Assembly (NCBI RefSeq): GCF_000422685.1
Contig: NZ_KE383903.1
Span: 201,402-265,401, forward strand
Length of the DNA stretch: 64,000 nt
Reading direction: 5' to 3'
Source: Flavobacterium gelidilacus DSM 15343
Lineage (GTDB): Bacteria; Bacteroidota; Bacteroidia; Flavobacteriales; Flavobacteriaceae
Of this stretch, positions 1 through 64,000 are shown in pieces; positions within the stretch are counted from its first letter, which is position 1; every line of letters starts with the position of its first letter. The position numbers and the translations under genes are program-made. The notes under the pieces are model-generated. The model did no database searches. It saw only the letters and a list, made by a program, of their open reading frames with translations, and was not told the DNA's origin.

Positions 1-1
1 A

Positions 2-91
2 TTTTACAAAGAAAAAAACTATCGTTTTGAAATTGAAACTTTAGGCAAAATCATAAAAACAAAAGAAATTAATGTCGCTAATCAACAATAA
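2..91 (+). CDS. C-terminal end of an upstream gene (partial)
   Basis: An open frame runs from the window edge to a TAA, giving 29 residues ending in KEINVANQQ. It overlaps the start of the next gene by 20 bases, which suggests translational coupling in one operon. The product cannot be identified from this tail. In similar polysaccharide loci a membrane glycosyltransferase often precedes the glycoside hydrolase, but nothing in these residues proves that here. Confidence 0.55.
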   Translation, partial: FYKEKNYRFEIETLGKIIKTKEINVANQQ

Positions 92-1625
92 AAATAGTTA
101 TCGCGTTTTCTTACTAGCATCGTTTATTGCACTAAATATATTGGTGTTATATGGAATTAGCTCTATTTTAGCTTACTTAAATGAAGGTGCTGATAGAAGT
201 ACGATGTTGCATTTAGATAAAGAAACGGCAAATACTTATTTACCGAAAATTTCGTGGAAAAGCCTTGAAAATCCTGGTAGAGAAATGGAAAAACAAACTT
301 TAGCGACTTTAGAAAAACATTATTTATTTTCATGGTACATAAAAAATAATGCTTTAAAAAACAACACAGATGAAGGAATAGGTGATTATTTTACAGAAAA
401 TCCAAGAAAAATTTTAGACACAATAATAAAGAATAATAAAGCTGATAAAATATCGATTGAAAGCACCACATTAACCCACAATCCAAAATTAGAATTTTAT
501 AGTGAAGATGGACAATTAGTAGTTTTTACAGATGAAAATGTTGTTGAATTTCAGAACATTTATCAAGATAAAAAATTAATTACTTCAGTAAAAGATACAG
601 CAACCTATAAAGTTTTAATGTTATTAGAAGATGGTTTTTGGAGAATTCGTCATTGTGAAAGAATGGCTAAAGTTACAGATACTTTGAAAGCAGAAACTAA
701 TGAAAAAACATTTATCGTTAAAGGCAATCAAATCTTAAAAAACAACAAACCGTTCCTTATAAAAGGAATCAATTATTATCCTAAAAATTCGGCTTGGGAT
801 ATGTATGGTGATTTGTTTAATTTGGATACTATTGCTGCAGATTTTGATATAATTACCAAAGCAAAACTGAATACCATAAGAATATTTGTACCCTATGAAG
901 ATTTTGGAAAAGCTGAAGTTAAAACCGAAAAATTAGAGAAACTGAAACAAGTTTTAGCATTATCAAAAGCAAAAAATCTAGCTGTAATTGTAACTCTTTT
1001 TGATTTCTATGGAGATTATTCTGTGAACAATTGGACATTAACACAAAGGCATGCAGAAACTGTAGTTTCAAGTTGTAAAGATTTTGACAATATTATTTCT
1101 TGGGATATAAAAAACGAACCCGATTTAGATTTTGAATCTCGTGGCATTCAAAATGTGAAACCTTGGTTATCTGAAATGATTGAAGTAGTAAAAAAAGCAG
1201 CCCCAAATCATTTGGTTACTATTGGTTATTCGAATATAAAAGCAAGTGAAATTCTAAAAGATGAAGTCGATGTAGTTTCTTATCATTATTACGAACATAT
1301 TTCTTTGTTTACTGACAAATTGAAAGCGCTTGAAAAAGCAACAAACAAACCTGTAGTGATGCAAGAATTTGGAATGTCATCTAACAAAGGATTTTGGAGT
1401 TGGACCGGAAATTCAAAAGAAGATCAAGCTGAATATCATAAAAAAATGCAAGTGATTTTCAAAGAAAAACAACTTGCATTTGTGTCATGGACTTTATATG
1501 ATTTCCCTAAAGTTCCAGACGGTGTTGCCGGGAAATGGCCTTGGATAAAAAGCAAACAAAAACAGTTTGGTTTTATCGATTATAAAGGAAAACATAAACC
1601 TTCATTTTTATATATAACTAACTAA
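72..1625 (+). CDS. membrane-anchored glycoside hydrolase, clan GH-A (GH5-like)
   Basis: 517 aa. One hydrophobic segment near residues 10-35 anchors the protein, probably facing the periplasm. Residues about 40-210 form an N-terminal domain I do not recognise. Residues about 215-515 fit a TIM-barrel hydrolase: NEP in SWDIKNEPD supplies the likely acid/base Glu349 and MQEFG the likely nucleophile Glu432, the pattern of GH5 and related clan GH-A enzymes. It probably cuts a beta-linked glycan. It overlaps the preceding gene, so it belongs to an operon that starts outside the window, plausibly exopolysaccharide synthesis or remodelling as for BcsZ-type cellulases. The substrate cannot be read from the sequence. 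Confidence 0.75.
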   Translation: MSLINNKNSYRVFLLASFIALNILVLYGISSILAYLNEGADRSTMLHLDKETANTYLPKISWKSLENPGREMEKQTLATLEKHYLFSWYIKNNALKNNTDEGIGDYFTENPRKILDTIIKNNKADKISIESTTLTHNPKLEFYSEDGQLVVFTDENVVEFQNIYQDKKLITSVKDTATYKVLMLLEDGFWRIRHCERMAKVTDTLKAETNEKTFIVKGNQILKNNKPFLIKGINYYPKNSAWDMYGDLFNLDTIAADFDIITKAKLNTIRIFVPYEDFGKAEVKTEKLEKLKQVLALSKAKNLAVIVTLFDFYGDYSVNNWTLTQRHAETVVSSCKDFDNIISWDIKNEPDLDFESRGIQNVKPWLSEMIEVVKKAAPNHLVTIGYSNIKASEILKDEVDVVSYHYYEHISLFTDKLKALEKATNKPVVMQEFGMSSNKGFWSWTGNSKEDQAEYHKKMQVIFKEKQLAFVSWTLYDFPKVPDGVAGKWPWIKSKQKQFGFIDYKGKHKPSFLYITN

Positions 1626-1724
1626 ATCATAGTATTATATTTTAGTTTCAACAATTGTGCTTGAGGCAAAAAAGGTGATGAATAAATTTACAATTTACTT
1701 TTCAACTATATAATTGAACTTGAA

Positions 1725-2027
1725 TTAGGCTGCGTTACTTTTTAGCAAATAATTTAATTTTTCAGTTTTAAACAAATCAACTACTTTTTGATTTTCTTTA
1801 CCTATAATATAGAACACTTTATTTTTTGAAAGTGCTTTTTTGTATAATGCGATAATTGCCTGAAAAGCCGTTTTGTCCATATCAATAATATTATTAAGAG
1901 AAAGCATAATAAAACTAGATTGATTGATTAAAGCTTCAAAGTGATTTTGTAAAGAACTTGTGTTTTGAGCGTTTAAACTTCCGTTTAGTTCTAAAATTCC
2001 TGCGTTATTTATAATTTGTAATGCCAT
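1725..2027 (-). CDS. STAS-domain protein (anti-sigma factor antagonist-like)
   Basis: 100 aa, one STAS domain over nearly the whole length. The central segment NNIIDMDKTAFQAII matches the conserved loop that carries the phosphorylatable Ser/Thr in SpoIIAA-type proteins (here Thr in DKTA). No partner anti-sigma kinase is visible nearby. It is divergent from the TPR-barrel exporter gene, and the spacer holds three 21-bp-phased repeats, so both genes may answer to the LytTR regulator encoded at 4467. A leftward GATATTTG (2069-2076) differs from the TAnnTTTG promoter word at one base. Its role is probably a regulatory switch; the target is unknown. Confidence 0.75.
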   Translation of the reverse strand: MALQIINNAGILELNGSLNAQNTSSLQNHFEALINQSSFIMLSLNNIIDMDKTAFQAIIALYKKALSKNKVFYIIGKENQKVVDLFKTEKLNYLLKSNAA

Positions 2028-2084
2028 GATATTTGTTTTTTTAATTGTTATTTTGATTAATTCTGATGCAAATATCTAACTTAA

Positions 2085-2138
2085 CTACATGAATCACCGT
2101 TGTTTTTCGACGAATGGCAAGTTGATGTAGATGAATTA
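2085..2138. promoter_or_regulatory. three direct repeats at exact 21-bp spacing (LytTR-type operator array)
   Basis: Three 12-bp units start at 2085 (CTACATGAATCA), 2106 (TTCGACGAATGG) and 2127 (GTAGATGAATTA). Their shared core is NTMNAYGAAT. A 21-bp period, two helical turns, is the classic arrangement of LytTR-domain sites. The array lies 58 bp upstream of the STAS gene and 51 bp upstream of the exporter gene. The same words recur at 4424-4456 and 11383-11436. Confidence 0.65.
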
Positions 2139-2180
2139 TTATTACTTTATACCTAACTTGCAAACTCATTTAAACCTCAA

Positions 2181-2192
2181 ATCGACGAATGA
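2181..2192 (+). promoter_or_regulatory. single copy of the operator word overlapping a start codon
   Basis: ATCGACGAATGA matches the array consensus, and its last bases include the ATG of the exporter gene (2189). It is not in 21-bp phase with the upstream array (54 bp from the last unit). It could be an extra binding site acting on transcription or initiation, or a chance match. Confidence 0.35.
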
Positions 2193-4261
2193 AAAATTTA
2201 TATAAATTAAGTCTTGTTTTTATATTCCTATTTACAATAAATGGAATGGCTCAAAACATGCAAGAAGGATTTACTTATCTTGAAAAAGGAAATTTTGCTA
2301 AAGCCGAAACTTTCTTTGAAACTATATTAAAAGAGTATCCAGCAAACAAAACAGCACGACTTTGTTATGCAAGAGCTGTTGGGTTAAATGATAATCCAGA
2401 AAAAGCATTAGACTTATTCATTGAAATGAAAAAAGAATATGCTAATGATTTAGAAATAAAACTTAATTATGCTGAATCTTTATTATGGAATAAAAAATTT
2501 CCTGAAGCTAAAGTATATTACACAACTCTTGTTGCAGAAAATCCAGAAAACTTTGTCGCTCATTTAGGTTTTGCAAATACTTTATCTAATTTAAAGGAAT
2601 TTGAAAATGCTTTGCTTAATGTAAATAAAGCGCTAGATCTTTCTCCTGGAAATGGTGGCGCTTTGGTTTCTAGAAAATACATCAAACTAGGTTTTGCTAA
2701 TGAAAAAGTAAATGCTAAACAATATGATGAAGCTGAAAATTTTTATGATGAAATTTTAGTAGATTTTCCAAATGATAAAGAAACTTTATTAAACAAAGCC
2801 AATTTATACTTGATTTCAAAACAAATAGAAAAAGGAAATGAAGTTTATAAATTATTAGCTTTAGAAAATCCAAATGTTGCTTTGAACGGACTTTCGCTTT
2901 TAGCTCATTTAAATGAAAATGACACTGAAGCTTTAAATTTAGCAACGGAATCTTTAGAAAAAAGCAAATCTGTTACAGATGAAAAAATCATTAAACAAAC
3001 CAACGAACGTTATGTTCAAGCTTTAATTTGGAACAGAAAATATGATTTAGCTGAAGAAAATATTACTTCATTACTAGAAAAATATCCAAATGAAAATTGG
3101 GTTTTAGCTTTATCCGCAACTTTAGCTATTTATAAAAGTGATTTCAAACAAAGTATTAAAGATTATTCAAATATCTTAAAAAATGATTCTAAGTCTTTTG
3201 ATGGGAATTTAGGAATTGCCAATGCTTATTATGCTTCTGGTGAAATTGACAATGCTTACAATGCTGTTTTTAAAACCTTAGACATCTTTAAAAATCAAAA
3301 TGATGCTATTGGATTTCTAAAGAAGTTAAACGCAGAACACACACCTTTTTTAGAAGAAAAATTGAGTTATTCTTTTGATAATGGTGATAATACTGCTTTT
3401 GCTTCGTTGACACAAATTACTTTTCCAACTTCAACAAAATGGTCGTTTAATACTTCTTATCAATTTAGAAAGACGGATAATAAAGTTACTTCAGCCAATG
3501 CAACTACAAATGATTTTACTTTAGGAACAACCTATAAATTTCATCCAAAAGTTAGCTTTACTATGAATGCTGGAGTTTCTAATGCAAGTGGTTTTACAAA
3601 CAGTTACAACCAATTGCTGGTTCATACTTTCTTTAAAACGAAACCTTTAAAACTGCAAGATTTGGAAGTTGGTTACAAAAGAGAAATGCAAAACTTTAAC
3701 TCAGATTTGATTAATAAAGAAATTGTGAGCAATAATTTTTATGCTAATTATAATATCAGCACCAACATTAAGTTTGGTTGGTTTACCCAATATTTTTACA
3801 CTACGCAATCGGATTCAAATACTAGAAATTTACTGTTTACTTCTTTGTATTATAACTTTTTATCGAAACCTGTTTTAAAAGGAGGAGTTAATTATCAGTA
3901 TATTGCTTTTAAAAATCAAGTTCCTACTGATTATTTTAGTCCCAAAAAATTTAATGCTGTTGAAATTTTTGCTGATTTCTTAAAAGATGAAAATAGTGCT
4001 GAAGTTAAAAGTATCTTTTATAACGTAAATGCTGCAACTGGTTTTCAATTTATTGAAGACGGTGATAAGCAATGGACTTATAGAATTCAAGCAAAATTTG
4101 GGTATAAATTCTCTGACAGATTGTTGGCTAATGTTTATGGCTTACGAAGTAATATCGCTTCTGCAACTGCAGCTGGTTTTACTTATAACGAATTTGGTTT
4201 TCGCTTAAAGTGGTTACTTTTTAGCAAACCAGTATTTAAAACAAAAAAAACCGAAGAATAA
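2189..4261 (+). CDS. TPR protein with C-terminal outer-membrane beta-barrel (BcsC/PgaA/YaiO-like)
   Basis: 690 aa. Signal peptide of about 21 residues ending NGMAQ. Residues about 22-390 are tandem tetratricopeptide repeats (e.g. GNFAKAETFFETILKEYP). From about 395 alternating aromatic and polar strands (LSYSFDNGDNTAF, WSFNTSYQF, FGYKFSDRLLANVYGL) form a beta-barrel that ends with FRLKWLLF. This periplasmic TPR plus outer-membrane barrel layout is that of BcsC/PgaA-type polysaccharide exporters and YaiO-family proteins. With the GH5-like enzyme nearby, polysaccharide export is the best guess. Its stop codon lies inside a strong terminator hairpin. Confidence 0.75.
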   Translation: MKNLYKLSLVFIFLFTINGMAQNMQEGFTYLEKGNFAKAETFFETILKEYPANKTARLCYARAVGLNDNPEKALDLFIEMKKEYANDLEIKLNYAESLLWNKKFPEAKVYYTTLVAENPENFVAHLGFANTLSNLKEFENALLNVNKALDLSPGNGGALVSRKYIKLGFANEKVNAKQYDEAENFYDEILVDFPNDKETLLNKANLYLISKQIEKGNEVYKLLALENPNVALNGLSLLAHLNENDTEALNLATESLEKSKSVTDEKIIKQTNERYVQALIWNRKYDLAEENITSLLEKYPNENWVLALSATLAIYKSDFKQSIKDYSNILKNDSKSFDGNLGIANAYYASGEIDNAYNAVFKTLDIFKNQNDAIGFLKKLNAEHTPFLEEKLSYSFDNGDNTAFASLTQITFPTSTKWSFNTSYQFRKTDNKVTSANATTNDFTLGTTYKFHPKVSFTMNAGVSNASGFTNSYNQLLVHTFFKTKPLKLQDLEVGYKREMQNFNSDLINKEIVSNNFYANYNISTNIKFGWFTQYFYTTQSDSNTRNLLFTSLYYNFLSKPVLKGGVNYQYIAFKNQVPTDYFSPKKFNAVEIFADFLKDENSAEVKSIFYNVNAATGFQFIEDGDKQWTYRIQAKFGYKFSDRLLANVYGLRSNIASATAAGFTYNEFGFRLKWLLFSKPVFKTKKTEE

Positions 4262-4278
4262 ATTCTTCGGTTTTTTTT
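4245..4278. terminator. bidirectional terminator of the TPR-barrel gene
   Basis: CCGAAGAAT (4251-4259) pairs with ATTCTTCGG (4262-4270). A run of A precedes it and a run of T follows, so it can work in both directions. The stop codon TAA (4259-4261) is part of the hairpin. Confidence 0.85.
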
Positions 4279-4365
4279 AAATAATATTTACGTGTCTAAT
4301 GTAAAATATCTTTATTTATCTTTTCAATTGCTTGATTTGATAACTTATATTGCTTTTTCGTTATA

Positions 4366-4373
4366 CAAATGTA
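4366..4373 (-). promoter_or_regulatory. orphan leftward -7 promoter word
   Basis: On the minus strand this reads TACATTTG, a perfect TAnnTTTG. No leftward gene follows; the next thing downstream is the bidirectional terminator. With the operator pair at 4424-4456 it could drive a transcript of about 100 nt. No clear -33 box was found. Confidence 0.3.
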
Positions 4374-4423
4374 GCCAATAAACTTAATGCATTATTAAAC
4401 TATCGTTAAGCCTATTGTTTAAG

Positions 4424-4456
4424 TTAGATAGATGGTGAAAAACTGTCGACGAATGG
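4424..4456. promoter_or_regulatory. two LytTR-type repeats at 21-bp spacing, next to the regulator's 3' end
   Basis: TTAGATAGATGG (4424-4435) and GTCGACGAATGG (4445-4456) are offset by exactly 21 bp and match the arrays at 2085 and 11383. The pair lies between two convergent genes, 11 bp past the stop of the LytTR regulator gene, an unusual place for an operator. Confidence 0.5.
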
Positions 4457-4466
4457 TTTAAAAAAA

Positions 4467-5177
4467 TTAAAGTAAATTCAATCTTTTCATTAATTCTGGT
4501 CTATTTGCTCTACTTACTGGAATTACATCTTTAGCAATAAGAACGCTATTGTCTTCAATATCAATAATTTTTTTGGTATTGATAATGAACGAACGATGTA
4601 CTTTTAAAAATAAATCCGTTGGCAGTTTATCTTCAATTTTTTTTAAAGTAGAATGAACGGTGTAATTTTTATTATCTGTTTTGATTAGAATATAATCTCC
4701 TTTTGCTTCAACTACAGTAACAGTGTTAAATTCAATTTTTATTAATCTTCTGTCAATGTTAACATAGAATTCATTGACTGTGTCAGAAGGAGTTTCTTCT
4801 TTTGAAGTAATTGTTTTCGAAGGAACTTTTGCTGATTTTAATTTTTGTACAGCTTTTTCAAAACGCTCTTCTGAAATTGGTTTTACTAAATAATCAACTA
4901 TACATTCATATTCAAAAGCTTCAATAGCAAAGTTTTTATCTGAAGTAACGAGAATTACTTTTGGTGGATTTTTTATAGTTTGAATAAAATCAAACCCTGT
5001 AAAATCGGGCATATGAATGTCTAGAAAAATAACATCAACTGAATTTTGATTTAAATATTTGATAGCGTGCATAGCGTTTGAAAACTCTTCTAAAACTTCC
5101 ATTTCTGGAAAGTTAGATATTCTTTGAGCTATAATAGCTCTAGCCATTGCTTCATCATCAATTATTATACACTTCAT
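4467..5177 (-). CDS. LytTR-family response regulator
   Basis: 236 aa. Residues 1-120 are a receiver domain: acidic pair Asp7-Asp8, phospho-acceptor Asp53 in FLDIHMP, and Lys in YLVKP. Residues about 135-236 are a LytTR DNA-binding domain (VEAKGDYILIKT, LFLKVHRSFIINTKKI, PVSRANRPELM). It is the last gene of the seven-gene signalling operon and its only visible DNA-binding output. LytTR proteins bind direct repeats about 21 bp apart. Such arrays occur upstream of this operon and between the STAS and exporter genes, so autoregulation and control of those genes are likely but inferred. Confidence 0.9.
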   Translation of the reverse strand: MKCIIIDDEAMARAIIAQRISNFPEMEVLEEFSNAMHAIKYLNQNSVDVIFLDIHMPDFTGFDFIQTIKNPPKVILVTSDKNFAIEAFEYECIVDYLVKPISEERFEKAVQKLKSAKVPSKTITSKEETPSDTVNEFYVNIDRRLIKIEFNTVTVVEAKGDYILIKTDNKNYTVHSTLKKIEDKLPTDLFLKVHRSFIINTKKIIDIEDNSVLIAKDVIPVSRANRPELMKRLNLL

Positions 5178-5191
5178 TGCGTTGCTGTTTT

Positions 5192-5509
5192 TTACAAATC
5201 ATCCACAAAGTTTTGCATGCTATTTAGAATTTCTTCAAATTCATTTTGCAATACAATTGAGCTTTGTTTTAAATTATCTTCAAATTGTTCAGCAATATAG
5301 TAACTTTTTTCAAGACCTAGAACAGAAATTTTATGTTTTAGTTTATGAACCATTTCTGCAGTGGCTTTAAAATTCTGTGATTCTAATAATGATCTATAAT
5401 TTTCAATTTCCTGAGGCAACTCTGATTTTACAATTGCAATCATTTTTTGCTTAAAACTTTCATCATTTCCTGAAAGTTCGTTTATGTAATTTAAATTTGG
5501 TTGTTCCAT
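5192..5509 (-). CDS. histidine phosphotransfer (Hpt) domain protein
   Basis: 105 aa, all-helical. VHKLKHKISVLGL resembles the Hpt signature, with His55 as likely phosphoryl carrier. The start overlaps the stop of the upstream kinase gene as TAATG; the LytTR gene follows after 14 bp. A free Hpt between kinases and regulators suggests a phosphorelay. No hybrid-kinase receiver is present, so the stand-alone receiver encoded first in the operon may fill that step. Confidence 0.85.
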   Translation of the reverse strand: MEQPNLNYINELSGNDESFKQKMIAIVKSELPQEIENYRSLLESQNFKATAEMVHKLKHKISVLGLEKSYYIAEQFEDNLKQSSIVLQNEFEEILNSMQNFVDDL

Positions 5510-6537
5510 TAGTTTTTGGGTAATGTGAAATAAAATGTAGCTCCAATTCCTTCTTGACTTTCAAGCCAAATATCTCCATTATAAAATTGCACAATCTTCT
5601 TAACTATTGAAAGCCCAATTCCAGATGAAGTATTATTACTTTCTAATTTGGTAAAGACTTTAAAAATACGATCAAAATAATTTTGAGATATTCCCATTCC
5701 ATTGTCTTTTACAAAAAACTCAAAATGATCTTCTTTTTCAATGGCTCCAATTTCAATTATCCCATTTTCTTTGTCGTTATATTTTATTGCATTTTGAATT
5801 AAATTTTGAAAAACCTGCTTAAATCTCCAAGCATTTCCAAACAAACTAGGTAAGTTTTCTTGAACCAAAATTTTTGTGTTATTAGGAATTAAAATAGTTC
5901 TCAAAATATCATCAATTATTAAATTAAAATTGATATGTCTGTCTTCTGCTTCTAACCTATCAATGGTTGAATAATCAAGAATTCCTTTAATTAACAAATC
6001 CATTTTTTCGACATTAGAAAGCACTAGGTTTAAAGAATTTAAACATCCTGATCTCATTCCGTCTTTATTGTCTTCAATTACCCAATTTACTAAAGTATCA
6101 ATATTTCTTAGAGGTGCTTTTAAATCGTGAGAAACCACATGTGCATACTCATTTAACTCTTCGTTTTGCTGTTCTAAGTCTTTTAATAATTCTTCTCTTT
6201 GATTATTAATAGCAACAATTTCTAAGGCTTGTTTTTTTACATATTCTGCTTTACTAAATTCTTTTTCATCACTCAATTTTTCTGGGTCTAAATTCATAGA
6301 AGATAAAATTGCAGATAAATTTTGATTGATTTCTTTTAAGCTATTAGCTTCTGCTCGTAATTTTTGGTTAGCTTCAAATAATTCATCTGAACTAATTTGC
6401 ATAGCGCGTTGAGACATAGTCAATTGATCTTCATAATTAACATATGAATCATTAACCGCTTTTAAAAATTGCTTTAAATCTCTAAGCTGTTCTGGTTGAA
6501 TGAACTTTGCTATTTGTCTTTTTAAAAGTGAATTCAT
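5509..6537 (-). CDS. sensor histidine kinase, soluble
   Basis: 342 aa from the chosen ATG at 6537, which overlaps the stop of the FIST gene as TAATG; an upstream in-frame start at 6585 would run 48 bp into that gene and is less likely. No membrane segment. A predicted coiled coil covers about residues 30-125. The H-box EYAHVVSHDLKAPLR has phospho-His137. The ATPase domain shows the N-box (QNLIQNAIKYND), G1 (VKDNGMGIS) and G2 (SGIGLSIVKKIV). With no sensor domain of its own, it is probably driven by the FIST protein encoded just upstream. Confidence 0.9.
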   Translation of the reverse strand: MNSLLKRQIAKFIQPEQLRDLKQFLKAVNDSYVNYEDQLTMSQRAMQISSDELFEANQKLRAEANSLKEINQNLSAILSSMNLDPEKLSDEKEFSKAEYVKKQALEIVAINNQREELLKDLEQQNEELNEYAHVVSHDLKAPLRNIDTLVNWVIEDNKDGMRSGCLNSLNLVLSNVEKMDLLIKGILDYSTIDRLEAEDRHINFNLIIDDILRTILIPNNTKILVQENLPSLFGNAWRFKQVFQNLIQNAIKYNDKENGIIEIGAIEKEDHFEFFVKDNGMGISQNYFDRIFKVFTKLESNNTSSGIGLSIVKKIVQFYNGDIWLESQEGIGATFYFTLPKN

Positions 6538-7670
6538 TATTCGCTTATTAAGGTTAATGTCATAGTCTGATTGTGTAAATCGCAAAACGTATTTCCAGAA
6601 AAAGGAGCCATTTCACCATACGAATAAAATCCTGTTATAGCTGTTTTTTCACCAACTACTTCGTGTACTCTTTCAATTTCTTCTTCTACACGTTGGTTCA
6701 TTACTAATTTTCTTCCTACACAACTCACTAACAAAGCTAATTGTGGTTTATTTTTTCTATTTTTCATAGCTAATTTTGCAGCTTCATTTGCTCCTTCAGC
6801 AATTGCATCAACAGAAGCCATCATTAATTGTACTTTTGAATTTACAGGAACATCACCAGCTAATGTCATAGATTGATTTTCGTTATCAATCCCTAAAATA
6901 GTTCGTACAACAGGTTCTGTTTTCCCTTCTGGTGTTACATTAAGTGGATATAATAATGAGGCTTGCGGTAACTGATCTGCTTTATCTCCTAAATATTTTT
7001 TGTATAAGTCTAATGCTGGTTGATCATCAATTTCATATAAAATATTGGCTTCAGATTTTGTTATAATTCGTTCTGGCCCAAATGTTGACCAACCACCAAA
7101 ACTGGCAAATGAAATTTCTAACGTTTCCCCATAAAAACCAATTAAAATCACTTCACCTTCTTTTGGATTTACTTTGTAAGATGCTAATGTTTTTTCAAAT
7201 TTAGCATCATCACCACACATTCCACCAGAAATCGGAATTGAATTTTGAATGTTTTCTTCCAAACCTTCAATTAATGAACTTCCGTTAACAAAACTACCTT
7301 CTGAAAGAACAAATAAATGTTTCAAGTTTTCTTTAGGCATCTCATTGTACAAAATTTCACCTAGTTTTTTTGCGTCTTTATTATAATCTAAAATATTTTC
7401 AGTTCTAATTTCAAAAGTGCTTTTTTCAAATTCAATTGCTGTTGCAACTATAGAATCGTCAAAAACGTTATCATTTATTATTTCGCCAGAAGTTGAACCA
7501 AAAACAATGTGCTCATATGGAAATTCCTTTCTGATTTCTTCAATAACTTCACTTTTTTCAAGAAGCATTCTGTTAGCAAAAATCAATACCAAAGGATTTT
7601 TCAATTCTTTTTTAGCTTGAAGATATTTCCAATTTTGTCCTTCTAATTTATATGCTTGTACTATTTTCAT
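6537..7670 (-). CDS. FIST-domain sensory protein
   Basis: 377 aa with FIST N- and C-terminal domains: VFGSTSGEIINDNVFDDS, GGMCGDDAKFE and GFYSYGEMAPF are the typical conserved blocks. FIST domains are thought to sense small ligands and commonly sit next to kinases or cyclases. There is no signal peptide or membrane segment. Its start overlaps the stop of the PAS kinase gene and its stop overlaps the start of the next kinase gene (both TAATG), so the three are translationally coupled. The ligand is unknown. Confidence 0.88.
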   Translation of the reverse strand: MKIVQAYKLEGQNWKYLQAKKELKNPLVLIFANRMLLEKSEVIEEIRKEFPYEHIVFGSTSGEIINDNVFDDSIVATAIEFEKSTFEIRTENILDYNKDAKKLGEILYNEMPKENLKHLFVLSEGSFVNGSSLIEGLEENIQNSIPISGGMCGDDAKFEKTLASYKVNPKEGEVILIGFYGETLEISFASFGGWSTFGPERIITKSEANILYEIDDQPALDLYKKYLGDKADQLPQASLLYPLNVTPEGKTEPVVRTILGIDNENQSMTLAGDVPVNSKVQLMMASVDAIAEGANEAAKLAMKNRKNKPQLALLVSCVGRKLVMNQRVEEEIERVHEVVGEKTAITGFYSYGEMAPFSGNTFCDLHNQTMTLTLISE

Positions 7671-10363
7671 TAGTTTGTTTTTGGCATTTTGATATAAAAC
7701 GTTGTTCCTTTTGTCAGTTCACTTTCAATAGAAATTGTTCCTTTATAATTATCTACAATTCTCTTTACAATTGACAATCCAATTCCTGTAGAACTTTCAT
7801 GGTTGGTGAAAGATTGGAAAATTTTAAATATTTTTTCTTGATTTTCTTTCGCGATTCCGGGTCCATTATCTTTTACATAGAACGTGTAACTTTTTGCATC
7901 TTCTGCATAACCAACAGATACTAAGCCTTCTGGCTTATCTATATAATTAACTGCATTACTAATAATATTTTGAAATAATTGTTGCATTCTAAATTTATCA
8001 GCTTTAACAATTGGCAACGTATTGTCAATAATGACCTTTGTGTTTTCTGGAATATGAATGATTTTGATGCAATTATTAATTACATCATTTAAATCGATTG
8101 ATTCATTTATTGTATCTTCAGTATCCACTTTTGAATAAGTTAAAATTCCATGAATTAAATGGTCCATTTTTTCAACTTTTCCTTCAATCATGTTAAGATA
8201 TTGCAAGGTTTCGTCGCTAAACTCTTTTTCGTTATCTTCTTTTATCCATGAAATTAATGAATGGATACTTCTTAATGGCGATTTTAAATCATGAGAAACA
8301 ATTTGAGCATATTCGTTAAGCTGTTCGTTTTGTTTTTCTAATCGTTTTAAAAGTTGTTCTTTCTGAATTTCAAGTGTTTTTTGTTTAGTTATGTCTAGAT
8401 GAATTCCAATTGACCCTATTAATTCCCCATTTAAATTATAATTTGGCGCACCACTTATTAACCAATGTTTAGTTTCTCCGGTTTTGGTTTTGGTGGTGAT
8501 TTCGTATGAATCAGAAATTCCTTCTGTTCTAATCGAATTTTTCTCTTCAATTATTTGTTTTTCATTTTCATCCATTAACAAATTTGAAGCATTGTTTCCT
8601 AATAAATCTAATAATGAATACCCACTCATATCACTAAAAGATTGATTTGCAAAAAGCACTACATCATCATTATCAACTTCTAACAATCCCATATTCATGT
8701 TAGCGATAATGTTACTATATTTTTGTCTTTCTGCTTCTATGCTCTCTTTGTAGCGCTTTTTGATAGTTATATCATCGTAGCTCCATAAATGTCCTGCATA
8801 TTTTCCATCTTTGTAAATAGGAAGAAAACTTCTTTCTAAAACACTTCCATCTGTTAACTCAATTTCTTCTGCAATTATTTTTTCTTTATCTTTTAAAATC
8901 TCATCAATTCTAGCAATAAACTTATCAGGATTCTTGAAAAAATGTTTGGTGCTCTCAGCTGCTGCTTCGCAATCAATTCCTTTCATTTGTTCGGGTTCAA
9001 ATGGAACTTTAAACATGGCGCAGAACTTTTTATTGACTACAACAATTTTTCTGTTTTCATCTTCTAGTAAAACTCCAGATTGAAGGTTTTCTATAAGTGA
9101 ATTTAGTTTGTTTTCTGATTCTATAATTTTTTGATTGAACTCTTTTTGTTCTGTTATGTTTTCTTCAATGGCAAAATATTTTACAGTTTCACCTTTACTG
9201 TTTTTTAAAGCTTGACCTTGAATTCGAATCCAATATTTCTCTTTGTTTTTTGAATAATTGACGATTTCACAATTGAATGATAAACCTTGTCTTATTTGGT
9301 TTGCTAAATATTGTATAGTTTCTTTATCTGTTTCTGGACCTTGAAGCAAATGTCCAGGTTTAGTGCCAATTAATTCTTCTTTTGAATAACCTGATAATTT
9401 CATAAAACTATCATTTGCCCATTCTATTTTGCCTTCTTTATCACAAATTACAACCGAATTAATGTTTTTTTCTGCAATAGAAGATAAAATAGAAAGTCTT
9501 TCTTCGTTTTCTTTTACGATAGTATTATCTTCAATAGTGGCAAAATATTGCTCTACATTTCCATCGCTGTCAAAAACAGGTTGCCCTTTAGATTTTGACC
9601 AAAATGGCTTTTTTGTTTTATGTGCATGATAAATATCAACATCAAACATTTCCCCTTTATAAAAAGCATCAAGCATTTTATTTATCTCTTCTTTATTTGA
9701 AAGCTCACATAATCCAACTTCTACTGGAGTTTTGCCAATTAATTCATCATATGAAAAACCTGTGAGTTTTAAATAGGCTTCATTACACCAAAAAATTCTT
9801 CCGCTAGGATCTGTAAAAATAATTCCGTTTTTATTAGCACTTGCAACAATAGAAAGTTTGTTTAATTCTTCTTTATCTTTTTTAAGTTTTTTTCTTTGAG
9901 AATTTACTGTTGTTAATAATTCTTTTAATTCAGAATTATTAATCTCTTGGTTTTTTAAAACGTGTAGTAAATCTAAAAGTGGATCAAAAATGGCAAAATC
10001 ATGAAGTGTTAATTTTTTTTCTATAACATTTTCCATAGATTGAAACCAAGGATTTCCAATAAACAAATAATAGTCATTATGAAGATTGATTTGTCCTCTT
10101 AATGAAACAGTTTTGTCTGAAAATGAATCAAAAACAATTAATTCACCAATAGTTTCTTTAAAATTTTGAGATGAAAGATGCTCGATTTTTGGTCTCTTAA
10201 TAGCAAAAACTTCAGTAAAAAGTAAATCTTCTTTTAATTCAGGAAGAATTTTTTTTAAACTCTTTCCAAAACTCTTTATTTTTAATTCTTTATCAATTAA
10301 TAAATAAAAAGGAAAGATGTTATTAAAACTAGTAACATCAAAACTGAATTGAAAATCTTGCAT
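7670..10363 (-). CDS. multi-PAS histidine kinase with N-terminal HNOBA-like domain
   Basis: 897 aa, soluble. Residues about 1-125 resemble the haem-NO-binding-associated (HNOBA) PAS-like domain of soluble guanylate cyclase (FPFYLLIDKELKIKSFGKSL). A coiled coil follows at about 130-172. Four PAS domains follow, at about 168-285, 290-408, 418-535 and 545-662. The second keeps LLQGPETD, as in LOV domains, but lacks the flavin-binding Cys. The kinase core has the H-box VSHDLKSPLR (His691), N-box NIISNAVNYID, VKDNGPGIA and TGIGLSIVKRIV. It lies 3 bp after the H-NOX gene, so the H-NOX protein is the probable partner. Confidence 0.88.
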   Translation of the reverse strand: MQDFQFSFDVTSFNNIFPFYLLIDKELKIKSFGKSLKKILPELKEDLLFTEVFAIKRPKIEHLSSQNFKETIGELIVFDSFSDKTVSLRGQINLHNDYYLFIGNPWFQSMENVIEKKLTLHDFAIFDPLLDLLHVLKNQEINNSELKELLTTVNSQRKKLKKDKEELNKLSIVASANKNGIIFTDPSGRIFWCNEAYLKLTGFSYDELIGKTPVEVGLCELSNKEEINKMLDAFYKGEMFDVDIYHAHKTKKPFWSKSKGQPVFDSDGNVEQYFATIEDNTIVKENEERLSILSSIAEKNINSVVICDKEGKIEWANDSFMKLSGYSKEELIGTKPGHLLQGPETDKETIQYLANQIRQGLSFNCEIVNYSKNKEKYWIRIQGQALKNSKGETVKYFAIEENITEQKEFNQKIIESENKLNSLIENLQSGVLLEDENRKIVVVNKKFCAMFKVPFEPEQMKGIDCEAAAESTKHFFKNPDKFIARIDEILKDKEKIIAEEIELTDGSVLERSFLPIYKDGKYAGHLWSYDDITIKKRYKESIEAERQKYSNIIANMNMGLLEVDNDDVVLFANQSFSDMSGYSLLDLLGNNASNLLMDENEKQIIEEKNSIRTEGISDSYEITTKTKTGETKHWLISGAPNYNLNGELIGSIGIHLDITKQKTLEIQKEQLLKRLEKQNEQLNEYAQIVSHDLKSPLRSIHSLISWIKEDNEKEFSDETLQYLNMIEGKVEKMDHLIHGILTYSKVDTEDTINESIDLNDVINNCIKIIHIPENTKVIIDNTLPIVKADKFRMQQLFQNIISNAVNYIDKPEGLVSVGYAEDAKSYTFYVKDNGPGIAKENQEKIFKIFQSFTNHESSTGIGLSIVKRIVDNYKGTISIESELTKGTTFYIKMPKTN

Positions 10364-10366
10364 TTT

Positions 10367-10909
10367 TTACCAACTTACTTTAAAAATTTCGTGATCATCT
10401 CCTAAATCTCTTGTTTGCAAAAGTTCAATTGTGGTTGGCGTTTTAAACATTTTGCCCAAACCTTGAATTAAACCTCTTACAAATTCTTGCAAACCTTCTC
10501 TTTTAGAAAAGTAATGTAAGTTAAGACTATTTTCTGAAACTTCACTAACTTTAAATTCTGGGGGTGTTAATTTAGGATAAATTAGCATAACTCGATTATG
10601 AAATAATGGTAAGTTTTCTAAAAATTCTTTTAGGGAAGAACCACCAGATTCCATTAAACCACCATATCTTTCGTTTGTTGTTTTAATAACCCACCATTCC
10701 CCAAAAGCAATTAAGACATCTTCTAGAGTCATGTTCATTTCATCCGAAACTGCTATTGCTAATTTGAATGTAATATCATCGTCATAAGCTTCACTACTGA
10801 TAAAAAAATCTTCTTCTATTCCACTTCTTTCTAGAATAGCTTCCCATTTTTCTTCACCAAAGTTGGCAATAACTAAATCTTGAATGGCTTTATTTATTAT
10901 TCCATACAT
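10367..10909 (-). CDS. H-NOX (HNOB) haem-based gas sensor
   Basis: 180 aa, the usual stand-alone H-NOX length. FLENLPLFHNRV contains the proximal haem ligand His104, YPKLTPPEF follows as in the family, and YFSKR (Tyr133, Ser135, Arg137) is the YxSxR haem-propionate motif. The residues after it (EGLQEFVRGLIQG) show no clear distal Tyr of the O2-binding type, which favours NO sensing; that is inference. The start directly abuts the receiver gene's stop (TAAATG). Bacterial H-NOX proteins normally modulate a neighbouring kinase or cyclase; here the kinase encoded next carries the HNOBA-like domain. Confidence 0.92.
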   Translation of the reverse strand: MYGIINKAIQDLVIANFGEEKWEAILERSGIEEDFFISSEAYDDDITFKLAIAVSDEMNMTLEDVLIAFGEWWVIKTTNERYGGLMESGGSSLKEFLENLPLFHNRVMLIYPKLTPPEFKVSEVSENSLNLHYFSKREGLQEFVRGLIQGLGKMFKTPTTIELLQTRDLGDDHEIFKVSW

Positions 10910-11323
10910 TTATTGAGAAATTAATTCATTTGTACTCCAATAATCTAACAGTTTTTTTATTCTATCTACGTAATCTTCATATTTTAATGGCTTTAGAACA
11001 TAACCTGCAATGCCAATTTTATAACATTCCATCATCTCTTTATGATTACTAGATGTAGATAAAATAATAGATGGAATATATTTTAAAATTTCATCATTCT
11101 TTAAAATGGTTAAAAATTCTATTCCGTTAAGTTTAGGCATATTTAAATCTAAGAGAATAATATCAGGTATTATTTCTTTGTTTTTAAGTATATCTAATGC
11201 TTCTTCTCCATTGTTAGCTTCAATTATTTTATGATTTAATTCTAGTTTTTTTAAAACTCTGTTGAATTTCATCACTTCAATAGCATCATCTTCTATTAAG
11301 AGAATATTTAAAGATTTTGTCAT
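10910..11323 (-). CDS. single-domain response regulator (receiver only)
   Basis: 137 aa, CheY/Rcp1-like. Acidic cluster EDD at 11-13, phospho-acceptor Asp59 in ILLDLNMP, Ser/Thr switch in LSTSS and Lys in GYVLKPLKYEDY. No output domain follows, so it works by protein contact or as a phosphorelay shuttle. It is the first gene of the signalling operon. A minus-strand TAnnTTTG word and three 21-bp-phased repeats lie upstream. Confidence 0.9.
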   Translation of the reverse strand: MTKSLNILLIEDDAIEVMKFNRVLKKLELNHKIIEANNGEEALDILKNKEIIPDIILLDLNMPKLNGIEFLTILKNDEILKYIPSIILSTSSNHKEMMECYKIGIAGYVLKPLKYEDYVDRIKKLLDYWSTNELISQ

Positions 11324-11346
11324 GTTTTATGCTTTTTGTCCAATAT

Positions 11347-11354
11347 CAAAAGTA
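11347..11354 (-). promoter_or_regulatory. -7 promoter word of the H-NOX signalling operon
   Basis: The minus strand reads TACTTTTG, a perfect TAnnTTTG, 24 bp upstream of the receiver start codon. The operator array begins 29 bp further upstream, placing it around -43 to -96, a suitable position for an activator. Confidence 0.55.
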
Positions 11355-11382
11355 AAATTTAAATATTGTTATCGACTTTCTT

Positions 11383-11436
11383 TTCGACAAGCACATTTTT
11401 AGTATAGACGAATGGTAGAAAAGTATAGACAAGTAG
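11383..11436. promoter_or_regulatory. three 21-bp-phased LytTR-type repeats upstream of the signalling operon
   Basis: Units start at 11383 (TTCGACAAGCAC), 11404 (ATAGACGAATGG) and 11425 (ATAGACAAGTAG), spaced exactly 21 bp. They share TMGACRARY with the arrays at 2085 and 4424. The distance to the downstream minus-strand gene (60 bp) is nearly the same as for the STAS gene (58 bp), and the orientation relative to those genes is the same. Confidence 0.65.
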
Positions 11437-11442
11437 TTTTAA

Positions 11443-12141
11443 TTACATGTGACTCAAAATCTCTTTTTTCAACGTATCATATTCACCTTGCATGATTAAA
11501 CCATTATCTAATAAGCGTTTGTAGTTCTGAAGTTTCTCAAACAATTCATCTTGAGACAGCTCATTTAGCTTTTTATCGCTTGAAGATAAAGTATCTTTTG
11601 GTTCTTCATACGTTTCATAAGTTGGAGTTGATGGAACGATTTCTGCAAAATGAGTTACTTCTTCCGCTTCAATTTCTTCAATTATTTCTTCTTGAGGAAA
11701 TTCTTCAGCTTTAATATCTTCTGCAATATAAGGATTAACAATAGGATTTTTTAAAAGATCCAATTGTTCTTTTGAATAAGTATATAGTTTTCTTGCTTGA
11801 TTTTTAGGCAAGTAATCAATATTAAGCGTTAAATCAGATTTAGTATTGAAGGTGAATTCAGCTCCAAGAATTCCTTCTTTTACAAAAGTTCCGGCAACAT
11901 CATTCCAATCATAATCAATAAATTCCATCGATAAACCTAAGTTTTTTGGCTTACATATAATAATTCTCTTGTTGGTAACCACTACGCTATCAGGAAAAAC
12001 AGTTAATGCTGGTTTTTTTTGAACAGCTATATAACCAACTTCTTCATTAGACATTAAAAGATTTTCTAATTTTAAAGTAATCTTTTCAATTGCTTTTGGA
12101 TCTTGGTCTTCGTTTAATATATTTTTTAAATTCTCAATCAT
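11443..12141 (-). CDS. PH-domain and SHOCT-domain protein
   Basis: 232 aa. Residues about 35-125 look like a bacterial pleckstrin-homology domain (VVVTNKRIIICKPKNLG, FIDYDWNDVAGTFVKEGILG). An acidic linker follows (about 135-190, rich in Glu). The last 35 residues are a SHOCT motif (ELFEKLQNYKRLLDNGLIMQGEYDTLKKEIL). There is no signal peptide, so it is cytoplasmic. Such proteins are poorly characterised; SHOCT is thought to aid oligomerisation. It is separated from the signalling operon by the 11383 array and probably has its own promoter. Confidence 0.75.
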   Translation of the reverse strand: MIENLKNILNEDQDPKAIEKITLKLENLLMSNEEVGYIAVQKKPALTVFPDSVVVTNKRIIICKPKNLGLSMEFIDYDWNDVAGTFVKEGILGAEFTFNTKSDLTLNIDYLPKNQARKLYTYSKEQLDLLKNPIVNPYIAEDIKAEEFPQEEIIEEIEAEEVTHFAEIVPSTPTYETYEEPKDTLSSSDKKLNELSQDELFEKLQNYKRLLDNGLIMQGEYDTLKKEILSHM

Positions 12142-12215
12142 ATAAAAAAAGTTTAGAAGTATAAGAGGTTATTAGTTTTAAAGGTTTTGTAGTTATTTGA
12201 ATACAAATGTAATGC

Positions 12216-12587
12216 CTAATTTTCTAAATTTTCAATTTCGGTTTTAATTTTTTTGGTTAGGCTGCTAAAAACCAATTCGTAAGAATGATTTATTAAGTGT
12301 AAAACTTTTTTATCTGGAACATCTTCATTGATTGTTACAGTATTCCAATGGACTTTACTCATATGAAATCCAGGATTTATCCCTTCAAATTTATCCCTTA
12401 ATTCTAAGGCAACTTTTGGGTCACATTTTAAATTTATGGCTGGGATTTCTTTTTCCCAATTAGATAACGAAGTTAAAGCAAACATTTTACCGCCAACTTT
12501 AAAAACTAGAGTATCTTGATCAAAAGGAAAATGTTCGGTTACTCCTTTTTTGGATAAACAATATTCGTATAGTTGTTGAATGTTCAT
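12216..12587 (-). CDS. MmcQ/YjbR-family protein
   Basis: 123 aa, the usual length. Typical features are the N-terminal LYEYCLSKKGVTEHFPFDQDTLVFKVGGKMFAL, then INLKCDPKVALELRD and MSKVHWNTVTINEDVPDK. The fold is CyaY-like and is often annotated as DNA-binding; the real role is unknown. It stands alone on the minus strand. Confidence 0.85.
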   Translation of the reverse strand: MNIQQLYEYCLSKKGVTEHFPFDQDTLVFKVGGKMFALTSLSNWEKEIPAINLKCDPKVALELRDKFEGINPGFHMSKVHWNTVTINEDVPDKKVLHLINHSYELVFSSLTKKIKTEIENLEN

Positions 12588-12653
12588 TCTATTAATTAAA
12601 AGATTTAAAAATTGAAAGATTTAAAAATTTACTCAAATGAAATTGCTTTTATT

Positions 12654-13427
12654 TTACATAAATTTATATAAAATGGGTTTGCTTGGACTTGCATCATTTT
12701 CGAATGAAGCGAATTGTAAATTTAACAAATAACTTCCGTCTTTTACAAAATCATCAACGTAAATTAATTCTGTAATCGTGCAATTCATTCTTGCATCATC
12801 GTTCAAATTATTCACATCTTTTACATTCCAAAAGGCTTTGTGAGCCAATAATTTTCCTTCATCATGTTCTTTATCTACACTTGGTAAATCAATTAATAAA
12901 TGTTGAATTCCTTTTTCTCTAATAAAAACAGCAGCTTCTTCACTTAAATAAGGTGGATTTGTATTTGAATATTTTAAATGCTTTTTATCTTCAGAATTTG
13001 GTAACGTACGTATTATTAATGCTTTTATTGGAAAATCTGTTGAGACGTTGCAATGCAACTTCTCTTCGATGATTGCTTTTGTGATGATTAAATCTTCTCC
13101 GATTTTTTCAGGTTGAACTGAAATAACTTCAGCCAAAAAGAAAAACTGTTTCAAACATTGATTAATGCTGTAAAAATCTCGTGTAATGTGTCCTAAACAT
13201 TCTGTGTGTGTTCCGTGTGCATGAGGATTAAAGAAAATATTATTGAAATTGGTAGATGATTTTCCTTCAGAAACTTTTCCTATCCAATCATCCATTTTTA
13301 CAGGTTCGATTTCTGGTTTTCCTTGATACCATGCAATCGGATTTTCATCGTCATTGGTTAATGGAATGGATATATCAATGGGTTTTGATAGGTCGACTGT
13401 GTATTTATTATCTATTTGTGCTTTCAT
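12654..13427 (-). CDS. cyclase-family / kynurenine formamidase-like hydrolase
   Basis: 257 aa. The metal-binding signature HAHGTHTECLGH (residues 69-80) follows the cyclase-family pattern HxGTHxxxxxH seen in kynurenine formamidases; LPSVDKEHDEG and the C-terminal FASFENDASPSKPILY also fit. Residues 121-130 (EEKLHCNVST) are encoded by a 24-bp palindromic repeat that recurs at 51225-51248, so a dispersed repeat has entered the reading frame without breaking it. The start codon lies 3 bp from a REP-like hairpin, so the native upstream region was probably replaced. Confidence 0.85.
   Translation of the reverse strand: MKAQIDNKYTVDLSKPIDISIPLTNDDENPIAWYQGKPEIEPVKMDDWIGKVSEGKSSTNFNNIFFNPHAHGTHTECLGHITRDFYSINQCLKQFFFLAEVISVQPEKIGEDLIITKAIIEEKLHCNVSTDFPIKALIIRTLPNSEDKKHLKYSNTNPPYLSEEAAVFIREKGIQHLLIDLPSVDKEHDEGKLLAHKAFWNVKDVNNLNDDARMNCTITELIYVDDFVKDGSYLLNLQFASFENDASPSKPILYKFM
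13043..13066 (+). repeat. dispersed 24-bp palindromic repeat inside a coding region
   Basis: The core GACGTTGCAATGCAAC contains the inverted repeat GTTGC-AAT-GCAAC. All 24 bases are identical, in inverted orientation, to 51225-51248. Here it lies in frame within the cyclase gene. Confidence 0.75.
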
Positions 13428-13429
13428 TT

Positions 13430-13497
13430 ATGCTGAACTCGTTTCAGCATCTGATCATGCTAAAACTATATTTTGTTAAACTCGTTTCAGCATCTTT
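13430..13497 (+). repeat. left pair of REP-like hairpins
   Basis: ATGCTGAA (13430-13437) pairs with TTCAGCAT (13443-13450). A second, less perfect copy containing ACTCGTTTCAGCATCT lies at about 13480-13495. A further inverted pair, CTCGTT/AACGAG, spans 13481-13510. Confidence 0.75.
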
Positions 13498-13534
13498 TGA
13501 ACTTAACGAGATTTTGTTAGTAAGACACTGTTAT

Positions 13535-13819
13535 TTACAACTCCAAATATAAATCTTTTAATTCGGGATTTAAAATTTTTGCTAAATTCCATTTCCAGTC
13601 TTTATGCCAATTTTTTAATTGTTTTTCTCTTAAAAAAGCATCTCTATAATTATCATATTCTTCAAAATAAATTAAAAATGTAGCACTATATTTTTTAGTA
13701 AATACTGCACCTGTTCCTTCTTTATGACATTCTATTCTATATTTTAAATCTTTTGTAGCTCCAACATACAAAACGGAATGGTTTTTATTTGTCAATATAT
13801 AAACATAGCCTTTAATCAT
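13535..13819 (-). CDS. single-domain GIY-YIG endonuclease
   Basis: 94 aa. GYVYILTN (GIY equivalent) and VLYVGATKDL (YIG equivalent) start the domain; Arg in DLKYRIECH and Glu in AFLREKQLKNW fit the catalytic set. This is the UvrC-N-like or UPF0213-like type, with no DNA-binding domain attached. It lies between inverted REP-like repeats, so it may act on or spread with those repeats; a general DNA-repair role is the alternative. Confidence 0.85.
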   Translation of the reverse strand: MIKGYVYILTNKNHSVLYVGATKDLKYRIECHKEGTGAVFTKKYSATFLIYFEEYDNYRDAFLREKQLKNWHKDWKWNLAKILNPELKDLYLEL

Positions 13820-13835
13820 AAATTGTTTTCTTACG

Positions 13836-13907
13836 TTCAGCAGATGCTGAAACTAGTTCATTAACTCTCTCGTTAAAATTCAACAGATGCTGAAACTAGT
13901 TCAGCAT
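13836..13907 (-). repeat. right pair of REP-like hairpins, overlapping the end of hemW
   Basis: Copies at 13836-13860 and 13879-13907 both contain AGATGCTGAAACTAGTTCA. The second is a full hairpin: ATGCTGAA (13887-13894), loop ACTAG, TTCAGCAT (13900-13907). It encodes the hemW stop codon on the minus strand. Confidence 0.75.
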
Positions 13908-15023
13908 AAACAAATCACTTGCAATTCCATCACATAAAAACTTTCCCTTTTTTGTGGTTTTTAGGATTTTATTTTCAATTTCTAACAAACCGTCATCGAT
14001 AAATCGTTGGCTTTGTTTGTTTAAATAATCTAGAAAATTTTGTCCAAACTCTGATTCAATTCTGTCTAAAGAAACTCCCCAAATTGTTCTTAAGCCAGTC
14101 ATAATATATTCGTTATAACTGTCTTCTTTTGTAAGTTTTTCTGAAGTTAAAGGCAATTTATTATCTTGAATAGACTTGATGTACAATGTGTTATTAGCAA
14201 TATTCCAACTTCTTGATGTTCCGTTAAAACTATGTGCTGACGGACCAATTCCGATGTATTTTTTTCCTAACCAATAACTCGAATTATTTTTTGAAAAGAA
14301 ATTTTCCTTTCCGAAATTTGATAATTCGTAATGAATGAATCCTTTTTCTTGAAGCGTTTCGACTAAAATATGAAAATGTTCTTGAGCCACTTCATCATTT
14401 GGTCCTTTGATGATTCCTTTTTTGATGAAAGTTTCTAAAGCAGTTTTGGGTTCAACCGTTAATGCATAGCTCGAAATATGTGGAATATTATAGGAAAGTG
14501 CTTTTTCAATATTCTGCTTCCATTTTTCGTTACTCATTCCTGGAATTCCGTAAATTAAATCTAAGGAAATATTTTCAAAGTATTTTGTCGCAAATTCCAA
14601 ACAATTTGAAGCTTCATTGGAATTGTGAGCACGATTCATCATTTTTAAATCATCTTCAAAGAAAGATTGAATTCCGATTGAAAGTCGATTTACTCGATTG
14701 TTTGACAGTTCGATTATTCGACCTTCTGTTAAATCATCTGGATTTGCTTCAACCGTTATTTCTGGATTTTCTGCAACATTGTAATTTTTATAAACTTCAT
14801 CAATCAAGAATTTTATGTCTTTAATTGACAATATGCTTGGAGTTCCGCCACCAAAATAAATGGTTTCAATACTTTCGTTTTCTGATTCATTTTTTCGCAA
14901 GGCAATTTCTTTCGCTAATGCCAAAATCATCTCGTCTTTCTTCTTTAAACTAGTAGAAAAATGAAAATCGCAATAGTGACAAGCCTGTTTGCAAAATGGG
15001 ATGTGTATATAGATTCCTGACAT
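13896..15023 (-). CDS. hemW: HemW-like radical SAM protein
   Basis: 375 aa. The N-terminal GIYIHIPFCKQACHYCDF holds the CxxxCxxC cluster motif (Cys11, 15, 18) of radical SAM enzymes; GGGTPS and SIGIQSFFEDDLKMMNRAH are typical of HemW, formerly called oxygen-independent coproporphyrinogen oxidase-like. HemW proteins act as haem chaperones rather than true HemN. The last residues (MLN-stop) are encoded by a REP-like repeat, so the native end may have been altered slightly. The start overlaps the ruvC stop as TAATG. Confidence 0.92.
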   Translation of the reverse strand: MSGIYIHIPFCKQACHYCDFHFSTSLKKKDEMILALAKEIALRKNESENESIETIYFGGGTPSILSIKDIKFLIDEVYKNYNVAENPEITVEANPDDLTEGRIIELSNNRVNRLSIGIQSFFEDDLKMMNRAHNSNEASNCLEFATKYFENISLDLIYGIPGMSNEKWKQNIEKALSYNIPHISSYALTVEPKTALETFIKKGIIKGPNDEVAQEHFHILVETLQEKGFIHYELSNFGKENFFSKNNSSYWLGKKYIGIGPSAHSFNGTSRSWNIANNTLYIKSIQDNKLPLTSEKLTKEDSYNEYIMTGLRTIWGVSLDRIESEFGQNFLDYLNKQSQRFIDDGLLEIENKILKTTKKGKFLCDGIASDLFMLN

Positions 15024-15577
15024 TACTTTTTAACTCGTGATTCATTCTGTTTCACAAAAGCATCCCAACCAGTATAACTTTTTTCACCTACAACTTTCCC
15101 TGAATTGAAAAAGTGACAAACTGCTGCTGCTAATCCATCTGTTGAATCTAGGTTTTTGGGTAATGTTTTTAAGCCTAATAATTGTTGAAGCATTTTGGCT
15201 ACTTGTTCTTTGCTGGCATTTCCGCTTCCGGTGATTGCCATTTTTATTTTTTTGGGTTCGTATTCTGTGATGGGAATATCTCTTGAAAGTCCAGCTGCCA
15301 TAGCTACTCCTTGTGCTCTTCCTAGTTTCAACATGGATTGCACATTTTTACCAAAAAAGGGTGCTTCGATAGCAATTTCGTCTGGATGATAAGTTTCTAT
15401 TAGCTCAATAGTTCTTTCAAAGATGATTTTTAGTTTTTGGTAATGGTTGTCGTATTTGGACAATTGCAATTCGTTTAGTTGCAAGAATTCCATTTTTTTG
15501 TTGACTATTTTTATCAATCCAAATCCCATGATGGTTGTTCCTGGGTCGATTCCTAATATGATTCTTTCGCTAGACAT
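15023..15577 (-). CDS. ruvC: Holliday-junction resolvase RuvC
   Basis: 184 aa, normal length. ILGIDPGT (first catalytic Asp), IAIEAPFFGKNVQSMLKLGRAQG (catalytic Glu), and NLDSTDGLAAAVCHF (last acidic residues) are all present. RuvC nicks four-way junctions during recombination with RuvAB. It is translationally coupled to hemW downstream. Confidence 0.95.
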   Translation of the reverse strand: MSSERIILGIDPGTTIMGFGLIKIVNKKMEFLQLNELQLSKYDNHYQKLKIIFERTIELIETYHPDEIAIEAPFFGKNVQSMLKLGRAQGVAMAAGLSRDIPITEYEPKKIKMAITGSGNASKEQVAKMLQQLLGLKTLPKNLDSTDGLAAAVCHFFNSGKVVGEKSYTGWDAFVKQNESRVKK

Positions 15578-15650
15578 TAGTGTTCAGTGTTCAGTATTTA
15601 GTTGGCAGTTAACTATTGAAAAAACAATACTAATTCGTTTTCAAATTGAC

Positions 15651-15658
15651 TACTTTTG
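15651..15658 (+). promoter_or_regulatory. -7 promoter word 5 bp before a start codon
   Basis: TACTTTTG is a perfect TAnnTTTG. The ATG at 15664 follows after 5 bp, so the mRNA would have almost no leader. A -33 box is not clear. Confidence 0.4.
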
Positions 15659-15663
15659 TTGCA

Positions 15664-16575
15664 ATGATTGCTATTTCTCACAAAGCTAAACAATTCTTTT
15701 TGGTTACTATCAAACTTTTGATTGTAAGTGGCGCAATTTATTATATTTATTGGCATTTTAATGATGATAAAAAGATAGATTTTAATCAGATAGAAGGTTA
15801 CTTATCTTTTAAAACTCTTTTGATTTTAACTACTTTTTCTTGTTTAAATTGGGTTTTAGAAATTTTTAAATGGAGACATTTAGTTTCATCATTCAAAAAT
15901 ATTTCATTTTTTGAAGCTATGGAACAAAGTTTAGGTTCCTTAACTGCATCGATTTTTACACCAAACAGAATTGGTGAATATGGTGCCAAAGCGTTATATT
16001 TCCCTAAAGAAAACACTAAACAAATTGTGCTTTTGAATTTTATTGGCAATAGCAGTCAAATGTTGATTACTACTCTTTTTGGTTTAATTGGGATTTTAAT
16101 TAGTGATTTTAAGTTTGAAGTTTTTAATTGGTTTTTAATTCTTGCGCTAATTGTTATTATTTGTTTGCCGTTATTGTATTTTGCTAGAAATATTGAAATT
16201 TATGGGTTTTCAATTCGAAAAATAATTTCATTTTCTTTTGATTTTCATAGAAATAACCTTTGGTTTTCAATTATGCGTTATTTAGTTTTTTCATTTCAAT
16301 TTTTGTATCTACTTTCAATTTTCCAAATTAAAATGGACTTTACAACTGCAATTGGAACTATTTTTACCATGTATTTTTTAGCATCTATAATTCCGACGAT
16401 TCATTTTTTGGACGTTGCTGTTAAAGGAAGTGTGGCTTTGTTTTTATTTGGTCAACTAGGTGTTGATGATTGGAAAGTTGCTGCAATTATTTCGATTATG
16501 TGGCTTTTTAATTTGGTTTTACCTTTGCTTATTGGAAGTATTTTTGTCTTAAAATATAAACCTTTAAAGAAATGA
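15664..16575 (+). CDS. lysylphosphatidylglycerol synthase-TM-like (UPF0104) membrane protein
   Basis: 303 aa from the ATG at 15664; an upstream in-frame TTG (15646) is less likely because TACTTTTG, a -7 promoter word, lies at 15651-15658. About eight membrane segments are visible. Motifs such as SLGSLTASIFTPNRIGEYGAKALYF resemble the membrane domain of the MprF/AglD flippase-like superfamily. It overlaps the following GT2 gene by 4 bp (ATGA), suggesting joint work on an envelope lipid or glycan. Confidence 0.75.
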   Translation: MIAISHKAKQFFLVTIKLLIVSGAIYYIYWHFNDDKKIDFNQIEGYLSFKTLLILTTFSCLNWVLEIFKWRHLVSSFKNISFFEAMEQSLGSLTASIFTPNRIGEYGAKALYFPKENTKQIVLLNFIGNSSQMLITTLFGLIGILISDFKFEVFNWFLILALIVIICLPLLYFARNIEIYGFSIRKIISFSFDFHRNNLWFSIMRYLVFSFQFLYLLSIFQIKMDFTTAIGTIFTMYFLASIIPTIHFLDVAVKGSVALFLFGQLGVDDWKVAAIISIMWLFNLVLPLLIGSIFVLKYKPLKK

Positions 16576-17675
16576 TTTTAGTTGGATTTTATACTATGCT
16601 TTTTATTTATGTACTTTTTATAGGTGCATTTATTTATGGTTTTGGTAAGATGAAAGTTAAAAATCAAACGAATTTAAATCCGAAAACGAGCTTTAGTATT
16701 ATTGTGCCTTTTAGGAATGAAACTGAAAATTTACCTAAACTTTTAAATTCTATTTCATTATTAGATTATCCGAAGGAATTGGTTGAAGTTATTTTGGTTG
16801 ATGATGACTCGAAAGAGGAATTTAGAATTCAGAATTTAGAATTTAGAATTCAGATTATAAAGAATATTAGAAATACAAATTCTCCAAAGAAAGATGCAAT
16901 AAATACTGCAATTTCGAATGCTAAAAACGATTGGATTTTTACAACTGATGCTGATTGTTTGGTGCAAAAAAATTGGTTGAAATCAATTGATGCTTATATT
17001 CAGATAGAAAATAAAAGAATGGTTGCTGCTGCTGTTTCTTATTTACAAAAGCAAGGATTTCTACATGATTTTCAGCATTTAGATTTTTTGAGTTTACAAG
17101 GTGTCACGGTTGGAAGTTTTGGAATTGAGAAACCGTTTATGTGTAATGGTGCAAACTTTGCTTATGAAAAAACATTTTTTAAGGAATTAAATGGGTTTGA
17201 AGGAAATGATAAAATAGCAAGTGGTGACGATGTTTTTTTATTGCAAAAAGCTTTACAATTTGATGCAAAACAAGTTGGATTTTGTGCGAACAAAGAAAGT
17301 ATCGTTGCTACAAAAAGTGTTACGAGTTGGAAAGCATTGTTTTATCAACGTGTGCGTTGGGCAAGTAAATCGAGTGCTTATGTGGATTGGTTTTCGAAAA
17401 TTTTGGCTATTGTGGTTTTCTTAACGAACTTTTTTTTGGTGATTGGTTTTGGGTTATGGGTAATGGGTTTATTCACTTATGATAACTTACTTTTCTATTT
17501 TGGAATTAAGTTTTTGGTGGATTTTATTATGATTCAGAAATCGGCTAATTTCTTTGGGCAACGTATTCGATTTGTTTTGATTTGTAGTTTGGTTTATCCT
17601 TTTTTTACTAGTGCTGTGGCTTTGTATTCTTTGTTTGGGAATTATAGTTGGAAAGGGAGAATTTTTAGGAAATAA
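16572..17675 (+). CDS. membrane-bound family 2 glycosyltransferase
   Basis: 367 aa. One N-terminal membrane segment, then a GT-A domain: SIIVPFRNE, ILVDDDSKE (metal/UDP Asp), FTTDADC (DxD), SGDDVFL and QRVRWASKS (QxxRW). Three C-terminal membrane segments follow. Substrate unknown; it is coupled to the UPF0104 protein by ATGA overlap. At residues about 86-98 the peptide EFRIQNLEFRIQ is an internal repeat encoded by short repeats (TTTAGAATTCAGAA) of the kind otherwise found between genes; it follows directly on the VDDDS motif and is probably an in-frame insertion. Confidence 0.85.
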   Translation: MILVGFYTMLFIYVLFIGAFIYGFGKMKVKNQTNLNPKTSFSIIVPFRNETENLPKLLNSISLLDYPKELVEVILVDDDSKEEFRIQNLEFRIQIIKNIRNTNSPKKDAINTAISNAKNDWIFTTDADCLVQKNWLKSIDAYIQIENKRMVAAAVSYLQKQGFLHDFQHLDFLSLQGVTVGSFGIEKPFMCNGANFAYEKTFFKELNGFEGNDKIASGDDVFLLQKALQFDAKQVGFCANKESIVATKSVTSWKALFYQRVRWASKSSAYVDWFSKILAIVVFLTNFFLVIGFGLWVMGLFTYDNLLFYFGIKFLVDFIMIQKSANFFGQRIRFVLICSLVYPFFTSAVALYSLFGNYSWKGRIFRK

Positions 17676-17898
17676 ATGCTTTTTTAAAACACATAGAAAC
17701 ATAGGTTTTGAGTTCTTTTGAAAAGTCGCTTTGCTTTTTATATGAATCATTACATTGATGAAAAACAATTACTTCTTTTGATTATTTTTAAACATATAAG
17801 TCATCTAAGTTAAAAAAGATAGAATGATAGGTTTTTGATTGTAACTAAATCGCTTTGCTTATTTTAGAAAAACATAGTTTGTTATGAAAACGGATTTC

Positions 17899-18060
17899 AT
17901 AGCCCTGATAGCAATGGAAAGCCTTTTGTGAAAGAATGCTATTTTTTGTTGTTATAAAAAAGCGACCTAAGAAGCTCTTTTTATGACTTACAAAAAAAGT
18001 ATTGTTTGCAAAAGCTTGTAATGGATAGCAGGAAATAGCTTCTGAAATAAATTCAGGATA
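17899..18060 (+). repeat. structured intergenic repeat, copy 1
   Basis: Starts AGCCCTGATAGCAATGGAAA (17901) and ends ATGGATAGCAGGAAATA (18021-18037), followed by a degenerate REP hairpin CTTCTGAA/TTCAGGAT (18039-18060). The flanks match the copy at 28083. It occupies most of the 398-bp gap between the GT2 gene and the lipoprotein gene; I see no gene in the rest. Confidence 0.6.
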
Positions 18061-18073
18061 AATTCTGAAAAAA

Positions 18074-18550
18074 CTACTTTTTCTTAATAATTACAGGTAA
18101 AATAAATTGGGTTTTAACTTTTACACCTCGTTTACTTGCTGGTTCGATTGGTGGGAAATTAGCTAGTTTGTCTTGAATTATACTATCAATTTCTTTCAAA
18201 TCATAGCCTAAACTGTCTTTTGAATGTTGAGTTTCAAAAATGCTTGTTCTGTCTGGAAAAACTGTTACTTTAACCTGAATTGTATCAATATTTGGATATA
18301 ACATTTGAATGGAATCAACGCTTATTTTTTGTTGGATTTCCTTTGAAAGATAATTGAAAAAACACTGCTTTTGGGCTTCTTTATTTTGCATGGTATCGCA
18401 AGCGTAAACCGATGGATATTCGTCCACTTCGCTCCAATTTATTTTTTGAAGTTCTTGTTGCAATAATTCGGTTTCATTGGGCACTTTTTTATCAAAAAGT
18501 TGGCATGAAACTATAAAAAAGAATAAAAATGTGATTCCGATGTTTTTCAA
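18074..18550 (-). CDS. small lipoprotein with TonB-C-like tail
   Basis: 158 aa. The lipoprotein signal FFFIVSC places the acylated Cys at about residue 16. The C-terminal part (IEPASKRGVKVKTQFILPVIIK) resembles the last strands of the TonB C-terminal domain (PA..G..V...F.LPI). Related to, but more divergent than, the TonB-C proteins at 19745-22611. Function unknown. Confidence 0.55.
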   Translation of the reverse strand: MKNIGITFLFFFIVSCQLFDKKVPNETELLQQELQKINWSEVDEYPSVYACDTMQNKEAQKQCFFNYLSKEIQQKISVDSIQMLYPNIDTIQVKVTVFPDRTSIFETQHSKDSLGYDLKEIDSIIQDKLANFPPIEPASKRGVKVKTQFILPVIIKKK

Positions 18551-18581
18551 ATCTTTTTTTTGTAAAAATACTATCTTTTTT

Positions 18582-19706
18582 TTATTGCATGTGCAATTCT
18601 TGTTTTAATTGAGAAATTCTTTTGGTAATATAATCCGTCTTTGACTGATGTGCCTGTGGAAATTTCTTTAAAAATAGTTTAAATACTGGCAAAACTTTTT
18701 TCTTATTTACTTCTTTGTAATCTGTAATAACGCATATTTGATAGTAAGCTTCTATGTTTTCTCTGTTCTCATTAAAGGCTTTATTATAAAATTTTAAAGC
18801 ATAATCCAATTGAACATTTTTTTGATAATAAACGGCTTTGTAAAAATATTCACTTTCAAAAGTAAGTTGTTTTAGTTCAATAGTTTTATCTAAATCATTT
18901 TGTGCTTTTTTAAAGTCATTTAAGTTTCCAAAACACAAAGCTCTTTCAAAATAATAATTAGAATCTTCTGGATTTAATGCTAATAAATAATCATATATTT
19001 CTATTGCTTTTTTATAATTACTTAGCTTAAAATAAGCTTTTGCAATGTCTTTATAAATAAATTCATCGTCTTGATTTAACTTTAATAACATTTCGTAATC
19101 AATAATTGCACTTGAATATTCATTCAGAATATAATAAAGTTGAGCTCTTAATTTTAGCATATCGATATCATTTGAATTTTGCTTGATGAATCTGTTGCAA
19201 ATTTTTATTCCTTCTTCTTCTTGCTTAATTTGCGAATAAAAATAAGCTAATTTATAATTGCTTTTATGGTAAGTTGAGTCAATCTCACTAGCTAATTTAT
19301 AATTTTTAAATGCTTTTCCGGGTTCGTTTAGTTTTTCAAATGAAAGTCCTAAATAATATAAAAAAATGGAATTAGTTTTTTGATTTTGAACCAATTTATC
19401 AAATACAATTTGTGCTTTATCATACTTTGAAACATCTAAAAGTAGTAATCCGAAATCAAAATTTATTGGAATAGAAGTTGAGTCTAACTTAATATAATTT
19501 TGATAATATTTTAAAGCTTCATTTTTATTTCCTTTTGCTTCAAAAACTTTGGCAATTTTATAATTCTTACTATTTTCTGATGCTAATTTATAAGTGTTTA
19601 TGGCTTCATTATATTTTCCTATTGCAACTAAACTATCACCCAAAGCTATGTTTTGAGCGTAACTTTGAAGCGATAGTGTTAAGAAAAATAATAAAATATA
19701 TTTCAT
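18582..19706 (-). CDS. secreted tetratricopeptide-repeat protein
   Basis: 374 aa. Signal peptide of about 17 residues (LFFLTLSLQSYA). The rest is TPR units, for example GKYNEAINTYKLA, GNKNEALKYYQNYIKLD and SNYKKAIEIYDYLLALNPED. Probably periplasmic protein-protein scaffold. It lies 38 bp after the M56 gene on the same strand and may share its transcript. Confidence 0.8.
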   Translation of the reverse strand: MKYILLFFLTLSLQSYAQNIALGDSLVAIGKYNEAINTYKLASENSKNYKIAKVFEAKGNKNEALKYYQNYIKLDSTSIPINFDFGLLLLDVSKYDKAQIVFDKLVQNQKTNSIFLYYLGLSFEKLNEPGKAFKNYKLASEIDSTYHKSNYKLAYFYSQIKQEEEGIKICNRFIKQNSNDIDMLKLRAQLYYILNEYSSAIIDYEMLLKLNQDDEFIYKDIAKAYFKLSNYKKAIEIYDYLLALNPEDSNYYFERALCFGNLNDFKKAQNDLDKTIELKQLTFESEYFYKAVYYQKNVQLDYALKFYNKAFNENRENIEAYYQICVITDYKEVNKKKVLPVFKLFLKKFPQAHQSKTDYITKRISQLKQELHMQ

Positions 19707-19744
19707 TGAAAATTGTTGTTGTTTTTAGAATATTTCTGAATTTA

Positions 19745-21154
19745 TTATTTTTGCAATCTAAACGCAATAGGTTGAGCATAAGAAACTGCTACTGCTTCTC
19801 CTTCTATCATTGCTGGTTGGAATTTTGGAAGAAGTCTAATGATTTTTATTGCCTCTTCTTCTAATAAATAACTATTATCATTTCCAGTTCCTTTAACATT
19901 CAAGTTTTCAATTAGTCCTTCTTTAGTGATTTGAAACATAATAGTCACTCTACCTTGAACTTTTTTGTCAACTGCTTCTTTGGGATAGTTAAAATGTGTT
20001 TTAATGTGATCATTCATAGCTCTGATAAAACATTCTTTTGCATCATTGCCTGTTTTTTCTTCACAACCTTCAAAAGCTGGTGGGTTTTCAAGCAGTGCAA
20101 AAGGTATTGGGTCATCAGAAGTAGGTTTGGTATTAATAATTTTAGCTTCTGTGTTTTTAGATAATTCTTTTAAATTTTCTTCTAGAAAATTTTCATCTAA
20201 AACCTTTATTTTTTCTTCTTTTGTCGCACTTTGATTGAATTCTTTAATCTCTTTTAATAATTTTTCTTTTTTCTTTTCAACAGTTTCTCCTTTATTAACT
20301 TGTGCTACAACACTAGTTGAAAACAACATTAAAGACAAGACTGTCATAGGAACAACTACTAAATACTTGATCATTCCTGCTTTTTTTGATTTTGATTTTT
20401 GTAACATAACTAAACGTTTTTTGATTAATGATTGATTGTAAAAATTATTGGTTAATGAAATGGAGTTCACTTCAAAAATTTGACATATAAGCGTTTCATA
20501 ATAACAGCTTTTATTTTCGGAAATACTGTTAGAATCGGCTTCAAATTCATGTGTTTCAACTATTCTTTTTTGATAGAAATACACTAAAGGATTGAACCAA
20601 AAGATAATTTTCAACATTTCTAAAAAAACTAAATCTAAGGAATGAAGTTGGTTTTTATGAACTTTTTCGTGTTTTACTATTGTTTCAATGTTTGAATTAT
20701 CGTTTCCAATAAAAATATAATTAAAAAATGAAAATGCTTGCTTAGAGTTTTTAATGCGATGTACTTCAACTTGATCAATTACTTCAATTAAAGTGTTTTT
20801 CTTAATTTGATAAATTTTGAAAAGTTTAATTAAAAACAACATAAGGAAGACTAAAATACCTATTCCGTATAAAATAAAAAGCGGTATAAAAGAGGAAGTG
20901 ATTTCTGATTTATTTTCAATAAAACCAGCATTTGAAACAACAATCTCTTTTAATTGAAAAAAAGTTTGCTTTTGAATGTTTCCCTTAATAGGGATTTTTA
21001 TCAATGGAATTATTAAAGACAATAGTATACTTCCTAAAAGATAAAATCTATTGGCTTTAAAAAAGGTTTCTTTCTTGAAAAATATTTCAAAAATTATTAA
21101 AAAACCCAATTGCAAAAGTATGGTTTGTAAGCTGTAAACTAAAAAATCATTCAT
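19745..21154 (-). CDS. BlaR1/M56-type membrane peptidase fused to a TonB-C domain
   Basis: About 469 aa from the ATG at 21154, which overlaps the blaI-like stop (ATGAATGA). Membrane segments lie at the N-terminus and near the middle. HEKVH with the downstream Glu in ETHEFEAD forms the zinc-protease site of M56 enzymes. Residues about 355-469 are a TonB C-terminal-like domain (FEGCEEKTGNDAKECF, YPKEAVDKKVQGRVTIMF, LLPKFQPAMIEGEAVAVSY). It is coupled to a BlaI-type repressor gene, so signal-triggered cleavage that relieves repression is likely. The signal is unknown; resistance is not implied. Confidence 0.85.
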   Translation of the reverse strand: MNDFLVYSLQTILLQLGFLIIFEIFFKKETFFKANRFYLLGSILLSLIIPLIKIPIKGNIQKQTFFQLKEIVVSNAGFIENKSEITSSFIPLFILYGIGILVFLMLFLIKLFKIYQIKKNTLIEVIDQVEVHRIKNSKQAFSFFNYIFIGNDNSNIETIVKHEKVHKNQLHSLDLVFLEMLKIIFWFNPLVYFYQKRIVETHEFEADSNSISENKSCYYETLICQIFEVNSISLTNNFYNQSLIKKRLVMLQKSKSKKAGMIKYLVVVPMTVLSLMLFSTSVVAQVNKGETVEKKKEKLLKEIKEFNQSATKEEKIKVLDENFLEENLKELSKNTEAKIINTKPTSDDPIPFALLENPPAFEGCEEKTGNDAKECFIRAMNDHIKTHFNYPKEAVDKKVQGRVTIMFQITKEGLIENLNVKGTGNDNSYLLEEEAIKIIRLLPKFQPAMIEGEAVAVSYAQPIAFRLQK

Positions 21155-21512
21155 CTTCTTTGCTTTTAATTTCATTAATCATTTGTTCGAAATCTTTTAA
21201 ATCAACATCATTTTTCTTAACAAAAAAGGAAACCATGTCTTTAAACGAACCTTGAAAATAATTTTCAACCAATTTATTTAATGACGAATTACTGTATTCT
21301 GTTTTTTTTAGTAATGGAAAATAAATATATCCTTTACCTTCTTGTTTATGACCCACAAAGCCTTTTGTTTCTAATATTCTTATAATTGTGGAAACTGTGT
21401 TGTAAGCTGGTTTTGGCTCTGGTAATTTATCTAGTACATCTTTTACATTAGATTCGTCTAAATCCCATAAAACTTGCATTATTTCTTCTTCGGCTTTTGT
21501 AAGTTGTTTCAT
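21147..21512 (-). CDS. BlaI/MecI-family transcriptional repressor
   Basis: 121 aa from MKQLTKAEEEIM (an in-frame ATG lies 12 bp upstream). Winged-helix features: LTKAEEEIMQVLWDLDESNVKDV, then YNTVSTIIRILETKGFVGHKQEGKGYIYFPL. The family binds dyads as a dimer and is inactivated by the partner M56 protease. Three palindromic AAACTAA/TTAGTTT dyads lie upstream, one on each side of a -7 promoter word, so autorepression is likely. Confidence 0.9.
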   Translation of the reverse strand: MKQLTKAEEEIMQVLWDLDESNVKDVLDKLPEPKPAYNTVSTIIRILETKGFVGHKQEGKGYIYFPLLKKTEYSNSSLNKLVENYFQGSFKDMVSFFVKKNDVDLKDFEQMINEIKSKEDE

Positions 21513-21564
21513 TTTATGCTGCATTTATTTCAGTATCATTATAATAATATACTAGTGTTTTTTG

Positions 21565-21630
21565 AACTAAGTTTTTAGTTTGATAATTCAAATGTAAACT
21601 AAATATTTAGTTTAAACTAATCTTTTAGTT
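21565..21630. promoter_or_regulatory. three AACTAA/TTAGTT dyads (BlaI-type operator)
   Basis: Dyads lie at 21565-21580 (AACTAA-GTTT-TTAGTT), 21596-21613 (perfect 18-bp palindrome AAACTAAATATTTAGTTT) and 21614-21630 (AAACTAA-TCT-TTTAGTT). They surround the likely promoter of the blaI-like gene. Confidence 0.75.
21589..21596 (-). promoter_or_regulatory. -7 promoter word of the blaI-like gene
   Basis: The minus strand reads TACATTTG, a perfect TAnnTTTG, wedged between the first and second dyads, so a bound repressor would block it. Confidence 0.5.
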
Positions 21631-21679
21631 GAAAGTTTTGTAAAAAAAGTATTTATAGAATTTATAAATGCTTTTTAAA

Positions 21680-22168
21680 TTATTTTTTAGCAGGATTTTT
21701 TTCTGCTTCAAGTTTAAAGTTAATAGGTAGAGTATACTTCACTTTTACTGGTTTTCCTTGATGAATGCCTGGTTTTAATTTAGGTAATAATTTCATTATT
21801 CGAATTGCTTCGTTTTCCAAAAAATTAACTCCTATTATTTTTGGACCTCTAGTAGTTATATCTGTGGTAGTACCGTCTACATCAATTACAAACGAGACAT
21901 AAATTCTCCCTTGTATATTTTGATCTTGTGCTTCTTTAGGGTAAACCAAGTGAGTTCGTATGTGTCTTTGTATTTGTTTATTAAAGCAGGATTTTGATTC
22001 ATTTGGTTTTAAACCTTCACAGGCTTCAAATTCAGGAATTTTTTCTATGACTTGAAAGGGTAATTCTGATTCTGATTCTGGGTCAGCAACTGGAACATTT
22101 TCTTGTGCAAAAGAGAGATTAGTCAAAAATAACAGCAGAAAACTGGTTTTTAAAAGTAAATTTTTCAT
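21680..22168 (-). CDS. secreted TonB-C-domain protein
   Basis: 162 aa. Signal peptide ending NLSFAQ, a short linker, then a TonB C-terminal-like domain with two conserved Cys (FEACEGLKPNESKSCF), HIRTHLVYPKEAQDQNIQGRIYV and LLPKLKPGIHQGKPVKVKYTLPI. It lacks the inner-membrane anchor and Pro-rich spacer of a true TonB, so it is unlikely to power transport itself. Its start overlaps the previous gene's stop (TAATG). Paralogue of the next protein and of the M56 tail. Confidence 0.8.
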   Translation of the reverse strand: MKNLLLKTSFLLLFLTNLSFAQENVPVADPESESELPFQVIEKIPEFEACEGLKPNESKSCFNKQIQRHIRTHLVYPKEAQDQNIQGRIYVSFVIDVDGTTTDITTRGPKIIGVNFLENEAIRIMKLLPKLKPGIHQGKPVKVKYTLPINFKLEAEKNPAKK

Positions 22169-22611
22169 TAATTTAGTTTGAAATTTATTGGTTGTGCGTA
22201 GCTTACACCAACTGCTTCACCTCTTTGAATTGCAGGTTTAAATTTTGGAAGTAATTTTATTATTCTAACAGCCTCAATTTCTAACAACTGACATCCTTCT
22301 GGAGCATGCGTTTTTATATTTGTTATATCTCCATTTTTATCAATAACAAACAAAACTGTTACTCTACCTTGTATATTCTTTTTTACGGCTTGTTTTGGAT
22401 ATCTAAAATTCGATATAATATGATTATTCATCATTTGAAAAAAACAATCTTTAGCTTCTTTTCCTGAGGTTATTTCACAATTATCAAATTGTGGAATATC
22501 TTCTAAAACCACAAAGGGAACATCAATATCTTGATTTTGAGCAAAACTAAATGTTGAACTCAATAAAAATAATATCAAATTTAATTTCAATACCAATTGT
22601 ATGTTTTTCAT
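22168..22611 (-). CDS. secreted TonB-C-domain protein
   Basis: 147 aa. Signal peptide ending TFSFAQ, then almost immediately the TonB-C-like domain: FDNCEITSGKEAKDCF, HIISNFRYPKQAVKKNIQGRVTV, LLPKFKPAIQRGEAVGVSYAQPI. The close match to the M56 C-terminus suggests duplication within this region. Translationally coupled to the downstream paralogue. Role unknown; perhaps a periplasmic ligand or decoy for the same partner as the M56 tail. Confidence 0.8.
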   Translation of the reverse strand: MKNIQLVLKLNLILFLLSSTFSFAQNQDIDVPFVVLEDIPQFDNCEITSGKEAKDCFFQMMNNHIISNFRYPKQAVKKNIQGRVTVLFVIDKNGDITNIKTHAPEGCQLLEIEAVRIIKLLPKFKPAIQRGEAVGVSYAQPINFKLN

Positions 22612-22680
22612 AAATTATCTTTAAATTAGGTAATAAAACAAATATATACTTTTTTTGTAATAAAATAAATCAATTCAACT

Positions 22681-23181
22681 ATGGAATATGTTTTACTTAT
22701 TTTAGGTCTAGTATTAATTCTTTTTGGAATAGTTGGAAGTATTTTGCCTGCTTTGCCCGGACCACCAATTAGTTGGGTTGGATTGTTACTTATTTATTTA
22801 ATCCCGGCTATAAAAATTAATTATTGGATTTTAGGATTAACTCTTATTCTAACAATAATTATTGCTGTTTTAGATTATGTTTTACCCGCAAAAGGAACTA
22901 AACACTTTGGAGGCACAAAATACGGTGTTTGGGGAACAAATATCGGATTACTAATTGGATTGATATTCTTTCCTCCTTTTGGATTTGTTATTGGTCCGTT
23001 TTTAGGAGCTTTTATTGGAGAACTTATCTATAACTCAAAAGACACTAAAGGAGCTTTTAAAGCTGCATTTGGTTCGTTTTTAGGCTTATTGGCTTCAACT
23101 TTTATGAAAATTATGTTTTGCTTGGTTTTGCTTGGAATTTACCTTGTAGTTTTCTTCTCTAATTTAGAAGTTTGGTTTTAA
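22681..23181 (+). CDS. DUF456 membrane protein
   Basis: 166 aa with about four to five membrane segments; small and Gly-rich as usual for DUF456 (LPGPPISWVGLLLIYLIP, KYGVWGTNIGLLIGLIFFPPFGFVIGPFLGAFIGEL, AFGSFLGLLASTFMKI). Function is not established. It is followed by a shared hairpin terminator and is convergent with the T9SS substrate gene. Confidence 0.88.
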   Translation: MEYVLLILGLVLILFGIVGSILPALPGPPISWVGLLLIYLIPAIKINYWILGLTLILTIIIAVLDYVLPAKGTKHFGGTKYGVWGTNIGLLIGLIFFPPFGFVIGPFLGAFIGELIYNSKDTKGAFKAAFGSFLGLLASTFMKIMFCLVLLGIYLVVFFSNLEVWF

Positions 23182-23183
23182 TA

Positions 23184-23219
23184 AAAAACCACCTAAAATT
23201 TTCATTTCAGATGGTTTTT
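23184..23219. terminator. bidirectional terminator between convergent genes
   Basis: AAAAACCA (23184-23192) pairs with TGGTTTTT (23212-23219) around a long loop. A-rich and T-rich arms suit both directions. Confidence 0.65.
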
Positions 23220-23241
23220 CAAAATTTAACTAATCTAAATT

Positions 23242-26200
23242 TTAATTGACTATTAGCTTACGTTTTACAACTAATTTATTTTGTGTTTCTATTTCTAGAA
23301 AATATATTCCAGTATTTAAAGATGATAAATCTATCGATTTAGTAATTTCATTTACTTTATTTAAACGGATTACTTGTTTTCCTAACATATCAACTACGCT
23401 TACATTAGCAATTACTTCGTTTGTATTGTCTAACGAAACCGTTACTTGGTTTTTAGCTGGATTTGGATACATCGTAACATTACCTTCAGTAAAAGTATTT
23501 ACCGCTAAAGCAGCTACAAACTCAGTTGTAAATGTATTTGTAACAATCGCTGGATTAAAATCAAAATAAATATTAGCCGTATTTGGAATAATATCTCCAA
23601 TTGCATAACCTGGTTTTGGTTTTACTTTAAAAGTAATATAACCTTTTCCAACTGTTGAATTGGCAACAGAAACTGGTAATTGTATATTGTCAAAATACCA
23701 TTTTAAACCTGCACCAGTTCTTTCCAATGTATATGTATGACTTGCATCAATCATTCTAATAGAACTCTCATCTAATTTAGTATCAAGCATGTCTTCAACC
23801 CTTACATTTACTGCACTTGCTGTTCCAGTGTTTTCAAATCGAATGGTATAAGTTAAATAATCATTTGACGTAAATGAACTGTGTAATATATTATTTCCTC
23901 TTGATTCCATTTTATCATTTGGATCATACGAACCAATAATAATTTGTGAATTTGAATTTGAATTATTCAATGGAACAACATCTCCTGTTAAAGGTGTAAT
24001 GCTTGCAGAATTAGTTAATAACTGACCTAATTGAACCGTTGGAATCGTTGGAACCTGCATAGTTACATCCATACTTCTAACTTCAAAAGGTAATAGATTA
24101 CTGTAATTATAAGTAAATCCAGAAGCTGTTGGAATGGTTCCTGTCTGTGTATTATTAGTAATGACAACATTAGCGTCTTTAATATAAGTTACTGTTCCAC
24201 TTGCCACTGTTTGACTACCTAAATTAGCATAAACCACCTTATTTTTATAAGTAAAACCTGGTCTTGGTTGTTGTAAAGGAACAATATAAGTGGCAACATC
24301 TGTGTAAGGTTGAGTAACTGTTACAGGGAAATTATAAGTTTGTAATCCTGACCCAGCAATTATTGTCAAATCCTGGTAACTTGGTGTTGTTACATTATAA
24401 TAAGAAGCATATTCAGGCAAAATAGCATAAGATAAGTCATAGCTATTTGTAGCATTTTCATCATATATATTATACTCTCCAAATGGCGAAGTAACATTTA
24501 TGTTATTTCCATTATTATTTAATTGATAAGTAAATGTCCCTAAAGGAAAATTAATTTCACCGGTGTCTTGAGTTCCATTTCCATTTAAATCTAAAAATGC
24601 ATTCAAGTTTAAACCCGAACAATCTAAAGCAGCACTATTTCCTGCCGTTTGATTTATTTTAATAAAACCCGGTTGTGCACTAAAATTAGTCACCATAATC
24701 AAATAATATTGTCCAGCAATAGCATTTGGAATAGTTAATGTTTCTGTTGCGCTTGCAGAATAACTACAACCTACAATATTATTCATAGGCACATTACAAG
24801 CATTGCTTAATGAAGTAAAAGGGCCATAACAAATATAATCAACATCTAAATTTGAAGTTGAAAAATTTATATCCGAACTCTGTTGAATTAAGAATTGTAA
24901 ATTTCCAGATGAACTCACAGGCAAATAAAACCATGTTGGATTTGGTTGAGAACCTAAACAACCATAATTGTTTCCTGGCTCCGCAGTTATTCCTTGAAAA
25001 GTATTTACAAAAGGTTGTCCTAGAGCATTACAAAGTGAATTAGCTGCCGAACACGTATACGCATTATTACAAAGAGCAAAAGCTTTAAGATTTATTTGAA
25101 AAATTGTCTCACAAGTAGAATTTGTATAGAAAGCTCTTGCAAAAACAAAAGTACTTACAGGCTGTAATCCTAAACTATAAACCGTTGGGTTTGTAATTGC
25201 ATTTACATTATTTACGGCATTACTTTGAGATGTATAATAAGTAACAGAAGTAGGACTATTCATATATAGAGCAGCTTCTGTTAGATCAAAAATTACTTGC
25301 CCATTAGAATCATCATCACATTCGTTTAATGTTGCAATTGATGTATTAGTGTTTATTACTACAGTTTGTGGACTTATGTTAAAAATTCTTAATTGATAAT
25401 TTGATGGATTAGCATTTTCTTCTACTCTAACATAAATAGCTTGATTAGAATTTACACAATAATTAGTTGGATTTGTTATTGCATTAGTATTTGATGCTGC
25501 ACCAGAAGAAGTCAAGTGATATGAAACAGAATGAGCTGTTGGGTTTAGGTTTCCTAAAACCGGCAGTGTATTTTGTGTCAAATCAAAACAAGCAGAACCA
25601 CTTATTAAACAAGAAGTAAGATCCGAAGGTTGACCTACTTGCAAACATTGTGTGGTTTGAAAAGTAAATGCAATCCAAGAACTTTGTTCTGTAGCAGAGC
25701 AAATAGATCTTATTTCATAGGTGATTGTGCTACCACATTGAAGTCCAGTTAAAACATATGGATTATTTGTAATTGTAGTTGGTGGTAGAAAACTAACTCC
25801 ATTTATACTAGCTTGAATTTCCCATTCTGTTGCTGTACCCGATTCTGACCAGCCTAAAACAGCAGAATTATTGGTTATACTTGTTGCTATTAAATTTGTA
25901 GGTGTAGGACAGTTTGGATTATTACAAGATTGAGATACCAATGTTAATGTTGAAATTGAAGAACAACCAGTTTGTAAATTCTGAACTGAATAATAAAGCG
26001 TTTGTGGATTTGTATAGGCAGTAAACAGAGTGTTTGGTATTTGGTTTGATCCATTATTAGCATCAGCTTGTGTTAAATAATATGAAATCTGTTGACTATT
26101 TGGACTAGATTGGTTTGAGTTCCAAATTATTTGTGAGGCATTATTTAAATCGAAAGCAACATTCCCTGTTCCGTTATTATCACATTCAGTTAGAGTTAAG

Positions 26201-26556
26201 GGCGTTGCTATTGGTGGTGGACTTACCGTTAATTGATAAGCCAATATTTGAACTTGGTTGGTTGATGTATTTAAAACACTTGCAAATAATGTTTGTTGAT
26301 TTTGAACATTATTAATATAAGTACTTGTAGTTATTGGATTTGTATTGTTAGCTGCATCAGCTTGTGTTTCATAATGCATAACAACTAAATTGGTTGCTCC
26401 TCCAGAAATTTCATTAGAAATCTCTTGCATGAAAAATTGTGCAAAACCATCATTATTATCATCACAGACATTATTGAACTGTGTTGGCTGATAAGGACCT
26501 TGAGCGAAAATTCCAGTAGATATAAATAGGAATAATAAAAGTAAAGTTTTCTTCAT
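23242..26556 (-). CDS. large secreted protein with type IX secretion (type A) sorting domain
   Basis: 1104 aa. Signal peptide ending GIFAQ. Several repeated Ig-like stretches with LTECDNNGTGNVAFDLNNA / LNECDDDSNGQVIFDLTEA units, a fibronectin-III-like segment (TNLIATSITNNSAVLGWSESG), a Cys-rich middle with PTWFYLPVSSSG, and a DUF11-like region (SYDPNDKMESRGN, LTYTIRFENTGTASAVNVRVEDMLD). The last about 80 residues (VTMYPNPAKNQVTVSL, LNTGIYFLEIETQNKLVVKRKLIVN) are the T9SS type A sorting tail. It is exported to the cell surface or medium, perhaps as an adhesin; no enzyme domain seen. Confidence 0.9.
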   Translation of the reverse strand: MKKTLLLLFLFISTGIFAQGPYQPTQFNNVCDDNNDGFAQFFMQEISNEISGGATNLVVMHYETQADAANNTNPITTSTYINNVQNQQTLFASVLNTSTNQVQILAYQLTVSPPPIATPLTLTECDNNGTGNVAFDLNNASQIIWNSNQSSPNSQQISYYLTQADANNGSNQIPNTLFTAYTNPQTLYYSVQNLQTGCSSISTLTLVSQSCNNPNCPTPTNLIATSITNNSAVLGWSESGTATEWEIQASINGVSFLPPTTITNNPYVLTGLQCGSTITYEIRSICSATEQSSWIAFTFQTTQCLQVGQPSDLTSCLISGSACFDLTQNTLPVLGNLNPTAHSVSYHLTSSGAASNTNAITNPTNYCVNSNQAIYVRVEENANPSNYQLRIFNISPQTVVINTNTSIATLNECDDDSNGQVIFDLTEAALYMNSPTSVTYYTSQSNAVNNVNAITNPTVYSLGLQPVSTFVFARAFYTNSTCETIFQINLKAFALCNNAYTCSAANSLCNALGQPFVNTFQGITAEPGNNYGCLGSQPNPTWFYLPVSSSGNLQFLIQQSSDINFSTSNLDVDYICYGPFTSLSNACNVPMNNIVGCSYSASATETLTIPNAIAGQYYLIMVTNFSAQPGFIKINQTAGNSAALDCSGLNLNAFLDLNGNGTQDTGEINFPLGTFTYQLNNNGNNINVTSPFGEYNIYDENATNSYDLSYAILPEYASYYNVTTPSYQDLTIIAGSGLQTYNFPVTVTQPYTDVATYIVPLQQPRPGFTYKNKVVYANLGSQTVASGTVTYIKDANVVITNNTQTGTIPTASGFTYNYSNLLPFEVRSMDVTMQVPTIPTVQLGQLLTNSASITPLTGDVVPLNNSNSNSQIIIGSYDPNDKMESRGNNILHSSFTSNDYLTYTIRFENTGTASAVNVRVEDMLDTKLDESSIRMIDASHTYTLERTGAGLKWYFDNIQLPVSVANSTVGKGYITFKVKPKPGYAIGDIIPNTANIYFDFNPAIVTNTFTTEFVAALAVNTFTEGNVTMYPNPAKNQVTVSLDNTNEVIANVSVVDMLGKQVIRLNKVNEITKSIDLSSLNTGIYFLEIETQNKLVVKRKLIVN

Positions 26557-26754
26557 AAGATTATTTTTTGAATGATAAAGCTATAAAATTAATTTGCATT
26601 AAAATGATTCAAATGAGAATTTGCTTGTTTTGATTTAGAATTTGATTAAAATAGTTTTATAAATAGAGTGCAATATACTTATTTTTAAATATTTAAAACA
26701 AACTAATAGAAAGAAAGAAGAGAATGAAACTGTTTACAAAGTACTTTAAAACAA

Positions 26755-26831
26755 AAAAGCCATTCCAAGTTAATGGAAAAGCTTTTCATCGGTTTAACTA
26801 CTAAACCAGGTCAACGTTACAAAGGCTGACC
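26755..26831 (-). ncRNA. cluster of three hairpins, possible small RNA or decayed terminator region
   Basis: In the 350-bp gap between the T9SS gene and tRNA-Asp, three stems occur in a row: GGTCA/TGACC (26809-26831), GGTTTA/TAAACC (26791-26807), and AAAAGC+TTCCA pairing with TGGAA+GCTTTT (26755-26786). The last is followed on the minus strand by a T-rich run, like a terminator. No ORF is present. The rest of the gap shows nothing else I can name. Confidence 0.3.
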
Positions 26832-26867
26832 AAACAACACAACTAATCTTTGATGCTTATTTTGGGC

Positions 26868-26893
26868 AAAAAAGCGACTCATTTCTGAATCGC
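26868..26893 (-). terminator. terminator after tRNA-Asp
   Basis: On the minus strand AGCGATTCA-GAAA-TGAGTCGCT followed by TTTTT, a 9-bp stem with a GAAA tetraloop, 15 bp beyond the tRNA end. Confidence 0.8.
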
Positions 26894-26907
26894 TCTTCCC
26901 AATTTAG

Positions 26908-26981
26908 CGGTCTGGACGGGACTCGAACCCGCGACCCCCTGCGTGACAGGCAGGTATTCTAACCAACTGAACTACCAGACC
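26908..26981 (-). tRNA. tRNA-Asp(GTC)
   Basis: 74 nt. Acceptor stem GGTCTGG/CCAGACC with discriminator G. The anticodon arm CCTGC-CTGTCAC-GCAGG gives anticodon GTC. The T-arm has GGTTCGAGTCC. CCA is not encoded. A single tRNA with its own terminator. Confidence 0.97.
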
Positions 26982-27067
26982 AGCGCTTAATTGCGGTTGC
27001 AAATATAGGACGCTTTTTCAATAATACAAACGTTTTAGTAAAAATATTTCAATTATTTTTCATGTTT

Positions 27068-27994
27068 TTATCCAAACTTTTGTTTTTCAACAAGATATGT
27101 GGTTAAAATTTTTTCAAATCCTTCATCAATTGAAACAGGAATGTACTGAATTTGGTATTGCATACATGTATTTGCAATTATCTTATTGTATTCAACTACC
27201 TTTTTTTCGTATTCTTCTTTGATATTTTCTGCAAAAAGGTTGATTTCTTCTCCAGTTTCAACGTCAATAAACTTTCTTGGCTTATTATCATAGTCAAAAT
27301 CTACCTCAGTTTTCTTATCATATACATGAAATAAAACCACTTTATGCTTGTTGTGCTTCAAATGCTGTAAAGCTTTGAATATTTTTTCTTCGTCTTCTTT
27401 TTGAAACATATCCGAAAACAATATAATCATAGACCTACGATGAATATTCTCTGCGATCTGATGTAAGAATGTAACCGTATCAGTTTGCTTTTGCTCTGGC
27501 TTACTTACTAAAATTTCCTCCAGCTTGCTTAAAATCATTCTATGATGGCGATCACTACCTTTTTCGGACGCATAGTATTCGTAATTATCGGAATAAACAC
27601 TAATTCCGACTGCGTCTCGTTGTTTTTTTAGCAAATTCATTAAGACAGCAGAAGCTAGAGCTGAAAAACCTATCTTGTTTTTGTAAAATAAGTCGTTTTC
27701 CGCCAACTTTGGGTAATGCATGGAAGAAGAGTTGTCCAAAATTAAATGACAGCGTAAATTCGTTTCTTCTTCGTAGCGCTTTGTATAAAGTCTGTCTGTT
27801 TTTGCAAAAAGCTTCCAATCGATATGTCTTGTACTTTCTCCTGGGTTATAAATTTTATGTTCGGCAAATTCGGCAGAAAACCCATGAAAAGGTGATTTGT
27901 GCATTCCAGAAATAAAGCCTTCTACAATTTGATTGGCTAATAGTTCTAAATGTTCAAAACTTGATATTTTTTGGATTTGTGATTCTATCTTCAT
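27068..27994 (-). CDS. DUF58 domain protein (vWA-like)
   Basis: 308 aa. GESTRHIDWKLFAKTDRLYTKRYEEETN is the DUF58 hallmark and LILDNSSSMHYP is the MIDAS-like DxSxS of a von Willebrand A fold. There is no membrane segment. DUF58 proteins usually pair with MoxR ATPases and Bat proteins; no partner is in the window on this side. Probably a stress or complex-assembly factor. Confidence 0.88.
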   Translation of the reverse strand: MKIESQIQKISSFEHLELLANQIVEGFISGMHKSPFHGFSAEFAEHKIYNPGESTRHIDWKLFAKTDRLYTKRYEEETNLRCHLILDNSSSMHYPKLAENDLFYKNKIGFSALASAVLMNLLKKQRDAVGISVYSDNYEYYASEKGSDRHHRMILSKLEEILVSKPEQKQTDTVTFLHQIAENIHRRSMIILFSDMFQKEDEEKIFKALQHLKHNKHKVVLFHVYDKKTEVDFDYDNKPRKFIDVETGEEINLFAENIKEEYEKKVVEYNKIIANTCMQYQIQYIPVSIDEGFEKILTTYLVEKQKFG

Positions 27995-28082
27995 GTCTCA
28001 AAGATAAATAAAGTTTTTTTGATATCGGATTTTCGGATTGTGGATTTTCGGACAGTTTATAAAAAGACAAATGATAGCTCTA

Positions 28083-28184
28083 TTAGCCCTGATGGGAATG
28101 GCATCCTTTTATTGCGAAACGAATTATTGTTTTAAAGATTACTTCGTTCCTCGCAATAAAAGATAGAATGGACAGCAGGAATTA
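28083..28184 (+). repeat. structured intergenic repeat, copy 2
   Basis: AGCCCTGATGGGAATGGCAT (28085) and GAATGGACAGCAGGAATTA (28166-28184) match the flanks of copy 1. Between them CTTTTATTGCGA pairs perfectly with TCGCAATAAAAG, giving a 12-bp stem. It fills much of the 338-bp gap between the DUF58 and thioredoxin genes. Confidence 0.65.
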
Positions 28185-28240
28185 CATAAGTAAATACAAG
28201 AGGACGATTTGCTTCTGATGGATTAAAACAAATTCATGAG

Positions 28241-28261
28241 ATTCTGAAACAAGTTCAGAAT
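28241..28261 (+). repeat. REP-like hairpin
   Basis: ATTCTGAA, loop ACAAG, TTCAGAAT. Same layout as the hairpins beside the GIY-YIG gene, but the third base pair is T-A instead of G-C, a compensatory change that keeps the stem. Confidence 0.6.
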
Positions 28262-28291
28262 AAAAAAAAAGGCTCAACTTTCGCTGAACCT
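28262..28291 (-). terminator. thioredoxin gene terminator
   Basis: On the minus strand AGGTTCA-GCGAAAGT-TGAGCCT followed by nine T. Confidence 0.85.
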
Positions 28292-28332
28292 TTGATTTTA
28301 TTAAGACGAGATTACTTCGTCCCTAGTAATGA

Positions 28333-28650
28333 CTATAGTAATGCATCAATTGCATCAGTGTACGTTTTCTTTGGAGCTACTCCAACTTGACGACCAACTA
28401 CTTCTCCGTTTTGGAAAATTAATACCGTTGGAATGTTACGAACTCCGTATTTTGCAGCAAATTCTTGGTTTGCATCTACGTCAACTTTACCAACTACTGC
28501 TTTTCCTTCATATTCTGAAGAAACTTCGTCGATAACTGGTCCAACCATTCTACATGGTCCACACCAAGCTGCCCAAAAATCTACTACTACTGGTTTATCT
28601 GATTTTAAAACTACTTCGTCAAAAGTAGCATCTGTTATTGCTAATGCCAT
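28333..28650 (-). CDS. trxA: thioredoxin
   Basis: 105 aa, normal length. Active site WCGPC (Cys30, Cys33), [13 protein letters not shown], the cis-Pro region NIPTVLIF and GEVVGRQVG all match thioredoxin 1. Cytoplasmic disulphide reductant. It has its own -7 promoter word (CAAAGTTA at 28695-28702, read on the minus strand) and a strong terminator. Confidence 0.95.
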
Positions 28651-28694
28651 TTTTATTATTTTATGTGGTTATTAAGTTGTTTCAAATTGTATTA

Positions 28695-28702
28695 CAAAGT
28701 TA
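28695..28702 (-). promoter_or_regulatory. -7 promoter word of trxA
   Basis: The minus strand reads TAACTTTG, a perfect TAnnTTTG, 45 bp upstream of the start codon. Confidence 0.5.
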
Positions 28703-28756
28703 GAAATAATTATACTAACTTTATATAATTAGTATAAATTTTACTTATAGTTTTAT

Positions 28757-29332
28757 TTATAAATTCTTTAAAACTGCTAATAAAAGCTCTCCTTTTAGAC
28801 GTGTTCCGTAATTTGGATTAATGTACATGAATTCAATTTCTTGCTTATCGTTTAAAACATAAACCGTTGGAACTGGTAAAAAACCTGGATTTTTGCCTTC
28901 TGAGTACTTGTCTAATTTTCCTTTTTCTTTTTTAAAGGCTATTCCGATGGCTTGAGAAAGTTTTCCTTCACTGTCTGAATATAAAGCGTAATTTAATTCG
29001 TCTTTAGATTCTGTTTCTTTAAGAAATTTTGGAGAATCTGGACTAATAGCTACAATTTGATACCCTAAATCTAAAATTTGTGATTCGATATCTTGCATAT
29101 CTGCTAATTGTCTATTGCAATATGGACACCAACCACCACGATAAACAACCAAAACTGTTTTTTTGTTTAAAATTTTATCTGATTCAATTTTCTTGCCATC
29201 AATATTTGCTAATTCTATATTTGGAATTTTTTCTCCAATTAAAAGTGGGCTTACATCTTCAGCATTTTCTGCTATTTGTGCTTGTGTATTTAAGGCTAAG
29301 CTAAATAATGCTATTGCAATTAATTTTTTCAT
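28757..29332 (-). CDS. secreted peroxiredoxin-like / AhpC-TSA redoxin
   Basis: 191 aa. Signal peptide of about 19 residues (LALNTQAQ). The thioredoxin-fold segment VVYRGGWCPYCNRQLADMQ has a CPYC pair (Cys69, Cys72), and QIVAISPDSPKFLKETE is typical of the AhpC/TSA family. It is probably a periplasmic peroxidase or disulphide reductant. A -7 word (CAAAGATA on the plus strand, 29359-29366) lies just upstream. Confidence 0.85.
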   Translation of the reverse strand: MKKLIAIALFSLALNTQAQIAENAEDVSPLLIGEKIPNIELANIDGKKIESDKILNKKTVLVVYRGGWCPYCNRQLADMQDIESQILDLGYQIVAISPDSPKFLKETESKDELNYALYSDSEGKLSQAIGIAFKKEKGKLDKYSEGKNPGFLPVPTVYVLNDKQEIEFMYINPNYGTRLKGELLLAVLKNL

Positions 29333-29358
29333 GATTGTTTTTTTTTAATTTATTACTG

Positions 29359-29366
29359 CAAAGATA
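29359..29366 (-). promoter_or_regulatory. -7 promoter word of the redoxin gene
   Basis: The minus strand reads TATCTTTG (TAnnTTTG), 27 bp before the start codon. Confidence 0.5.
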
Positions 29367-29403
29367 GTACCGAAGTTTTTATTTGCTTGTTTGGTAGCTA
29401 ACA

Positions 29404-32400
29404 CTAGTTAAGTTTAAAATTGATTTGCATTTTCTCCAATTCAGCTAATAATTCATTTGAAATTTGAATTTTCAGCTTTCTACTTGGCATACTTAACTTT
29501 GTAACGACTATAATTTCTTCTTCAATAGTGGTTTCTACAACGGTTGCTATTTCTTCTTCGTCTGATGCTTCACTAAGTAACAACTCTTCTTCATTTTCAT
29601 CCTCAGAAGGTTCAAAAGCTTGAATTTCTGAAACTACTTCTTTTTTAATTTTTTCTAGTTCCATGACTTCAATTGTGACTTGATTATCTCCTTGTGATCT
29701 GGAAAACAACTCAAATAAAGACTGAATCATTTTTTCTTGCAGTTCAACGATACTGAATTGTAATATTAATTTTTTAGCATAAGTAGTTAAAACATCTTGT
29801 AACATCTTAACTTCTAGAAACTGTAATCTTGGATCTCCTTTTTTTCCTTCTTGATTCGTCCAACCTTCTTTGACATTAAAACGTATAAAAGTAAAATTAT
29901 TTTGAATTAAGAAATGTCTGAATTTTAAATATTCTTCTCCAAAAATTCTAAAATCAAAACTTTCGTCATATCCTTCTAATGAGAACATTCCCCAACCTTT
30001 TCCATTTTTTGCTACCCTATGTTCCACTTTAGTAATAATTCCCCCAACACTAATGTTTTTACCAACTTGCGTATTTAAATCACTAAGTTCTTGCAATTTT
30101 GTAGGGCAAAAATATTTCATTTCATATTTATAATCGTCAAGCGGATGACCTGAAATATAGATTCCGACCACTTCTTTTTCTTTGGCTAGTTTTTCCATTG
30201 TATTCCACTCTTCGCAAGGAGGAACAATTGGTTCTGCAATTTGTACTTCACTAGATTCTCCAAATAAACTTACTTGCGATGAATTTTCATTCTCTTGAAA
30301 TTTGGCTCCATATTTAATAGCTTTTTCTAAAAATGTGATTCCGTCTCCTTCATCTAGAAAATATTGAGCTCTGTGTGTATCTTCGAAACAATCAAATCCA
30401 CCAGCCAATGCTAAACTTTCGAAAGCTTTTTTATTAGCTGAACGTAAGTCTATTTTTTTAGCGACATCAAAAATAGATTTGTATGGTGCATCTTTTCTGT
30501 TTTGTACAATTGTGTCCACTGCATTTGCTCCAACACCTTTTACTGCTCCCATTCCAAAACGAACTGCATAATTTTCGTTTACCGTAAATTTGTAAAAAGA
30601 CTCATTTACATCTGGACCAAGTACATCTAATCCCATTCGTTTACATTCTTCCATGAAAAACGAAACTTGCTTGATATCGTTCATGTTATTAGAAAGAACT
30701 GCAGCCATGTATTCTGCTGGATAATGTGCTTTTAAATAAGCTGTTTGGTAAGCAATCCAAGCATAACATGTTGAGTGCGATTTATTGAAGGCATAACTAG
30801 CAAATGCTTCCCAGTCTTTCCAAATTTTCTCTAGAATTGTTGCATCATGACCTTTTGCAGAAGCTTGTTCTACAAATTTTGGTTTCATTTTATCAAGAAC
30901 TTCTTTTTGTTTCTTACCCATCGCTTTTCGCAAAACATCTGCTTCACCTTTAGTGAAATCGGCTAACGATTGTGATAAAAGCATCACTTGTTCTTGATAA
31001 ACTGTAATTCCGTACGTTTCTCCTAAATATTCTTCACAAGCATCTAAATCATATTTAATTTCTTCTTCCCCATTTTTTCTTCTTACGAAAGAAGGAATAT
31101 ATTCCAAAGGTCCAGGACGATAAAGTGCATTCATCGCAATTAAATCTCCAAAAACGGTAGGCTTTAAATCCTTCATGTATTTTTGCATTCCAGGAGATTC
31201 GTATTGAAAAATACCAACAGTTTCTCCTCTTTGGAATAACTCATATGTTTTTTCATCATCGATTGGAAATTCATCTGGATTTAGTTGAATTCCTAAACGA
31301 TATTTCACCAATTTTACGGTGTCCTTGATTAAAGTTAGTGTCTTTAATCCTAAAAAGTCCATTTTTAATAGTCCAGCACTTTCTGCAACCGAGTTATCAA
31401 ATTGGGTTACATATAATTCTGAGTCTTTTGCTAAAGCAACCGGAACATAATTGGTAATATCAGAAGGTGTAATAATTACTCCACAAGCGTGAATACCTGT
31501 GTTCCTCATTGAACCCTCCAAAATTTTTGCCTGTTGAATAGTTTCTCCTGCTAAATCATCTTCGTTGGCAATACTGATTAATTCTTTTATTTTATCAAAA
31601 TCATCTGAACGAACTGCTTTTCGAATGTCTTCTTCTTTTTCAGAAATAAATCGTGCTAAATTCCATTTTGAAGGCATTAAAGCTGGAATTAATTTAGCGA
31701 TTCTATCTGCTTCAAACAATGGTAAATCTAGTACACGAGCTGTATCACGAATAGCTGATTTAGTTGCCATTTTACCATAGGTGATAATTTGCGCAACTTG
31801 TTTTTGACCATACTTTTTAATTACATAGTCCATTACACGACCACGACCTTCATCATCAAAATCAATATCAATATCGGGCATCGATACACGATCTGGATTT
31901 AAGAAACGCTCAAAAAGTAAGTCGTATTTAATTGGATCAATGTTCGTAATCCATAAACAATAAGCAACCACTGAACCTGCAGCAGAGCCACGACCTGGTC
32001 CAACTGAAACATCCATTTTTCTGGCTTCTGCAATAAAATCCTGTACAATCAAGAAATAACCTGGATAACCTGAGTTTGAAATGGTTAATAATTCAAAATC
32101 TAATCGTTCTTGAATTGCTGGAGTAATTTCTCCGTATCGTTTTTTTGCTCCTTCAAAGGTTAAATGTTTTAAATAAGTATTTTCACCTCTAACTCCACCA
32201 TCAGTTGCATCTTCTGGATTTACAAATTCACTTGGAATTTCATATTTTGGAAGTAATACATCTCTATAAAGAGAATAAATTTCGACTTTATCTACAATTT
32301 CTTGAATGTTTATTATTGCTTCAGGTAAGTCAGAAAAAAGCTTTTTCATTTCTTCTTCCGACTTGAAATAGTATTCTTGATTTGGCAATCCGTATCTATA

Positions 32401-33939
32401 ACCACGACCACGTCCAATTGGTGTGGCTTGTTTTTCACCGTCTTTTACACACAACAAAATATCATGTGCATTGGCATCTTCTTTATTTAAATAATAGGTA
32501 TTGTTGGTTGCAATTAATTTGACTTTATGTTTTTCAGCAAACTCAATTAAGGTTTTGTTGACACGATTTTCATCTTCTTGATTGTGTCGCATAATTTCTA
32601 AATAGAAATCATCTTGAAATTGTTCTTTCCACCAAATTAGGGCTTCTTCGGCTTGATTTTCACCAATATTTAGAATTTTACTTGGAATTTCACCATATAA
32701 ATTCCCGGACAAAACCATTATATCTTCTTTGTATTGCTCTACAACTTTTTTATCTATTCTTGGCACGTAATAAAATCCATCAGTATATGCAATTGATGAC
32801 ATTTTAGCAAGATTATGATACCCTTTTTTGTTTTTTGCTAATAAAACTACTTGATACCCATTGTCTTTTTTTGTTTTATCTAAATGATCTTCACAAATGT
32901 TAAATTCACAACCAACAATTGGTTTTATTTCTGATTCTGATGACTCTTCACCCGCTTCAATTGCAGCTTGAACTTTAGCTTTTATGGCTTTATTATGGTT
33001 CATCACAGCACTCACAAAATGGAATGCTCCCATCATATTTCCAGTATCTGTCATGGCAACAGCTGGCATACTATTTTTTGCAGCAGCACTAACTAAGGCA
33101 TTAACTGCGATAGTTGATTGTAAAATCGAAAACTGTGAGTGATTATGTAAATGTGCAAACTTAGCTCCTTTTAAATCACTCTTATCTGATTCAGAAATTG
33201 TTGTTTGCGTATTTTCTTGTTCAATTTTTTGAAGTCTTTTTCTAATATCATTAGACGCTTCTTTTAAATTGATGTGTTTTAATCCAATTAATTGAATTTC
33301 ACCAACATTTTTTTCTTTGAACCTGTGAAAATATTCTGGACTTACATCTAATTCTTCTTTTGTAAAAACTTGACGTTTAATTAATTCTAAAAAACATCTT
33401 GTTGTTGCTTCCACATCGGCAGTTGCATTATGCGCTTCTGCAAATGGTTGGTTAAATAAATATTGATGCAGCTCAGTTAGTGTTGGCAATTTGAACCTTC
33501 CACCACGACCACCTGGTAATTTTAACAAACTAGCTGTAACTTCTGTACAAGTATCTAAAACTGGCATTTTTGCCATGTCTGAACCAACATTCATTCTATG
33601 AAATTCACAACCCATAATATTTACATCAAAACCTAAATTTTGACCCACAATATATTTGGTTTTAGAAAGTGCAATATTGAATTTCTCTAATACTTCAATT
33701 AATGGAATTCCTTGTTGTTCTGCTAACTCTGTTGAAATACCATGAATACGTTCTGCATCATAAGGAATGTTATATCCGTCAGGTTTTACTAAATAATCTT
33801 CATGTTCGATTAAATTTCCCATTTCGTCATGTAACTGCCAAGCAATTTGAACACATCTTGGCCAATTGTCAGTATCCGTAATTGGAGCCGACCAACTTCT
33901 TGGTAATCCGGTAGTTTCGGTATCGAAAATTAAATACAT
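29404..33939 (-). CDS. dnaE: DNA polymerase III alpha subunit with fused N-terminal exonuclease
   Basis: 1511 aa. Residues about 1-190 are a DnaQ-type 3'-5' exonuclease ([29 protein letters not shown]). From about 260 the PHP domain begins ([11 protein letters not shown]). The polymerase palm has [10 protein letters not shown] and the catalytic [28 protein letters not shown] and [30 protein letters not shown] follow. An OB-fold domain is near 1290-1390 and an acidic tail ends the protein. The replicative polymerase thus carries proofreading in the same chain, longer than the about 1160 aa of E. coli DnaE. Confidence 0.96.
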   Translation of the reverse strand: [1511 protein letters not shown]

Positions 33940-34045
33940 CTGATAAAAGATTTTTTGAATTGAGTTGATAGATTTTAGAATTAAATCTACTTTTCAAAAA
34001 TACTATTTCAGAATTTAGAAATCAATTTTAGTTATTAACAATAAA

Positions 34046-34076
34046 AAAAAACCACACAAGGATGCATGGTTTTTTT
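34046..34076 (-). terminator. terminator of the small lipoprotein gene
   Basis: On the minus strand AAAACCA and TGGTTTT form the stem, followed by a run of T. Located just past the stop at 34094. Confidence 0.75.
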
Positions 34077-34093
34077 GTAATTTTAAAAGTAAA

Positions 34094-34546
34094 TTATTTT
34101 ACAGGAACACCATAAATAACACCATTAGTATATCCTGCTTCAATTCCATCTGCATTAACAGCTCTAAATTTAAAAGTTCCAGATAACTTTCCGGTTACAG
34201 CTGGACTTTCAGTTATTTTTAACTCGCCACTTCCAACATCAACACCAGTTTCATATGAATCTGTAACTCCATCAATTGTTACATCATAGGTAGCTACGTT
34301 AGCCGTATTTAGACCAAAAGTTCTTGTTCCTACATTAGCAGAAGAAACTTCAAAAGTTACTATTTCAAACTGAGAATATGCTTCAACAGTCATTGAACCA
34401 TCTGCATTTAAGATAACTCTAGCATCATTTGCTCTCCAGTTTTCTCCATTTTTAATCCCTTGAAAAGAAGGATCGTTAAAAGACACATCATCTGTACATG
34501 AAACAAATGAAATTAATATCGCTAAAACTAAAATTATTTTCTTCAT
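34094..34546 (-). CDS. small lipoprotein (DUF6252-like)
   Basis: 150 aa from the ATG at 34546; longer in-frame starts exist upstream, but the lipoprotein signal MKKIILVLAILISFVSC clearly begins here. The mature part has a beta-sandwich look (FQGIKNGENWRANDARVILNADGSMTVEAYS, ESPAVTGKLSGTFKFRAVNADG), as in DUF6252 proteins. Outer-membrane or periplasmic, role unknown. Confidence 0.75.
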   Translation of the reverse strand: MKKIILVLAILISFVSCTDDVSFNDPSFQGIKNGENWRANDARVILNADGSMTVEAYSQFEIVTFEVSSANVGTRTFGLNTANVATYDVTIDGVTDSYETGVDVGSGELKITESPAVTGKLSGTFKFRAVNADGIEAGYTNGVIYGVPVK

Positions 34547-34664
34547 TTTGCTATTTTTTAGTAGGTATTGAAACATATTAACGACAAATGTAAAATTTTG
34601 TATTAAAAAAACGAACAAAAAGTAATAATTTTTAAAATATAAATTTAGTTCTCTAAAAGTTTTA

Positions 34665-34672
34665 TATATTTG
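34665..34672 (+). promoter_or_regulatory. -7 promoter word of the rpsP operon
   Basis: TATATTTG is a perfect TAnnTTTG, 49 bp before the rpsP start codon. Confidence 0.6.
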
Positions 34673-34721
34673 CACCCTTAATTAACAGAGGTCGAGAACC
34701 TCAAAATTTAATCACAAGATT

Positions 34722-35276
34722 ATGTCTGTAAAAATTAGATTACAAAGACACGGTAAAAAAGGGAAACCTTTTTACTGGATCGTAGCAGCTGATGCTAGAT
34801 CAAAAAGAGATGGTAAATTCTTAGAGAAAATCGGAACTTACAATCCAACTGCAAACCCTGCAATCATTGATTTGAATGTAGATGCAGCTGTTCAATGGTT
34901 ACACAATGGTGCACAACCAACTGACACTGCTAAAGCAATTTTATCTTACAAAGGAGCTTTATTGAAACACCATTTAGATGGAGGAGTTCGTAAAGGTGCT
35001 TTAACTCAAGAGCAAGCAGATGCAAAATTTACTGCTTGGTTAGACGAGAAAGACGGAACTGTAAGTGCTAAAAAAGACGGATTATCAAAAGCGAAAGAAG
35101 ATGCAAAAGCGAAAGCTTTTAAATTAGAACAAGAAGCTAATGAGAAACGTGCTAAAGCTGCTGCTGAAGCTGCTCAACCAGCAGAAGAAGTAGTTGAAGT
35201 AGCAACTGAAGAAGTTGAAGCTACAACTGAGGAAACTCCAGCTGCAGAAGAAAACAACGAAGAAACACAAGCTTAA
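34722..35276 (+). CDS. rpsP: 30S ribosomal protein bS16 with acidic/Ala-rich tail
   Basis: 184 aa. The first about 85 residues are the S16 fold (VKIRLQRHGKKGKPFYWIVAADARSKRDGKFLEKIGTYNP). The rest is an extension rich in Ala, Lys and Glu (LSKAKEDAKAKAFKLEQEANEKRAKAAAEAAQ, then Glu/Thr repeats), as in other Bacteroidota. First gene of an operon with rimM. Confidence 0.97.
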   Translation: MSVKIRLQRHGKKGKPFYWIVAADARSKRDGKFLEKIGTYNPTANPAIIDLNVDAAVQWLHNGAQPTDTAKAILSYKGALLKHHLDGGVRKGALTQEQADAKFTAWLDEKDGTVSAKKDGLSKAKEDAKAKAFKLEQEANEKRAKAAAEAAQPAEEVVEVATEEVEATTEETPAAEENNEETQA

Positions 35277-35288
35277 TTTACTGCGATA

Positions 35289-35813
35289 ATGCAAAAAGAA
35301 CAATGTTTCTATCTTGGCAAAATCGCTAAAAAATTCAGTTTTAAAGGTGAAGTTTTAATCTATTTAGATACAGACGAACCTTATTTGTATGAAAATTTGG
35401 AATCAGTTTTTGTGGAATTACACAAAAACTTGGTTCCATTTTTTATTTTAAAATCTGGCATTCATAAAAACAACTTCTTACGCGTTCGTTTTGAAGATGT
35501 AGAATCTGAAGAAGATGCTGATGCAATTATGAATTGTGAAGTATATTTACCTATGTCATTTTTACCTAAATTAGAAGGTGATAAATTTTATTATCACGAA
35601 ATTACTGATTTTCTAGTTGAAGACGTTCGTTTAGGGAAAATTGGAAACATCAAAAGAGTAAACGATAGTAATCACCAACCTTTATTAGAAATAATGAATG
35701 GTGAAGTAGAAATTTTAGTTCCTCTAATTGATGACTTTATTCTTGAAGTTGATAGAAAGAATAAGATTTTTAAAATGGATATTCCTGAAGGACTTGTTGA
35801 GATGTATCTTTAA
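35289..35813 (+). CDS. rimM: 16S rRNA processing protein RimM
   Basis: 174 aa. N-terminal GKIAKKFSFKGEVLIYLDTD and the C-terminal PRC-barrel half (YYHEITDFLVEDVRLGKIGNIKRV, EILVPLIDDFILEVDRKNKIFKMDIPEGL) are diagnostic. It helps 30S maturation around S19; it lies 12 bp after rpsP. Confidence 0.95.
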   Translation: MQKEQCFYLGKIAKKFSFKGEVLIYLDTDEPYLYENLESVFVELHKNLVPFFILKSGIHKNNFLRVRFEDVESEEDADAIMNCEVYLPMSFLPKLEGDKFYYHEITDFLVEDVRLGKIGNIKRVNDSNHQPLLEIMNGEVEILVPLIDDFILEVDRKNKIFKMDIPEGLVEMYL

Positions 35814-35873
35814 AAAAGTGCTCAGTGCCCAGTTATTAGCGTTCAGTAAATTTTTATTAAATCAACAATCATT

Positions 35874-36581
35874 TTGTTTCAATTCAAACAATTTAACGTA
35901 GAACAAGACAAATGTGCCATGAAAGTGGGAACAGATAGTGTTTTGCTTGGTGCTTGGTGTCCGATTGATAATAATCCTAATTCTGTTTTAGACATTGGTG
36001 CTGGAACTGGTATTTTATCTTTGATGCTAGCTCAACGAACTAACGCTGAACAAATTGACTCAGTAGAAATAGATGAAGACGCATATGAACAATGTGTATC
36101 AAATTATGAAAATTCTCCTTGGAGCGATAGATTATTTTGTTTTCATGCTGAATTAGATGAAATAGTAGAAGATCCAGAAGATGAATATGATATTATTATC
36201 TCCAATCCTCCTTTTTATGCTGAAGATTTTAAAACGGATAATACTCAAAGAGATTTAGCGCGTTTTCAAGACGCGATGCCTTTTGAAGATTTGGTTGAAG
36301 CTGCTGATTTATTGTTGTCTGAAAACGGAATTTTTGCAGTTGTTATTCCTTTTAAAGAAGAAGAACGCTTTCTGAATTTATGTGCTGAAGTTGAACTTTA
36401 TCCTGTAAAAGCAACTCACGTTAGAGGTTCTCACAAAACACCAATAGTTAGAAGTTTATTAGCTTTTAAACGTTATGAATTATCCGTTTTAGTGGCTGAT
36501 GAATTGGTTGTTGAAATCAATCGTCATGAATATACGAATGATTATATTAATTTGACTAAGGATTTTTATTTGAAGATGTAG
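35874..36581 (+). CDS. trmN6: tRNA1(Val) adenine-37 N6-methyltransferase (YfiC/TrmN6-like)
   Basis: 235 aa using a TTG start; no ATG precedes the conserved FKQFNVEQDKCAMKVGTDSVLLGAWC. SAM-binding DIGAGTGILSLMLAQR and catalytic IISNPPFYAEDFK define the N6-adenine methyltransferase family. The last 27 codons (from about 36501) reappear in degenerate form at 37642-37722; the final 37 bp differ at only one base. This suggests an integration or duplication event that used the gene's 3' end. Confidence 0.9.
   Translation: MFQFKQFNVEQDKCAMKVGTDSVLLGAWCPIDNNPNSVLDIGAGTGILSLMLAQRTNAEQIDSVEIDEDAYEQCVSNYENSPWSDRLFCFHAELDEIVEDPEDEYDIIISNPPFYAEDFKTDNTQRDLARFQDAMPFEDLVEAADLLLSENGIFAVVIPFKEEERFLNLCAEVELYPVKATHVRGSHKTPIVRSLLAFKRYELSVLVADELVVEINRHEYTNDYINLTKDFYLKM
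36545..36581 (+). repeat. 37-bp direct repeat, copy 1 (3' end of trmN6)
   Basis: Matches 37686-37722 at 36 of 37 bases, offset 1141 bp. It contains the codons for INLTKDFYLKM and the stop. Confidence 0.85.
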
Positions 36582-36689
36582 CCTTTTATTAGTGAAAACT
36601 TTAGCAATAAAAACATATATCGCTTATGAAATTGAATCCACAAATTACATTTTATCCTTTTTTTAAATAAATCTCATTTATAAAAACAG

Positions 36690-36720
36690 AAAAGAGAGAT
36701 TCTAAAATAGAAACTCTCTC
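36690..36720 (-). terminator. terminator after the small lipoprotein gene
   Basis: GAGAG-A-TTCTA pairs with TAGAA-A-CTCTC around AAA. On the minus strand a T-rich stretch follows. Confidence 0.6.
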
Positions 36721-36764
36721 GTCTTGAGGTTAAGTAAAAGGACAGATAAAAATCTTATTAAATT

Positions 36765-37163
36765 TTATTTATTATTTATATCAGAATTATTTATACAAGC
36801 ATCAATTAAATATGAGCAATTATCATAATTAAAAGATTCACTTTTTACAACGTTTAGTGATGTAAGCTCAGCTTTTGGTTTGCCTTGGCTTTTTTCAAAG
36901 TTATCATATCCAGTAGCGCTAATTAATTTCATATATTGATCATAATCAGAACTTTGCAAAAAAGCAAGATTTGATTCTTCTAACTTATTTAATCCTTTAG
37001 ATTCTCTATAATCATTTATTATCTTTGTGGTCAACAAATCACTATATCCATTTGGCTGAATAGATTCAAAAATTCCTTTTTCTAAACTAGAGCAAGAATT
37101 TGTTCCTAAAAATATTGACAATAAAAATGCTAATACTAATAATTTGGTGTAAAGTTTTTTCAT
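36765..37163 (-). CDS. small putative lipoprotein, unknown
   Basis: 132 aa. Signal region KLLVLAFLLSIFLGTNSC with a lipobox-like ending (Cys about 24, followed by SSL). No family recognised. It is the only gene between the two trmN6 3'-end repeats, so it may have arrived with that segment. A minus-strand TAnnTTTG word lies upstream at 37221-37228. Confidence 0.55.
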   Translation of the reverse strand: MKKLYTKLLVLAFLLSIFLGTNSCSSLEKGIFESIQPNGYSDLLTTKIINDYRESKGLNKLEESNLAFLQSSDYDQYMKLISATGYDNFEKSQGKPKAELTSLNVVKSESFNYDNCSYLIDACINNSDINNK

Positions 37164-37641
37164 GATAAATAGATTTAAGGGTTAATCTTTATCAAACGTA
37201 TTAATAATATCGTTTAAATGCAAATATAATCGATTAAAAGCACATTTTATTTTTTTGAAATTAGAAATTAATGGCTTAATGATCAAAAAATCACTACAAA
37301 AAAAGATTTTCACACCCTCTTATTATCTGATTATAAACTGAATAAAAACTTCTTCTTTTTAAGGTTACTTTAGATTTAAAAAATAAAAATAAATAAACAC
37401 AAAATACTTATTATCAATTACTTATTAAAAAATAATAATTTCAATACTATTTATTTCACTAAGAAACAACTCATAAAGTTATGTTTTTTTTAAAGGTCCT
37501 TTTTTTAATAAAAGACTATAAATGTTGTTTTATAACATTCAATCTTAAATTTGTTAAATTTTTTTTATGTGAATTTTAAAAGGCCTAATAACTGATCGTT
37601 ACGATAAAAAACTTGTAAAAACACATTTTAAAAAGAAAATC
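37164..37641. other. AT-rich non-coding stretch inside the trmN6-repeat segment
   Basis: About 480 bp without a credible ORF. Visible items are a minus-strand -7 word TATATTTG (37221-37228) for the lipoprotein gene and long A/T runs. It ends where the degenerate trmN6 3' copy starts (37642). Confidence 0.5.
37221..37228 (-). promoter_or_regulatory. -7 promoter word of the small lipoprotein gene
   Basis: The minus strand reads TATATTTG (TAnnTTTG), 58 bp before the start codon. Confidence 0.45.
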
Positions 37642-37722
37642 GAATCAGTTATTAAAATCAATCTTCATTAATATATTGATGCTTCTATTAATTTGACGAA
37701 GGATTTTTATTTGAAGATGTAG
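37642..37722 (+). pseudogene. degenerate 3' fragment of trmN6
   Basis: Read in the trmN6 frame it gives ESVIKINLH, a stop, then YIDASINLTKDFYLKM and stop. The intact gene ends ELVVEINRHEYTND-YINLTKDFYLKM. Similarity fades upstream of 37642. The antisense of its last part encodes the C-terminus of the HlyD-like protein (TSSNKNPSSN). Confidence 0.75.
37686..37722 (+). repeat. 37-bp direct repeat, copy 2
   Basis: Copy of 36545-36581 with one mismatch (37698). It overlaps the 3' end of the HlyD-like gene on the other strand. Confidence 0.85.
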
Positions 37723-39019
37723 TTTCACTTTGTCTACTAAAAATATCTCTAAATTGATATAATAATCTTTCAATCAAACGCAAATCTTCAGTGACAATAT
37801 CTGCTGTTCCTGACATTTCTTGCTGAAAAATTATTTTTTTATCATACGATGTTTCAATTCCGTTCGGTAATGAGATATCAATTAATAAATTTCCTTCTTT
37901 ATCTGGTGTTAGTGAAATGGATTTTACTTTTCCTTTAATAATTCCGAATTCTCTATCAGGAAAATTAGCTAATCTGATATTTACATCTTGATTTACTTTT
38001 ATTTTTCCAGAGTTTTGAGCTGGAGCTTTTACTTTTCCAATGTAATTTTTATTGTCAGTTGGAACAATTGTAAATACCTGTTCTCCAGAATTTATCGTTT
38101 GGTTTTCAACCCAAATTTGCATAAATGAAACTTTTCCTTTTATAGAAGAACGTAACACATAAGCCAACTCCCAATCATTTATTGCTTTTTTTAATTGATT
38201 AAAGGATTGCAAAACATTGCGAAGTAAATTTATATTATCTTTTGTTTCGTTAACTCGTGTGTTTCCAGAATTTCTATTTAAATCATTTATAGAGGAATGC
38301 ATTTGAGACAACTGTGAACTTATATTCTTAACGTTCTTTTCTGATTGAAGATAATCTAAGTTTTTACTTTCCCATTCTTGTGAAGCAATTATTCCTTTAT
38401 CATGTAAAGTTCTATATCGTTCTAATTCTTGTTTTTTTAATTGTAATTCGTTTTGACTGATTTGATACTGCTGCTGTTGAAGATTAAGTCTTTCTTTTAA
38501 TTGATTTGTTTCTAAACCTTGTGCGTTTTTTTCAATAGAATAGGGTTTTAAATCTCTATTCAAATCATAAGCAACATAATCTTTTTCAAAAATGGTAAAT
38601 GCGTTTTGTATTTCACCTAATTGTAAAACATTCAACTTTTCAAACGGAAAATTAAATTGAGTTTTATTAATTGAAATTGTGTCAACACAAGCTATTAATT
38701 GAAATACATCTTTATAGTTTGCTGTGTTTTCAATTATTGCTAAAGGAGTTTTTGGCTCAACTTCTACTCTATCTTCCACTAAAATTTTAGCAATCTTTCC
38801 TGTTGTTCTTGCTACTAATTTTTCAGGTGGATTTTGTGTAGTAATGACAACTTGAGTTGTTAAAATATCTGGATATTTCATGAAATAAGCAAACATCATC
38901 ATAAGTAAAAGTAAAAGTACTATGATAATATTTCCCCATCGAATCATCCAATGTGGTACACGAGTCAATATTTCTTGAACTTCTTCGCTTCTTAATTCTA
39001 TGTCTTGATATTTTGGCAT
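37688..39019 (-). CDS. HlyD-family adaptor of the peptide exporter
   Basis: 443 aa. One N-terminal membrane segment (IIIVLLLLLMMMFAYFM), then a lipoyl-like half (ARTTGKIAKILVEDRVEVEPKTPLAII), a long coiled coil (about 160-280), the second half (RSSIKGKVSFMQIWVENQTINSGEQVFTIVPTD) and a beta-barrel domain. It bridges the ABC exporter to the outer membrane. It lies 3 bp after the exporter gene. Its last residues come from the antisense of the duplicated trmN6 end, so the original C-terminus may have differed. Confidence 0.88.
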   Translation of the reverse strand: MPKYQDIELRSEEVQEILTRVPHWMIRWGNIIIVLLLLLMMMFAYFMKYPDILTTQVVITTQNPPEKLVARTTGKIAKILVEDRVEVEPKTPLAIIENTANYKDVFQLIACVDTISINKTQFNFPFEKLNVLQLGEIQNAFTIFEKDYVAYDLNRDLKPYSIEKNAQGLETNQLKERLNLQQQQYQISQNELQLKKQELERYRTLHDKGIIASQEWESKNLDYLQSEKNVKNISSQLSQMHSSINDLNRNSGNTRVNETKDNINLLRNVLQSFNQLKKAINDWELAYVLRSSIKGKVSFMQIWVENQTINSGEQVFTIVPTDNKNYIGKVKAPAQNSGKIKVNQDVNIRLANFPDREFGIIKGKVKSISLTPDKEGNLLIDISLPNGIETSYDKKIIFQQEMSGTADIVTEDLRLIERLLYQFRDIFSRQSETTSSNKNPSSN

Positions 39020-39022
39020 ATT

Positions 39023-41215
39023 TTAACTTCCTAACTGCAATTGATTCTTAACTAATTTGAAATAACTTCCTTTTAAGGCAACTAATTCTTCGTGAGTTCC
39101 TAGCTCAATAATTTTTCCTTTTTCTAAAACTACAATTTGGTCTGCATTCATTACTGTACTTAATCGATGTGCAATTACTACAACCGTTTTGTTTTTGAAA
39201 AAGATGTCTAATTTTTCCATAATTTCTTTTTCATTATTGGCATCTAAAGCACTTGTAGCTTCATCAAAAAACAACATTTCTGGGTTTTTATAAACAGCTC
39301 TTGCAATTAATAAACGTTGCTTTTGTCCTGTGCTCATTCCAACTCCTTCTGAACCGATTTTTGTATTGTATCGCAATGGATAATCTTCAATAAATTCTTT
39401 GATATTTGCTACATCAGCAGCATATTGTAATCGTTCTTTATCAATTATATCTTCGCCAATGCCAATGTTATTTGCAATAGTATCATTGAAAATAAAACCT
39501 TCTTGCATAACTGAACCAATATGATTTCTCCATGCTTTTTGAGTAATATTGTTTAATGACGTTTTGTTAATATTAATTTCACCTTTTATTGGTTCGTAAA
39601 ATTTCAATAAAAGTTTCATTAAAGTTGTTTTTCCACTTCCACTTGTTCCAACTATTGCTGTTATTTTATTGGCTGGAATAGTTAAATTTAAATCATCTAA
39701 TACATGAATATCTGAACCAACATAGCGAAAAGATAAATCTTTAATAGTTATATCAGCATCTTTAGGAATTTCTTTTGTTTTGTCAGCATCGTTTTGAGTT
39801 TCATCTTCTTTTTCATGAATTTCAGATAAACGTGCTAATGATATTTTGGCATCTTGTAATTCTCTAATAAATCCTATTAATTGTACAATTGGTCCATTTA
39901 GATTTCCAACGATACTTGTAATTGCCATCATCATACCTAAAGTAATTTGTCCGTCAATTACTAATTTGGCTGATAGGAATATGATAATGATATTTTTTAA
40001 TTCATTGATAAAATTACTTCCAATGCTTTGTGTTTGTTCTAAAACCAAGCTTTTCATAGAAACTTTAAATAATCTTGCTTGAATATATTCCCAACCCCAA
40101 CGTTTTTGTTTTTCTGCGTTGTGTAATTTTATTTCTTGCATTCCGTTAATCAGTTCAATAACCTTACTTTGTTCTTGACTGACTTCTGAAAATCGTTTGT
40201 AATCTAATTTTTCTCTTCTTTTTAGGAATAATGTTACCCAAAGAAAGTATAAAAAACTTCCAATAAAGAACACTACAAATATTGATATATTATAATAAGC
40301 TAAAACTGCTCCCATAATTATCATGTTGATAAAAGAGAATAAAACACTTAATGATGAAGTAGTTAAAATTCGTTCAATTCTATGATGATCATTGATTCTT
40401 TGCATGATATCACCAGTCATTCGAACATCAAAATATGAAATAGGTAAATTCATTAATTTGATGAAAAAATCGGAAATTAATGAGATATTTATTCGTGTAG
40501 AAAGATGTAAAATTATCCAACTTCTTATTAATTCTAATGCTGTTTTTCCAAAAAATAAAAATAATTGAGCAATTAAAACCAAATATACAAAGTGAATATT
40601 TTGATTTTGAATACCAACATCAACAACACTTTGCGTTAAAAACGGAAATATTAATTGCAATAAACTTCCGGCAAAAAGACCGATGATTAATTGAACAATG
40701 AATGATTTGTATCTTAAAACGTATTTGGAAAGCATTCCGAAACCGAAAACTTTCTTGTCTTTATCTTCGTCTTCTTTTTCGTAGAAATTTGGAGTTGGTT
40801 CTAATAAAAGTACAATTCCTTCTTTTGTAGTTTCATCCGCATTATTTCCTATCCAAAATTTGATAAATTCTTTTTGAGTGTATTCTAATAATCCAATTGC
40901 TGGATCAGAAATATAATAGGTTCCTTTTTTAATTTTATATAAAACTACATAATGATTATTATTCCAATGCAAAATACAAGGCAAAGGTGTTTCTTGTAAA
41001 TCATTTGCACATAACTTAACCCCTAAAGTTCTAAAACCTATACTTTCTGCGGCATCACTTAATGTCAATAAATTACTTCCTTCACGAGTAGTTTCTGCTA
41101 ACTCTCGCAAGGTTTGAATATTTAAGACTCTACCAAAATGTTTAGCTACAATTTTTAAACAGGTTGGGCCGCAGTCTTTAGATTCTGATTGGGTGTAATT
41201 TGGGAATTTTTTCAA
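39023..41215 (-). CDS. peptidase-containing ABC transporter (C39, bacteriocin-type)
   Basis: 730 aa with a TTG start that overlaps the upstream stop (TTGA). Residues 1-125 are a C39 peptidase: Gln9, Cys15 in KDCGPTC, His88 in NNNHYVVL and Asp104 in ISDPA. The membrane domain with five to six segments spans about 165-460. The ATPase has GTSGSGKTT (Walker A), MSTGQKQR in place of the usual LSGGQ signature, FFDEATSALD (Walker B) and the switch His in IAHRLST. It cuts double-glycine leaders and exports the peptide; the 83-aa peptide at 43150 is the obvious substrate. Confidence 0.93.
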   Translation of the reverse strand: MKKFPNYTQSESKDCGPTCLKIVAKHFGRVLNIQTLRELAETTREGSNLLTLSDAAESIGFRTLGVKLCANDLQETPLPCILHWNNNHYVVLYKIKKGTYYISDPAIGLLEYTQKEFIKFWIGNNADETTKEGIVLLLEPTPNFYEKEDEDKDKKVFGFGMLSKYVLRYKSFIVQLIIGLFAGSLLQLIFPFLTQSVVDVGIQNQNIHFVYLVLIAQLFLFFGKTALELIRSWIILHLSTRINISLISDFFIKLMNLPISYFDVRMTGDIMQRINDHHRIERILTTSSLSVLFSFINMIIMGAVLAYYNISIFVVFFIGSFLYFLWVTLFLKRREKLDYKRFSEVSQEQSKVIELINGMQEIKLHNAEKQKRWGWEYIQARLFKVSMKSLVLEQTQSIGSNFINELKNIIIIFLSAKLVIDGQITLGMMMAITSIVGNLNGPIVQLIGFIRELQDAKISLARLSEIHEKEDETQNDADKTKEIPKDADITIKDLSFRYVGSDIHVLDDLNLTIPANKITAIVGTSGSGKTTLMKLLLKFYEPIKGEININKTSLNNITQKAWRNHIGSVMQEGFIFNDTIANNIGIGEDIIDKERLQYAADVANIKEFIEDYPLRYNTKIGSEGVGMSTGQKQRLLIARAVYKNPEMLFFDEATSALDANNEKEIMEKLDIFFKNKTVVVIAHRLSTVMNADQIVVLEKGKIIELGTHEELVALKGSYFKLVKNQLQLGS

Positions 41216-42129
41216 TTATTTTTTTTTAGTTCTAATTCAAAATAATATGTACTATTATGAGTCCAAGACCAATTATCAATCTCCCAAAAATATTCATCAT
41301 CATTCAGAAAAGGTTTTCTAAGATTAAATTGTTTAAATTTACTCTTTTTACTGTTTTTAGTAGATTTAAAAGCAGGTGCAGACTTATAATTTAGTTTTTT
41401 ATAAAACTCATCATTATATGAACCTATAACAATGAATATTCCATTGCGATGAATATCAATTTTTTCATAATTATCAATAGTAAAAGTTGCATACTTTTCA
41501 TTTTTTTTTAATTGAATTTTAATGTTTTCTGTAAATGTTTTTTTATCAGGCATACCACTTAATGTGTCAACTGAATATAAATTTAACCAGAAAGGTGAAT
41601 ATTTAACATCACTGTAAGTAATCTTTTTTTCAATATTATCAAGAGATATCACATTATATGCTGTTGGGAATAATTTAATTTTTGATATTACATATCCATC
41701 ATTTTTTTTATCATAAGGAATAAAAATAGCTTTCGCTTCATTTTGGTGTAAAGGACTACCTGTTCCAATATTACTAAATGAGAATAGTTTATTTAAATTA
41801 AATTGTGGAGATACTTTTTTTGTTTTTGTTTTTGTTTTTGTTTTTAGTGTAATATGCTTTCTTTTAGATAAAAAAACAGTGTCCTTTATCTCTAGAATTT
41901 TTAATTTCAAATTCTCAAATCCAATATAACTCAATTCTAATTCTTTTATCAAAGAGTCTTTAATTACTACTCTTCCAATTGAGTCTGATTTAGTTTCTGT
42001 ATTATTTAAAAAATTTACATTTACATTAGGTATTAAAGTTTTTAAATCTTTATTTTTAATATAAAATATTTTATTTTGTGTATATGAGTTAAAACTCAAT
42101 AAACAATAAAAGATAATTAATGGTTTCAA
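41212..42129 (-). CDS. secreted protein with CarboxypepD_reg-like domain
   Basis: 305 aa. Signal peptide ending SFNSYTQ. Residues about 20-90 form the carboxypeptidase-regulatory-like beta-sandwich (LIPNVNVNFLNNTETKSDSIGRVVI, ELSYIGFENLKLKI). The rest is a second domain shared in outline with the 321-aa neighbour. Residues near 96-106 are (KT)n encoded by a TTTTTG hexamer repeat. It sits in the bacteriocin operon; immunity or surface display are possible, unproven. Confidence 0.7.
   Translation of the reverse strand: MKPLIIFYCLLSFNSYTQNKIFYIKNKDLKTLIPNVNVNFLNNTETKSDSIGRVVIKDSLIKELELSYIGFENLKLKILEIKDTVFLSKRKHITLKTKTKTKTKKVSPQFNLNKLFSFSNIGTGSPLHQNEAKAIFIPYDKKNDGYVISKIKLFPTAYNVISLDNIEKKITYSDVKYSPFWLNLYSVDTLSGMPDKKTFTENIKIQLKKNEKYATFTIDNYEKIDIHRNGIFIVIGSYNDEFYKKLNYKSAPAFKSTKNSKKSKFKQFNLRKPFLNDDEYFWEIDNWSWTHNSTYYFELELKKNN
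41815..41845 (+). repeat. hexanucleotide microsatellite (TTTTTG)n in a coding region
   Basis: Four exact TTTTTG units flanked by T runs, encoding the Lys-Thr repeat of the overlapping minus-strand gene. Copy-number changes would keep the frame (6 bp). Confidence 0.85.
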
Positions 42130-42135
42130 TTGATT

Positions 42136-43101
42136 TTATTTTAAAATTACTGTAGTATAACCTAAACCAATATTAAAAAAAGGATATTCTTTGTCTTTAT
42201 CATATAACATTGGTTTTGCTATTCTGTACCATTTTTGGTCAATTGTAAAAACATGTCTAAAATATGTTAAATTACCTTTTGGGGATTCAACTATAGGAAA
42301 ATCTGGTAAAATTAATTTTAAAAATTTTTTTTCTTCGCCATCTATAATATTTAAGTCATACGGAGTATCGATTATAAGATTATCAGATTCATCAACTTTA
42401 CCATAAATTGTCATCAATGTGAATAAGCCCTCTGTTGGAATTTTAATTTCTTCATCTAAACTTAATTTAAATTTATCAGTAATATTTTCAGAATTAATAA
42501 TTGCATATTGCTCAAAATCATATAATCTTTTGTCTGGAAAATCACCACTTTTAGAAAAAAATTCTACTTTAATAAATGTTTTAAAATTTTGTTTTTTTAA
42601 TGGCCCCGAACCTGTTAATTGATCAAAATCTTTTTTTATAATAGGAAATGTTAACGTTTTTAAAAAAGAATTAGGTATTTCATTAGGTATAAAAAAAGCA
42701 TACTGTTGTCCCATAGCAGACCAATACATATTATAAACATTATTATGAATTAATGGCTTTACATTAATTCCTTTTGACTCTTGTCTTTTATATACCACAA
42801 CAACTTCTTTTAGAAGAGTAGTATCTTTCTCAAGATAGACAAGATCTTTAATATTTGATAATTTAATAATTTTACTAAAATATCCAACATGACCAACTTT
42901 TATGCTGTCAATAATTTTTTTATCAATAATTAACTTTCCATTTTCATCTGCAAATAAGCCATTTCCATCAAAAAAACTAACACTAGAATAAGGTAATGAT
43001 TGTTTTTCTATAGAATCTTGTATTGTAATTGTTATTTTCTGCGAAAAAATATTTGTAAAAAATAACATAAAGAAGCAAAAGTATAATATATTTAATCTCA
43101 T
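42136..43101 (-). CDS. secreted protein with CarboxypepD_reg-like domain
   Basis: 321 aa. Signal peptide ending TNIFSQ. The N-terminal beta-sandwich has KQSLPYSSVSFFDGNGLFADENGKLIID, VGHVGYFSKII and VYLEKDTTLLKEVVVV, as in TonB-receptor plug-side regulatory domains. No barrel follows. Located between the peptide gene and the paralogous 305-aa gene, 6 bp before the latter. Function unknown. Confidence 0.7.
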   Translation of the reverse strand: MRLNILYFCFFMLFFTNIFSQKITITIQDSIEKQSLPYSSVSFFDGNGLFADENGKLIIDKKIIDSIKVGHVGYFSKIIKLSNIKDLVYLEKDTTLLKEVVVVYKRQESKGINVKPLIHNNVYNMYWSAMGQQYAFFIPNEIPNSFLKTLTFPIIKKDFDQLTGSGPLKKQNFKTFIKVEFFSKSGDFPDKRLYDFEQYAIINSENITDKFKLSLDEEIKIPTEGLFTLMTIYGKVDESDNLIIDTPYDLNIIDGEEKKFLKLILPDFPIVESPKGNLTYFRHVFTIDQKWYRIAKPMLYDKDKEYPFFNIGLGYTTVILK

Positions 43102-43149
43102 CTTTTTAATTTAAATATGTGGTTGCAATTAACAACCACATATATGTTT

Positions 43150-43401
43150 TTAACAAATCTTATTGGCTGGACATGGTCCGTAAGCATTTGATTCAGCTAA
43201 ATCTTGAGGTGAACCCCAATCCATACCTATAAAAGTTCTTTGATATTGGTATTTACATTCCCAAACAGTTGTATCACCAGCTTGCATAGTGTTACCAGTA
43301 CAAGTTGCATTTGTTAAGTGACCTAATCCACCACCTACATTTTTCATCTGTTTTTTTGAAAGAACTTCTACTCCTTCTAAACCTAAAATTGAATTTTTCA
43401 T
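43150..43401 (-). CDS. double-glycine leader peptide, candidate bacteriocin precursor
   Basis: 83 aa. Leader MKNSILGLEGVEVLSKKQMKNVGG matches the GG-type pattern (hydrophobic L/V spacing, then GG), with likely cleavage after Gly24. The core of about 59 residues starts GLGHLTNAT, is rich in Gly, Thr and aromatics, and has four Cys (34, 49, 77, 83), enough for two disulphides. It lies between genes for a C39 exporter and a disulphide-forming protein. I do not recognise the core family; an antimicrobial or signalling peptide are both possible. Confidence 0.75.
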   Translation of the reverse strand: MKNSILGLEGVEVLSKKQMKNVGGGLGHLTNATCTGNTMQAGDTTVWECKYQYQRTFIGMDWGSPQDLAESNAYGPCPANKIC

Positions 43402-43487
43402 AATTTAAAAAATTAAAGATAATAAAAATACCCAATCATTTAACGTCTATTGAGCTCTTGACGATCGTTGCAACAATATTTTTAATT

Positions 43488-45005
43488 TTACTCTTCAAAA
43501 AAGTAAAACAATTCGTTTATTTCATATACATTAGATAAATAGCTTCCATTAAATATTTTTATAGGAGCATAATTTAATTCATTAGTAGCACACCATTGAA
43601 ATTGATTTTCTATTTGGTTGTTTTCTATTATGAAGTTTTCTGTATTTTTCCATTTTGATAACCAAATTTCTAATTTCATATTTTCAATATGCCAATCATA
43701 CAATGCTTTTTTACAATCTTTGTTTGTGTTGTATAAGTTTAAAATTGTTTTGGCTACATTTAAATAGGGATTTTCAAGATTATTAATATTTAAGTTAAAA
43801 CAAATTTCTAATTTTAAATCTTCGCTATACTTTTCAACTAATTCAATAGCATGTTTATACGCTCTATGACAATGTGGACAACTTGGGCTTAAAAAAAGTG
43901 TGATTGTGTTTTTAACATTTTTATTTCCTATTACTATTTTTTCTAATGATTTAAACTGTTCTTTATTTTCAACCTTTTTTGCTACTTTATAAAAAACATC
44001 TTCGCTTCTTTTGAATCGTAATAAATTATTTAGTTTTTGTATGTTTTCTTTTGAATTTTTGATTATTTTTTTTAGAAAAAACCAAGCAATTGATAGCATT
44101 ACAGTAATTGAAATTAATGTAATTATGTCGTTTAAATTATACGTATATTTTTTTATTTTTAGAATAAATAGACATCCAATAAACACAACTAATAAACTTG
44201 TTATTAAACAAAGTAAACACCATTTTTTTAATACTACTTTTTGCAAATAAACAGAATATAGTATAAAAGGTATTGATGCTAAACTAACTAAACCAAAATA
44301 ATAAAAGACATTTAGTCCTAAAAATTGACTTAAAAATGCAACACTAAAAAATACAATAGGTAAGTCTACAAACTCAATGTATTTTGAAAACGAATAACCT
44401 TTTGAACTGATAATAGACTTACAAGAGAAGTTTTTGTTAGCTGAACAAAATTTAGATTCATTACTTGTACTGTCTTTAAAATAGGTTTTTAGTATTTCAA
44501 CACTTACAAACAAACCAATACTTGAAAGAACTATAAATACTGATTCTATTAAATTAGATTTATTATTATAGATTGTAATTAATGAGAATATAGTAAGTAA
44601 AACAGGGAATACAAAACTAGAGTTTTCAATAACTTTATTATTTAAACTCTTTTCATTCTCTTCAATAATTAAAATTACTTCTGCCCAATACTTTTCTAAT
44701 TCTGCAATTGTTCCTTTTATAATATTTCCTAAATCATTTTCTGCAACAAAACCTTCTTTAGTTTTTGAAATTAAATAACTTTCTTGTGATTCAACATTTA
44801 GTTCAGCAATAAAATTATTTGGTAACTGGTCTATATGTTTAAAAGGCACTTTTGCAGCAATATTTTCAATATTAAATTATGTTAAAGTGTCTGTAACTGC
44901 TAATAAACTAGGATAGTTTGGGTGTGAAATATAATTATTTTCAAAATCATCTATTAGAGAGTGAAAATTTGCAGTAGTTAAATATCTATTTAATATCAAT
45001 TTCAT
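43488..45005 (-). pseudogene. C39-like/VKOR/thioredoxin fusion interrupted by one in-frame stop
   Basis: From the ATG at 45005 the frame gives 42 residues (MKLILNRYLTTANF...HPNYPSLLAVTDTLT), a TAA at 44877-44879, then continues in the same frame as FNIENIAAKVPFKHIDQLPN through to 43488. Together this is 505 codons: an inactive C39-peptidase-like N-terminal domain, a VKOR domain (FCSANKNFSCKS, KKWCLLCL) with about five membrane segments, and a DsbA-like C-terminal domain (SPSCPHCHRAY). A single base change (TAT to TAA) explains the stop. GTG at 44849 could restart translation of the VKOR part. Likely substrate: the four-Cys peptide. Confidence 0.75.
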
Positions 45006-45032
45006 ATTTGTATTAATTAATACAAATATGAA
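45001..45032. promoter_or_regulatory. 32-bp perfect palindrome at a start codon
   Basis: TTCATATTTGTATTAA (45001-45016) is followed immediately by its exact reverse complement. It contains the ATG of the VKOR gene (45003-45005). Possible operator or RNA hairpin. Confidence 0.6.
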
Positions 45033-45051
45033 TATTAAAAATTTCTAAACA

Positions 45052-45083
45052 TTACGGTTTTAAATCAAAACTGTTACGGTTTT
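45052..45083. repeat. two direct copies of TTACGGTTTT, 22 bp apart
   Basis: Copies at 45052-45061 and 45074-45083, between the VKOR and response-regulator genes. GTTTT-AAATC-AAAAC between them could form a weak hairpin. Possibly operator sites of the adjacent regulator. Confidence 0.35.
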
Positions 45084-45088
45084 TTTAT

Positions 45089-45760
45089 TTAAGAAAATCT
45101 TAACATTTCTCTCATCTTAATCATTTGGCCATCCTTAACATTTTTTCCTACTAAATAAAATTTGATTTTAGCTTTTCTTTTTTCAATAGCACTTAATGAT
45201 AAATTAATATGGTTAGGCAGTTCTTTAGTTTTTATACCTTTTTCAAGTAATGATAAAATTTCAAAATCAATTCCATCTAACTTTATATTATCATTGTTAA
45301 ACTCGATAATAGACTTGTTAATAGTTTCACTTAAAAACATTTCACCATTCAAGATATTATTAAATACTCTTGAAAAAATATCATTATCAATATCACCTTT
45401 ATTAATAATCGCTTGTGGACTTAATACCTTTAAAACTTTATTTAACATAAATCCATCATTGTGTTGAGTAATAATAATGATTTTACACATTGGAAATCTT
45501 ACTTTAATAATATTACCTAAATCTAAACCTGATAAAATTTTCTTGATTTCATAGGATGGTAAATTCAAATCTAAAATAGCAACATCAATTGTTTGTTTTC
45601 TATTGAAAATTTCTTCCGTTTTATTATAGGCTATTTCACAATTAGTTGCCTTATGAAAATTAATGAAATAGTTTTTTAAGTTAGTAGAAATTATAGATGC
45701 ATATGCTTCTATTATCATTGGATGGTCATCAACGATTAGTAAATTAAGAGTTTTATTCAT
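45089..45760 (-). CDS. LuxR/NarL-type response regulator
   Basis: 223 aa. Receiver: Asp11-Asp12, phospho-acceptor Asp64 in AILDLNLPS, and Lys in INKGD. C-terminal helix-turn-helix: FEILSLLEKGIKTKELPNHINLSLSAIEKRKAKI, in the style of LuxR-type DNA-binding domains. No kinase gene is nearby. First gene of the presumed peptide operon, so it probably controls peptide production. Confidence 0.85.
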   Translation of the reverse strand: MNKTLNLLIVDDHPMIIEAYASIISTNLKNYFINFHKATNCEIAYNKTEEIFNRKQTIDVAILDLNLPSYEIKKILSGLDLGNIIKVRFPMCKIIIITQHNDGFMLNKVLKVLSPQAIINKGDIDNDIFSRVFNNILNGEMFLSETINKSIIEFNNDNIKLDGIDFEILSLLEKGIKTKELPNHINLSLSAIEKRKAKIKFYLVGKNVKDGQMIKMREMLRFS

Positions 45761-45950
45761 TTTAATTAAATCTGTGCTTTAGAAATTAATTTTAGATAGC
45801 TGTCTAATTTTACGCTAATGTATTTAAAATCTTACATAATTAATAAAAAATTTGAAAAAATCTATAAACAACATTATAAATCAGTTAAAAGGAATAATTA
45901 AATTTTACAAATTATAACATTCGTTCCTTAAATTGTTAAATTTCTTTCCG

Positions 45951-45958
45951 TAAATTTG
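45951..45958 (+). promoter_or_regulatory. -7 promoter word of the acyl-CoA dehydrogenase gene
   Basis: TAAATTTG is a perfect TAnnTTTG; an ATTG 15 bp upstream is a possible but close-spaced -33 box. The start codon is 71 bp downstream. Confidence 0.5.
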
Positions 45959-46029
45959 CGAACGATTTCGTTGTTTAGACAATTGATTTTCGGATAACAG
46001 ATTTTCAGACAATTAACAATATAATAGAT

Positions 46030-47208
46030 ATGAAACCAGATTTATTTCAAGCACCAGATTACTATAATTTAGACGATTTATTAACCGAAGAACACAAATT
46101 AGTTCGTGATTCTGCTCGTGCATGGGTGAAGAAAGAAGTTTCTCCTATCATTGAAGATTACGCACAACGTGCCGAATTTCCAAAACAAATCATAAAAGGT
46201 TTGGGTGAAATTGGTGGTTTTGGCCCTTATATTCCAGAAGAATATGGTGGAGCAGGTTTAGACCAAATTTCGTATGGTTTAATCATGCAAGAAATTGAAA
46301 GAGGTGATTCTGGTGTGCGTTCAACTTCATCTGTTCAATCCTCATTGGTTATGTATCCAATTTGGAAATATGGAAACGAAGAACAAAGACAAAAATATTT
46401 GCCAAAATTAGCAACTGGTGAATTCATGGGTTGTTTCGGATTAACGGAACCTGATCATGGCTCAAATCCTGGTGGAATGACTACTAATTTTAAAGATATG
46501 GGTGATCATTATCTTTTAAATGGTGCCAAAATGTGGATATCAAATGCTCCTTTTGCTGATATTGCAGTTGTTTGGGCAAAAAATGAAGAAGGAAGAATTC
46601 ACGGTTTAATTGTTGAACGTGGCATGGAAGGATTTTCAACTCCTGAAACACATAATAAATGGTCGCTTCGTGCCTCTGCAACTGGTGAATTAATTTTTGA
46701 CAACGTAAAAGTGCCAAAAGAAAACTTATTACCAAACAAATCTGGTTTAGGTGCTCCTCTTGGTTGTTTAGATTCGGCTCGTTATGGAATTGCTTGGGGT
46801 GCTATTGGTGCTGCCATGGATTGTTATGACACAGCTTTGCGTTATGCAAAAGAAAGAATCCAATTCGACAAACCAATTGCTGGAACACAATTGCAACAAA
46901 AGAAATTAGCTGAAATGATTACAGAAATCACGAAAGCTCAATTATTAACTTGGAGATTAGGAGTTCTTAAAAATGAAGGAAGAGCCACAACAGCTCAAAT
47001 TTCGATGGCAAAAAGAAATAATGTGGATATGGCCATCAACATTGCTCGTGAAGCTCGACAAATTTTAGGTGGAATGGGAATTACAGGTGAATATTCAATT
47101 ATGCGTCATAGTATGAATTTAGAATCTGTTATTACTTATGAAGGAACTCACGATATTCATTTATTGATTACTGGAATGGATATTACTGGAATTCCGGCTT
47201 TTAAATAA
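46030..47208 (+). CDS. acyl-CoA dehydrogenase, glutaryl-CoA dehydrogenase-like
   Basis: 392 aa, standard acyl-CoA dehydrogenase length. FAD-binding FGLTEPDHGSNPGGMTT and KMWISNAPFADI, then QFDKPIAGTQLQQKKLAEM, and the catalytic Glu371 in ITYEGTHDIH, the position used by glutaryl-CoA dehydrogenases. It likely acts in lysine/tryptophan breakdown (glutaryl-CoA to crotonyl-CoA). It is followed by a strong terminator. Confidence 0.9.
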   Translation: MKPDLFQAPDYYNLDDLLTEEHKLVRDSARAWVKKEVSPIIEDYAQRAEFPKQIIKGLGEIGGFGPYIPEEYGGAGLDQISYGLIMQEIERGDSGVRSTSSVQSSLVMYPIWKYGNEEQRQKYLPKLATGEFMGCFGLTEPDHGSNPGGMTTNFKDMGDHYLLNGAKMWISNAPFADIAVVWAKNEEGRIHGLIVERGMEGFSTPETHNKWSLRASATGELIFDNVKVPKENLLPNKSGLGAPLGCLDSARYGIAWGAIGAAMDCYDTALRYAKERIQFDKPIAGTQLQQKKLAEMITEITKAQLLTWRLGVLKNEGRATTAQISMAKRNNVDMAINIAREARQILGGMGITGEYSIMRHSMNLESVITYEGTHDIHLLITGMDITGIPAFK

Positions 47209-47285
47209 AGAAAGAAATTCCAATTAGAAAATTCCAAATTCCAAAAGTGGAAAGGTTGAATTAAACAATAAATAAATTTTATACA

Positions 47286-47315
47286 AAATGCTTCTCATTC
47301 TCGGGAAGCATTTTT
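47286..47315 (+). terminator. terminator after the acyl-CoA dehydrogenase gene
   Basis: AAATGCTTC (47286-47294) pairs with GAAGCATTT (47305-47313); T run follows. Confidence 0.85.
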
Positions 47316-47322
47316 ACTTTTG
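47315..47322 (+). promoter_or_regulatory. -7 promoter word of the DUF3050 gene
   Basis: TACTTTTG is a perfect TAnnTTTG directly after the terminator, 62 bp before the ATG at 47385. Confidence 0.5.
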
Positions 47323-47384
47323 TAAAGCAATTAAAACCGTTTGGATTGGTTTTTGCGTATATAATATTATTAAAGAAAAACATT

Positions 47385-48167
47385 ATGAATACAACTACTA
47401 TAAATAAAGTCATCAATCCTTACAAAGAGCAATTGTTAAATCATTCTTTGTATAATAATGTGAAATCTATTGAAGATTTACATCATTTTTTAGAAAATCA
47501 TGTGTATGCTGTTTGGGATTTTATGTCTTTGTTAAAAGCGCTTCAAAATACATTGACTTGCACAACTACACCTTGGATGCCTGTTGGAAATCCTGAAATT
47601 CGTTATTTAATTAATGAAATTGTTGTGGCTGAAGAAACGGACTTATCATTAGATGGAAAACGCCAAAGTCATTATGAAATGTATTTGGATGCAATGGAGC
47701 AATGCGGTGCCAAAACTTCAGACATAAAATCATTTTTAGAGGAAGTTGAAAGCACCAAAAACATATTTGTTTCCATCAAACAAAGTAATTTACATCCTAA
47801 TATAAAAGCTTTTTTAGATTTTACTTTTAGAGTTATCGAACAAGGAAAACCTCATGAAATTGCTGCAGCTTTTACTTTTGGAAGAGAAGATTTGATTCCG
47901 AATATGTTTACTGAAATTTTAAAGAATTTTCAAAATAATTTTCCTGAAACGGATTTGTCTAAATTGATTTATTATTTTGAAAGACATATTGAATTAGATG
48001 CTGACGAACATGGACCAATGGCTATGCAAATGATTGATGAATTATGTGGAACAGACGAGAAAAAATGGAAAGAAGTTGAAGTTGTTTCGATTGATGCCTT
48101 AGAAAAAAGAATTGGTCTTTGGAATGCTATTGAAGAGCAAATAATTGAAAAAGAGGTTTTAGTTTAA
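47385..48167 (+). CDS. DUF3050 protein (haem-oxygenase-like fold)
   Basis: 260 aa from ATG 47385 (an upstream TTG in frame is less likely). VYAVWDFMSLLKALQ, RYLINEIVVAEETDLS, AAAFTFGREDLIPNMF and HIELDADEHGPMA carry His/Glu residues that could bind metal, as in haem-oxygenase-like diiron proteins. The family is uncharacterised. Alone with its promoter. Confidence 0.85.
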   Translation: MNTTTINKVINPYKEQLLNHSLYNNVKSIEDLHHFLENHVYAVWDFMSLLKALQNTLTCTTTPWMPVGNPEIRYLINEIVVAEETDLSLDGKRQSHYEMYLDAMEQCGAKTSDIKSFLEEVESTKNIFVSIKQSNLHPNIKAFLDFTFRVIEQGKPHEIAAAFTFGREDLIPNMFTEILKNFQNNFPETDLSKLIYYFERHIELDADEHGPMAMQMIDELCGTDEKKWKEVEVVSIDALEKRIGLWNAIEEQIIEKEVLV

Positions 48168-48229
48168 AAAACATCAGTAATTTCAAATTAATTCCTAATT
48201 TAGGGTTTTCTAATTGGAATTTACATTTT

Positions 48230-49126
48230 ATGTCATCACAAGATAGATTAACAAAAGCTTATAAAGAAGCCAAAAGAATAGGTTTTGATAACACTTCAAA
48301 ATTTATTTTGTTTAGTGATTGTCATCGTGGTGATAGCAGTTTTGCAGATGATTTTGCCAATAATCGAAATATTTATTTTCACGCTTTACAACATTATTTC
48401 AAAGAAGGCTACACTTACATTGAATTAGGTGATGGTGATGAATTGTGGGAAAACATGTTTTTCAAAGATATTTTTGAAGCCAACAAAAATGTGTATTTGT
48501 TAATGCAAAAATTCTTTAATCAAAATCGTTTGCATTTGATTTTTGGTAATCACGATTTCGTTTATAAAAATCCAAACGTTGTAAAACGATTACTAACTGA
48601 ATATTTTGACCCTAAAGAAGGTAAAAAAATTCCGTTATTTCCAAATATTAAATTTGAAGAAGCTATCGTTTTAACTCATAAAGAAACGAATCAAGAATTG
48701 TTTTTAACTCATGGTCATCAAGCTGATTTTATGAATTATGTAGGTTGGAAATTCAATCGTTTTTTAGTTCGAATTTTATGGAAACCTCTTCAAGTTTGGG
48801 GAATTAATGATCCAACAAGTCCAGCCAAAAATTATGTTGAGTTAGTAAAAGTTGAAAGAAGAATCAAAAAATGGATTGCCAATAACGGAAATAAAATTAC
48901 AATTACAGGTCATACTCATCGACCACGATTTCCTAGTCCAAGCGAAAATGCTTTGCATTATTTTAATGATGGTAGTTGCGTTCATCCAAGAAGCATAACA
49001 GGAATCGAAATTGCTGCTGGAAAGATTTCCTTAATAAAATGGTTTATTGATACTAAAGAAGATGGTACACTTCAAATTGTAAAAGAAATTTTAGAAGGAC
49101 CTGCTCGTTTGGAGGATTATAAGTAG
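48230..49126 (+). CDS. metallophosphoesterase
   Basis: 298 aa. All calcineurin-like motifs are visible: FSDCHRGD, GDGDELWE, FGNHDFVYK, THGHQADF and TGHTHRPRFP. The arrangement resembles UDP-2,3-diacylglucosamine hydrolases and related phosphoesterases, but the substrate is uncertain. Confidence 0.85.
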   Translation: MSSQDRLTKAYKEAKRIGFDNTSKFILFSDCHRGDSSFADDFANNRNIYFHALQHYFKEGYTYIELGDGDELWENMFFKDIFEANKNVYLLMQKFFNQNRLHLIFGNHDFVYKNPNVVKRLLTEYFDPKEGKKIPLFPNIKFEEAIVLTHKETNQELFLTHGHQADFMNYVGWKFNRFLVRILWKPLQVWGINDPTSPAKNYVELVKVERRIKKWIANNGNKITITGHTHRPRFPSPSENALHYFNDGSCVHPRSITGIEIAAGKISLIKWFIDTKEDGTLQIVKEILEGPARLEDYK

Positions 49127-49157
49127 ATATTAGATTTTCGGATATTGGATATTCAGA

Positions 49158-49487
49158 TTATTGCTCTGGTGCAATTTCTAATTCTAAACCATCTAATTCT
49201 TCTGTGAGATGAATTTGACAACCTAGTCTACTATTGTCTTTAACATGATAAGCTTCAGAAAGCATTGCTTCTTCGTCATCGTTGCGTTCTGTTTTTAAAA
49301 CATCGTTTAAAACATAACATTGACACGAGGCACACATTGCCATTCCACCACAAACCCCTACAGTTCCTTCTTCTGCTAATTCATAAGAACGAATTAATTC
49401 CATGACATTCATGTTCATGTCTGTTGGTGCAAGAACTTCGTGTTTAACTCCGTTTCTGTCTGTGATTTTTATAGTAATATCAGTCAT
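49158..49487 (-). CDS. 2Fe-2S ferredoxin
   Basis: 109 aa. VCGGMAMCASCQCYVL has the CxxxxxCxxC cluster ligands and SRLGCQIHL the last Cys, as in adrenodoxin/ISC-type ferredoxins. It probably takes electrons from the reductase encoded at 50154-51212; the two genes are now separated by a decayed nucleotidyltransferase pair. The nucleotidyltransferase reading frame runs 8 bp into this gene's start. Confidence 0.92.
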   Translation of the reverse strand: MTDITIKITDRNGVKHEVLAPTDMNMNVMELIRSYELAEEGTVGVCGGMAMCASCQCYVLNDVLKTERNDDEEAMLSEAYHVKDNSRLGCQIHLTEELDGLELEIAPEQ

Positions 49488-49947
49488 TAGTTTCTTTATT
49501 CTTCTTGTTTAATTGTTCAATATCTGCTAAATCTTTATATCTACCTGTTGCAGTTTTGTTTTTAATTAAATCTTCTAAATCAATATAGGGAACTTTAAAT
49601 TTTTCTAAATCTAACCATTTACAATTTTTAAAGCTACTTTCAAATTCTAAACCAATAACTTTAGTTAATACTTCAATTTTTCTGGGTTCAACACCAATAC
49701 TCCAAACATCAAATTTATCGTTTTCAAAATCTTCTAAAGAAAATATTGGTGCTCCAAAATCATTATATACAAGCTTTAATTTGTTGTAATTATCAAAACT
49801 TTGGTTTATCCATAAATCTAAATCTCCAGTACTTCTTCACTATCCATGTAAAATAACAGCGTAACCACCTACTAAAAGAAACTCAACTTTGTGGTTTTCT
49901 AGTAGTTCTAAAAATTCTAAAAAATCAATATTAAATAAGTTCGGCAT
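49480..49947 (-). pseudogene. nucleotidyltransferase (MNT/AbiEii-like), disrupted at the active site
   Basis: From ATG 49947: MPNLFNIDFLEFLELLENHKVEFLLVGGYAVILHG, then TAG TGA, then RSTGDLDLWINQSFDNYN and on in the same frame to QLNKKNKETND-stop. The expected motif is HGYxRSTGDLD; the two stops fall exactly at the x-positions of the catalytic site. TATGGA read as TAGTGA (two adjacent bases swapped) would explain both at once. Otherwise the frame is intact over 155 codons, so decay is recent or the sequence has a local error. Confidence 0.75.
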
Positions 49948-50137
49948 GTTTTCTTGATGAAAAAACGGTTCTATCTACTTTCATTTCAGGATTTGTATCA
50001 AAAATAGAATTAATTATATCACATGCAAAGCTCAATCTTTCTAAAGGTGTTTTATCTTCATAAAAAGTTACATGATCGTCTGCTTCTTCAAAAGAAGATT
50101 TTGAAACAACGCTTCTATCCATTTTTATATATTCCAT
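49931..50137 (-). CDS. small protein paired with the nucleotidyltransferase
   Basis: 68 aa from ATG 50137 (an in-frame start at 50215 would run into the reductase gene). Sequence includes SKSSFEEADDHVTFYEDKTPLERL and DRTVFSSRKHAELI. It overlaps the nucleotidyltransferase gene by 17 bp, typical of a two-gene toxin-antitoxin-like or accessory pair. No family recognised. Confidence 0.6.
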   Translation of the reverse strand: MEYIKMDRSVVSKSSFEEADDHVTFYEDKTPLERLSFACDIINSIFDTNPEMKVDRTVFSSRKHAELI

Positions 50138-50153
50138 ATACAAATATAAAAAA

Positions 50154-51212
50154 TTAATCAATCGATTTAACAACTGCTTTTTCAGCTTCTTTTCTTGTTC
50201 CATCAAAACCATCAACTCCTGAAACAGTTGTATATTTTAGAACATAACGCTTTCCTGGATTGATTCTGTTATAAACACTTTGACACATTAACGTAGCTTC
50301 GTGAAAACCACAAAGAATCAACTTTAATTTTCCTGGATAAGTGTTTACATCACCAATCGCGTAAATTCCGTCAATGTTGGTTTGGTAATCTAAAGCGTTA
50401 TTTACTTTGATAGCGTTTTTCTCAATTTCTAATCCCCAATTAGCAATTGCTCCTAATTTTGGAGTCAAACCGAAAAGTGGAATAAAATAATCGGTTTCAA
50501 CATTCATTCTAGCTCCATTCATTAAAATGTCGATAGATTCTATTCTTTCAGCTCCACAAAATCCAACAACTTCGGCTGGAGTTATCATTTTTATTTTTCC
50601 TTCATCTTTTAATTCCTGCACTTTTTCTACAGAATCTAAAGCTCCTCGAAATTCATTTCTTCTGTGTACTAAAGTTACTGATGAAGCAACATTAGTTAAG
50701 AAAATACTCCAATCTAATGCAGAATCTCCACCACCAGCAATAACTACATTTTTGTTGCGATATTTTTCTGGATCTTTGATAAAATAATCAATTCCTCTAT
50801 CGTTTTGTTCGTAGAAATCTACATCTTTTAATAAAGGTTTTCTAGGTTCAAAAGTTCCTAAACCCCCTGCAATTGCAATAGCTTTTGCTTTATGTTTTGT
50901 TCCGTTATTTGTGGTAACAATAAACGTTCCGTCTTCTAATTTATCAATGGTTTCTGCTGTTTCCCCAAGAGTAAATCCTGGTTGAAATTGCTTAATTTGT
51001 TCCATTAAATTAGTTACCAAATCACCAGCTAATACTTCTGGATAACCTGGAATATCAAATATTGGTTTTTTTGGATATAATTCTGCTAATTGACCACCTG
51101 GTTGAGGCAAAGCGTCAATAATATGGCATTTTAATTTTAATAATCCTGCTTCAAAGACGGTAAAAAGTCCTGTTGGACCTGCTCCGATTATTAGTATATC
51201 TGTTTCAATCAT
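50154..51212 (-). CDS. ferredoxin-NADP reductase, thioredoxin-reductase-like type
   Basis: 352 aa. FAD-binding IIGAGPTGLFTVFEAG, NAD(P)-binding VIAGGGDSALDW, and the C-terminal YAIGDVNTYPGKLKLILCGFHEATLM fit YumC-type ferredoxin reductases. There is no CxxC, so it is not a thioredoxin reductase. It likely reduces the 2Fe-2S ferredoxin encoded downstream. Confidence 0.88.
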   Translation of the reverse strand: MIETDILIIGAGPTGLFTVFEAGLLKLKCHIIDALPQPGGQLAELYPKKPIFDIPGYPEVLAGDLVTNLMEQIKQFQPGFTLGETAETIDKLEDGTFIVTTNNGTKHKAKAIAIAGGLGTFEPRKPLLKDVDFYEQNDRGIDYFIKDPEKYRNKNVVIAGGGDSALDWSIFLTNVASSVTLVHRRNEFRGALDSVEKVQELKDEGKIKMITPAEVVGFCGAERIESIDILMNGARMNVETDYFIPLFGLTPKLGAIANWGLEIEKNAIKVNNALDYQTNIDGIYAIGDVNTYPGKLKLILCGFHEATLMCQSVYNRINPGKRYVLKYTTVSGVDGFDGTRKEAEKAVVKSID

Positions 51213-51224
51213 TTTTTTTTCTTA

Positions 51225-51248
51225 AAGAGAAGTTGCATTGCAACGTCT
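51225..51248 (-). repeat. dispersed 24-bp palindromic repeat, second copy
   Basis: Exact reverse complement of 13043-13066 with GTTGC-ATT-GCAAC at its centre. Here it lies 13 bp upstream of the reductase gene. Confidence 0.75.
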
Positions 51249-51316
51249 GTACTGAAATGCAAAGTTGCAAAGATGTTATGAATTATTTTATGACTTTTAT
51301 CACTTTACGGTTGCGT

Positions 51317-51375
51317 TAGTGGTAGTAGCGGCATCCTTTTTTGTAAAAAAAGATATAGCGGATGACACGACCCAA
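51317..51375 (+). repeat. structured intergenic repeat, copy 3 (partial)
   Basis: GGTAGTAGCGGCATCCTTTT and AAAGATATAGCGGATGACA around an A/T stem match the centre of copies 1 and 2 (GGCATCCTTTT, GGACAGCAGG). The outer flanks are less alike. Confidence 0.45.
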
Positions 51376-51411
51376 AGGGGAACGCCCTCTTACGACAAGC
51401 TCAAGATTAAA

Positions 51412-51651
51412 TTATCCTATATTTTCTACCGTTTCAATTTGAGGAACCACTCTTTTGATTGTAGACTCAACTCCAGCTTTCATGGTGCTTTGATTGATAT
51501 TACAACTGTTGCATGCTCCTTCTAAACGAACCTTAACGTGCTTGCCATCGATAATATCCATTAAAGTAATGTTTCCACCGTCAGAAATTAAGAATGGTCT
51601 AATCTCGTCTAAAGCTTTTTCAACACTAACTTTTAAATCTTCTGTGTTCAT
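51412..51651 (-). CDS. NifU C-terminal-like (Nfu) Fe-S scaffold
   Basis: 79 aa. EGACNSCNINQSTMKAGVESTIKRVVPQI is the CxxC core of Nfu proteins, which carry an Fe-S cluster at the dimer interface. It follows the Mrp gene by 1 bp, forming an Fe-S assembly operon. Confidence 0.9.
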   Translation of the reverse strand: MNTEDLKVSVEKALDEIRPFLISDGGNITLMDIIDGKHVKVRLEGACNSCNINQSTMKAGVESTIKRVVPQIETVENIG

Positions 51652-51652
51652 T

Positions 51653-52795
51653 TTATTTTCCTTTTACAGCAGAACAACCTGCCATTGTAGTAATTTTTAT
51701 TGCTTCAGTTGGTGCTAAATTTTCGTTTCTTGCAATTGTTTCTTGCACTACATTTCTTGTAATTTCTTCGAAAATTCCTTCTAAAACCGAACCAGTTTGT
51801 AAAGCTGCTGGACGACCGTAATCTCCTGCTTCACGAATGCTTTGTACCAATGGAACTTCTCCTAATAAAGGAACATTTAAGTCCTCTGCTAGGTTTTTTG
51901 CCCCTTCTTTTCCGAAGATATAATATTTGTTGTTTGGTAATTCTTCTGGTGTGAAATAAGCCATGTTTTCAATAATTCCTAATACTGGAACTTTGATAGC
52001 TTCTGACAAAAACATGGAAACTCCTTTTTTAGCATCTGCTAAAGCTACAGCTTGTGGTGTACTTACAACAACTGCTCCAGTGATTGGAAGCGACTGCATA
52101 ATTGATAAATGAATATCACCTGTTCCTGGTGGTAAATCGATTAGCATGAAGTCTAATTCTCCCCAATGTGCATCGAAAATCATTTGGTTTAAGGCTTTTG
52201 CTGCCATTGGTCCTCTCCAAATTACAGCTTGATCTGGTTTTGTAAAAAATCCGATAGAAAGCATTTCTACTCCATAACTTTTTACAGGTTCCATTTTTGA
52301 TTTTCCGTCAACTTCGATTGAGTTTGGTTTTGCAGTTTCAACATCAAACATAATTGGCATTGAAGGTCCATAAATATCAGCGTCTAAAACTCCAACTTTA
52401 AAACCCATTTTTGCTAATGTTACGGCTAAATTGGCTGTGATTGTTGATTTACCTACACCACCTTTTCCTGAAGCAACTGCGATAATATTACTAATTCCTG
52501 GAATTTGTTTTCCTTTAATTAAGTTAGGGTTTTCAGGCTTTTCTGGAGCTTCAACCTTTATATTTACTTTTATTTTTGCTTTTTCATAAACTTTTTCGTG
52601 TATCACTTTCATGATATCTACTTCAGCTCTTTTTTTGATGTGTAATGCTGGTGTTCTTAATAATAAATCAACCACAACCTCATCACCAAAAGTGATTACG
52701 TTTTGAACGGCACCACTTTCAACCATATTTTTTCCTTCACCAGCAACTGTTATAGTTTCTAAGGCTTTAAGGATTTCTTTTCTATCTAACTTCAT
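51653..52795 (-). CDS. Mrp/ApbC/NBP35-family Fe-S carrier ATPase
   Basis: 380 aa. N-terminal DUF59/MIP18 domain (residues about 1-85), then the ATPase with GKGGVGKSTITANLA (deviant Walker A), DADIYGPSMP and DLPPGTGD. The C-terminus adds GCSAVKGK. It transfers Fe-S clusters to apoproteins and is paired with nfu. The upstream promoter word CAAAGATA (52851-52858) reads TATCTTTG on the minus strand. Confidence 0.92.
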   Translation of the reverse strand: MKLDRKEILKALETITVAGEGKNMVESGAVQNVITFGDEVVVDLLLRTPALHIKKRAEVDIMKVIHEKVYEKAKIKVNIKVEAPEKPENPNLIKGKQIPGISNIIAVASGKGGVGKSTITANLAVTLAKMGFKVGVLDADIYGPSMPIMFDVETAKPNSIEVDGKSKMEPVKSYGVEMLSIGFFTKPDQAVIWRGPMAAKALNQMIFDAHWGELDFMLIDLPPGTGDIHLSIMQSLPITGAVVVSTPQAVALADAKKGVSMFLSEAIKVPVLGIIENMAYFTPEELPNNKYYIFGKEGAKNLAEDLNVPLLGEVPLVQSIREAGDYGRPAALQTGSVLEGIFEEITRNVVQETIARNENLAPTEAIKITTMAGCSAVKGK

Positions 52796-52850
52796 CTTAA
52801 CTTTTTTAAATCAAAATTGTTTAGTCTTTATTTAAACTAAATATCAATTG

Positions 52851-52858
52851 CAAAGATA
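52851..52858 (-). promoter_or_regulatory. -7 promoter word of the mrp-nfu operon
   Basis: The minus strand reads TATCTTTG (TAnnTTTG), 56 bp before the start codon. Confidence 0.5.
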
Positions 52859-52923
52859 GTTAGAAGTTTACTAGTTTGAAAGCAACAAGGTTTAAAGTTT
52901 TCTTATAATTAGATAGTTGTAAT

Positions 52924-54222
52924 TTATAATTCATTATACTTTATCAAATTCAATTTTATGGTTGTAAATTGACGTTGTAAATTATTTTTCAAAACATCAT
53001 ATTGGGATTGTAACAATTGATTTTTAACTGTTGAAAACACGATTGTATCGATTTTTCCTGCTTCAAATTTTGATTGTGACGTTTGAAACGTTTTTTCTGT
53101 TAAGTTTTTAATTTCAAAAAATTTACCTTCTAATACTAGAATTTGTTTTATTTTCTCTTCTTCGATCTGAATTTGTTGTTTCAGTTTTAAATCTTCTTGG
53201 TTTAGAGCTAGTTTTTCTTTTTCACTCTCTAATTCTAAAGCTTTTACTTTTTTTGAATTTCGAAATCCATTAAAAATCGGAACACTCAACTGTAATCCTA
53301 CTTGTTGATTTTTATTGTCTGAAAACTGACTATTGAAACTATTTACTTGAACATCTGATTGATTTAATGGCTTATAATAAAATGTTGAGTAATTATAAAA
53401 AGCACCTAAAGTTGGTAAGTTTGTTCCTCTTGATTGTTTAATTCTCTTCTGACCTAGTTCATAAGTAAGCCTTGCTAATCTTATTTTTGGGTTATTTGTT
53501 TCTGTTGGAGTTACATTAGAATTTGAATTTAGATAAGCACTTAAAATGCAATTCTCGGCACCAATCTCCTTTGCATTTAACAATTGAAATAACTGTGTTT
53601 TTTGAATTCGATCTAATTGCTTTGTTTCGAGAATATTCTTTTCCTCAAGTGCTACGCTCAATTGCATGTCATACAAATCACTCTTGGGTTTGCTTCCAAT
53701 TGTTTCTTCTTTTTGAATTCTGTCTAAGTTTGATTTTGCGTTAATCAATTGATTTTCTTGAATTTTTAATAACTCTTGTGTATATAAAGCTGTGAAATAG
53801 CTTTCTACTATTTGTAATTTGTATTCGTTTTCCAAGACTTCTTTTTCAACTTTTGCTCTTTCAATATCTAATTTGGTGAATTGAGAAGTTGCGATTGAAT
53901 TGAAATCAATTAAGTTCATTCGAGCTCCTAAAAAGAAATTATCATATTGAATATTAGAGCTAACTCTTCCATTTGTAGAAGGATCAATAGTTGAACCAAA
54001 ATTATAACTTTGATTTGCGTCAAAACTAACTGTTGGCATTAGACTATTTGAAAAAGAATTATGGTTTTTTTGGGTTCGTTTTATCTCGATTTGTTTAATT
54101 TTTATTTCTAAACTGTTTTCCATTCCTAATGCTATGCATTGTTCTAATGTAAAACTGATTTCTTGTGCATTTAATTTAATAAAACAAAAGAGCGCGAAAA
54201 TTAATGTGGTTAATTTATTCAT
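52924..54222 (-). CDS. TolC-family outer-membrane channel
   Basis: 432 aa. Signal peptide ending IKLNAQ. Two long helical-hairpin repeats (e.g. LTLEQCIALGMENSLEIKIKQIEI; KFEAGKIDTIVFSTVKNQLLQSQYDVLKN) and barrel strands (YNFGSTIDP, LQLSVPIFNGFRNSKKVKALE). Last gene of the export operon, overlapping the upstream permease by 8 bp. Confidence 0.92.
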   Translation of the reverse strand: MNKLTTLIFALFCFIKLNAQEISFTLEQCIALGMENSLEIKIKQIEIKRTQKNHNSFSNSLMPTVSFDANQSYNFGSTIDPSTNGRVSSNIQYDNFFLGARMNLIDFNSIATSQFTKLDIERAKVEKEVLENEYKLQIVESYFTALYTQELLKIQENQLINAKSNLDRIQKEETIGSKPKSDLYDMQLSVALEEKNILETKQLDRIQKTQLFQLLNAKEIGAENCILSAYLNSNSNVTPTETNNPKIRLARLTYELGQKRIKQSRGTNLPTLGAFYNYSTFYYKPLNQSDVQVNSFNSQFSDNKNQQVGLQLSVPIFNGFRNSKKVKALELESEKEKLALNQEDLKLKQQIQIEEEKIKQILVLEGKFFEIKNLTEKTFQTSQSKFEAGKIDTIVFSTVKNQLLQSQYDVLKNNLQRQFTTIKLNLIKYNEL

Positions 54223-56650
54223 ATTTCAGGTATTTTAAAACATTAACTCTTGTTGCAGCATAAGCTCTTGACAATACTACTACTAAAGTCAATACCAACA
54301 AAACGAAGAATCCAACAGCAAAAGGAACCCATGAAATTGTTATGCGAAATGCGAAATTTTCTAACCAAAGTGTTAGTAAATAGTAAACTGGAAACAACGC
54401 AATTACAAAACCAATGACGCAAAACAGAATGTATTGTTTTGAAAGTTCTTTTAGTAAAACTGATGTTTCCGCTCCTAATGTTTTTCTTATGGCAATTTCT
54501 TTCATTCTTCTTTGAATTGAATAGGTTGCTAAGGCAAACAATCCAAATAGTGCAATTAGAATTACAGTAATATTTAATAGTGAAAATAAGTTTTTTTGTT
54601 TTACATACGTTGCATAGGTTTGTGCATATTGTTTATCTACAAAGTCATAACTAAAAGGATACTCAGTATCAACATTTTTAATCCAAAATTTTTCAATTTC
54701 TGCTAAGGTTTGTGATGGATTTTCAGCATCAATTTTTACATAAATTCTGCTAGAATTTTGCAACATCCAGTCTACCGTTTTATAGTGAAAGAAAACCATT
54801 GGTGGAATTCTATCTTGAGGTCCAAAAAGGTTGAAATCTTTCACAACACCTACAATTTTCAATTTCTTTTCGTTCCATTCTACTTCTTTGCCAATTGGAT
54901 CTTTTTCATTCATCATTTTTAATGCCGTTTCATTGACTAACATAGAATTTATAGTGTCTGATGTTAATTTATCTGATAAAAAACGTCCTTCTTTTATTTT
55001 AATTTGCATCATTTCTAGCATTCCGAAATCAACGCCCATATTTCGAGCTTGAATATTGTCGCCACCTTTGTAAGAAAAGCCAGTAGTCGAACCATTCCCT
55101 GAGCCAAATACAAATGCACCAGTGGAAACTTGTTTTACACCTTTGATTTTTGAAAGTTCACCTTTTATTAATAGATAGCGATTTTCGACTTTTTGTTTAA
55201 AATCTTTCTCTCTCCAATTGTAGCCATTCCTATACCAAACTGAAGCTACTTGATCGCCCTTAAAACCTAAATCTTTGTTTGAAATGAATTCAATTTGCTG
55301 ATAAACAATATAAGAACCGATGATGAAAAATGTAGCAATGGCAAATTGCAATATCAGCATTCCGTTGCGCAACCAAATTCCATTTTTACTCCTTCCAAAA
55401 TTACCTTTTAATACTTTTAAACTTTCAAAATTAGATACATAAATTGCTGGAAAAACTCCTGCAAATACGATTGTGACAATAAAAATTAAAATTAATTGCA
55501 CATAGAATTGATTTCCAAATATGATTAAATTTTTATCTAAAAATTCATTATAATATGGTAATGAAAGCTCTACAATTACTAACGATAGTAAAATTGAAAA
55601 TAAAACTGTTAGTATAGTTTCAAACAAAAATTGTTTGATAATATTACTTTTTGAAGCTCCAAGAATTTTTCGAACACCTACTTCTTTTGCTCTATTTATC
55701 GCATTTGCAGTTGCAAGGTTTACATAATTTACAATCGATAAAATTAAAATCAATATAGATAAACAAAGCATTATTAATAAAAACTGATAATTACCATTTC
55801 CTTCTGCATAACATTCTGTTATAGCGTGTAATCTAGATGTACTCAAAGGTTCTAAGATGATTTCGGTAGTTACATATCCGTTTTTTTTCATCCACTCTTC
55901 TGGAGAAATTCCCTCTAATTTAGCACTTTTGACAGTGCTATTTTCATACATCAACCGTTTCATTTTTGCTGCAACTTTATCGCTATCATCAGGGTTTTTA
56001 AGTTTCAAGAGTAATCCATAACTAAAATTTCCCCATTGGTCTTTATTTTCTTTCATTCTTTCATCAATAGAATTGACTATAACTTCTGGAGCCATTGATG
56101 ATTTTCCTGGAATTGTATAAATACAGCCTACAACTAATTTTCTAACACCATCATCTAAGGTTTTACCCAATGGATTTTCATTTCCAAAAAGTTTTTTTGC
56201 CGTGTCTAATGATATCGCAATATTGGTATTATCGTTCAATACATTTTTAGAACTACCGCTAACAATTGTGAAAGGAAACATTTCAAAAAATGTGTTTTGT
56301 GCATAAGTGAATTTTACTATTTCTTTTTTGTTTTTATACTTTAGAATAGCCTCCTCATACCAATTATCAAAGTAGCAATAACTTTCAATTTCTGGGAAAT
56401 CTTTTTTAAAATATTCTTCAAAAGGAGCAACATTACTTGCCCAATAATCTGTTGCGCTAATTTTACTGATTGATTGAAAAACGTTATCCTTTCCAGGATT
56501 CCATTCATTATAACTGTGTTCGTCATTCCAATAAAGAGTTGCGAAGATTAATCCTGCAATTCCAATACTTAGTCCTAAAACATTGAGAATTGTAAATAAC
56601 TTGTTGTTTTTTATATGATAGATGAAAAGATTTGTCCAATTTTTTAACAT
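54215..56650 (-). CDS. MacB/FtsX-like ABC permease
   Basis: 811 aa. N-terminal membrane anchor (FTILNVLGLSIGIAGLIFATLYW), periplasmic MacB-core domain, three middle membrane segments with RAKEVGVRKILGASKSNIIKQF, a second periplasmic domain, and C-terminal segments with RRMKEIAIRKTLGAETSVL. Both FtsX-type coupling motifs are present, so the protein is a duplicated permease. It has no ATPase; the ATPase is encoded at 59964. Paralogue of the adjacent permease. Confidence 0.9.
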   Translation of the reverse strand: MLKNWTNLFIYHIKNNKLFTILNVLGLSIGIAGLIFATLYWNDEHSYNEWNPGKDNVFQSISKISATDYWASNVAPFEEYFKKDFPEIESYCYFDNWYEEAILKYKNKKEIVKFTYAQNTFFEMFPFTIVSGSSKNVLNDNTNIAISLDTAKKLFGNENPLGKTLDDGVRKLVVGCIYTIPGKSSMAPEVIVNSIDERMKENKDQWGNFSYGLLLKLKNPDDSDKVAAKMKRLMYENSTVKSAKLEGISPEEWMKKNGYVTTEIILEPLSTSRLHAITECYAEGNGNYQFLLIMLCLSILILILSIVNYVNLATANAINRAKEVGVRKILGASKSNIIKQFLFETILTVLFSILLSLVIVELSLPYYNEFLDKNLIIFGNQFYVQLILIFIVTIVFAGVFPAIYVSNFESLKVLKGNFGRSKNGIWLRNGMLILQFAIATFFIIGSYIVYQQIEFISNKDLGFKGDQVASVWYRNGYNWREKDFKQKVENRYLLIKGELSKIKGVKQVSTGAFVFGSGNGSTTGFSYKGGDNIQARNMGVDFGMLEMMQIKIKEGRFLSDKLTSDTINSMLVNETALKMMNEKDPIGKEVEWNEKKLKIVGVVKDFNLFGPQDRIPPMVFFHYKTVDWMLQNSSRIYVKIDAENPSQTLAEIEKFWIKNVDTEYPFSYDFVDKQYAQTYATYVKQKNLFSLLNITVILIALFGLFALATYSIQRRMKEIAIRKTLGAETSVLLKELSKQYILFCVIGFVIALFPVYYLLTLWLENFAFRITISWVPFAVGFFVLLVLTLVVVLSRAYAATRVNVLKYLKYE

Positions 56651-56669
56651 AATTTATTTTTTAAATGAA

Positions 56670-59093
56670 TTACTCGTATTTTAAATATTTTAGAACATTT
56701 ACTTTAGTGGCTACGTAAGCTCTAGAAAGCACTATTAACAAGGTTAAAACAAGCAAAAGAATGAAGCCTATAATAAACGGAAGTATTGAAATGTCAATTC
56801 TAAAAGCAAAATCTTGCAACCATAGATTTAACAAATAATACGTTGGCAATAAAGCTATAAAAAAGCCTATTATGCAAAAAACGATGTATTGCTTAGAAAG
56901 TGTTTTAAGTAACGTATTTGTTTCTGCACCCAATGTTTTTCGAATAGCTATTTCTTTCATTCGCGACTGAATAGAATAGGTTGCTAAAGCAAACAATCCA
57001 AATAGTGCAATAAGAATAACAACAATATTTAATGCCGAAAACAAGTTTTTTTGTTTTACAAAACTGCTGTAAGATCTTTTGTATTCTTTATCTACAAAAT
57101 CATATTTAAAAGGATATTCTGAATCTACCTTCTTAATCCAAAATTGCTCAATATCTGCAAGAGTTTCATTCATTGTTTCGGCATCAGCTTCCACATAAAT
57201 ATTATTTAAAGTACTACCAAGCCAAGAAATTGTTTTTAAATGAAAAAAGGACATTGGTGGTATTGCTTCACTAGGGTTTCCTAAATTAAAATCCTTAACA
57301 ACACCCACTATTACAACTTCTTCTGTGTTCCAATTTATTTTTTTACCAATAGGATTAGGCTCCTTTAATAATTTTAAAGCCGTTTCGTTTATCAAAACAG
57401 AATTAATAGTATCTTGAGCAAATTTTGGATTGAAATAACGTCCTTGAACCATTTTTATTTGCATCATTTCAAGCATTCCAAAATCTAAAGGAATATTATT
57501 ACTATTTATATTTATATCTTTATATGTATAATTTGTAGTTATAGGTGCACCATCTCCAAATTTAAAAGCTCCACCTACAACTTGTTTAACTCCTTTTATT
57601 TTTTGTAATGCATTTTTAATAGTCATATATCTATTAAATCTATACTCATCTGAAATGTCTTCACCATATATGTTTCTATAAGAAATATTTACAATTTGAT
57701 TCGCCTTGAAGCCTAAATCTTTTGTATTCATATAATCTATTTGCTGATATACAATATAGGAACCCACAATAAAAAAAGTAGCGATTGAAAATTGCAAAAC
57801 TAACATGGAATTTCGTAGCCAAATGCCTGATTTACTTCTACTGAAATTACCTTTTAACACTTTGAGTACTTCAAAATTAGAAACATACAAAGCCGGAAAT
57901 ATACCTGCTGTGATGATTAGAATTATAAAAACAATCCCGAGTTGTAGTGCAATTTCTTGTGGTTGAATGCTTAACGTTTTCTCTAAAAAATCATTATAGT
58001 AAGGAAGTGCTAATTCGACGAGGACTAAAGAAAACAAGGTAGAAAACAACACTATGATGAAGGTTTCAAAAACAAACTGTGCAATAATATTAGTTTTTGA
58101 TGCGCCTAAAATCTTACGAACACCCACTTCTTTAGCTCGTTTTACAGCAGTTGCTGTAGCCAAGTTAACATAATTAAAAATCGATAAAAACAAAATTAGA
58201 ATACTCAACCCTAACATGATAACAAGAAACTTATAATTTCCCTTCCTATCTAATAATCCCGATGTTTTGGTATGCAAACGCACTTCTGATAACGATTCTA
58301 AGGACACTTGTGAAACACCATACTTTTCAATAAATTCTTCTGGAGTTATACCTTGTCTTTTTGCATAAACTAAAACCATATTATCATAGTACAATTGTTC
58401 AATGTTTTTCAGAATTTGTGTTTTTGATTTTATGCTTTTTGCTTTAATTAATAATGTAAACTGATAATTTCCCCATTGCGAACTATATTGTTTAATTATA
58501 AAATCCATACCATTATAAACACAAGAAGGCATGTAAGAAGATTTTTTGTCTAATTTATAAACACCTCTTACAATGAGTTTTTTGCCTTGAAAGTCAATTT
58601 CTTTATTTAATGCAGGCTCTTTGTTAAACAATTGTGTTGCCATTTCTGCAGACAAACAAATACTATTCTCATCTGGTAAAGCATTGTTAACACTACCTTC
58701 TATAAACTCAAATGGAAAAAAATCGAAAAAGTTTTTTTGTGCTGATAGAATTTTTTCTGAAAAGATTTTTTTCTTTCCAATTCGAATTATATCGTTTTCA
58801 TAATCTCCACTTATGTAACAATATGATGCTACTTCTGGTGTTTTCAACTTAAGAGCCGAACCAACTGGAGCTGAACCTGAAGTCCAAAATGTATTTTCAT
58901 CTATTTGATTGACTAATAAAAAAATTGTCTCTTTATTTGGATTCCAATCGTTGTAACTATTTTCCTCATTCCAATATAAAATGGCAAAAATTAATCCTGC
59001 TATTCCAATACTTAGTCCTAAAACATTTAAAACAGTAAAAAGCTTATTGTTTTTAATATGATATAAGAATATATGTAGCCAATTTTTTAACAT
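56670..59093 (-). CDS. MacB/FtsX-like ABC permease
   Basis: 807 aa with the same layout as its neighbour: FTVLNVLGLSIGIAGLIFAILYWNEE at the N-terminus, KEVGVRKILGASKTNIIAQFVFET in the middle and KEIAIRKTLGAETNTLLKTLSKQY near the end. High similarity to the other permease in the cytoplasmic coupling parts, lower in the periplasmic domains, suggests tandem duplication with change in the periplasmic partner site. It lies 20 bp before its paralogue. It may form a heterodimer with the second permease. Confidence 0.9.
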   Translation of the reverse strand: MLKNWLHIFLYHIKNNKLFTVLNVLGLSIGIAGLIFAILYWNEENSYNDWNPNKETIFLLVNQIDENTFWTSGSAPVGSALKLKTPEVASYCYISGDYENDIIRIGKKKIFSEKILSAQKNFFDFFPFEFIEGSVNNALPDENSICLSAEMATQLFNKEPALNKEIDFQGKKLIVRGVYKLDKKSSYMPSCVYNGMDFIIKQYSSQWGNYQFTLLIKAKSIKSKTQILKNIEQLYYDNMVLVYAKRQGITPEEFIEKYGVSQVSLESLSEVRLHTKTSGLLDRKGNYKFLVIMLGLSILILFLSIFNYVNLATATAVKRAKEVGVRKILGASKTNIIAQFVFETFIIVLFSTLFSLVLVELALPYYNDFLEKTLSIQPQEIALQLGIVFIILIITAGIFPALYVSNFEVLKVLKGNFSRSKSGIWLRNSMLVLQFSIATFFIVGSYIVYQQIDYMNTKDLGFKANQIVNISYRNIYGEDISDEYRFNRYMTIKNALQKIKGVKQVVGGAFKFGDGAPITTNYTYKDININSNNIPLDFGMLEMMQIKMVQGRYFNPKFAQDTINSVLINETALKLLKEPNPIGKKINWNTEEVVIVGVVKDFNLGNPSEAIPPMSFFHLKTISWLGSTLNNIYVEADAETMNETLADIEQFWIKKVDSEYPFKYDFVDKEYKRSYSSFVKQKNLFSALNIVVILIALFGLFALATYSIQSRMKEIAIRKTLGAETNTLLKTLSKQYIVFCIIGFFIALLPTYYLLNLWLQDFAFRIDISILPFIIGFILLLVLTLLIVLSRAYVATKVNVLKYLKYE

Positions 59094-59152
59094 AACTATT
59101 CGTTTTTTGATTTAATCTGAACCAAGTTCAAATTCTTTGATGATTTTGATGT

Positions 59153-59953
59153 TTATTTGTTTCTTACAGAACCTGATGAACTTTCTTCTTTTGCAACTTG
59201 CGAGGGATTTCCATAATATACTATTGAAGCACTTGATGATGCTTTAGCGTCAATTGATTTTGTGACTTTTAAAGAAACATCTGAAGAAGAACTAGCTTTA
59301 ATTATAGCTGTTTCAACAGTGAAATCTTTTAAATCACAAGAAGATGAACTACTAGCTTTTACTGAAATTTCTGTTGCTTTACCAGATAATTTCACATCAC
59401 TTGAACTACTTGATTCGACTTCAACTTTTGTTACATTTAAATTTGATAAAAACTCTCCACTTGAAGAAGCATCAATAAATAAGTTTGAACAATTAAAATT
59501 CCCAGAAATACTTCCAGATGAACTAACTGCTATATTTAATTCTGTACTTATATTTGTGTTTTCAATTTTAATATCCGCAGAAGAACTTGCTTTTATACTT
59601 TCTAAATTTGGACCAGAAACAATAATTTTTAAAATTGAAAATTCAACTCCGTTTATCCAATTTACATTATTTCCTTTAGATCTTTTTTTAGTTTTTCCTT
59701 CCTTTTTATAGTCTTTCGTATCTACATATAATTTCAAAGTTCCATTTTCAACTTCTGTTTTTATGTATTTTAAATTTTCTTTATCATCTGTTTCTACTTT
59801 TACACTTTTAGTATTAGAAACTGTATATAATACTTCTATTCCAGTTGAAGCTTTTAAGCTAGAAAAATTAGAAACTTCTCTGTTTTCTGACACTTGAGCC
59901 AAAGCTATTATGCTAACTAAGAAAAAAGTGATTGCTAAAATTATTTTTGTCAT
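59153..59953 (-). CDS. head-GIN / DUF2807 secreted beta-helix protein
   Basis: 266 aa. Signal peptide ending SIIALAQ. Then a right-handed beta-helix-like domain with repeated Ser-rich turns (KASSSADIKIEN, AVSSSGSISGNFN, ESSSSSDVKLSGKA, KASSSSDVSLKV). Typical of DUF2807. Placed inside an ABC export operon between ATPase and permease genes, which is unusual; it may be a surface or periplasmic accessory or an exported cargo. Confidence 0.85.
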   Translation of the reverse strand: MTKIILAITFFLVSIIALAQVSENREVSNFSSLKASTGIEVLYTVSNTKSVKVETDDKENLKYIKTEVENGTLKLYVDTKDYKKEGKTKKRSKGNNVNWINGVEFSILKIIVSGPNLESIKASSSADIKIENTNISTELNIAVSSSGSISGNFNCSNLFIDASSSGEFLSNLNVTKVEVESSSSSDVKLSGKATEISVKASSSSSCDLKDFTVETAIIKASSSSDVSLKVTKSIDAKASSSASIVYYGNPSQVAKEESSSGSVRNK

Positions 59954-59963
59954 AACTAAAATT

Positions 59964-60665
59964 TTAAGTGGTTAAAATATCTATTTTTTTACTGTTTAAC
60001 TTTTCAGAAAGTACCATTCCGTCTTTCATAAGTATCGTTTTTTGAGAAAATGAAGCATCATAATCTGAATGCGTAACCATTAATATTGTTGCTCCTTGTG
60101 CATGCAAGTCTGTTAAAAGTTCCATTACTTCGTTTCCGTTTTTAGAATCTAAGTTTCCTGTTGGTTCATCGGCTAAAATAATTTTTGGATTGTTAATCAA
60201 TGCCCTTGCGACAGCTACTCTTTGTTGTTGTCCTCCAGAAAGTTGTTGTGGATAATGTTTTAAACGGTGCGAAATACCTAATCGTTCTGCAATACTTTCT
60301 ACTTTTTGTTTTCTTTCAGAAGAGGAAACGTTATTGTAAATTAATGGCAATTCGATATTGTCATAAACCGAAAGTTCATCAATAAGGTTAAAATTTTGGA
60401 ATACAAAACCAATATTTTGTTTTCTGACTTTTGATTTTTCTTGTTCTTTTAAGCCCATCATCTCTTGATTAAGTAATTGATAACTTCCGCTTGTTGCACT
60501 ATCTAAAAGACCTACGATATTTAAAAGTGTTGATTTTCCACTTCCACTTGGTCCCATAATAGTTACAAATTCTCCTTGATTGACTGTGATTGAAACCTCA
60601 TTTAATGCTTTTGTTTCTACTTCTTCTGTTTGGAAGATTTTTGAAAGGTTGTTGATTTTTATCAT
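59964..60665 (-). CDS. ABC transporter ATPase, LolD/MacB type
   Basis: 233 aa. Walker A GPSGSGKSTLLN, signature LSGGQQQRVAVARAL, Walker B KIILADEPTGNLD and switch His in MVTHSD. The PTGNLD motif is typical of LolD/MacB/FtsE ATPases. It powers the two FtsX-like permeases encoded downstream. Confidence 0.95.
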   Translation of the reverse strand: MIKINNLSKIFQTEEVETKALNEVSITVNQGEFVTIMGPSGSGKSTLLNIVGLLDSATSGSYQLLNQEMMGLKEQEKSKVRKQNIGFVFQNFNLIDELSVYDNIELPLIYNNVSSSERKQKVESIAERLGISHRLKHYPQQLSGGQQQRVAVARALINNPKIILADEPTGNLDSKNGNEVMELLTDLHAQGATILMVTHSDYDASFSQKTILMKDGMVLSEKLNSKKIDILTT

Positions 60666-60682
60666 GATTATTCGTTTTTGAT

Positions 60683-61927
60683 TTAATTTGATTCAATATT
60701 TAAAATTTCTACTTCTTTATAATCTTTATAGGTTGATGTTATGACTTTTTCTCCTGGTTTTAAGCCTTCTAAGACTTCATAATACAAAGGATTTTCTCTA
60801 CCTAACTTTATATTTCTTCTTTCAGCTTTGTTTCCGTTTACAACAAAAATCCATTTTCCTGAAGTTTCTTGATAAAAACTACCTTTTGATAGTAAAGTCG
60901 TTTTTGTTTTTTCAGATAAATTGATTCGAACTCCAAAAGATAGTCCTTGATTTAATTCTAAATTTTCATTCTTTATAAAGTTTAATTCAACAATAAAACG
61001 TCCGCTTTTAATCTCGGGAATCACTTTCGCAATTTGAACCTCAACTGTATTTCCATTAAAATCTACACTTCCTTTTTGTCCTTCAGAAACACGGTTTAAA
61101 TAAAATTCATCAACATCTGCTACTAATTTATAACCTTGCATTACATCTATAGTTCCAATGCTATTTCCTTGTGTAAATGTTTTGCCTAAAATAGGTTCAA
61201 AAGAAGAAAGTCTACCCGAAAGTGGTGCTGTAATTAAAAAATTGTTTTTGTTTTTTCTTAAAATAGATAAACTTTGATTCATAATTCCGATAGATTGGTT
61301 CAGTTGTCCAATCTGAATTAAGTTGGCTTGCTTTTCTTTAGTAACACTTTGTTTTATAATACTCATTCTTTCTTTCTGAAAGCGGTAATTTTCTTGTGTT
61401 ACTTTCCATTCGTTTTTAGCTATAATTTCTTGTTCAAAAAGTTTTTTATTTAAGTTGTATAAATTTTCAGCATCTAAATAATCATGCTCTATACTTATTA
61501 AATCTTTAGCTAGATTTAGCTCTTGATTTCTTAGATCTAATTTGGCTTTGTTTAGATTATTAATTTGTTCAATTATAGCCGTTTCTTGTTGCATATAATT
61601 CAATTCCGTATTGGGATTATACAAACGAACTAAAGGTTGCCCTTTTGTAACCATGTCTCCATTTTCAGCAAAAATTTCTTGTACAGCTCCTCCTTCAATA
61701 ATATTAACTAACATGGAATTAAGTGGCGTTACTTTAGCCTGAAACAAAATAAAATCTTCAAAAAAATCATCTTCTACCGTTTTTATAGAAATTTCTGATT
61801 GTTTTACATTTAAACTTCGTTGTTTGGTTAAAGCAGTAAAAACAAAATATCCTAAAACTAAAATAATTGGGATAATGAGCAATAGCTGTTTTTTTTTGTT
61901 ATTTTTACGATTGATGACAGTGTCCAT
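60683..61927 (-). CDS. MacA-like periplasmic adaptor (HlyD/RND family)
   Basis: 414 aa. One N-terminal membrane segment (LLLIIPIILVLGYFVFTAL), lipoyl halves (VNIIEGGAVQEIFAENGDMVTKGQPLVRLY and ITAPLSGRLSSFEPILGKTFTQGNSIGTI), a coiled coil between, and a beta-barrel plus membrane-proximal end (LKPGEKVITSTYKDYKEVEIL). First gene of the operon, followed by ATPase, head-GIN, two permeases and TolC. Confidence 0.9.
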   Translation of the reverse strand: MDTVINRKNNKKKQLLLIIPIILVLGYFVFTALTKQRSLNVKQSEISIKTVEDDFFEDFILFQAKVTPLNSMLVNIIEGGAVQEIFAENGDMVTKGQPLVRLYNPNTELNYMQQETAIIEQINNLNKAKLDLRNQELNLAKDLISIEHDYLDAENLYNLNKKLFEQEIIAKNEWKVTQENYRFQKERMSIIKQSVTKEKQANLIQIGQLNQSIGIMNQSLSILRKNKNNFLITAPLSGRLSSFEPILGKTFTQGNSIGTIDVMQGYKLVADVDEFYLNRVSEGQKGSVDFNGNTVEVQIAKVIPEIKSGRFIVELNFIKNENLELNQGLSFGVRINLSEKTKTTLLSKGSFYQETSGKWIFVVNGNKAERRNIKLGRENPLYYEVLEGLKPGEKVITSTYKDYKEVEILNIESN

Positions 61928-62027
61928 ATTGATAATTTTATAATGTATATAGGAATTTTATGCCATAAATTTAAAATACACAACTATTTAATTTACAGTT
62001 ACTTATATTTTACTTATTATTCTTAGT

Positions 62028-62064
62028 GTTCGTTTTTGAACACCTTATGTACGAAACCGAACAC
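62028..62064. promoter_or_regulatory. GTGTTC/GAACAC inverted repeats upstream of the NtrC-like gene
   Basis: GTGTTC (62028-62033) pairs with GAACAC (62040-62045); another CGAACAC ends at 62064 just before the ATG. Located between the divergent adaptor operon and the regulator gene, so a regulator-binding site is plausible. No convincing sigma-54 -24/-12 element was found. Confidence 0.4.
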
Positions 62065-62065
62065 C

Positions 62066-63415
62066 ATGAAAAAAACACAAGCTTCTATTTTAATAATTGA
62101 TGACCAAGAAGATATTCTTTTTAGTGCAAAAATGTTATTAAAAAAGCACTTTGAAACAATTTATACCATAAGTAACCCCAAAAATGTTATTCAACTTTTG
62201 GCAGAAAACGATATTGATTTGGTTCTTTTAGATATGAATTATCGCATTGGTTTTGAAGATGGAAAAGAAGGTTTATATTTATTAAAAGAGATTAAGAAGT
62301 TAGCTCCAAATACAGTTGTAATTTTAATGACAGCTTTTGGAAAAGTAGAAACAGCTGTTGAAGGTTTAAAATCAGGTGCCTTTGATTATGTTTTGAAACC
62401 ATGGGATAACGAAAAAATGCTTGAAACTATTAAAAAAGGCATTCAAGAACGAAGAAAAACTGTTTCTAAAGTGGTAAAAAACGAAAATGATACTTCTTAT
62501 TTTATTGGAGAATCTAAAACGATTATAAAAGCTTATTCATTAGCTGAAAAAGTAGCTAAAACGGATGCTAATGTACTTGTTTTGGGTGAAAACGGAACTG
62601 GAAAATTCGTAATGGCTCGTTACATTCATCAACATTCGGATCGAAAAAATGAAATTTTTATACCTGTTGATTTAGGTTCCTTAAATGAAAGTATATTTGA
62701 AAGTGAATTATTTGGCTATGCTAAAGGTGCTTTCACGGATGCGAAAAATGATACTGTCGGAAAATTTGAAGCTGCTCAAAATGGTACTCTTTTTCTAGAC
62801 GAAATAGGTAATGTTCCCATTCATTTACAATCTAAATTATTACAAGTCATTCAGACTAAAATGGTAACCCGTTTAGGAGAAACCAAGCAAAGACCTTTAA
62901 ACATGAGGATAATCACAGCCACAAATTTAAATCTTAAGGAAGAAATTCAGCAAAAAAACTTTAGAGAAGATTTGTATTATCGCATCAATACAATGGAAAT
63001 TACTTTACCTGCTTTGCGTGAACGAAAAGAAGATAAAATTCCATTAGCTCAATTTTTATTGGATAAGTTGACCACTAAGTATGAACGAAATTCTATTGTT
63101 TTCAATGAAAAAGCTTTAGAACAAATAGATAAACATGCCTGGAATGGAAATATCAGAGAAATGGAAAACCGAATTGAACGAGCAGTAATATTATGTGAAA
63201 ACAACACCATTACTGCAGTTGATTTAGATTTAGAAATTGCCACTACTTTTGATGAAAACAGTGATGACATTCAACTTTCTGATATTGAAAAATTGGCCAT
63301 CGAAAAAGTTTTGGTAAAAAACGAATACAATATTAGTAAATCAGCTGAAGAGTTAGGTTTATCAAGAGCTTCATTGTACAGAAGAATGGAGAAATATGGT
63401 ATAGAAAATAATTAA
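62066..63415 (+). CDS. NtrC-family sigma-54-dependent response regulator
   Basis: 449 aa from ATG 62066 (an in-frame TTG lies 30 bp upstream). Receiver with Asp12-Asp13 and Asp56 (LLDMNYRIGFEDGKEGL carries a short insertion after the acceptor). AAA+ domain: GENGTGKFVMAR (Walker A variant), ELFGYAKGAFTDAKND (GAFTDA in place of GAFTGA), GTLFLDEIGN (Walker B) and REDLYYRINTMEI. Fis-type helix-turn-helix at the end (NISKSAEELGLSRASLYRRMEKYG). It likely controls the divergent export operon together with the kinase downstream. Confidence 0.93.
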   Translation: MKKTQASILIIDDQEDILFSAKMLLKKHFETIYTISNPKNVIQLLAENDIDLVLLDMNYRIGFEDGKEGLYLLKEIKKLAPNTVVILMTAFGKVETAVEGLKSGAFDYVLKPWDNEKMLETIKKGIQERRKTVSKVVKNENDTSYFIGESKTIIKAYSLAEKVAKTDANVLVLGENGTGKFVMARYIHQHSDRKNEIFIPVDLGSLNESIFESELFGYAKGAFTDAKNDTVGKFEAAQNGTLFLDEIGNVPIHLQSKLLQVIQTKMVTRLGETKQRPLNMRIITATNLNLKEEIQQKNFREDLYYRINTMEITLPALRERKEDKIPLAQFLLDKLTTKYERNSIVFNEKALEQIDKHAWNGNIREMENRIERAVILCENNTITAVDLDLEIATTFDENSDDIQLSDIEKLAIEKVLVKNEYNISKSAEELGLSRASLYRRMEKYGIENN

Positions 63416-63419
63416 TATA

Positions 63420-64000
63420 ATGAAGAATTTTAAAATTTACAACCAACTTTTCATTAGAATTTTAATTCTTTTAATGGCATTTGGCATAACCTTTTATATT
63501 TATCAGGAAGGATTAGTTTACACTGCTGTTTTTGGTATTTTTATCTTGTTTTTGGCTATTATTGAAATGTATTTATTCATAAAAAACGCTTTCCTTTTAT
63601 ATGACAGAACTATTGCTTCCATTTTAGAAAGTGATTTTTCATCTGATTTTTCTAAGCATAAATCTTTCGATAATTACAAAAGTCTATTCAGGTTATATGC
63701 TGTTTTGAAAAGCAAACAAAACGAACAAATTTCAAAAGATATTATTTATCAATCTATTTTGAATAATATTGAAACGGGAATTTTAATCCTTCAGAAACAA
63801 AATGAGAATTGGACTGTTTTTTTAATGAATGATTACTTTTCAAGTCATTTTAATGTGCCTAAAGTTTCTAAGTGGAAATATCTTAAAAATCAATTTCCAG
63901 CATTATGTGATTTGATAGAAGCTAAAAATTTTGAAGAAATAAAAACAACCCTTCAGATTAGAGTTAATGGTGAAGATTCGCAGACTTTTGTAATGCAAAC
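63420..64000 (+). CDS. sensor kinase N-terminal part (partial, runs off the window)
   Basis: The ATG at 63420 follows the regulator stop by 4 bp and the frame stays open to the end (193 codons). Two membrane segments (LFIRILILLMAFGITFYIY and VYTAVFGIFILFLAIIEMYLFI) are followed by a PAS-like region (YQSILNNIETGILILQKQNENWTVFLMNDYFSSHF). The kinase core is beyond the window. Cognate partner of the NtrC-like regulator by position. Confidence 0.75.
   Translation, partial: MKNFKIYNQLFIRILILLMAFGITFYIYQEGLVYTAVFGIFILFLAIIEMYLFIKNAFLLYDRTIASILESDFSSDFSKHKSFDNYKSLFRLYAVLKSKQNEQISKDIIYQSILNNIETGILILQKQNENWTVFLMNDYFSSHFNVPKVSKWKYLKNQFPALCDLIEAKNFEEIKTTLQIRVNGEDSQTFVMQ

Follow-up and report, generated by a model that had tools for sequence, protein, structure and literature searches.

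A candidate NO-responsive phosphorelay with a LytTR output, encoded beside a polysaccharide locus in Flavobacterium gelidilacus

Introduction

In soluble guanylate cyclase (sGC), an H-NOX domain, an HNOBA domain with a coiled coil and the cyclase are joined in one protein, whereas the locus described here has an sGC-type H-NOX and an HNOBA domain with coiled coil divided over two proteins with a kinase as output. A histidine kinase with an N-terminal HNOBA/H-NOXA domain, matching the first kinase of this locus (HK1) in sequence and fold, is found in Nostoc punctiforme (PDB 2p04/2p08). To our knowledge, the Nostoc kinase has no operon with FIST, Hpt and LytTR genes.

For most bacterial H-NOX and NosP pathways, the excerpts of the literature used here place the output at c-di-GMP. 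The Shewanella and Vibrio H-NOX/HnoK-HnoB/HnoD/HnoC systems share with the present locus an H-NOX gene beside a histidine kinase and a putative link to biofilm, but their output, in the part of PMC8738867 consulted, consists mainly of c-di-GMP enzymes, whereas an Hpt protein, a LytTR regulator and an HNOBA domain on the kinase are found here. The same part describes a Vibrio H-NOX kinase acting through LuxU and, for V. fischeri, the action of an H-NOX kinase on syp, which is a similar Hpt/polysaccharide output; LuxU is however shared with quorum sensing (PMC8738867), while in the present locus Hpt, regulator and candidate targets are linked and the regulator is of the LytTR family. A figure of that paper maps taxa with FIST near hnox. 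For the NosP-NahK/NosK pairs of Legionella and B. pseudomallei, excerpts of PMC8846402 and PMC12570481 likewise report a FIST gene directly beside a soluble kinase which, like the second kinase here (HK2), has about 130 N-terminal residues with no known sensor domain. Unlike these pairs, as far as those excerpts go, the present FIST protein scores below the NosP cut-off and shares one operon with an H-NOX gene, and the output is neither c-di-GMP nor HD-GYP.

No description of this operon, or of the function of a flavobacterial H-NOX, was found in titles and abstract openings of the open-licence literature. The initial annotation had regarded the combination as new; an HNOBA (H-NOXA) kinase, however, is already known, and its domain solved, from Nostoc punctiforme.

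Results

Organization and conservation of the operon

The window, that is the whole stretch of 64,000 nt analysed (Flavobacterium gelidilacus DSM 15343, contig NZ_KE383903.1), carries at 4467-11323 on the minus strand seven co-directional genes, each recovered as an open reading frame where the initial annotation had placed it:

10910-11323, minus strand: REC1, stand-alone receiver, 137 aa, acceptor Asp59 in LDLNMP (Pfam Response_reg 4.7e-22, motif)
10367-10909, minus strand: H-NOX, predicted haem gas sensor of Nostoc/sGC type, 180 aa (Pfam HNOB, PDB match, conserved residues)
7670-10363, minus strand: HK1, kinase with HNOBA/H-NOXA, four PAS, HisKA and HATPase domains in this order, 897 aa, SHDLK from residue 690
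6537-7670, minus strand: FIST/FIST_C protein, NosP-like, 377 aa (Pfam FIST and FIST_C; NCBIfam NosP below cut-off)
5509-6537, minus strand: HK2, NosK-like soluble kinase, 342 aa
5192-5509, minus strand: Hpt phosphotransfer protein, 105 aa, His55 in HKLK (Pfam Hpt 7.9e-08)
4467-5177, minus strand: REC-LytTR response regulator, 236 aa, acceptor Asp53 (Pfam Response_reg; Pfam LytTR 8.4e-20)

The junctions were re-read and comprise, as annotated, three TAATG overlaps (HK1/FIST at 7670, FIST/HK2 at 6537 and HK2/Hpt at 5509) and one TAAATG (receiver/H-NOX), with spacings of 3 nt between H-NOX and HK1 and of 14 nt between Hpt and LytTR. Because of the TAATG overlap at 6537, the ATG at this position is most likely the start of HK2, rather than the mechanically called TTG at 6585.

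Gene order was traced in 80 relatives (the best 20 of 150 family entries after the window's own, and 60 of 76 genus entries), allowing gaps of at most 700 nt between genes and 200 nt upstream. F. frigidarium and F. xinjiangense both have the seven genes in this arrangement. The identical seven-gene order was recovered in 34 of these 80 loci, which argues against a chance arrangement; the H-NOX gene is therefore not missing from this neighbourhood in all relatives.

Sensor proteins and the nature of the signal

The H-NOX protein matches Pfam HNOB (PF07700) with an E value of 8.5e-50 and 169.3 bits against a gathering cut-off of 25.5, and its best PDB match is Alr2278 (2.6e-52). The annotated haem-site residues were borne out by an alignment of 20 H-NOX proteins, in which His104, Y133 and S135 are invariant and R137 is kept in at least 90%. 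Trp74 and Met144 of Alr2278 presumably line the distal pocket; in the alignment Trp74 is kept as W73 and Met144 is replaced by Phe. Since the nearest solved relative is of the Nostoc type and the Nostoc punctiforme H-NOX is termed an NO sensor in the consulted part of PMC12889525, NO is by analogy the most likely gas signal and the candidate ligand.

The Pfam HNOBA domain (PF07701) was matched by HK1 with 6e-15 and 55.8 bits (cut-off 23.4) when the whole protein was used, and with 69.4 bits when residues 1-200 alone were the query, as would be expected from the resemblance of the kinase N-terminus to HNOBA that had been noticed initially. The model of this N-terminus (pLDDT 78.8) displays an H-NOXA PAS fold followed by a long helix at 128-176 (coiled coil), and its best 23 PDB matches are all sGC or Nostoc H-NOXA, the next one standing at 4.6e-03. 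Profile match, structural relatives and predicted fold together confirm at this level the presence of a genuine HNOBA/H-NOXA domain. A guanylate cyclase catalytic domain was not found in HK1 by Pfam, the C-terminus being HisKA-HATPase; the domains and the conserved gene order support the view that the H-NOX/HNOBA pair is split over two proteins with a kinase output.

The FIST protein matches Pfam FIST (1.4e-41) and FIST_C (3.8e-37), and its gene adjoins that of HK2, a soluble kinase in which the N-terminal 125 residues or so match no known sensor domain, an arrangement resembling the NosP/NosK (NahK) type of NO-sensor pair. Membership in NosP itself (NF041558) was rejected, as the score of 65.9 bits lies below the equivalog cut-off of 450. 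By this resemblance, two NO sensors are most likely encoded in the operon, in place of one gas sensor and an unrelated input; the second input proposed for FIST and HK2 is thus retained, but probably for the same gas. Among 73 FIST sequences of 340-420 aa, the candidate haem ligands H366 and C317 are kept in 96% and 100%, respectively. Comparison with PDB sequences gave no match better than E 0.1, and a fold search with the predicted structure placed the F-box protein FBXO22 closest (TM 0.45-0.53), with no ligand clue in that match.

A signal other than NO (O2, CO, redox, haem status, or a small organic ligand of FIST) feeding the same relay and output is considered unlikely. It would accord with the low NosP score, with the FBXO22-like fold, whose entry titles are silent on gas sensing, and with the distribution of Cu nitrite reductase (NirK), which is rarer in carrier genomes (6/30) than in non-carriers (15/30, p 0.03), these sets of 30 having been picked by H-NOX presence and assembly quality and not at random. 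Against it, the H-NOX is closest to Alr2278, with W73 kept and Phe for Met144, and O2 binding is tied to a distal Tyr in the part of PMC8738867 consulted. Moreover, the window H-NOX contains no Cys, so that the Zn/Cys redox mode which the same source describes for V. cholerae H-NOX is unlikely here. NO thus remains the preferred signal. Denitrification as its source was rejected: no NirK over the cut-off was found in the own genome, nothing points to NO production by the cell's own NirK, and the lower frequency in carriers does not help the NO reading.

Order of the relay

All four modules of an HK-REC-Hpt-REC relay are present with their acceptor residues (domains by Pfam, motifs by script), and Pfam domains and conserved order support the predicted DNA-binding output through Hpt and LytTR that the annotation had suggested. 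LuxU of the Vibrio systems is presumably also an Hpt protein. The 80 named loci contain 69 HNOBA kinases, 23 of them joined to both REC and Hpt and 17 to REC alone. HNOBA-PAS-HK-REC-Hpt fusions occur in other Bacteroidota, with REC placed between HK and Hpt, and five loci (L268, L277, L300, L310 and L311) show a REC-LytTR protein after an HK-REC-Hpt protein. Since the fused proteins show the modules in this order, they support HK-REC-Hpt-REC as the probable order of transfer.

The operon could instead hold two separate lines, H-NOX/HK1 with REC1 and FIST/HK2 with Hpt and LytTR. This would fit the adjacency of REC1 to H-NOX and of Hpt to HK2, the four genus loci (L126-L129) with H-NOX, HNOBA kinase and REC alone, and the gain and loss of FIST-HK2 as a cassette: of the 64 loci where LytTR was reached, 42 have FIST as well as HK2, 20 have neither and 2 are discordant. 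However, 17 loci that lack FIST-HK2 consist of exactly REC1/H-NOX/HK1/Hpt/LytTR, so that Hpt and LytTR belong with HK1, and the fusions unite HNOBA kinase, REC and Hpt. Two separate lines are therefore judged quite improbable, and a single relay is preferred.

The H-NOX input itself appears in two forms. HNOBA was found in 59 of 60 relatives with an sGC-type H-NOX and in none of 20 with another H-NOX type, the lone sGC-type relative without it being L092, whose contig carries no kinase. The Pfam HNOBA count was 59/79; one comparison left out L092 for this reason, as well as L094, whose kinase is broken. While the rest of the operon is conserved, one and the same position is taken either by an sGC-type H-NOX with an HNOBA kinase or by an H-NOX of the other type with a plain PAS kinase; between operons with the two input types, identity is 26% for H-NOX and 69% for LytTR.

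Predicted operators and promoters

Upstream of the operon lies a LytTR/AlgR-like box with a 21-bp period, followed 61-62 nt further by a flavobacterial -7 element. The predicted elements are:

11379-11436, minus strand: predicted operon LytTR operator (distal half-site 11421-11436, 3 mismatches; proximal 11400-11415)
about 11379-11394, minus strand: degenerate third repeat of this operator, in 21-bp phase
11347-11354, minus strand: -7 element TACTTTTG, 61 nt from the proximal half-site start
4420-4456, minus strand: further predicted LytTR operator, on the 3' side of the operon (distal half-site 4441-4456; proximal half-site 4420-4435, poor, 6 mismatches)
4366-4373, minus strand: -7 element of the 3' promoter, TACATTTG, at offset 83 relative to the distal half-site
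4242-4279, minus strand: hairpin resembling a terminator, at which a short RNA from the 3' promoter would end
2069-2159, minus strand: weaker predicted LytTR promoter of the STAS gene (half-site 2104-2117, -7-like 2069-2076)

After removal of overlapping-locus duplicates (154 to 139 boxes), with 11 boxes inside ORFs set aside, 43 out of 109 unique proximal boxes had TAnnTTTG at +61/62, where shuffling predicts about 0.15 (0.145); the 11 boxes inside ORFs had it at none of the six offsets. In 50 of 74 loci a half-site with no more than 2 mismatches stands before REC1, whereas both half-sites reach this stringency in only 17. The -7 element stands at an allowed offset in 22/50 operon boxes, 2/4 STAS boxes and 0/7 GT1 boxes; as regions L198-L217 were chosen for boxes or operon adjacency and not by gene type, target counts are partly box-selected.

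Exact CCATTCRTCKAYACTT matches, counted by hand, total 30 over the 30 carrier genomes and 0 over the 30 non-carriers; the pattern was taken from operon upstream regions, where matches arise by construction, and 13 of the 30 lie elsewhere than at the operon promoter. Relaxing the search to one mismatch yields matches in 14 of the 30 non-carriers as well (15 matches, 14 in the reversed control). Single half-sites were rejected as proof of an own-genome regulon: they number 25 against 18 in the reversed control, barely above it, and were therefore retained only with a -7 element at the correct offset. Three unrelated own-genome matches also carry a one-mismatch -7 element.

The CCATTCGTC boxes might belong to another LytTR regulator, their tie to the operon being incidental. 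AlgR of Pseudomonas aeruginosa is likewise a LytTR-family regulator of polysaccharide genes, its box CCGTTCGTC is one base off CCATTCGTC, and the motif thus resembles a general LytTR/AlgR box (PMC4064291, in part); at a first look, these genomes hold many other response-regulator/LytTR-like candidates. As described in that part of PMC4064291, however, AlgR works without H-NOX, FIST or Hpt input, and the algD sites lie far apart and are not 21-bp-phased. Exact boxes are confined to carriers (30 versus 0), they hold a fixed position before the operon itself, and the LytTR orthologue shows the same split (30/30 carriers, 0/30 non-carriers), which makes the involvement of another regulator very improbable. 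Control by the operon's own LytTR protein is thus favoured, and both a LytTR domain and phased direct repeats at candidate target promoters are present.

No ORF was found after the -7 element of the 3' promoter (4366-4373), and the stretch scanned has 3 terminator-like hairpins against 2.2 expected. A conserved small RNA from this promoter is doubtful: among five aligned relatives L084, L093 and L095 share a stretch absent from the window. The element may either give rise to an RNA or be a leftover promoter.

Linked polysaccharide locus

Next to the operon, the window holds three genes of a polysaccharide locus:

72-1625, plus strand: GH5-like glycoside hydrolase (Pfam Cellulase 1.3e-13)
1725-2027, minus strand: STAS-domain protein (Pfam STAS 7.5e-08)
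2189-4261, plus strand: TPR protein (Pfam TPR)

By eye, the C-terminus of the TPR protein looks beta-barrel-like; of 81 loci, the window being counted among them, 21 have a homologue in the stretch that was fetched. Box and -7 promoters also stand upstream of polysaccharide, STAS and secreted-protein genes, the STAS gene here being preceded by GATATTTG with one mismatch and a box.

A polysaccharide marker (1029-aa gene) is present in 29/68 H-NOX-positive and 7/330 H-NOX-negative genomes (odds ratio 34, p 5e-19). In the marker-upstream test (30 of 36 genomes, those with loci), a box in the interval that separates the marker gene from its divergent neighbour was found in 5/23 carriers with at most one mismatch and in 8/23 with at most four (weak), and in 0/7 non-carriers. 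The receiver-glycosyltransferase fusion of the matrix locus has its acceptor motif in 12 of 12 unique homologues.

An ordinary H-NOX two-component system with no special output, beside polysaccharide genes by chance, is the least probable of the alternatives. Polysaccharide loci are common among bacteria, and the marker is missing in 39 of 68 H-NOX-positive genus genomes; yet where both lie on one contig, marker and H-NOX are at most 25 kb apart in 23 of 24 genomes, a second, different polysaccharide gene set occupies the same place beside the operon in other genomes, and the polysaccharide genes bear the same promoter.

Discussion

The computation supports the domain assignments, the conservation of the operon, the fusions of its modules, the architecture of operator and promoter, the linkage of the genes and the absence of GGDEF, which was found in none of the 30 carrier genomes tested and in 8 of 14 control genomes. 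The binding of haem, NO and DNA, the pairing of the proteins, the phosphotransfer and the sign of regulation are what we infer from it. The operator, the candidate polysaccharide and surface-protein targets and the lack of GGDEF proteins go beyond the initial annotation. A c-di-GMP-free (judged on GGDEF alone), NO-responsive four-step phosphorelay that directly controls transcription of biofilm-matrix genes is proposed as the probable function of the operon. H-NOX would bind NO and act on HK1 via the HNOBA domain of the latter, the NosP-like FIST protein would act on HK2, and both kinases would phosphorylate REC1 as a Spo0F-like intermediate, from which phosphate would pass to Hpt and to the LytTR regulator. 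The phosphorylated regulator would then bind the 21-bp-phased CCATTCRTCKAYACTT repeats upstream of the TAnnTTTG promoter and activate its own operon together with the genes for polysaccharide, STAS proteins and secreted surface proteins. If the system behaves like other H-NOX kinases, NO may turn the kinase off and favour dispersal, a guess that leans only slightly to this sign. More tentative, and held with somewhat less than even confidence, is the fuller scheme, extended to flavobacteria and other Bacteroidota, in which two different NO sensors feed one Spo0F/Spo0B-like relay to LytTR and, through a single stereotyped promoter design, to the matrix genes, with an exchangeable input and a possible branch to the receiver-glycosyltransferase, by which polysaccharide synthesis might be set by phosphorylation besides transcription.

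If true, this would represent a second solution to the NO control of biofilms, in bacteria without GGDEF proteins, and would provide a testable promoter code in Bacteroidota. The separate H-NOX and HNOBA proteins would also be natural partners for the study of H-NOX-HNOBA communication, a question still open for sGC.

Seven-gene operon and its predicted gas sensors

The genome (G000; 3.44 Mb, 46 contigs) was found to hold a single H-NOX gene, located in a run which the initial annotation had described as seven co-directional genes with mostly overlapping junctions.

11323 down to 4467, minus strand: receiver (REC1), H-NOX, HNOBA-PAS kinase (HK1), FIST, second kinase (HK2), Hpt and REC-LytTR, in that order

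All seven genes are indeed co-directional, on the minus strand, and the junctions read from the sequence gave the same count, TAATG at three and TAAATG at one. Acceptor motifs were found in all four relay modules. The H-NOX protein, which contains no cysteine, scored 169 bits against Pfam HNOB; His104, Y133 and S135 are invariant and R137 nearly invariant among 20 aligned H-NOX proteins. Comparison with PDB sequences gave Alr2278, a Nostoc H-NOX, as the top solved relative (2.6e-52), followed by sGC beta-1 (4e-29 to 6e-24), the remaining bacterial entries being at 4e-11 or worse. Among the matches listed, the best named proteins were from Flavobacterium species.

The proposed resemblance of the HK1 N-terminus to HNOBA was borne out by the profile search, above cut-off at 55.8 bits with the whole protein and 69.4 bits with residues 1-200 alone, and phmmer and fold comparison agreed. 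The N-terminus matched sGC alpha, sGC beta and the Nostoc H-NOXA kinase domain by phmmer (six best E values, 3e-05 to 9e-04), and the 23 top PDB fold matches of the AlphaFold model of this region (pLDDT 78.8) were all sGC or Nostoc H-NOXA (E <=4.9e-07; next, 4.6e-03). Behind HNOBA the protein carries four PAS domains, HisKA and HATPase; HNOBA kinases are already known from Nostoc.

The FIST protein contains FIST and FIST_C, and no known sensor domain of Pfam matched the N-terminal 125 residues of HK2, a feature also described for NosK of B. pseudomallei (PMC12570481). By these features and a match of FIST to NCBIfam NosP, FIST-HK2 resembles a pair of the NosP-NosK kind; at 65.9 bits, far under the 450-bit equivalog cut-off, the match does not file it as NosP.

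Conservation and apparent exchange of the input modules

Within the family, 146 of 397 genomes proved to have HNOB, and within the genus 68 of 398, 67 of them over cut-off. Stretches of up to 20 kb were fetched for 80 matches, and the neighbouring genes were classed by profiles seeded with the window proteins. The gene order recurs in these relatives, exactly in 34 of the 80 and with one added gene in six more (an extra kinase before Hpt in four, a further receiver-containing gene after LytTR in two), and seventeen lack FIST and HK2 only. Of the 64 loci reaching LytTR, window included, 42 have FIST and HK2 together and 20 have neither; the 2 discordant loci include one whose FIST is truncated. 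Since the two genes nearly always come and go together, FIST-HK2 is, judged from gene content, a second input that can be added to a core formed by REC1, H-NOX, HK1, Hpt and LytTR or left out. A LytTR orthologue (E <=1e-50) was found in 30/30 genomes with H-NOX (carriers) and 0/30 without (non-carriers). The operon kinase or FIST genes appear broken in carriers L094, L098 and L113.

Another H-NOX type, with a mean identity of 26% to the window protein, occurs in 20 loci (L061-L079 of other genera and L130 of the genus); identity to the window proteins in the same loci was higher, at 67% for REC1 (18 loci), 69% for LytTR (15) and 54% for FIST (9). HNOBA was present in 59 of 60 relatives with the sGC-type H-NOX, the exception (L092) lying on a contig that bears no kinase, and in none of the 20 that have the other type; by Pfam, 59 of 79 kinase N-termini carry HNOBA. 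H-NOX and its presumed docking domain HNOBA appear to have been exchanged together inside one operon frame.

The same modules were found elsewhere in Bacteroidota by a wider scan of named genomes, from which 80 loci were kept of at least 393 confirmed. Their 69 HNOBA kinases comprise 23 in fusion with both REC and Hpt, 17 fused only to REC and 29 with no such partner, and REC-LytTR comes directly after an HK-REC-Hpt protein in L268, L277, L300, L310 and L311. Such fusions support kinase, receiver, Hpt and LytTR as the order of the putative phosphotransfer in the split version. Some Bacteroidota loci place a different type of receiver protein, of roughly 450 aa, before H-NOX, or before FIST and H-NOX (L284 7322-8668, L290 7351-8697, L269 1-1407), and L300, from a Saprospiraceae MAG, has two H-NOX proteins, each followed by an HK-REC-Hpt kinase, with HNOBA in the second kinase only.

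Signal and relation to known systems

H-NOX kinases (PMC8738867) and NosP kinases (PMC8846402) with c-di-GMP outputs are known. GGDEF was found in 0/30 carriers, G000 included, and in 8/14 control genomes. Copper nitrite reductase over cut-off was rarer in carriers (6/30) than in non-carriers (15/30; p 0.03) and did not exceed the cut-off in G000; NO would therefore be external, or the signal would be something else. Flavobacterium columnare NBRC 100251 (L272) has REC1 and H-NOX at a contig end; for strain ATCC 49512 of this species, denitrification with nirK, norB and nosZ is reported (PMC5395568), unlike most carriers tested.

No description of the seven genes together, their operator or their targets was found in the open-licence papers searched. 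As FIST genes are reported near hnox in one sequence cluster (PMC8738867), this co-location as such is not new.

Predicted operator and promoter

Upstream of the first gene, many loci carry on the coding strand a repeat near ACCATTCGTCKACACTT, some 535 and 514 nt before the H-NOX start. Repeats like ACCATTCGTCKACACTT (<=3 mismatches) gave 215 matches in 81 loci vs 44 in the reversed control; with <=2 allowed, the 74 loci having REC1 include 50 with a half-site ahead of this gene and 17 with the pair, spaced by 21 bp. A single base separates the core CCATTCGTC from CCGTTCGTC, the AlgR box (PMC4064291). With <=1 mismatch, CCATTCRTCKAYACTT gave 79 matches in 28 of the 30 carriers (reversed control, 17) vs 15 in 14 of the 30 non-carriers (control, 14). 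Exact matches, counted by hand, were 30 vs 0, and 13 of these 30 are away from the operon promoter.

Duplicate removal left 139 half-sites, 11 of them inside ORFs. The flavobacterial sigma-A -7 consensus, TAnnTTTG (PMC9723704), stands exactly 61 or 62 nt past 43 of the 109 proximal boxes outside ORFs (0.145 expected from shuffling) and, with six offsets allowed, after 54 of them (0.395 expected) and 0/11 boxes inside ORFs. When 52 such promoters, duplicates included, were aligned, a third repeat, degenerate (CgAAA), came out in the 21-bp phase of the other two.

window 4242-4456, minus strand: LytTR-type promoter 3' of the operon (box and TACATTTG at offset 83) and the stretch after it

Downstream of this promoter come about 115 nt that hold no ORF, then a terminator-like hairpin, and in some relatives a secreted-protein or STAS gene is found here; a small RNA, or a promoter remaining after loss of such a gene, is possible. 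Flavo-1 RNA (Rfam RF01705, an sRNA per Rfam) matches window 17897-18039 and 28081-28186, plus strand (61 and 67 bits).

Candidate targets and the linked polysaccharide locus

Unique half-sites outside ORFs (n=128) and proximal boxes with -7 at one of six offsets, by downstream gene
Operon: 67; 22/50
Two secreted-protein families: 9 and 6; 10/14
Receiver-glycosyltransferase fusions: 9; 7/9
GT1: 7; 0/7
STAS: 5; 2/4
Wzc-like: 3; 3/3
Flippase: 2; 2/2
Other genes: 12; 5/12
No gene: 8; 3/8

One representative of each secreted-protein family has a T9SS sorting domain. G000 has 25 half-sites vs 18 in the reversed control; for four of the 25 the -7 is exact and correctly spaced by the six-offset rule:

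operon promoter
promoter 3' of the operon
C2:197070 (contig C2, locus L165), just left of the window: flippase-GT1-receiver-GT2 run
contig C5: unlinked Ig/PKD/fn3 repeat protein gene

A one-mismatch -7 adds the STAS gene, but also three unrelated half-site matches. Left of the operon lie:

window 72-4261: TPR protein, STAS and GH5-like genes
L165, further left: 1029-aa membrane-like protein, flippase-like gene, GT1, receiver-GT2
L165 11732-12913, minus strand: the receiver-GT2, a fusion of receiver and family-2 glycosyltransferase, receiver residues intact

The 1029-aa protein has no Pfam match, and the flippase-like gene, with no significant Pfam family over cut-off, was named from its neighbours and look. 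Of 398 genus genomes, 36 encode the 1029-aa protein, 29/68 with H-NOX vs 7/330 without (odds ratio 34, p 5e-19), and in 23 of the 24 genomes with both genes on one contig they are <=25 kb apart. In L213 this place is taken by another kind of polysaccharide gene set (Wzz/AAA, Polysacc_synt and Wzy types), and genes of this set also occur in L212 and L216. The region separating the 1029-aa gene from its divergent neighbour contains a box in 5/23 carriers and 0/7 non-carriers with <=1 mismatch, and in 8/23 and 0/7 with <=4 (weak). The acceptor motif is present in 12/12 unique receiver-GT2 homologues and the full receiver motif set in 11, the twelfth being apparently read from an ORF start too far upstream. 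Phosphorylation of receiver-GT2 may control polysaccharide synthesis directly.
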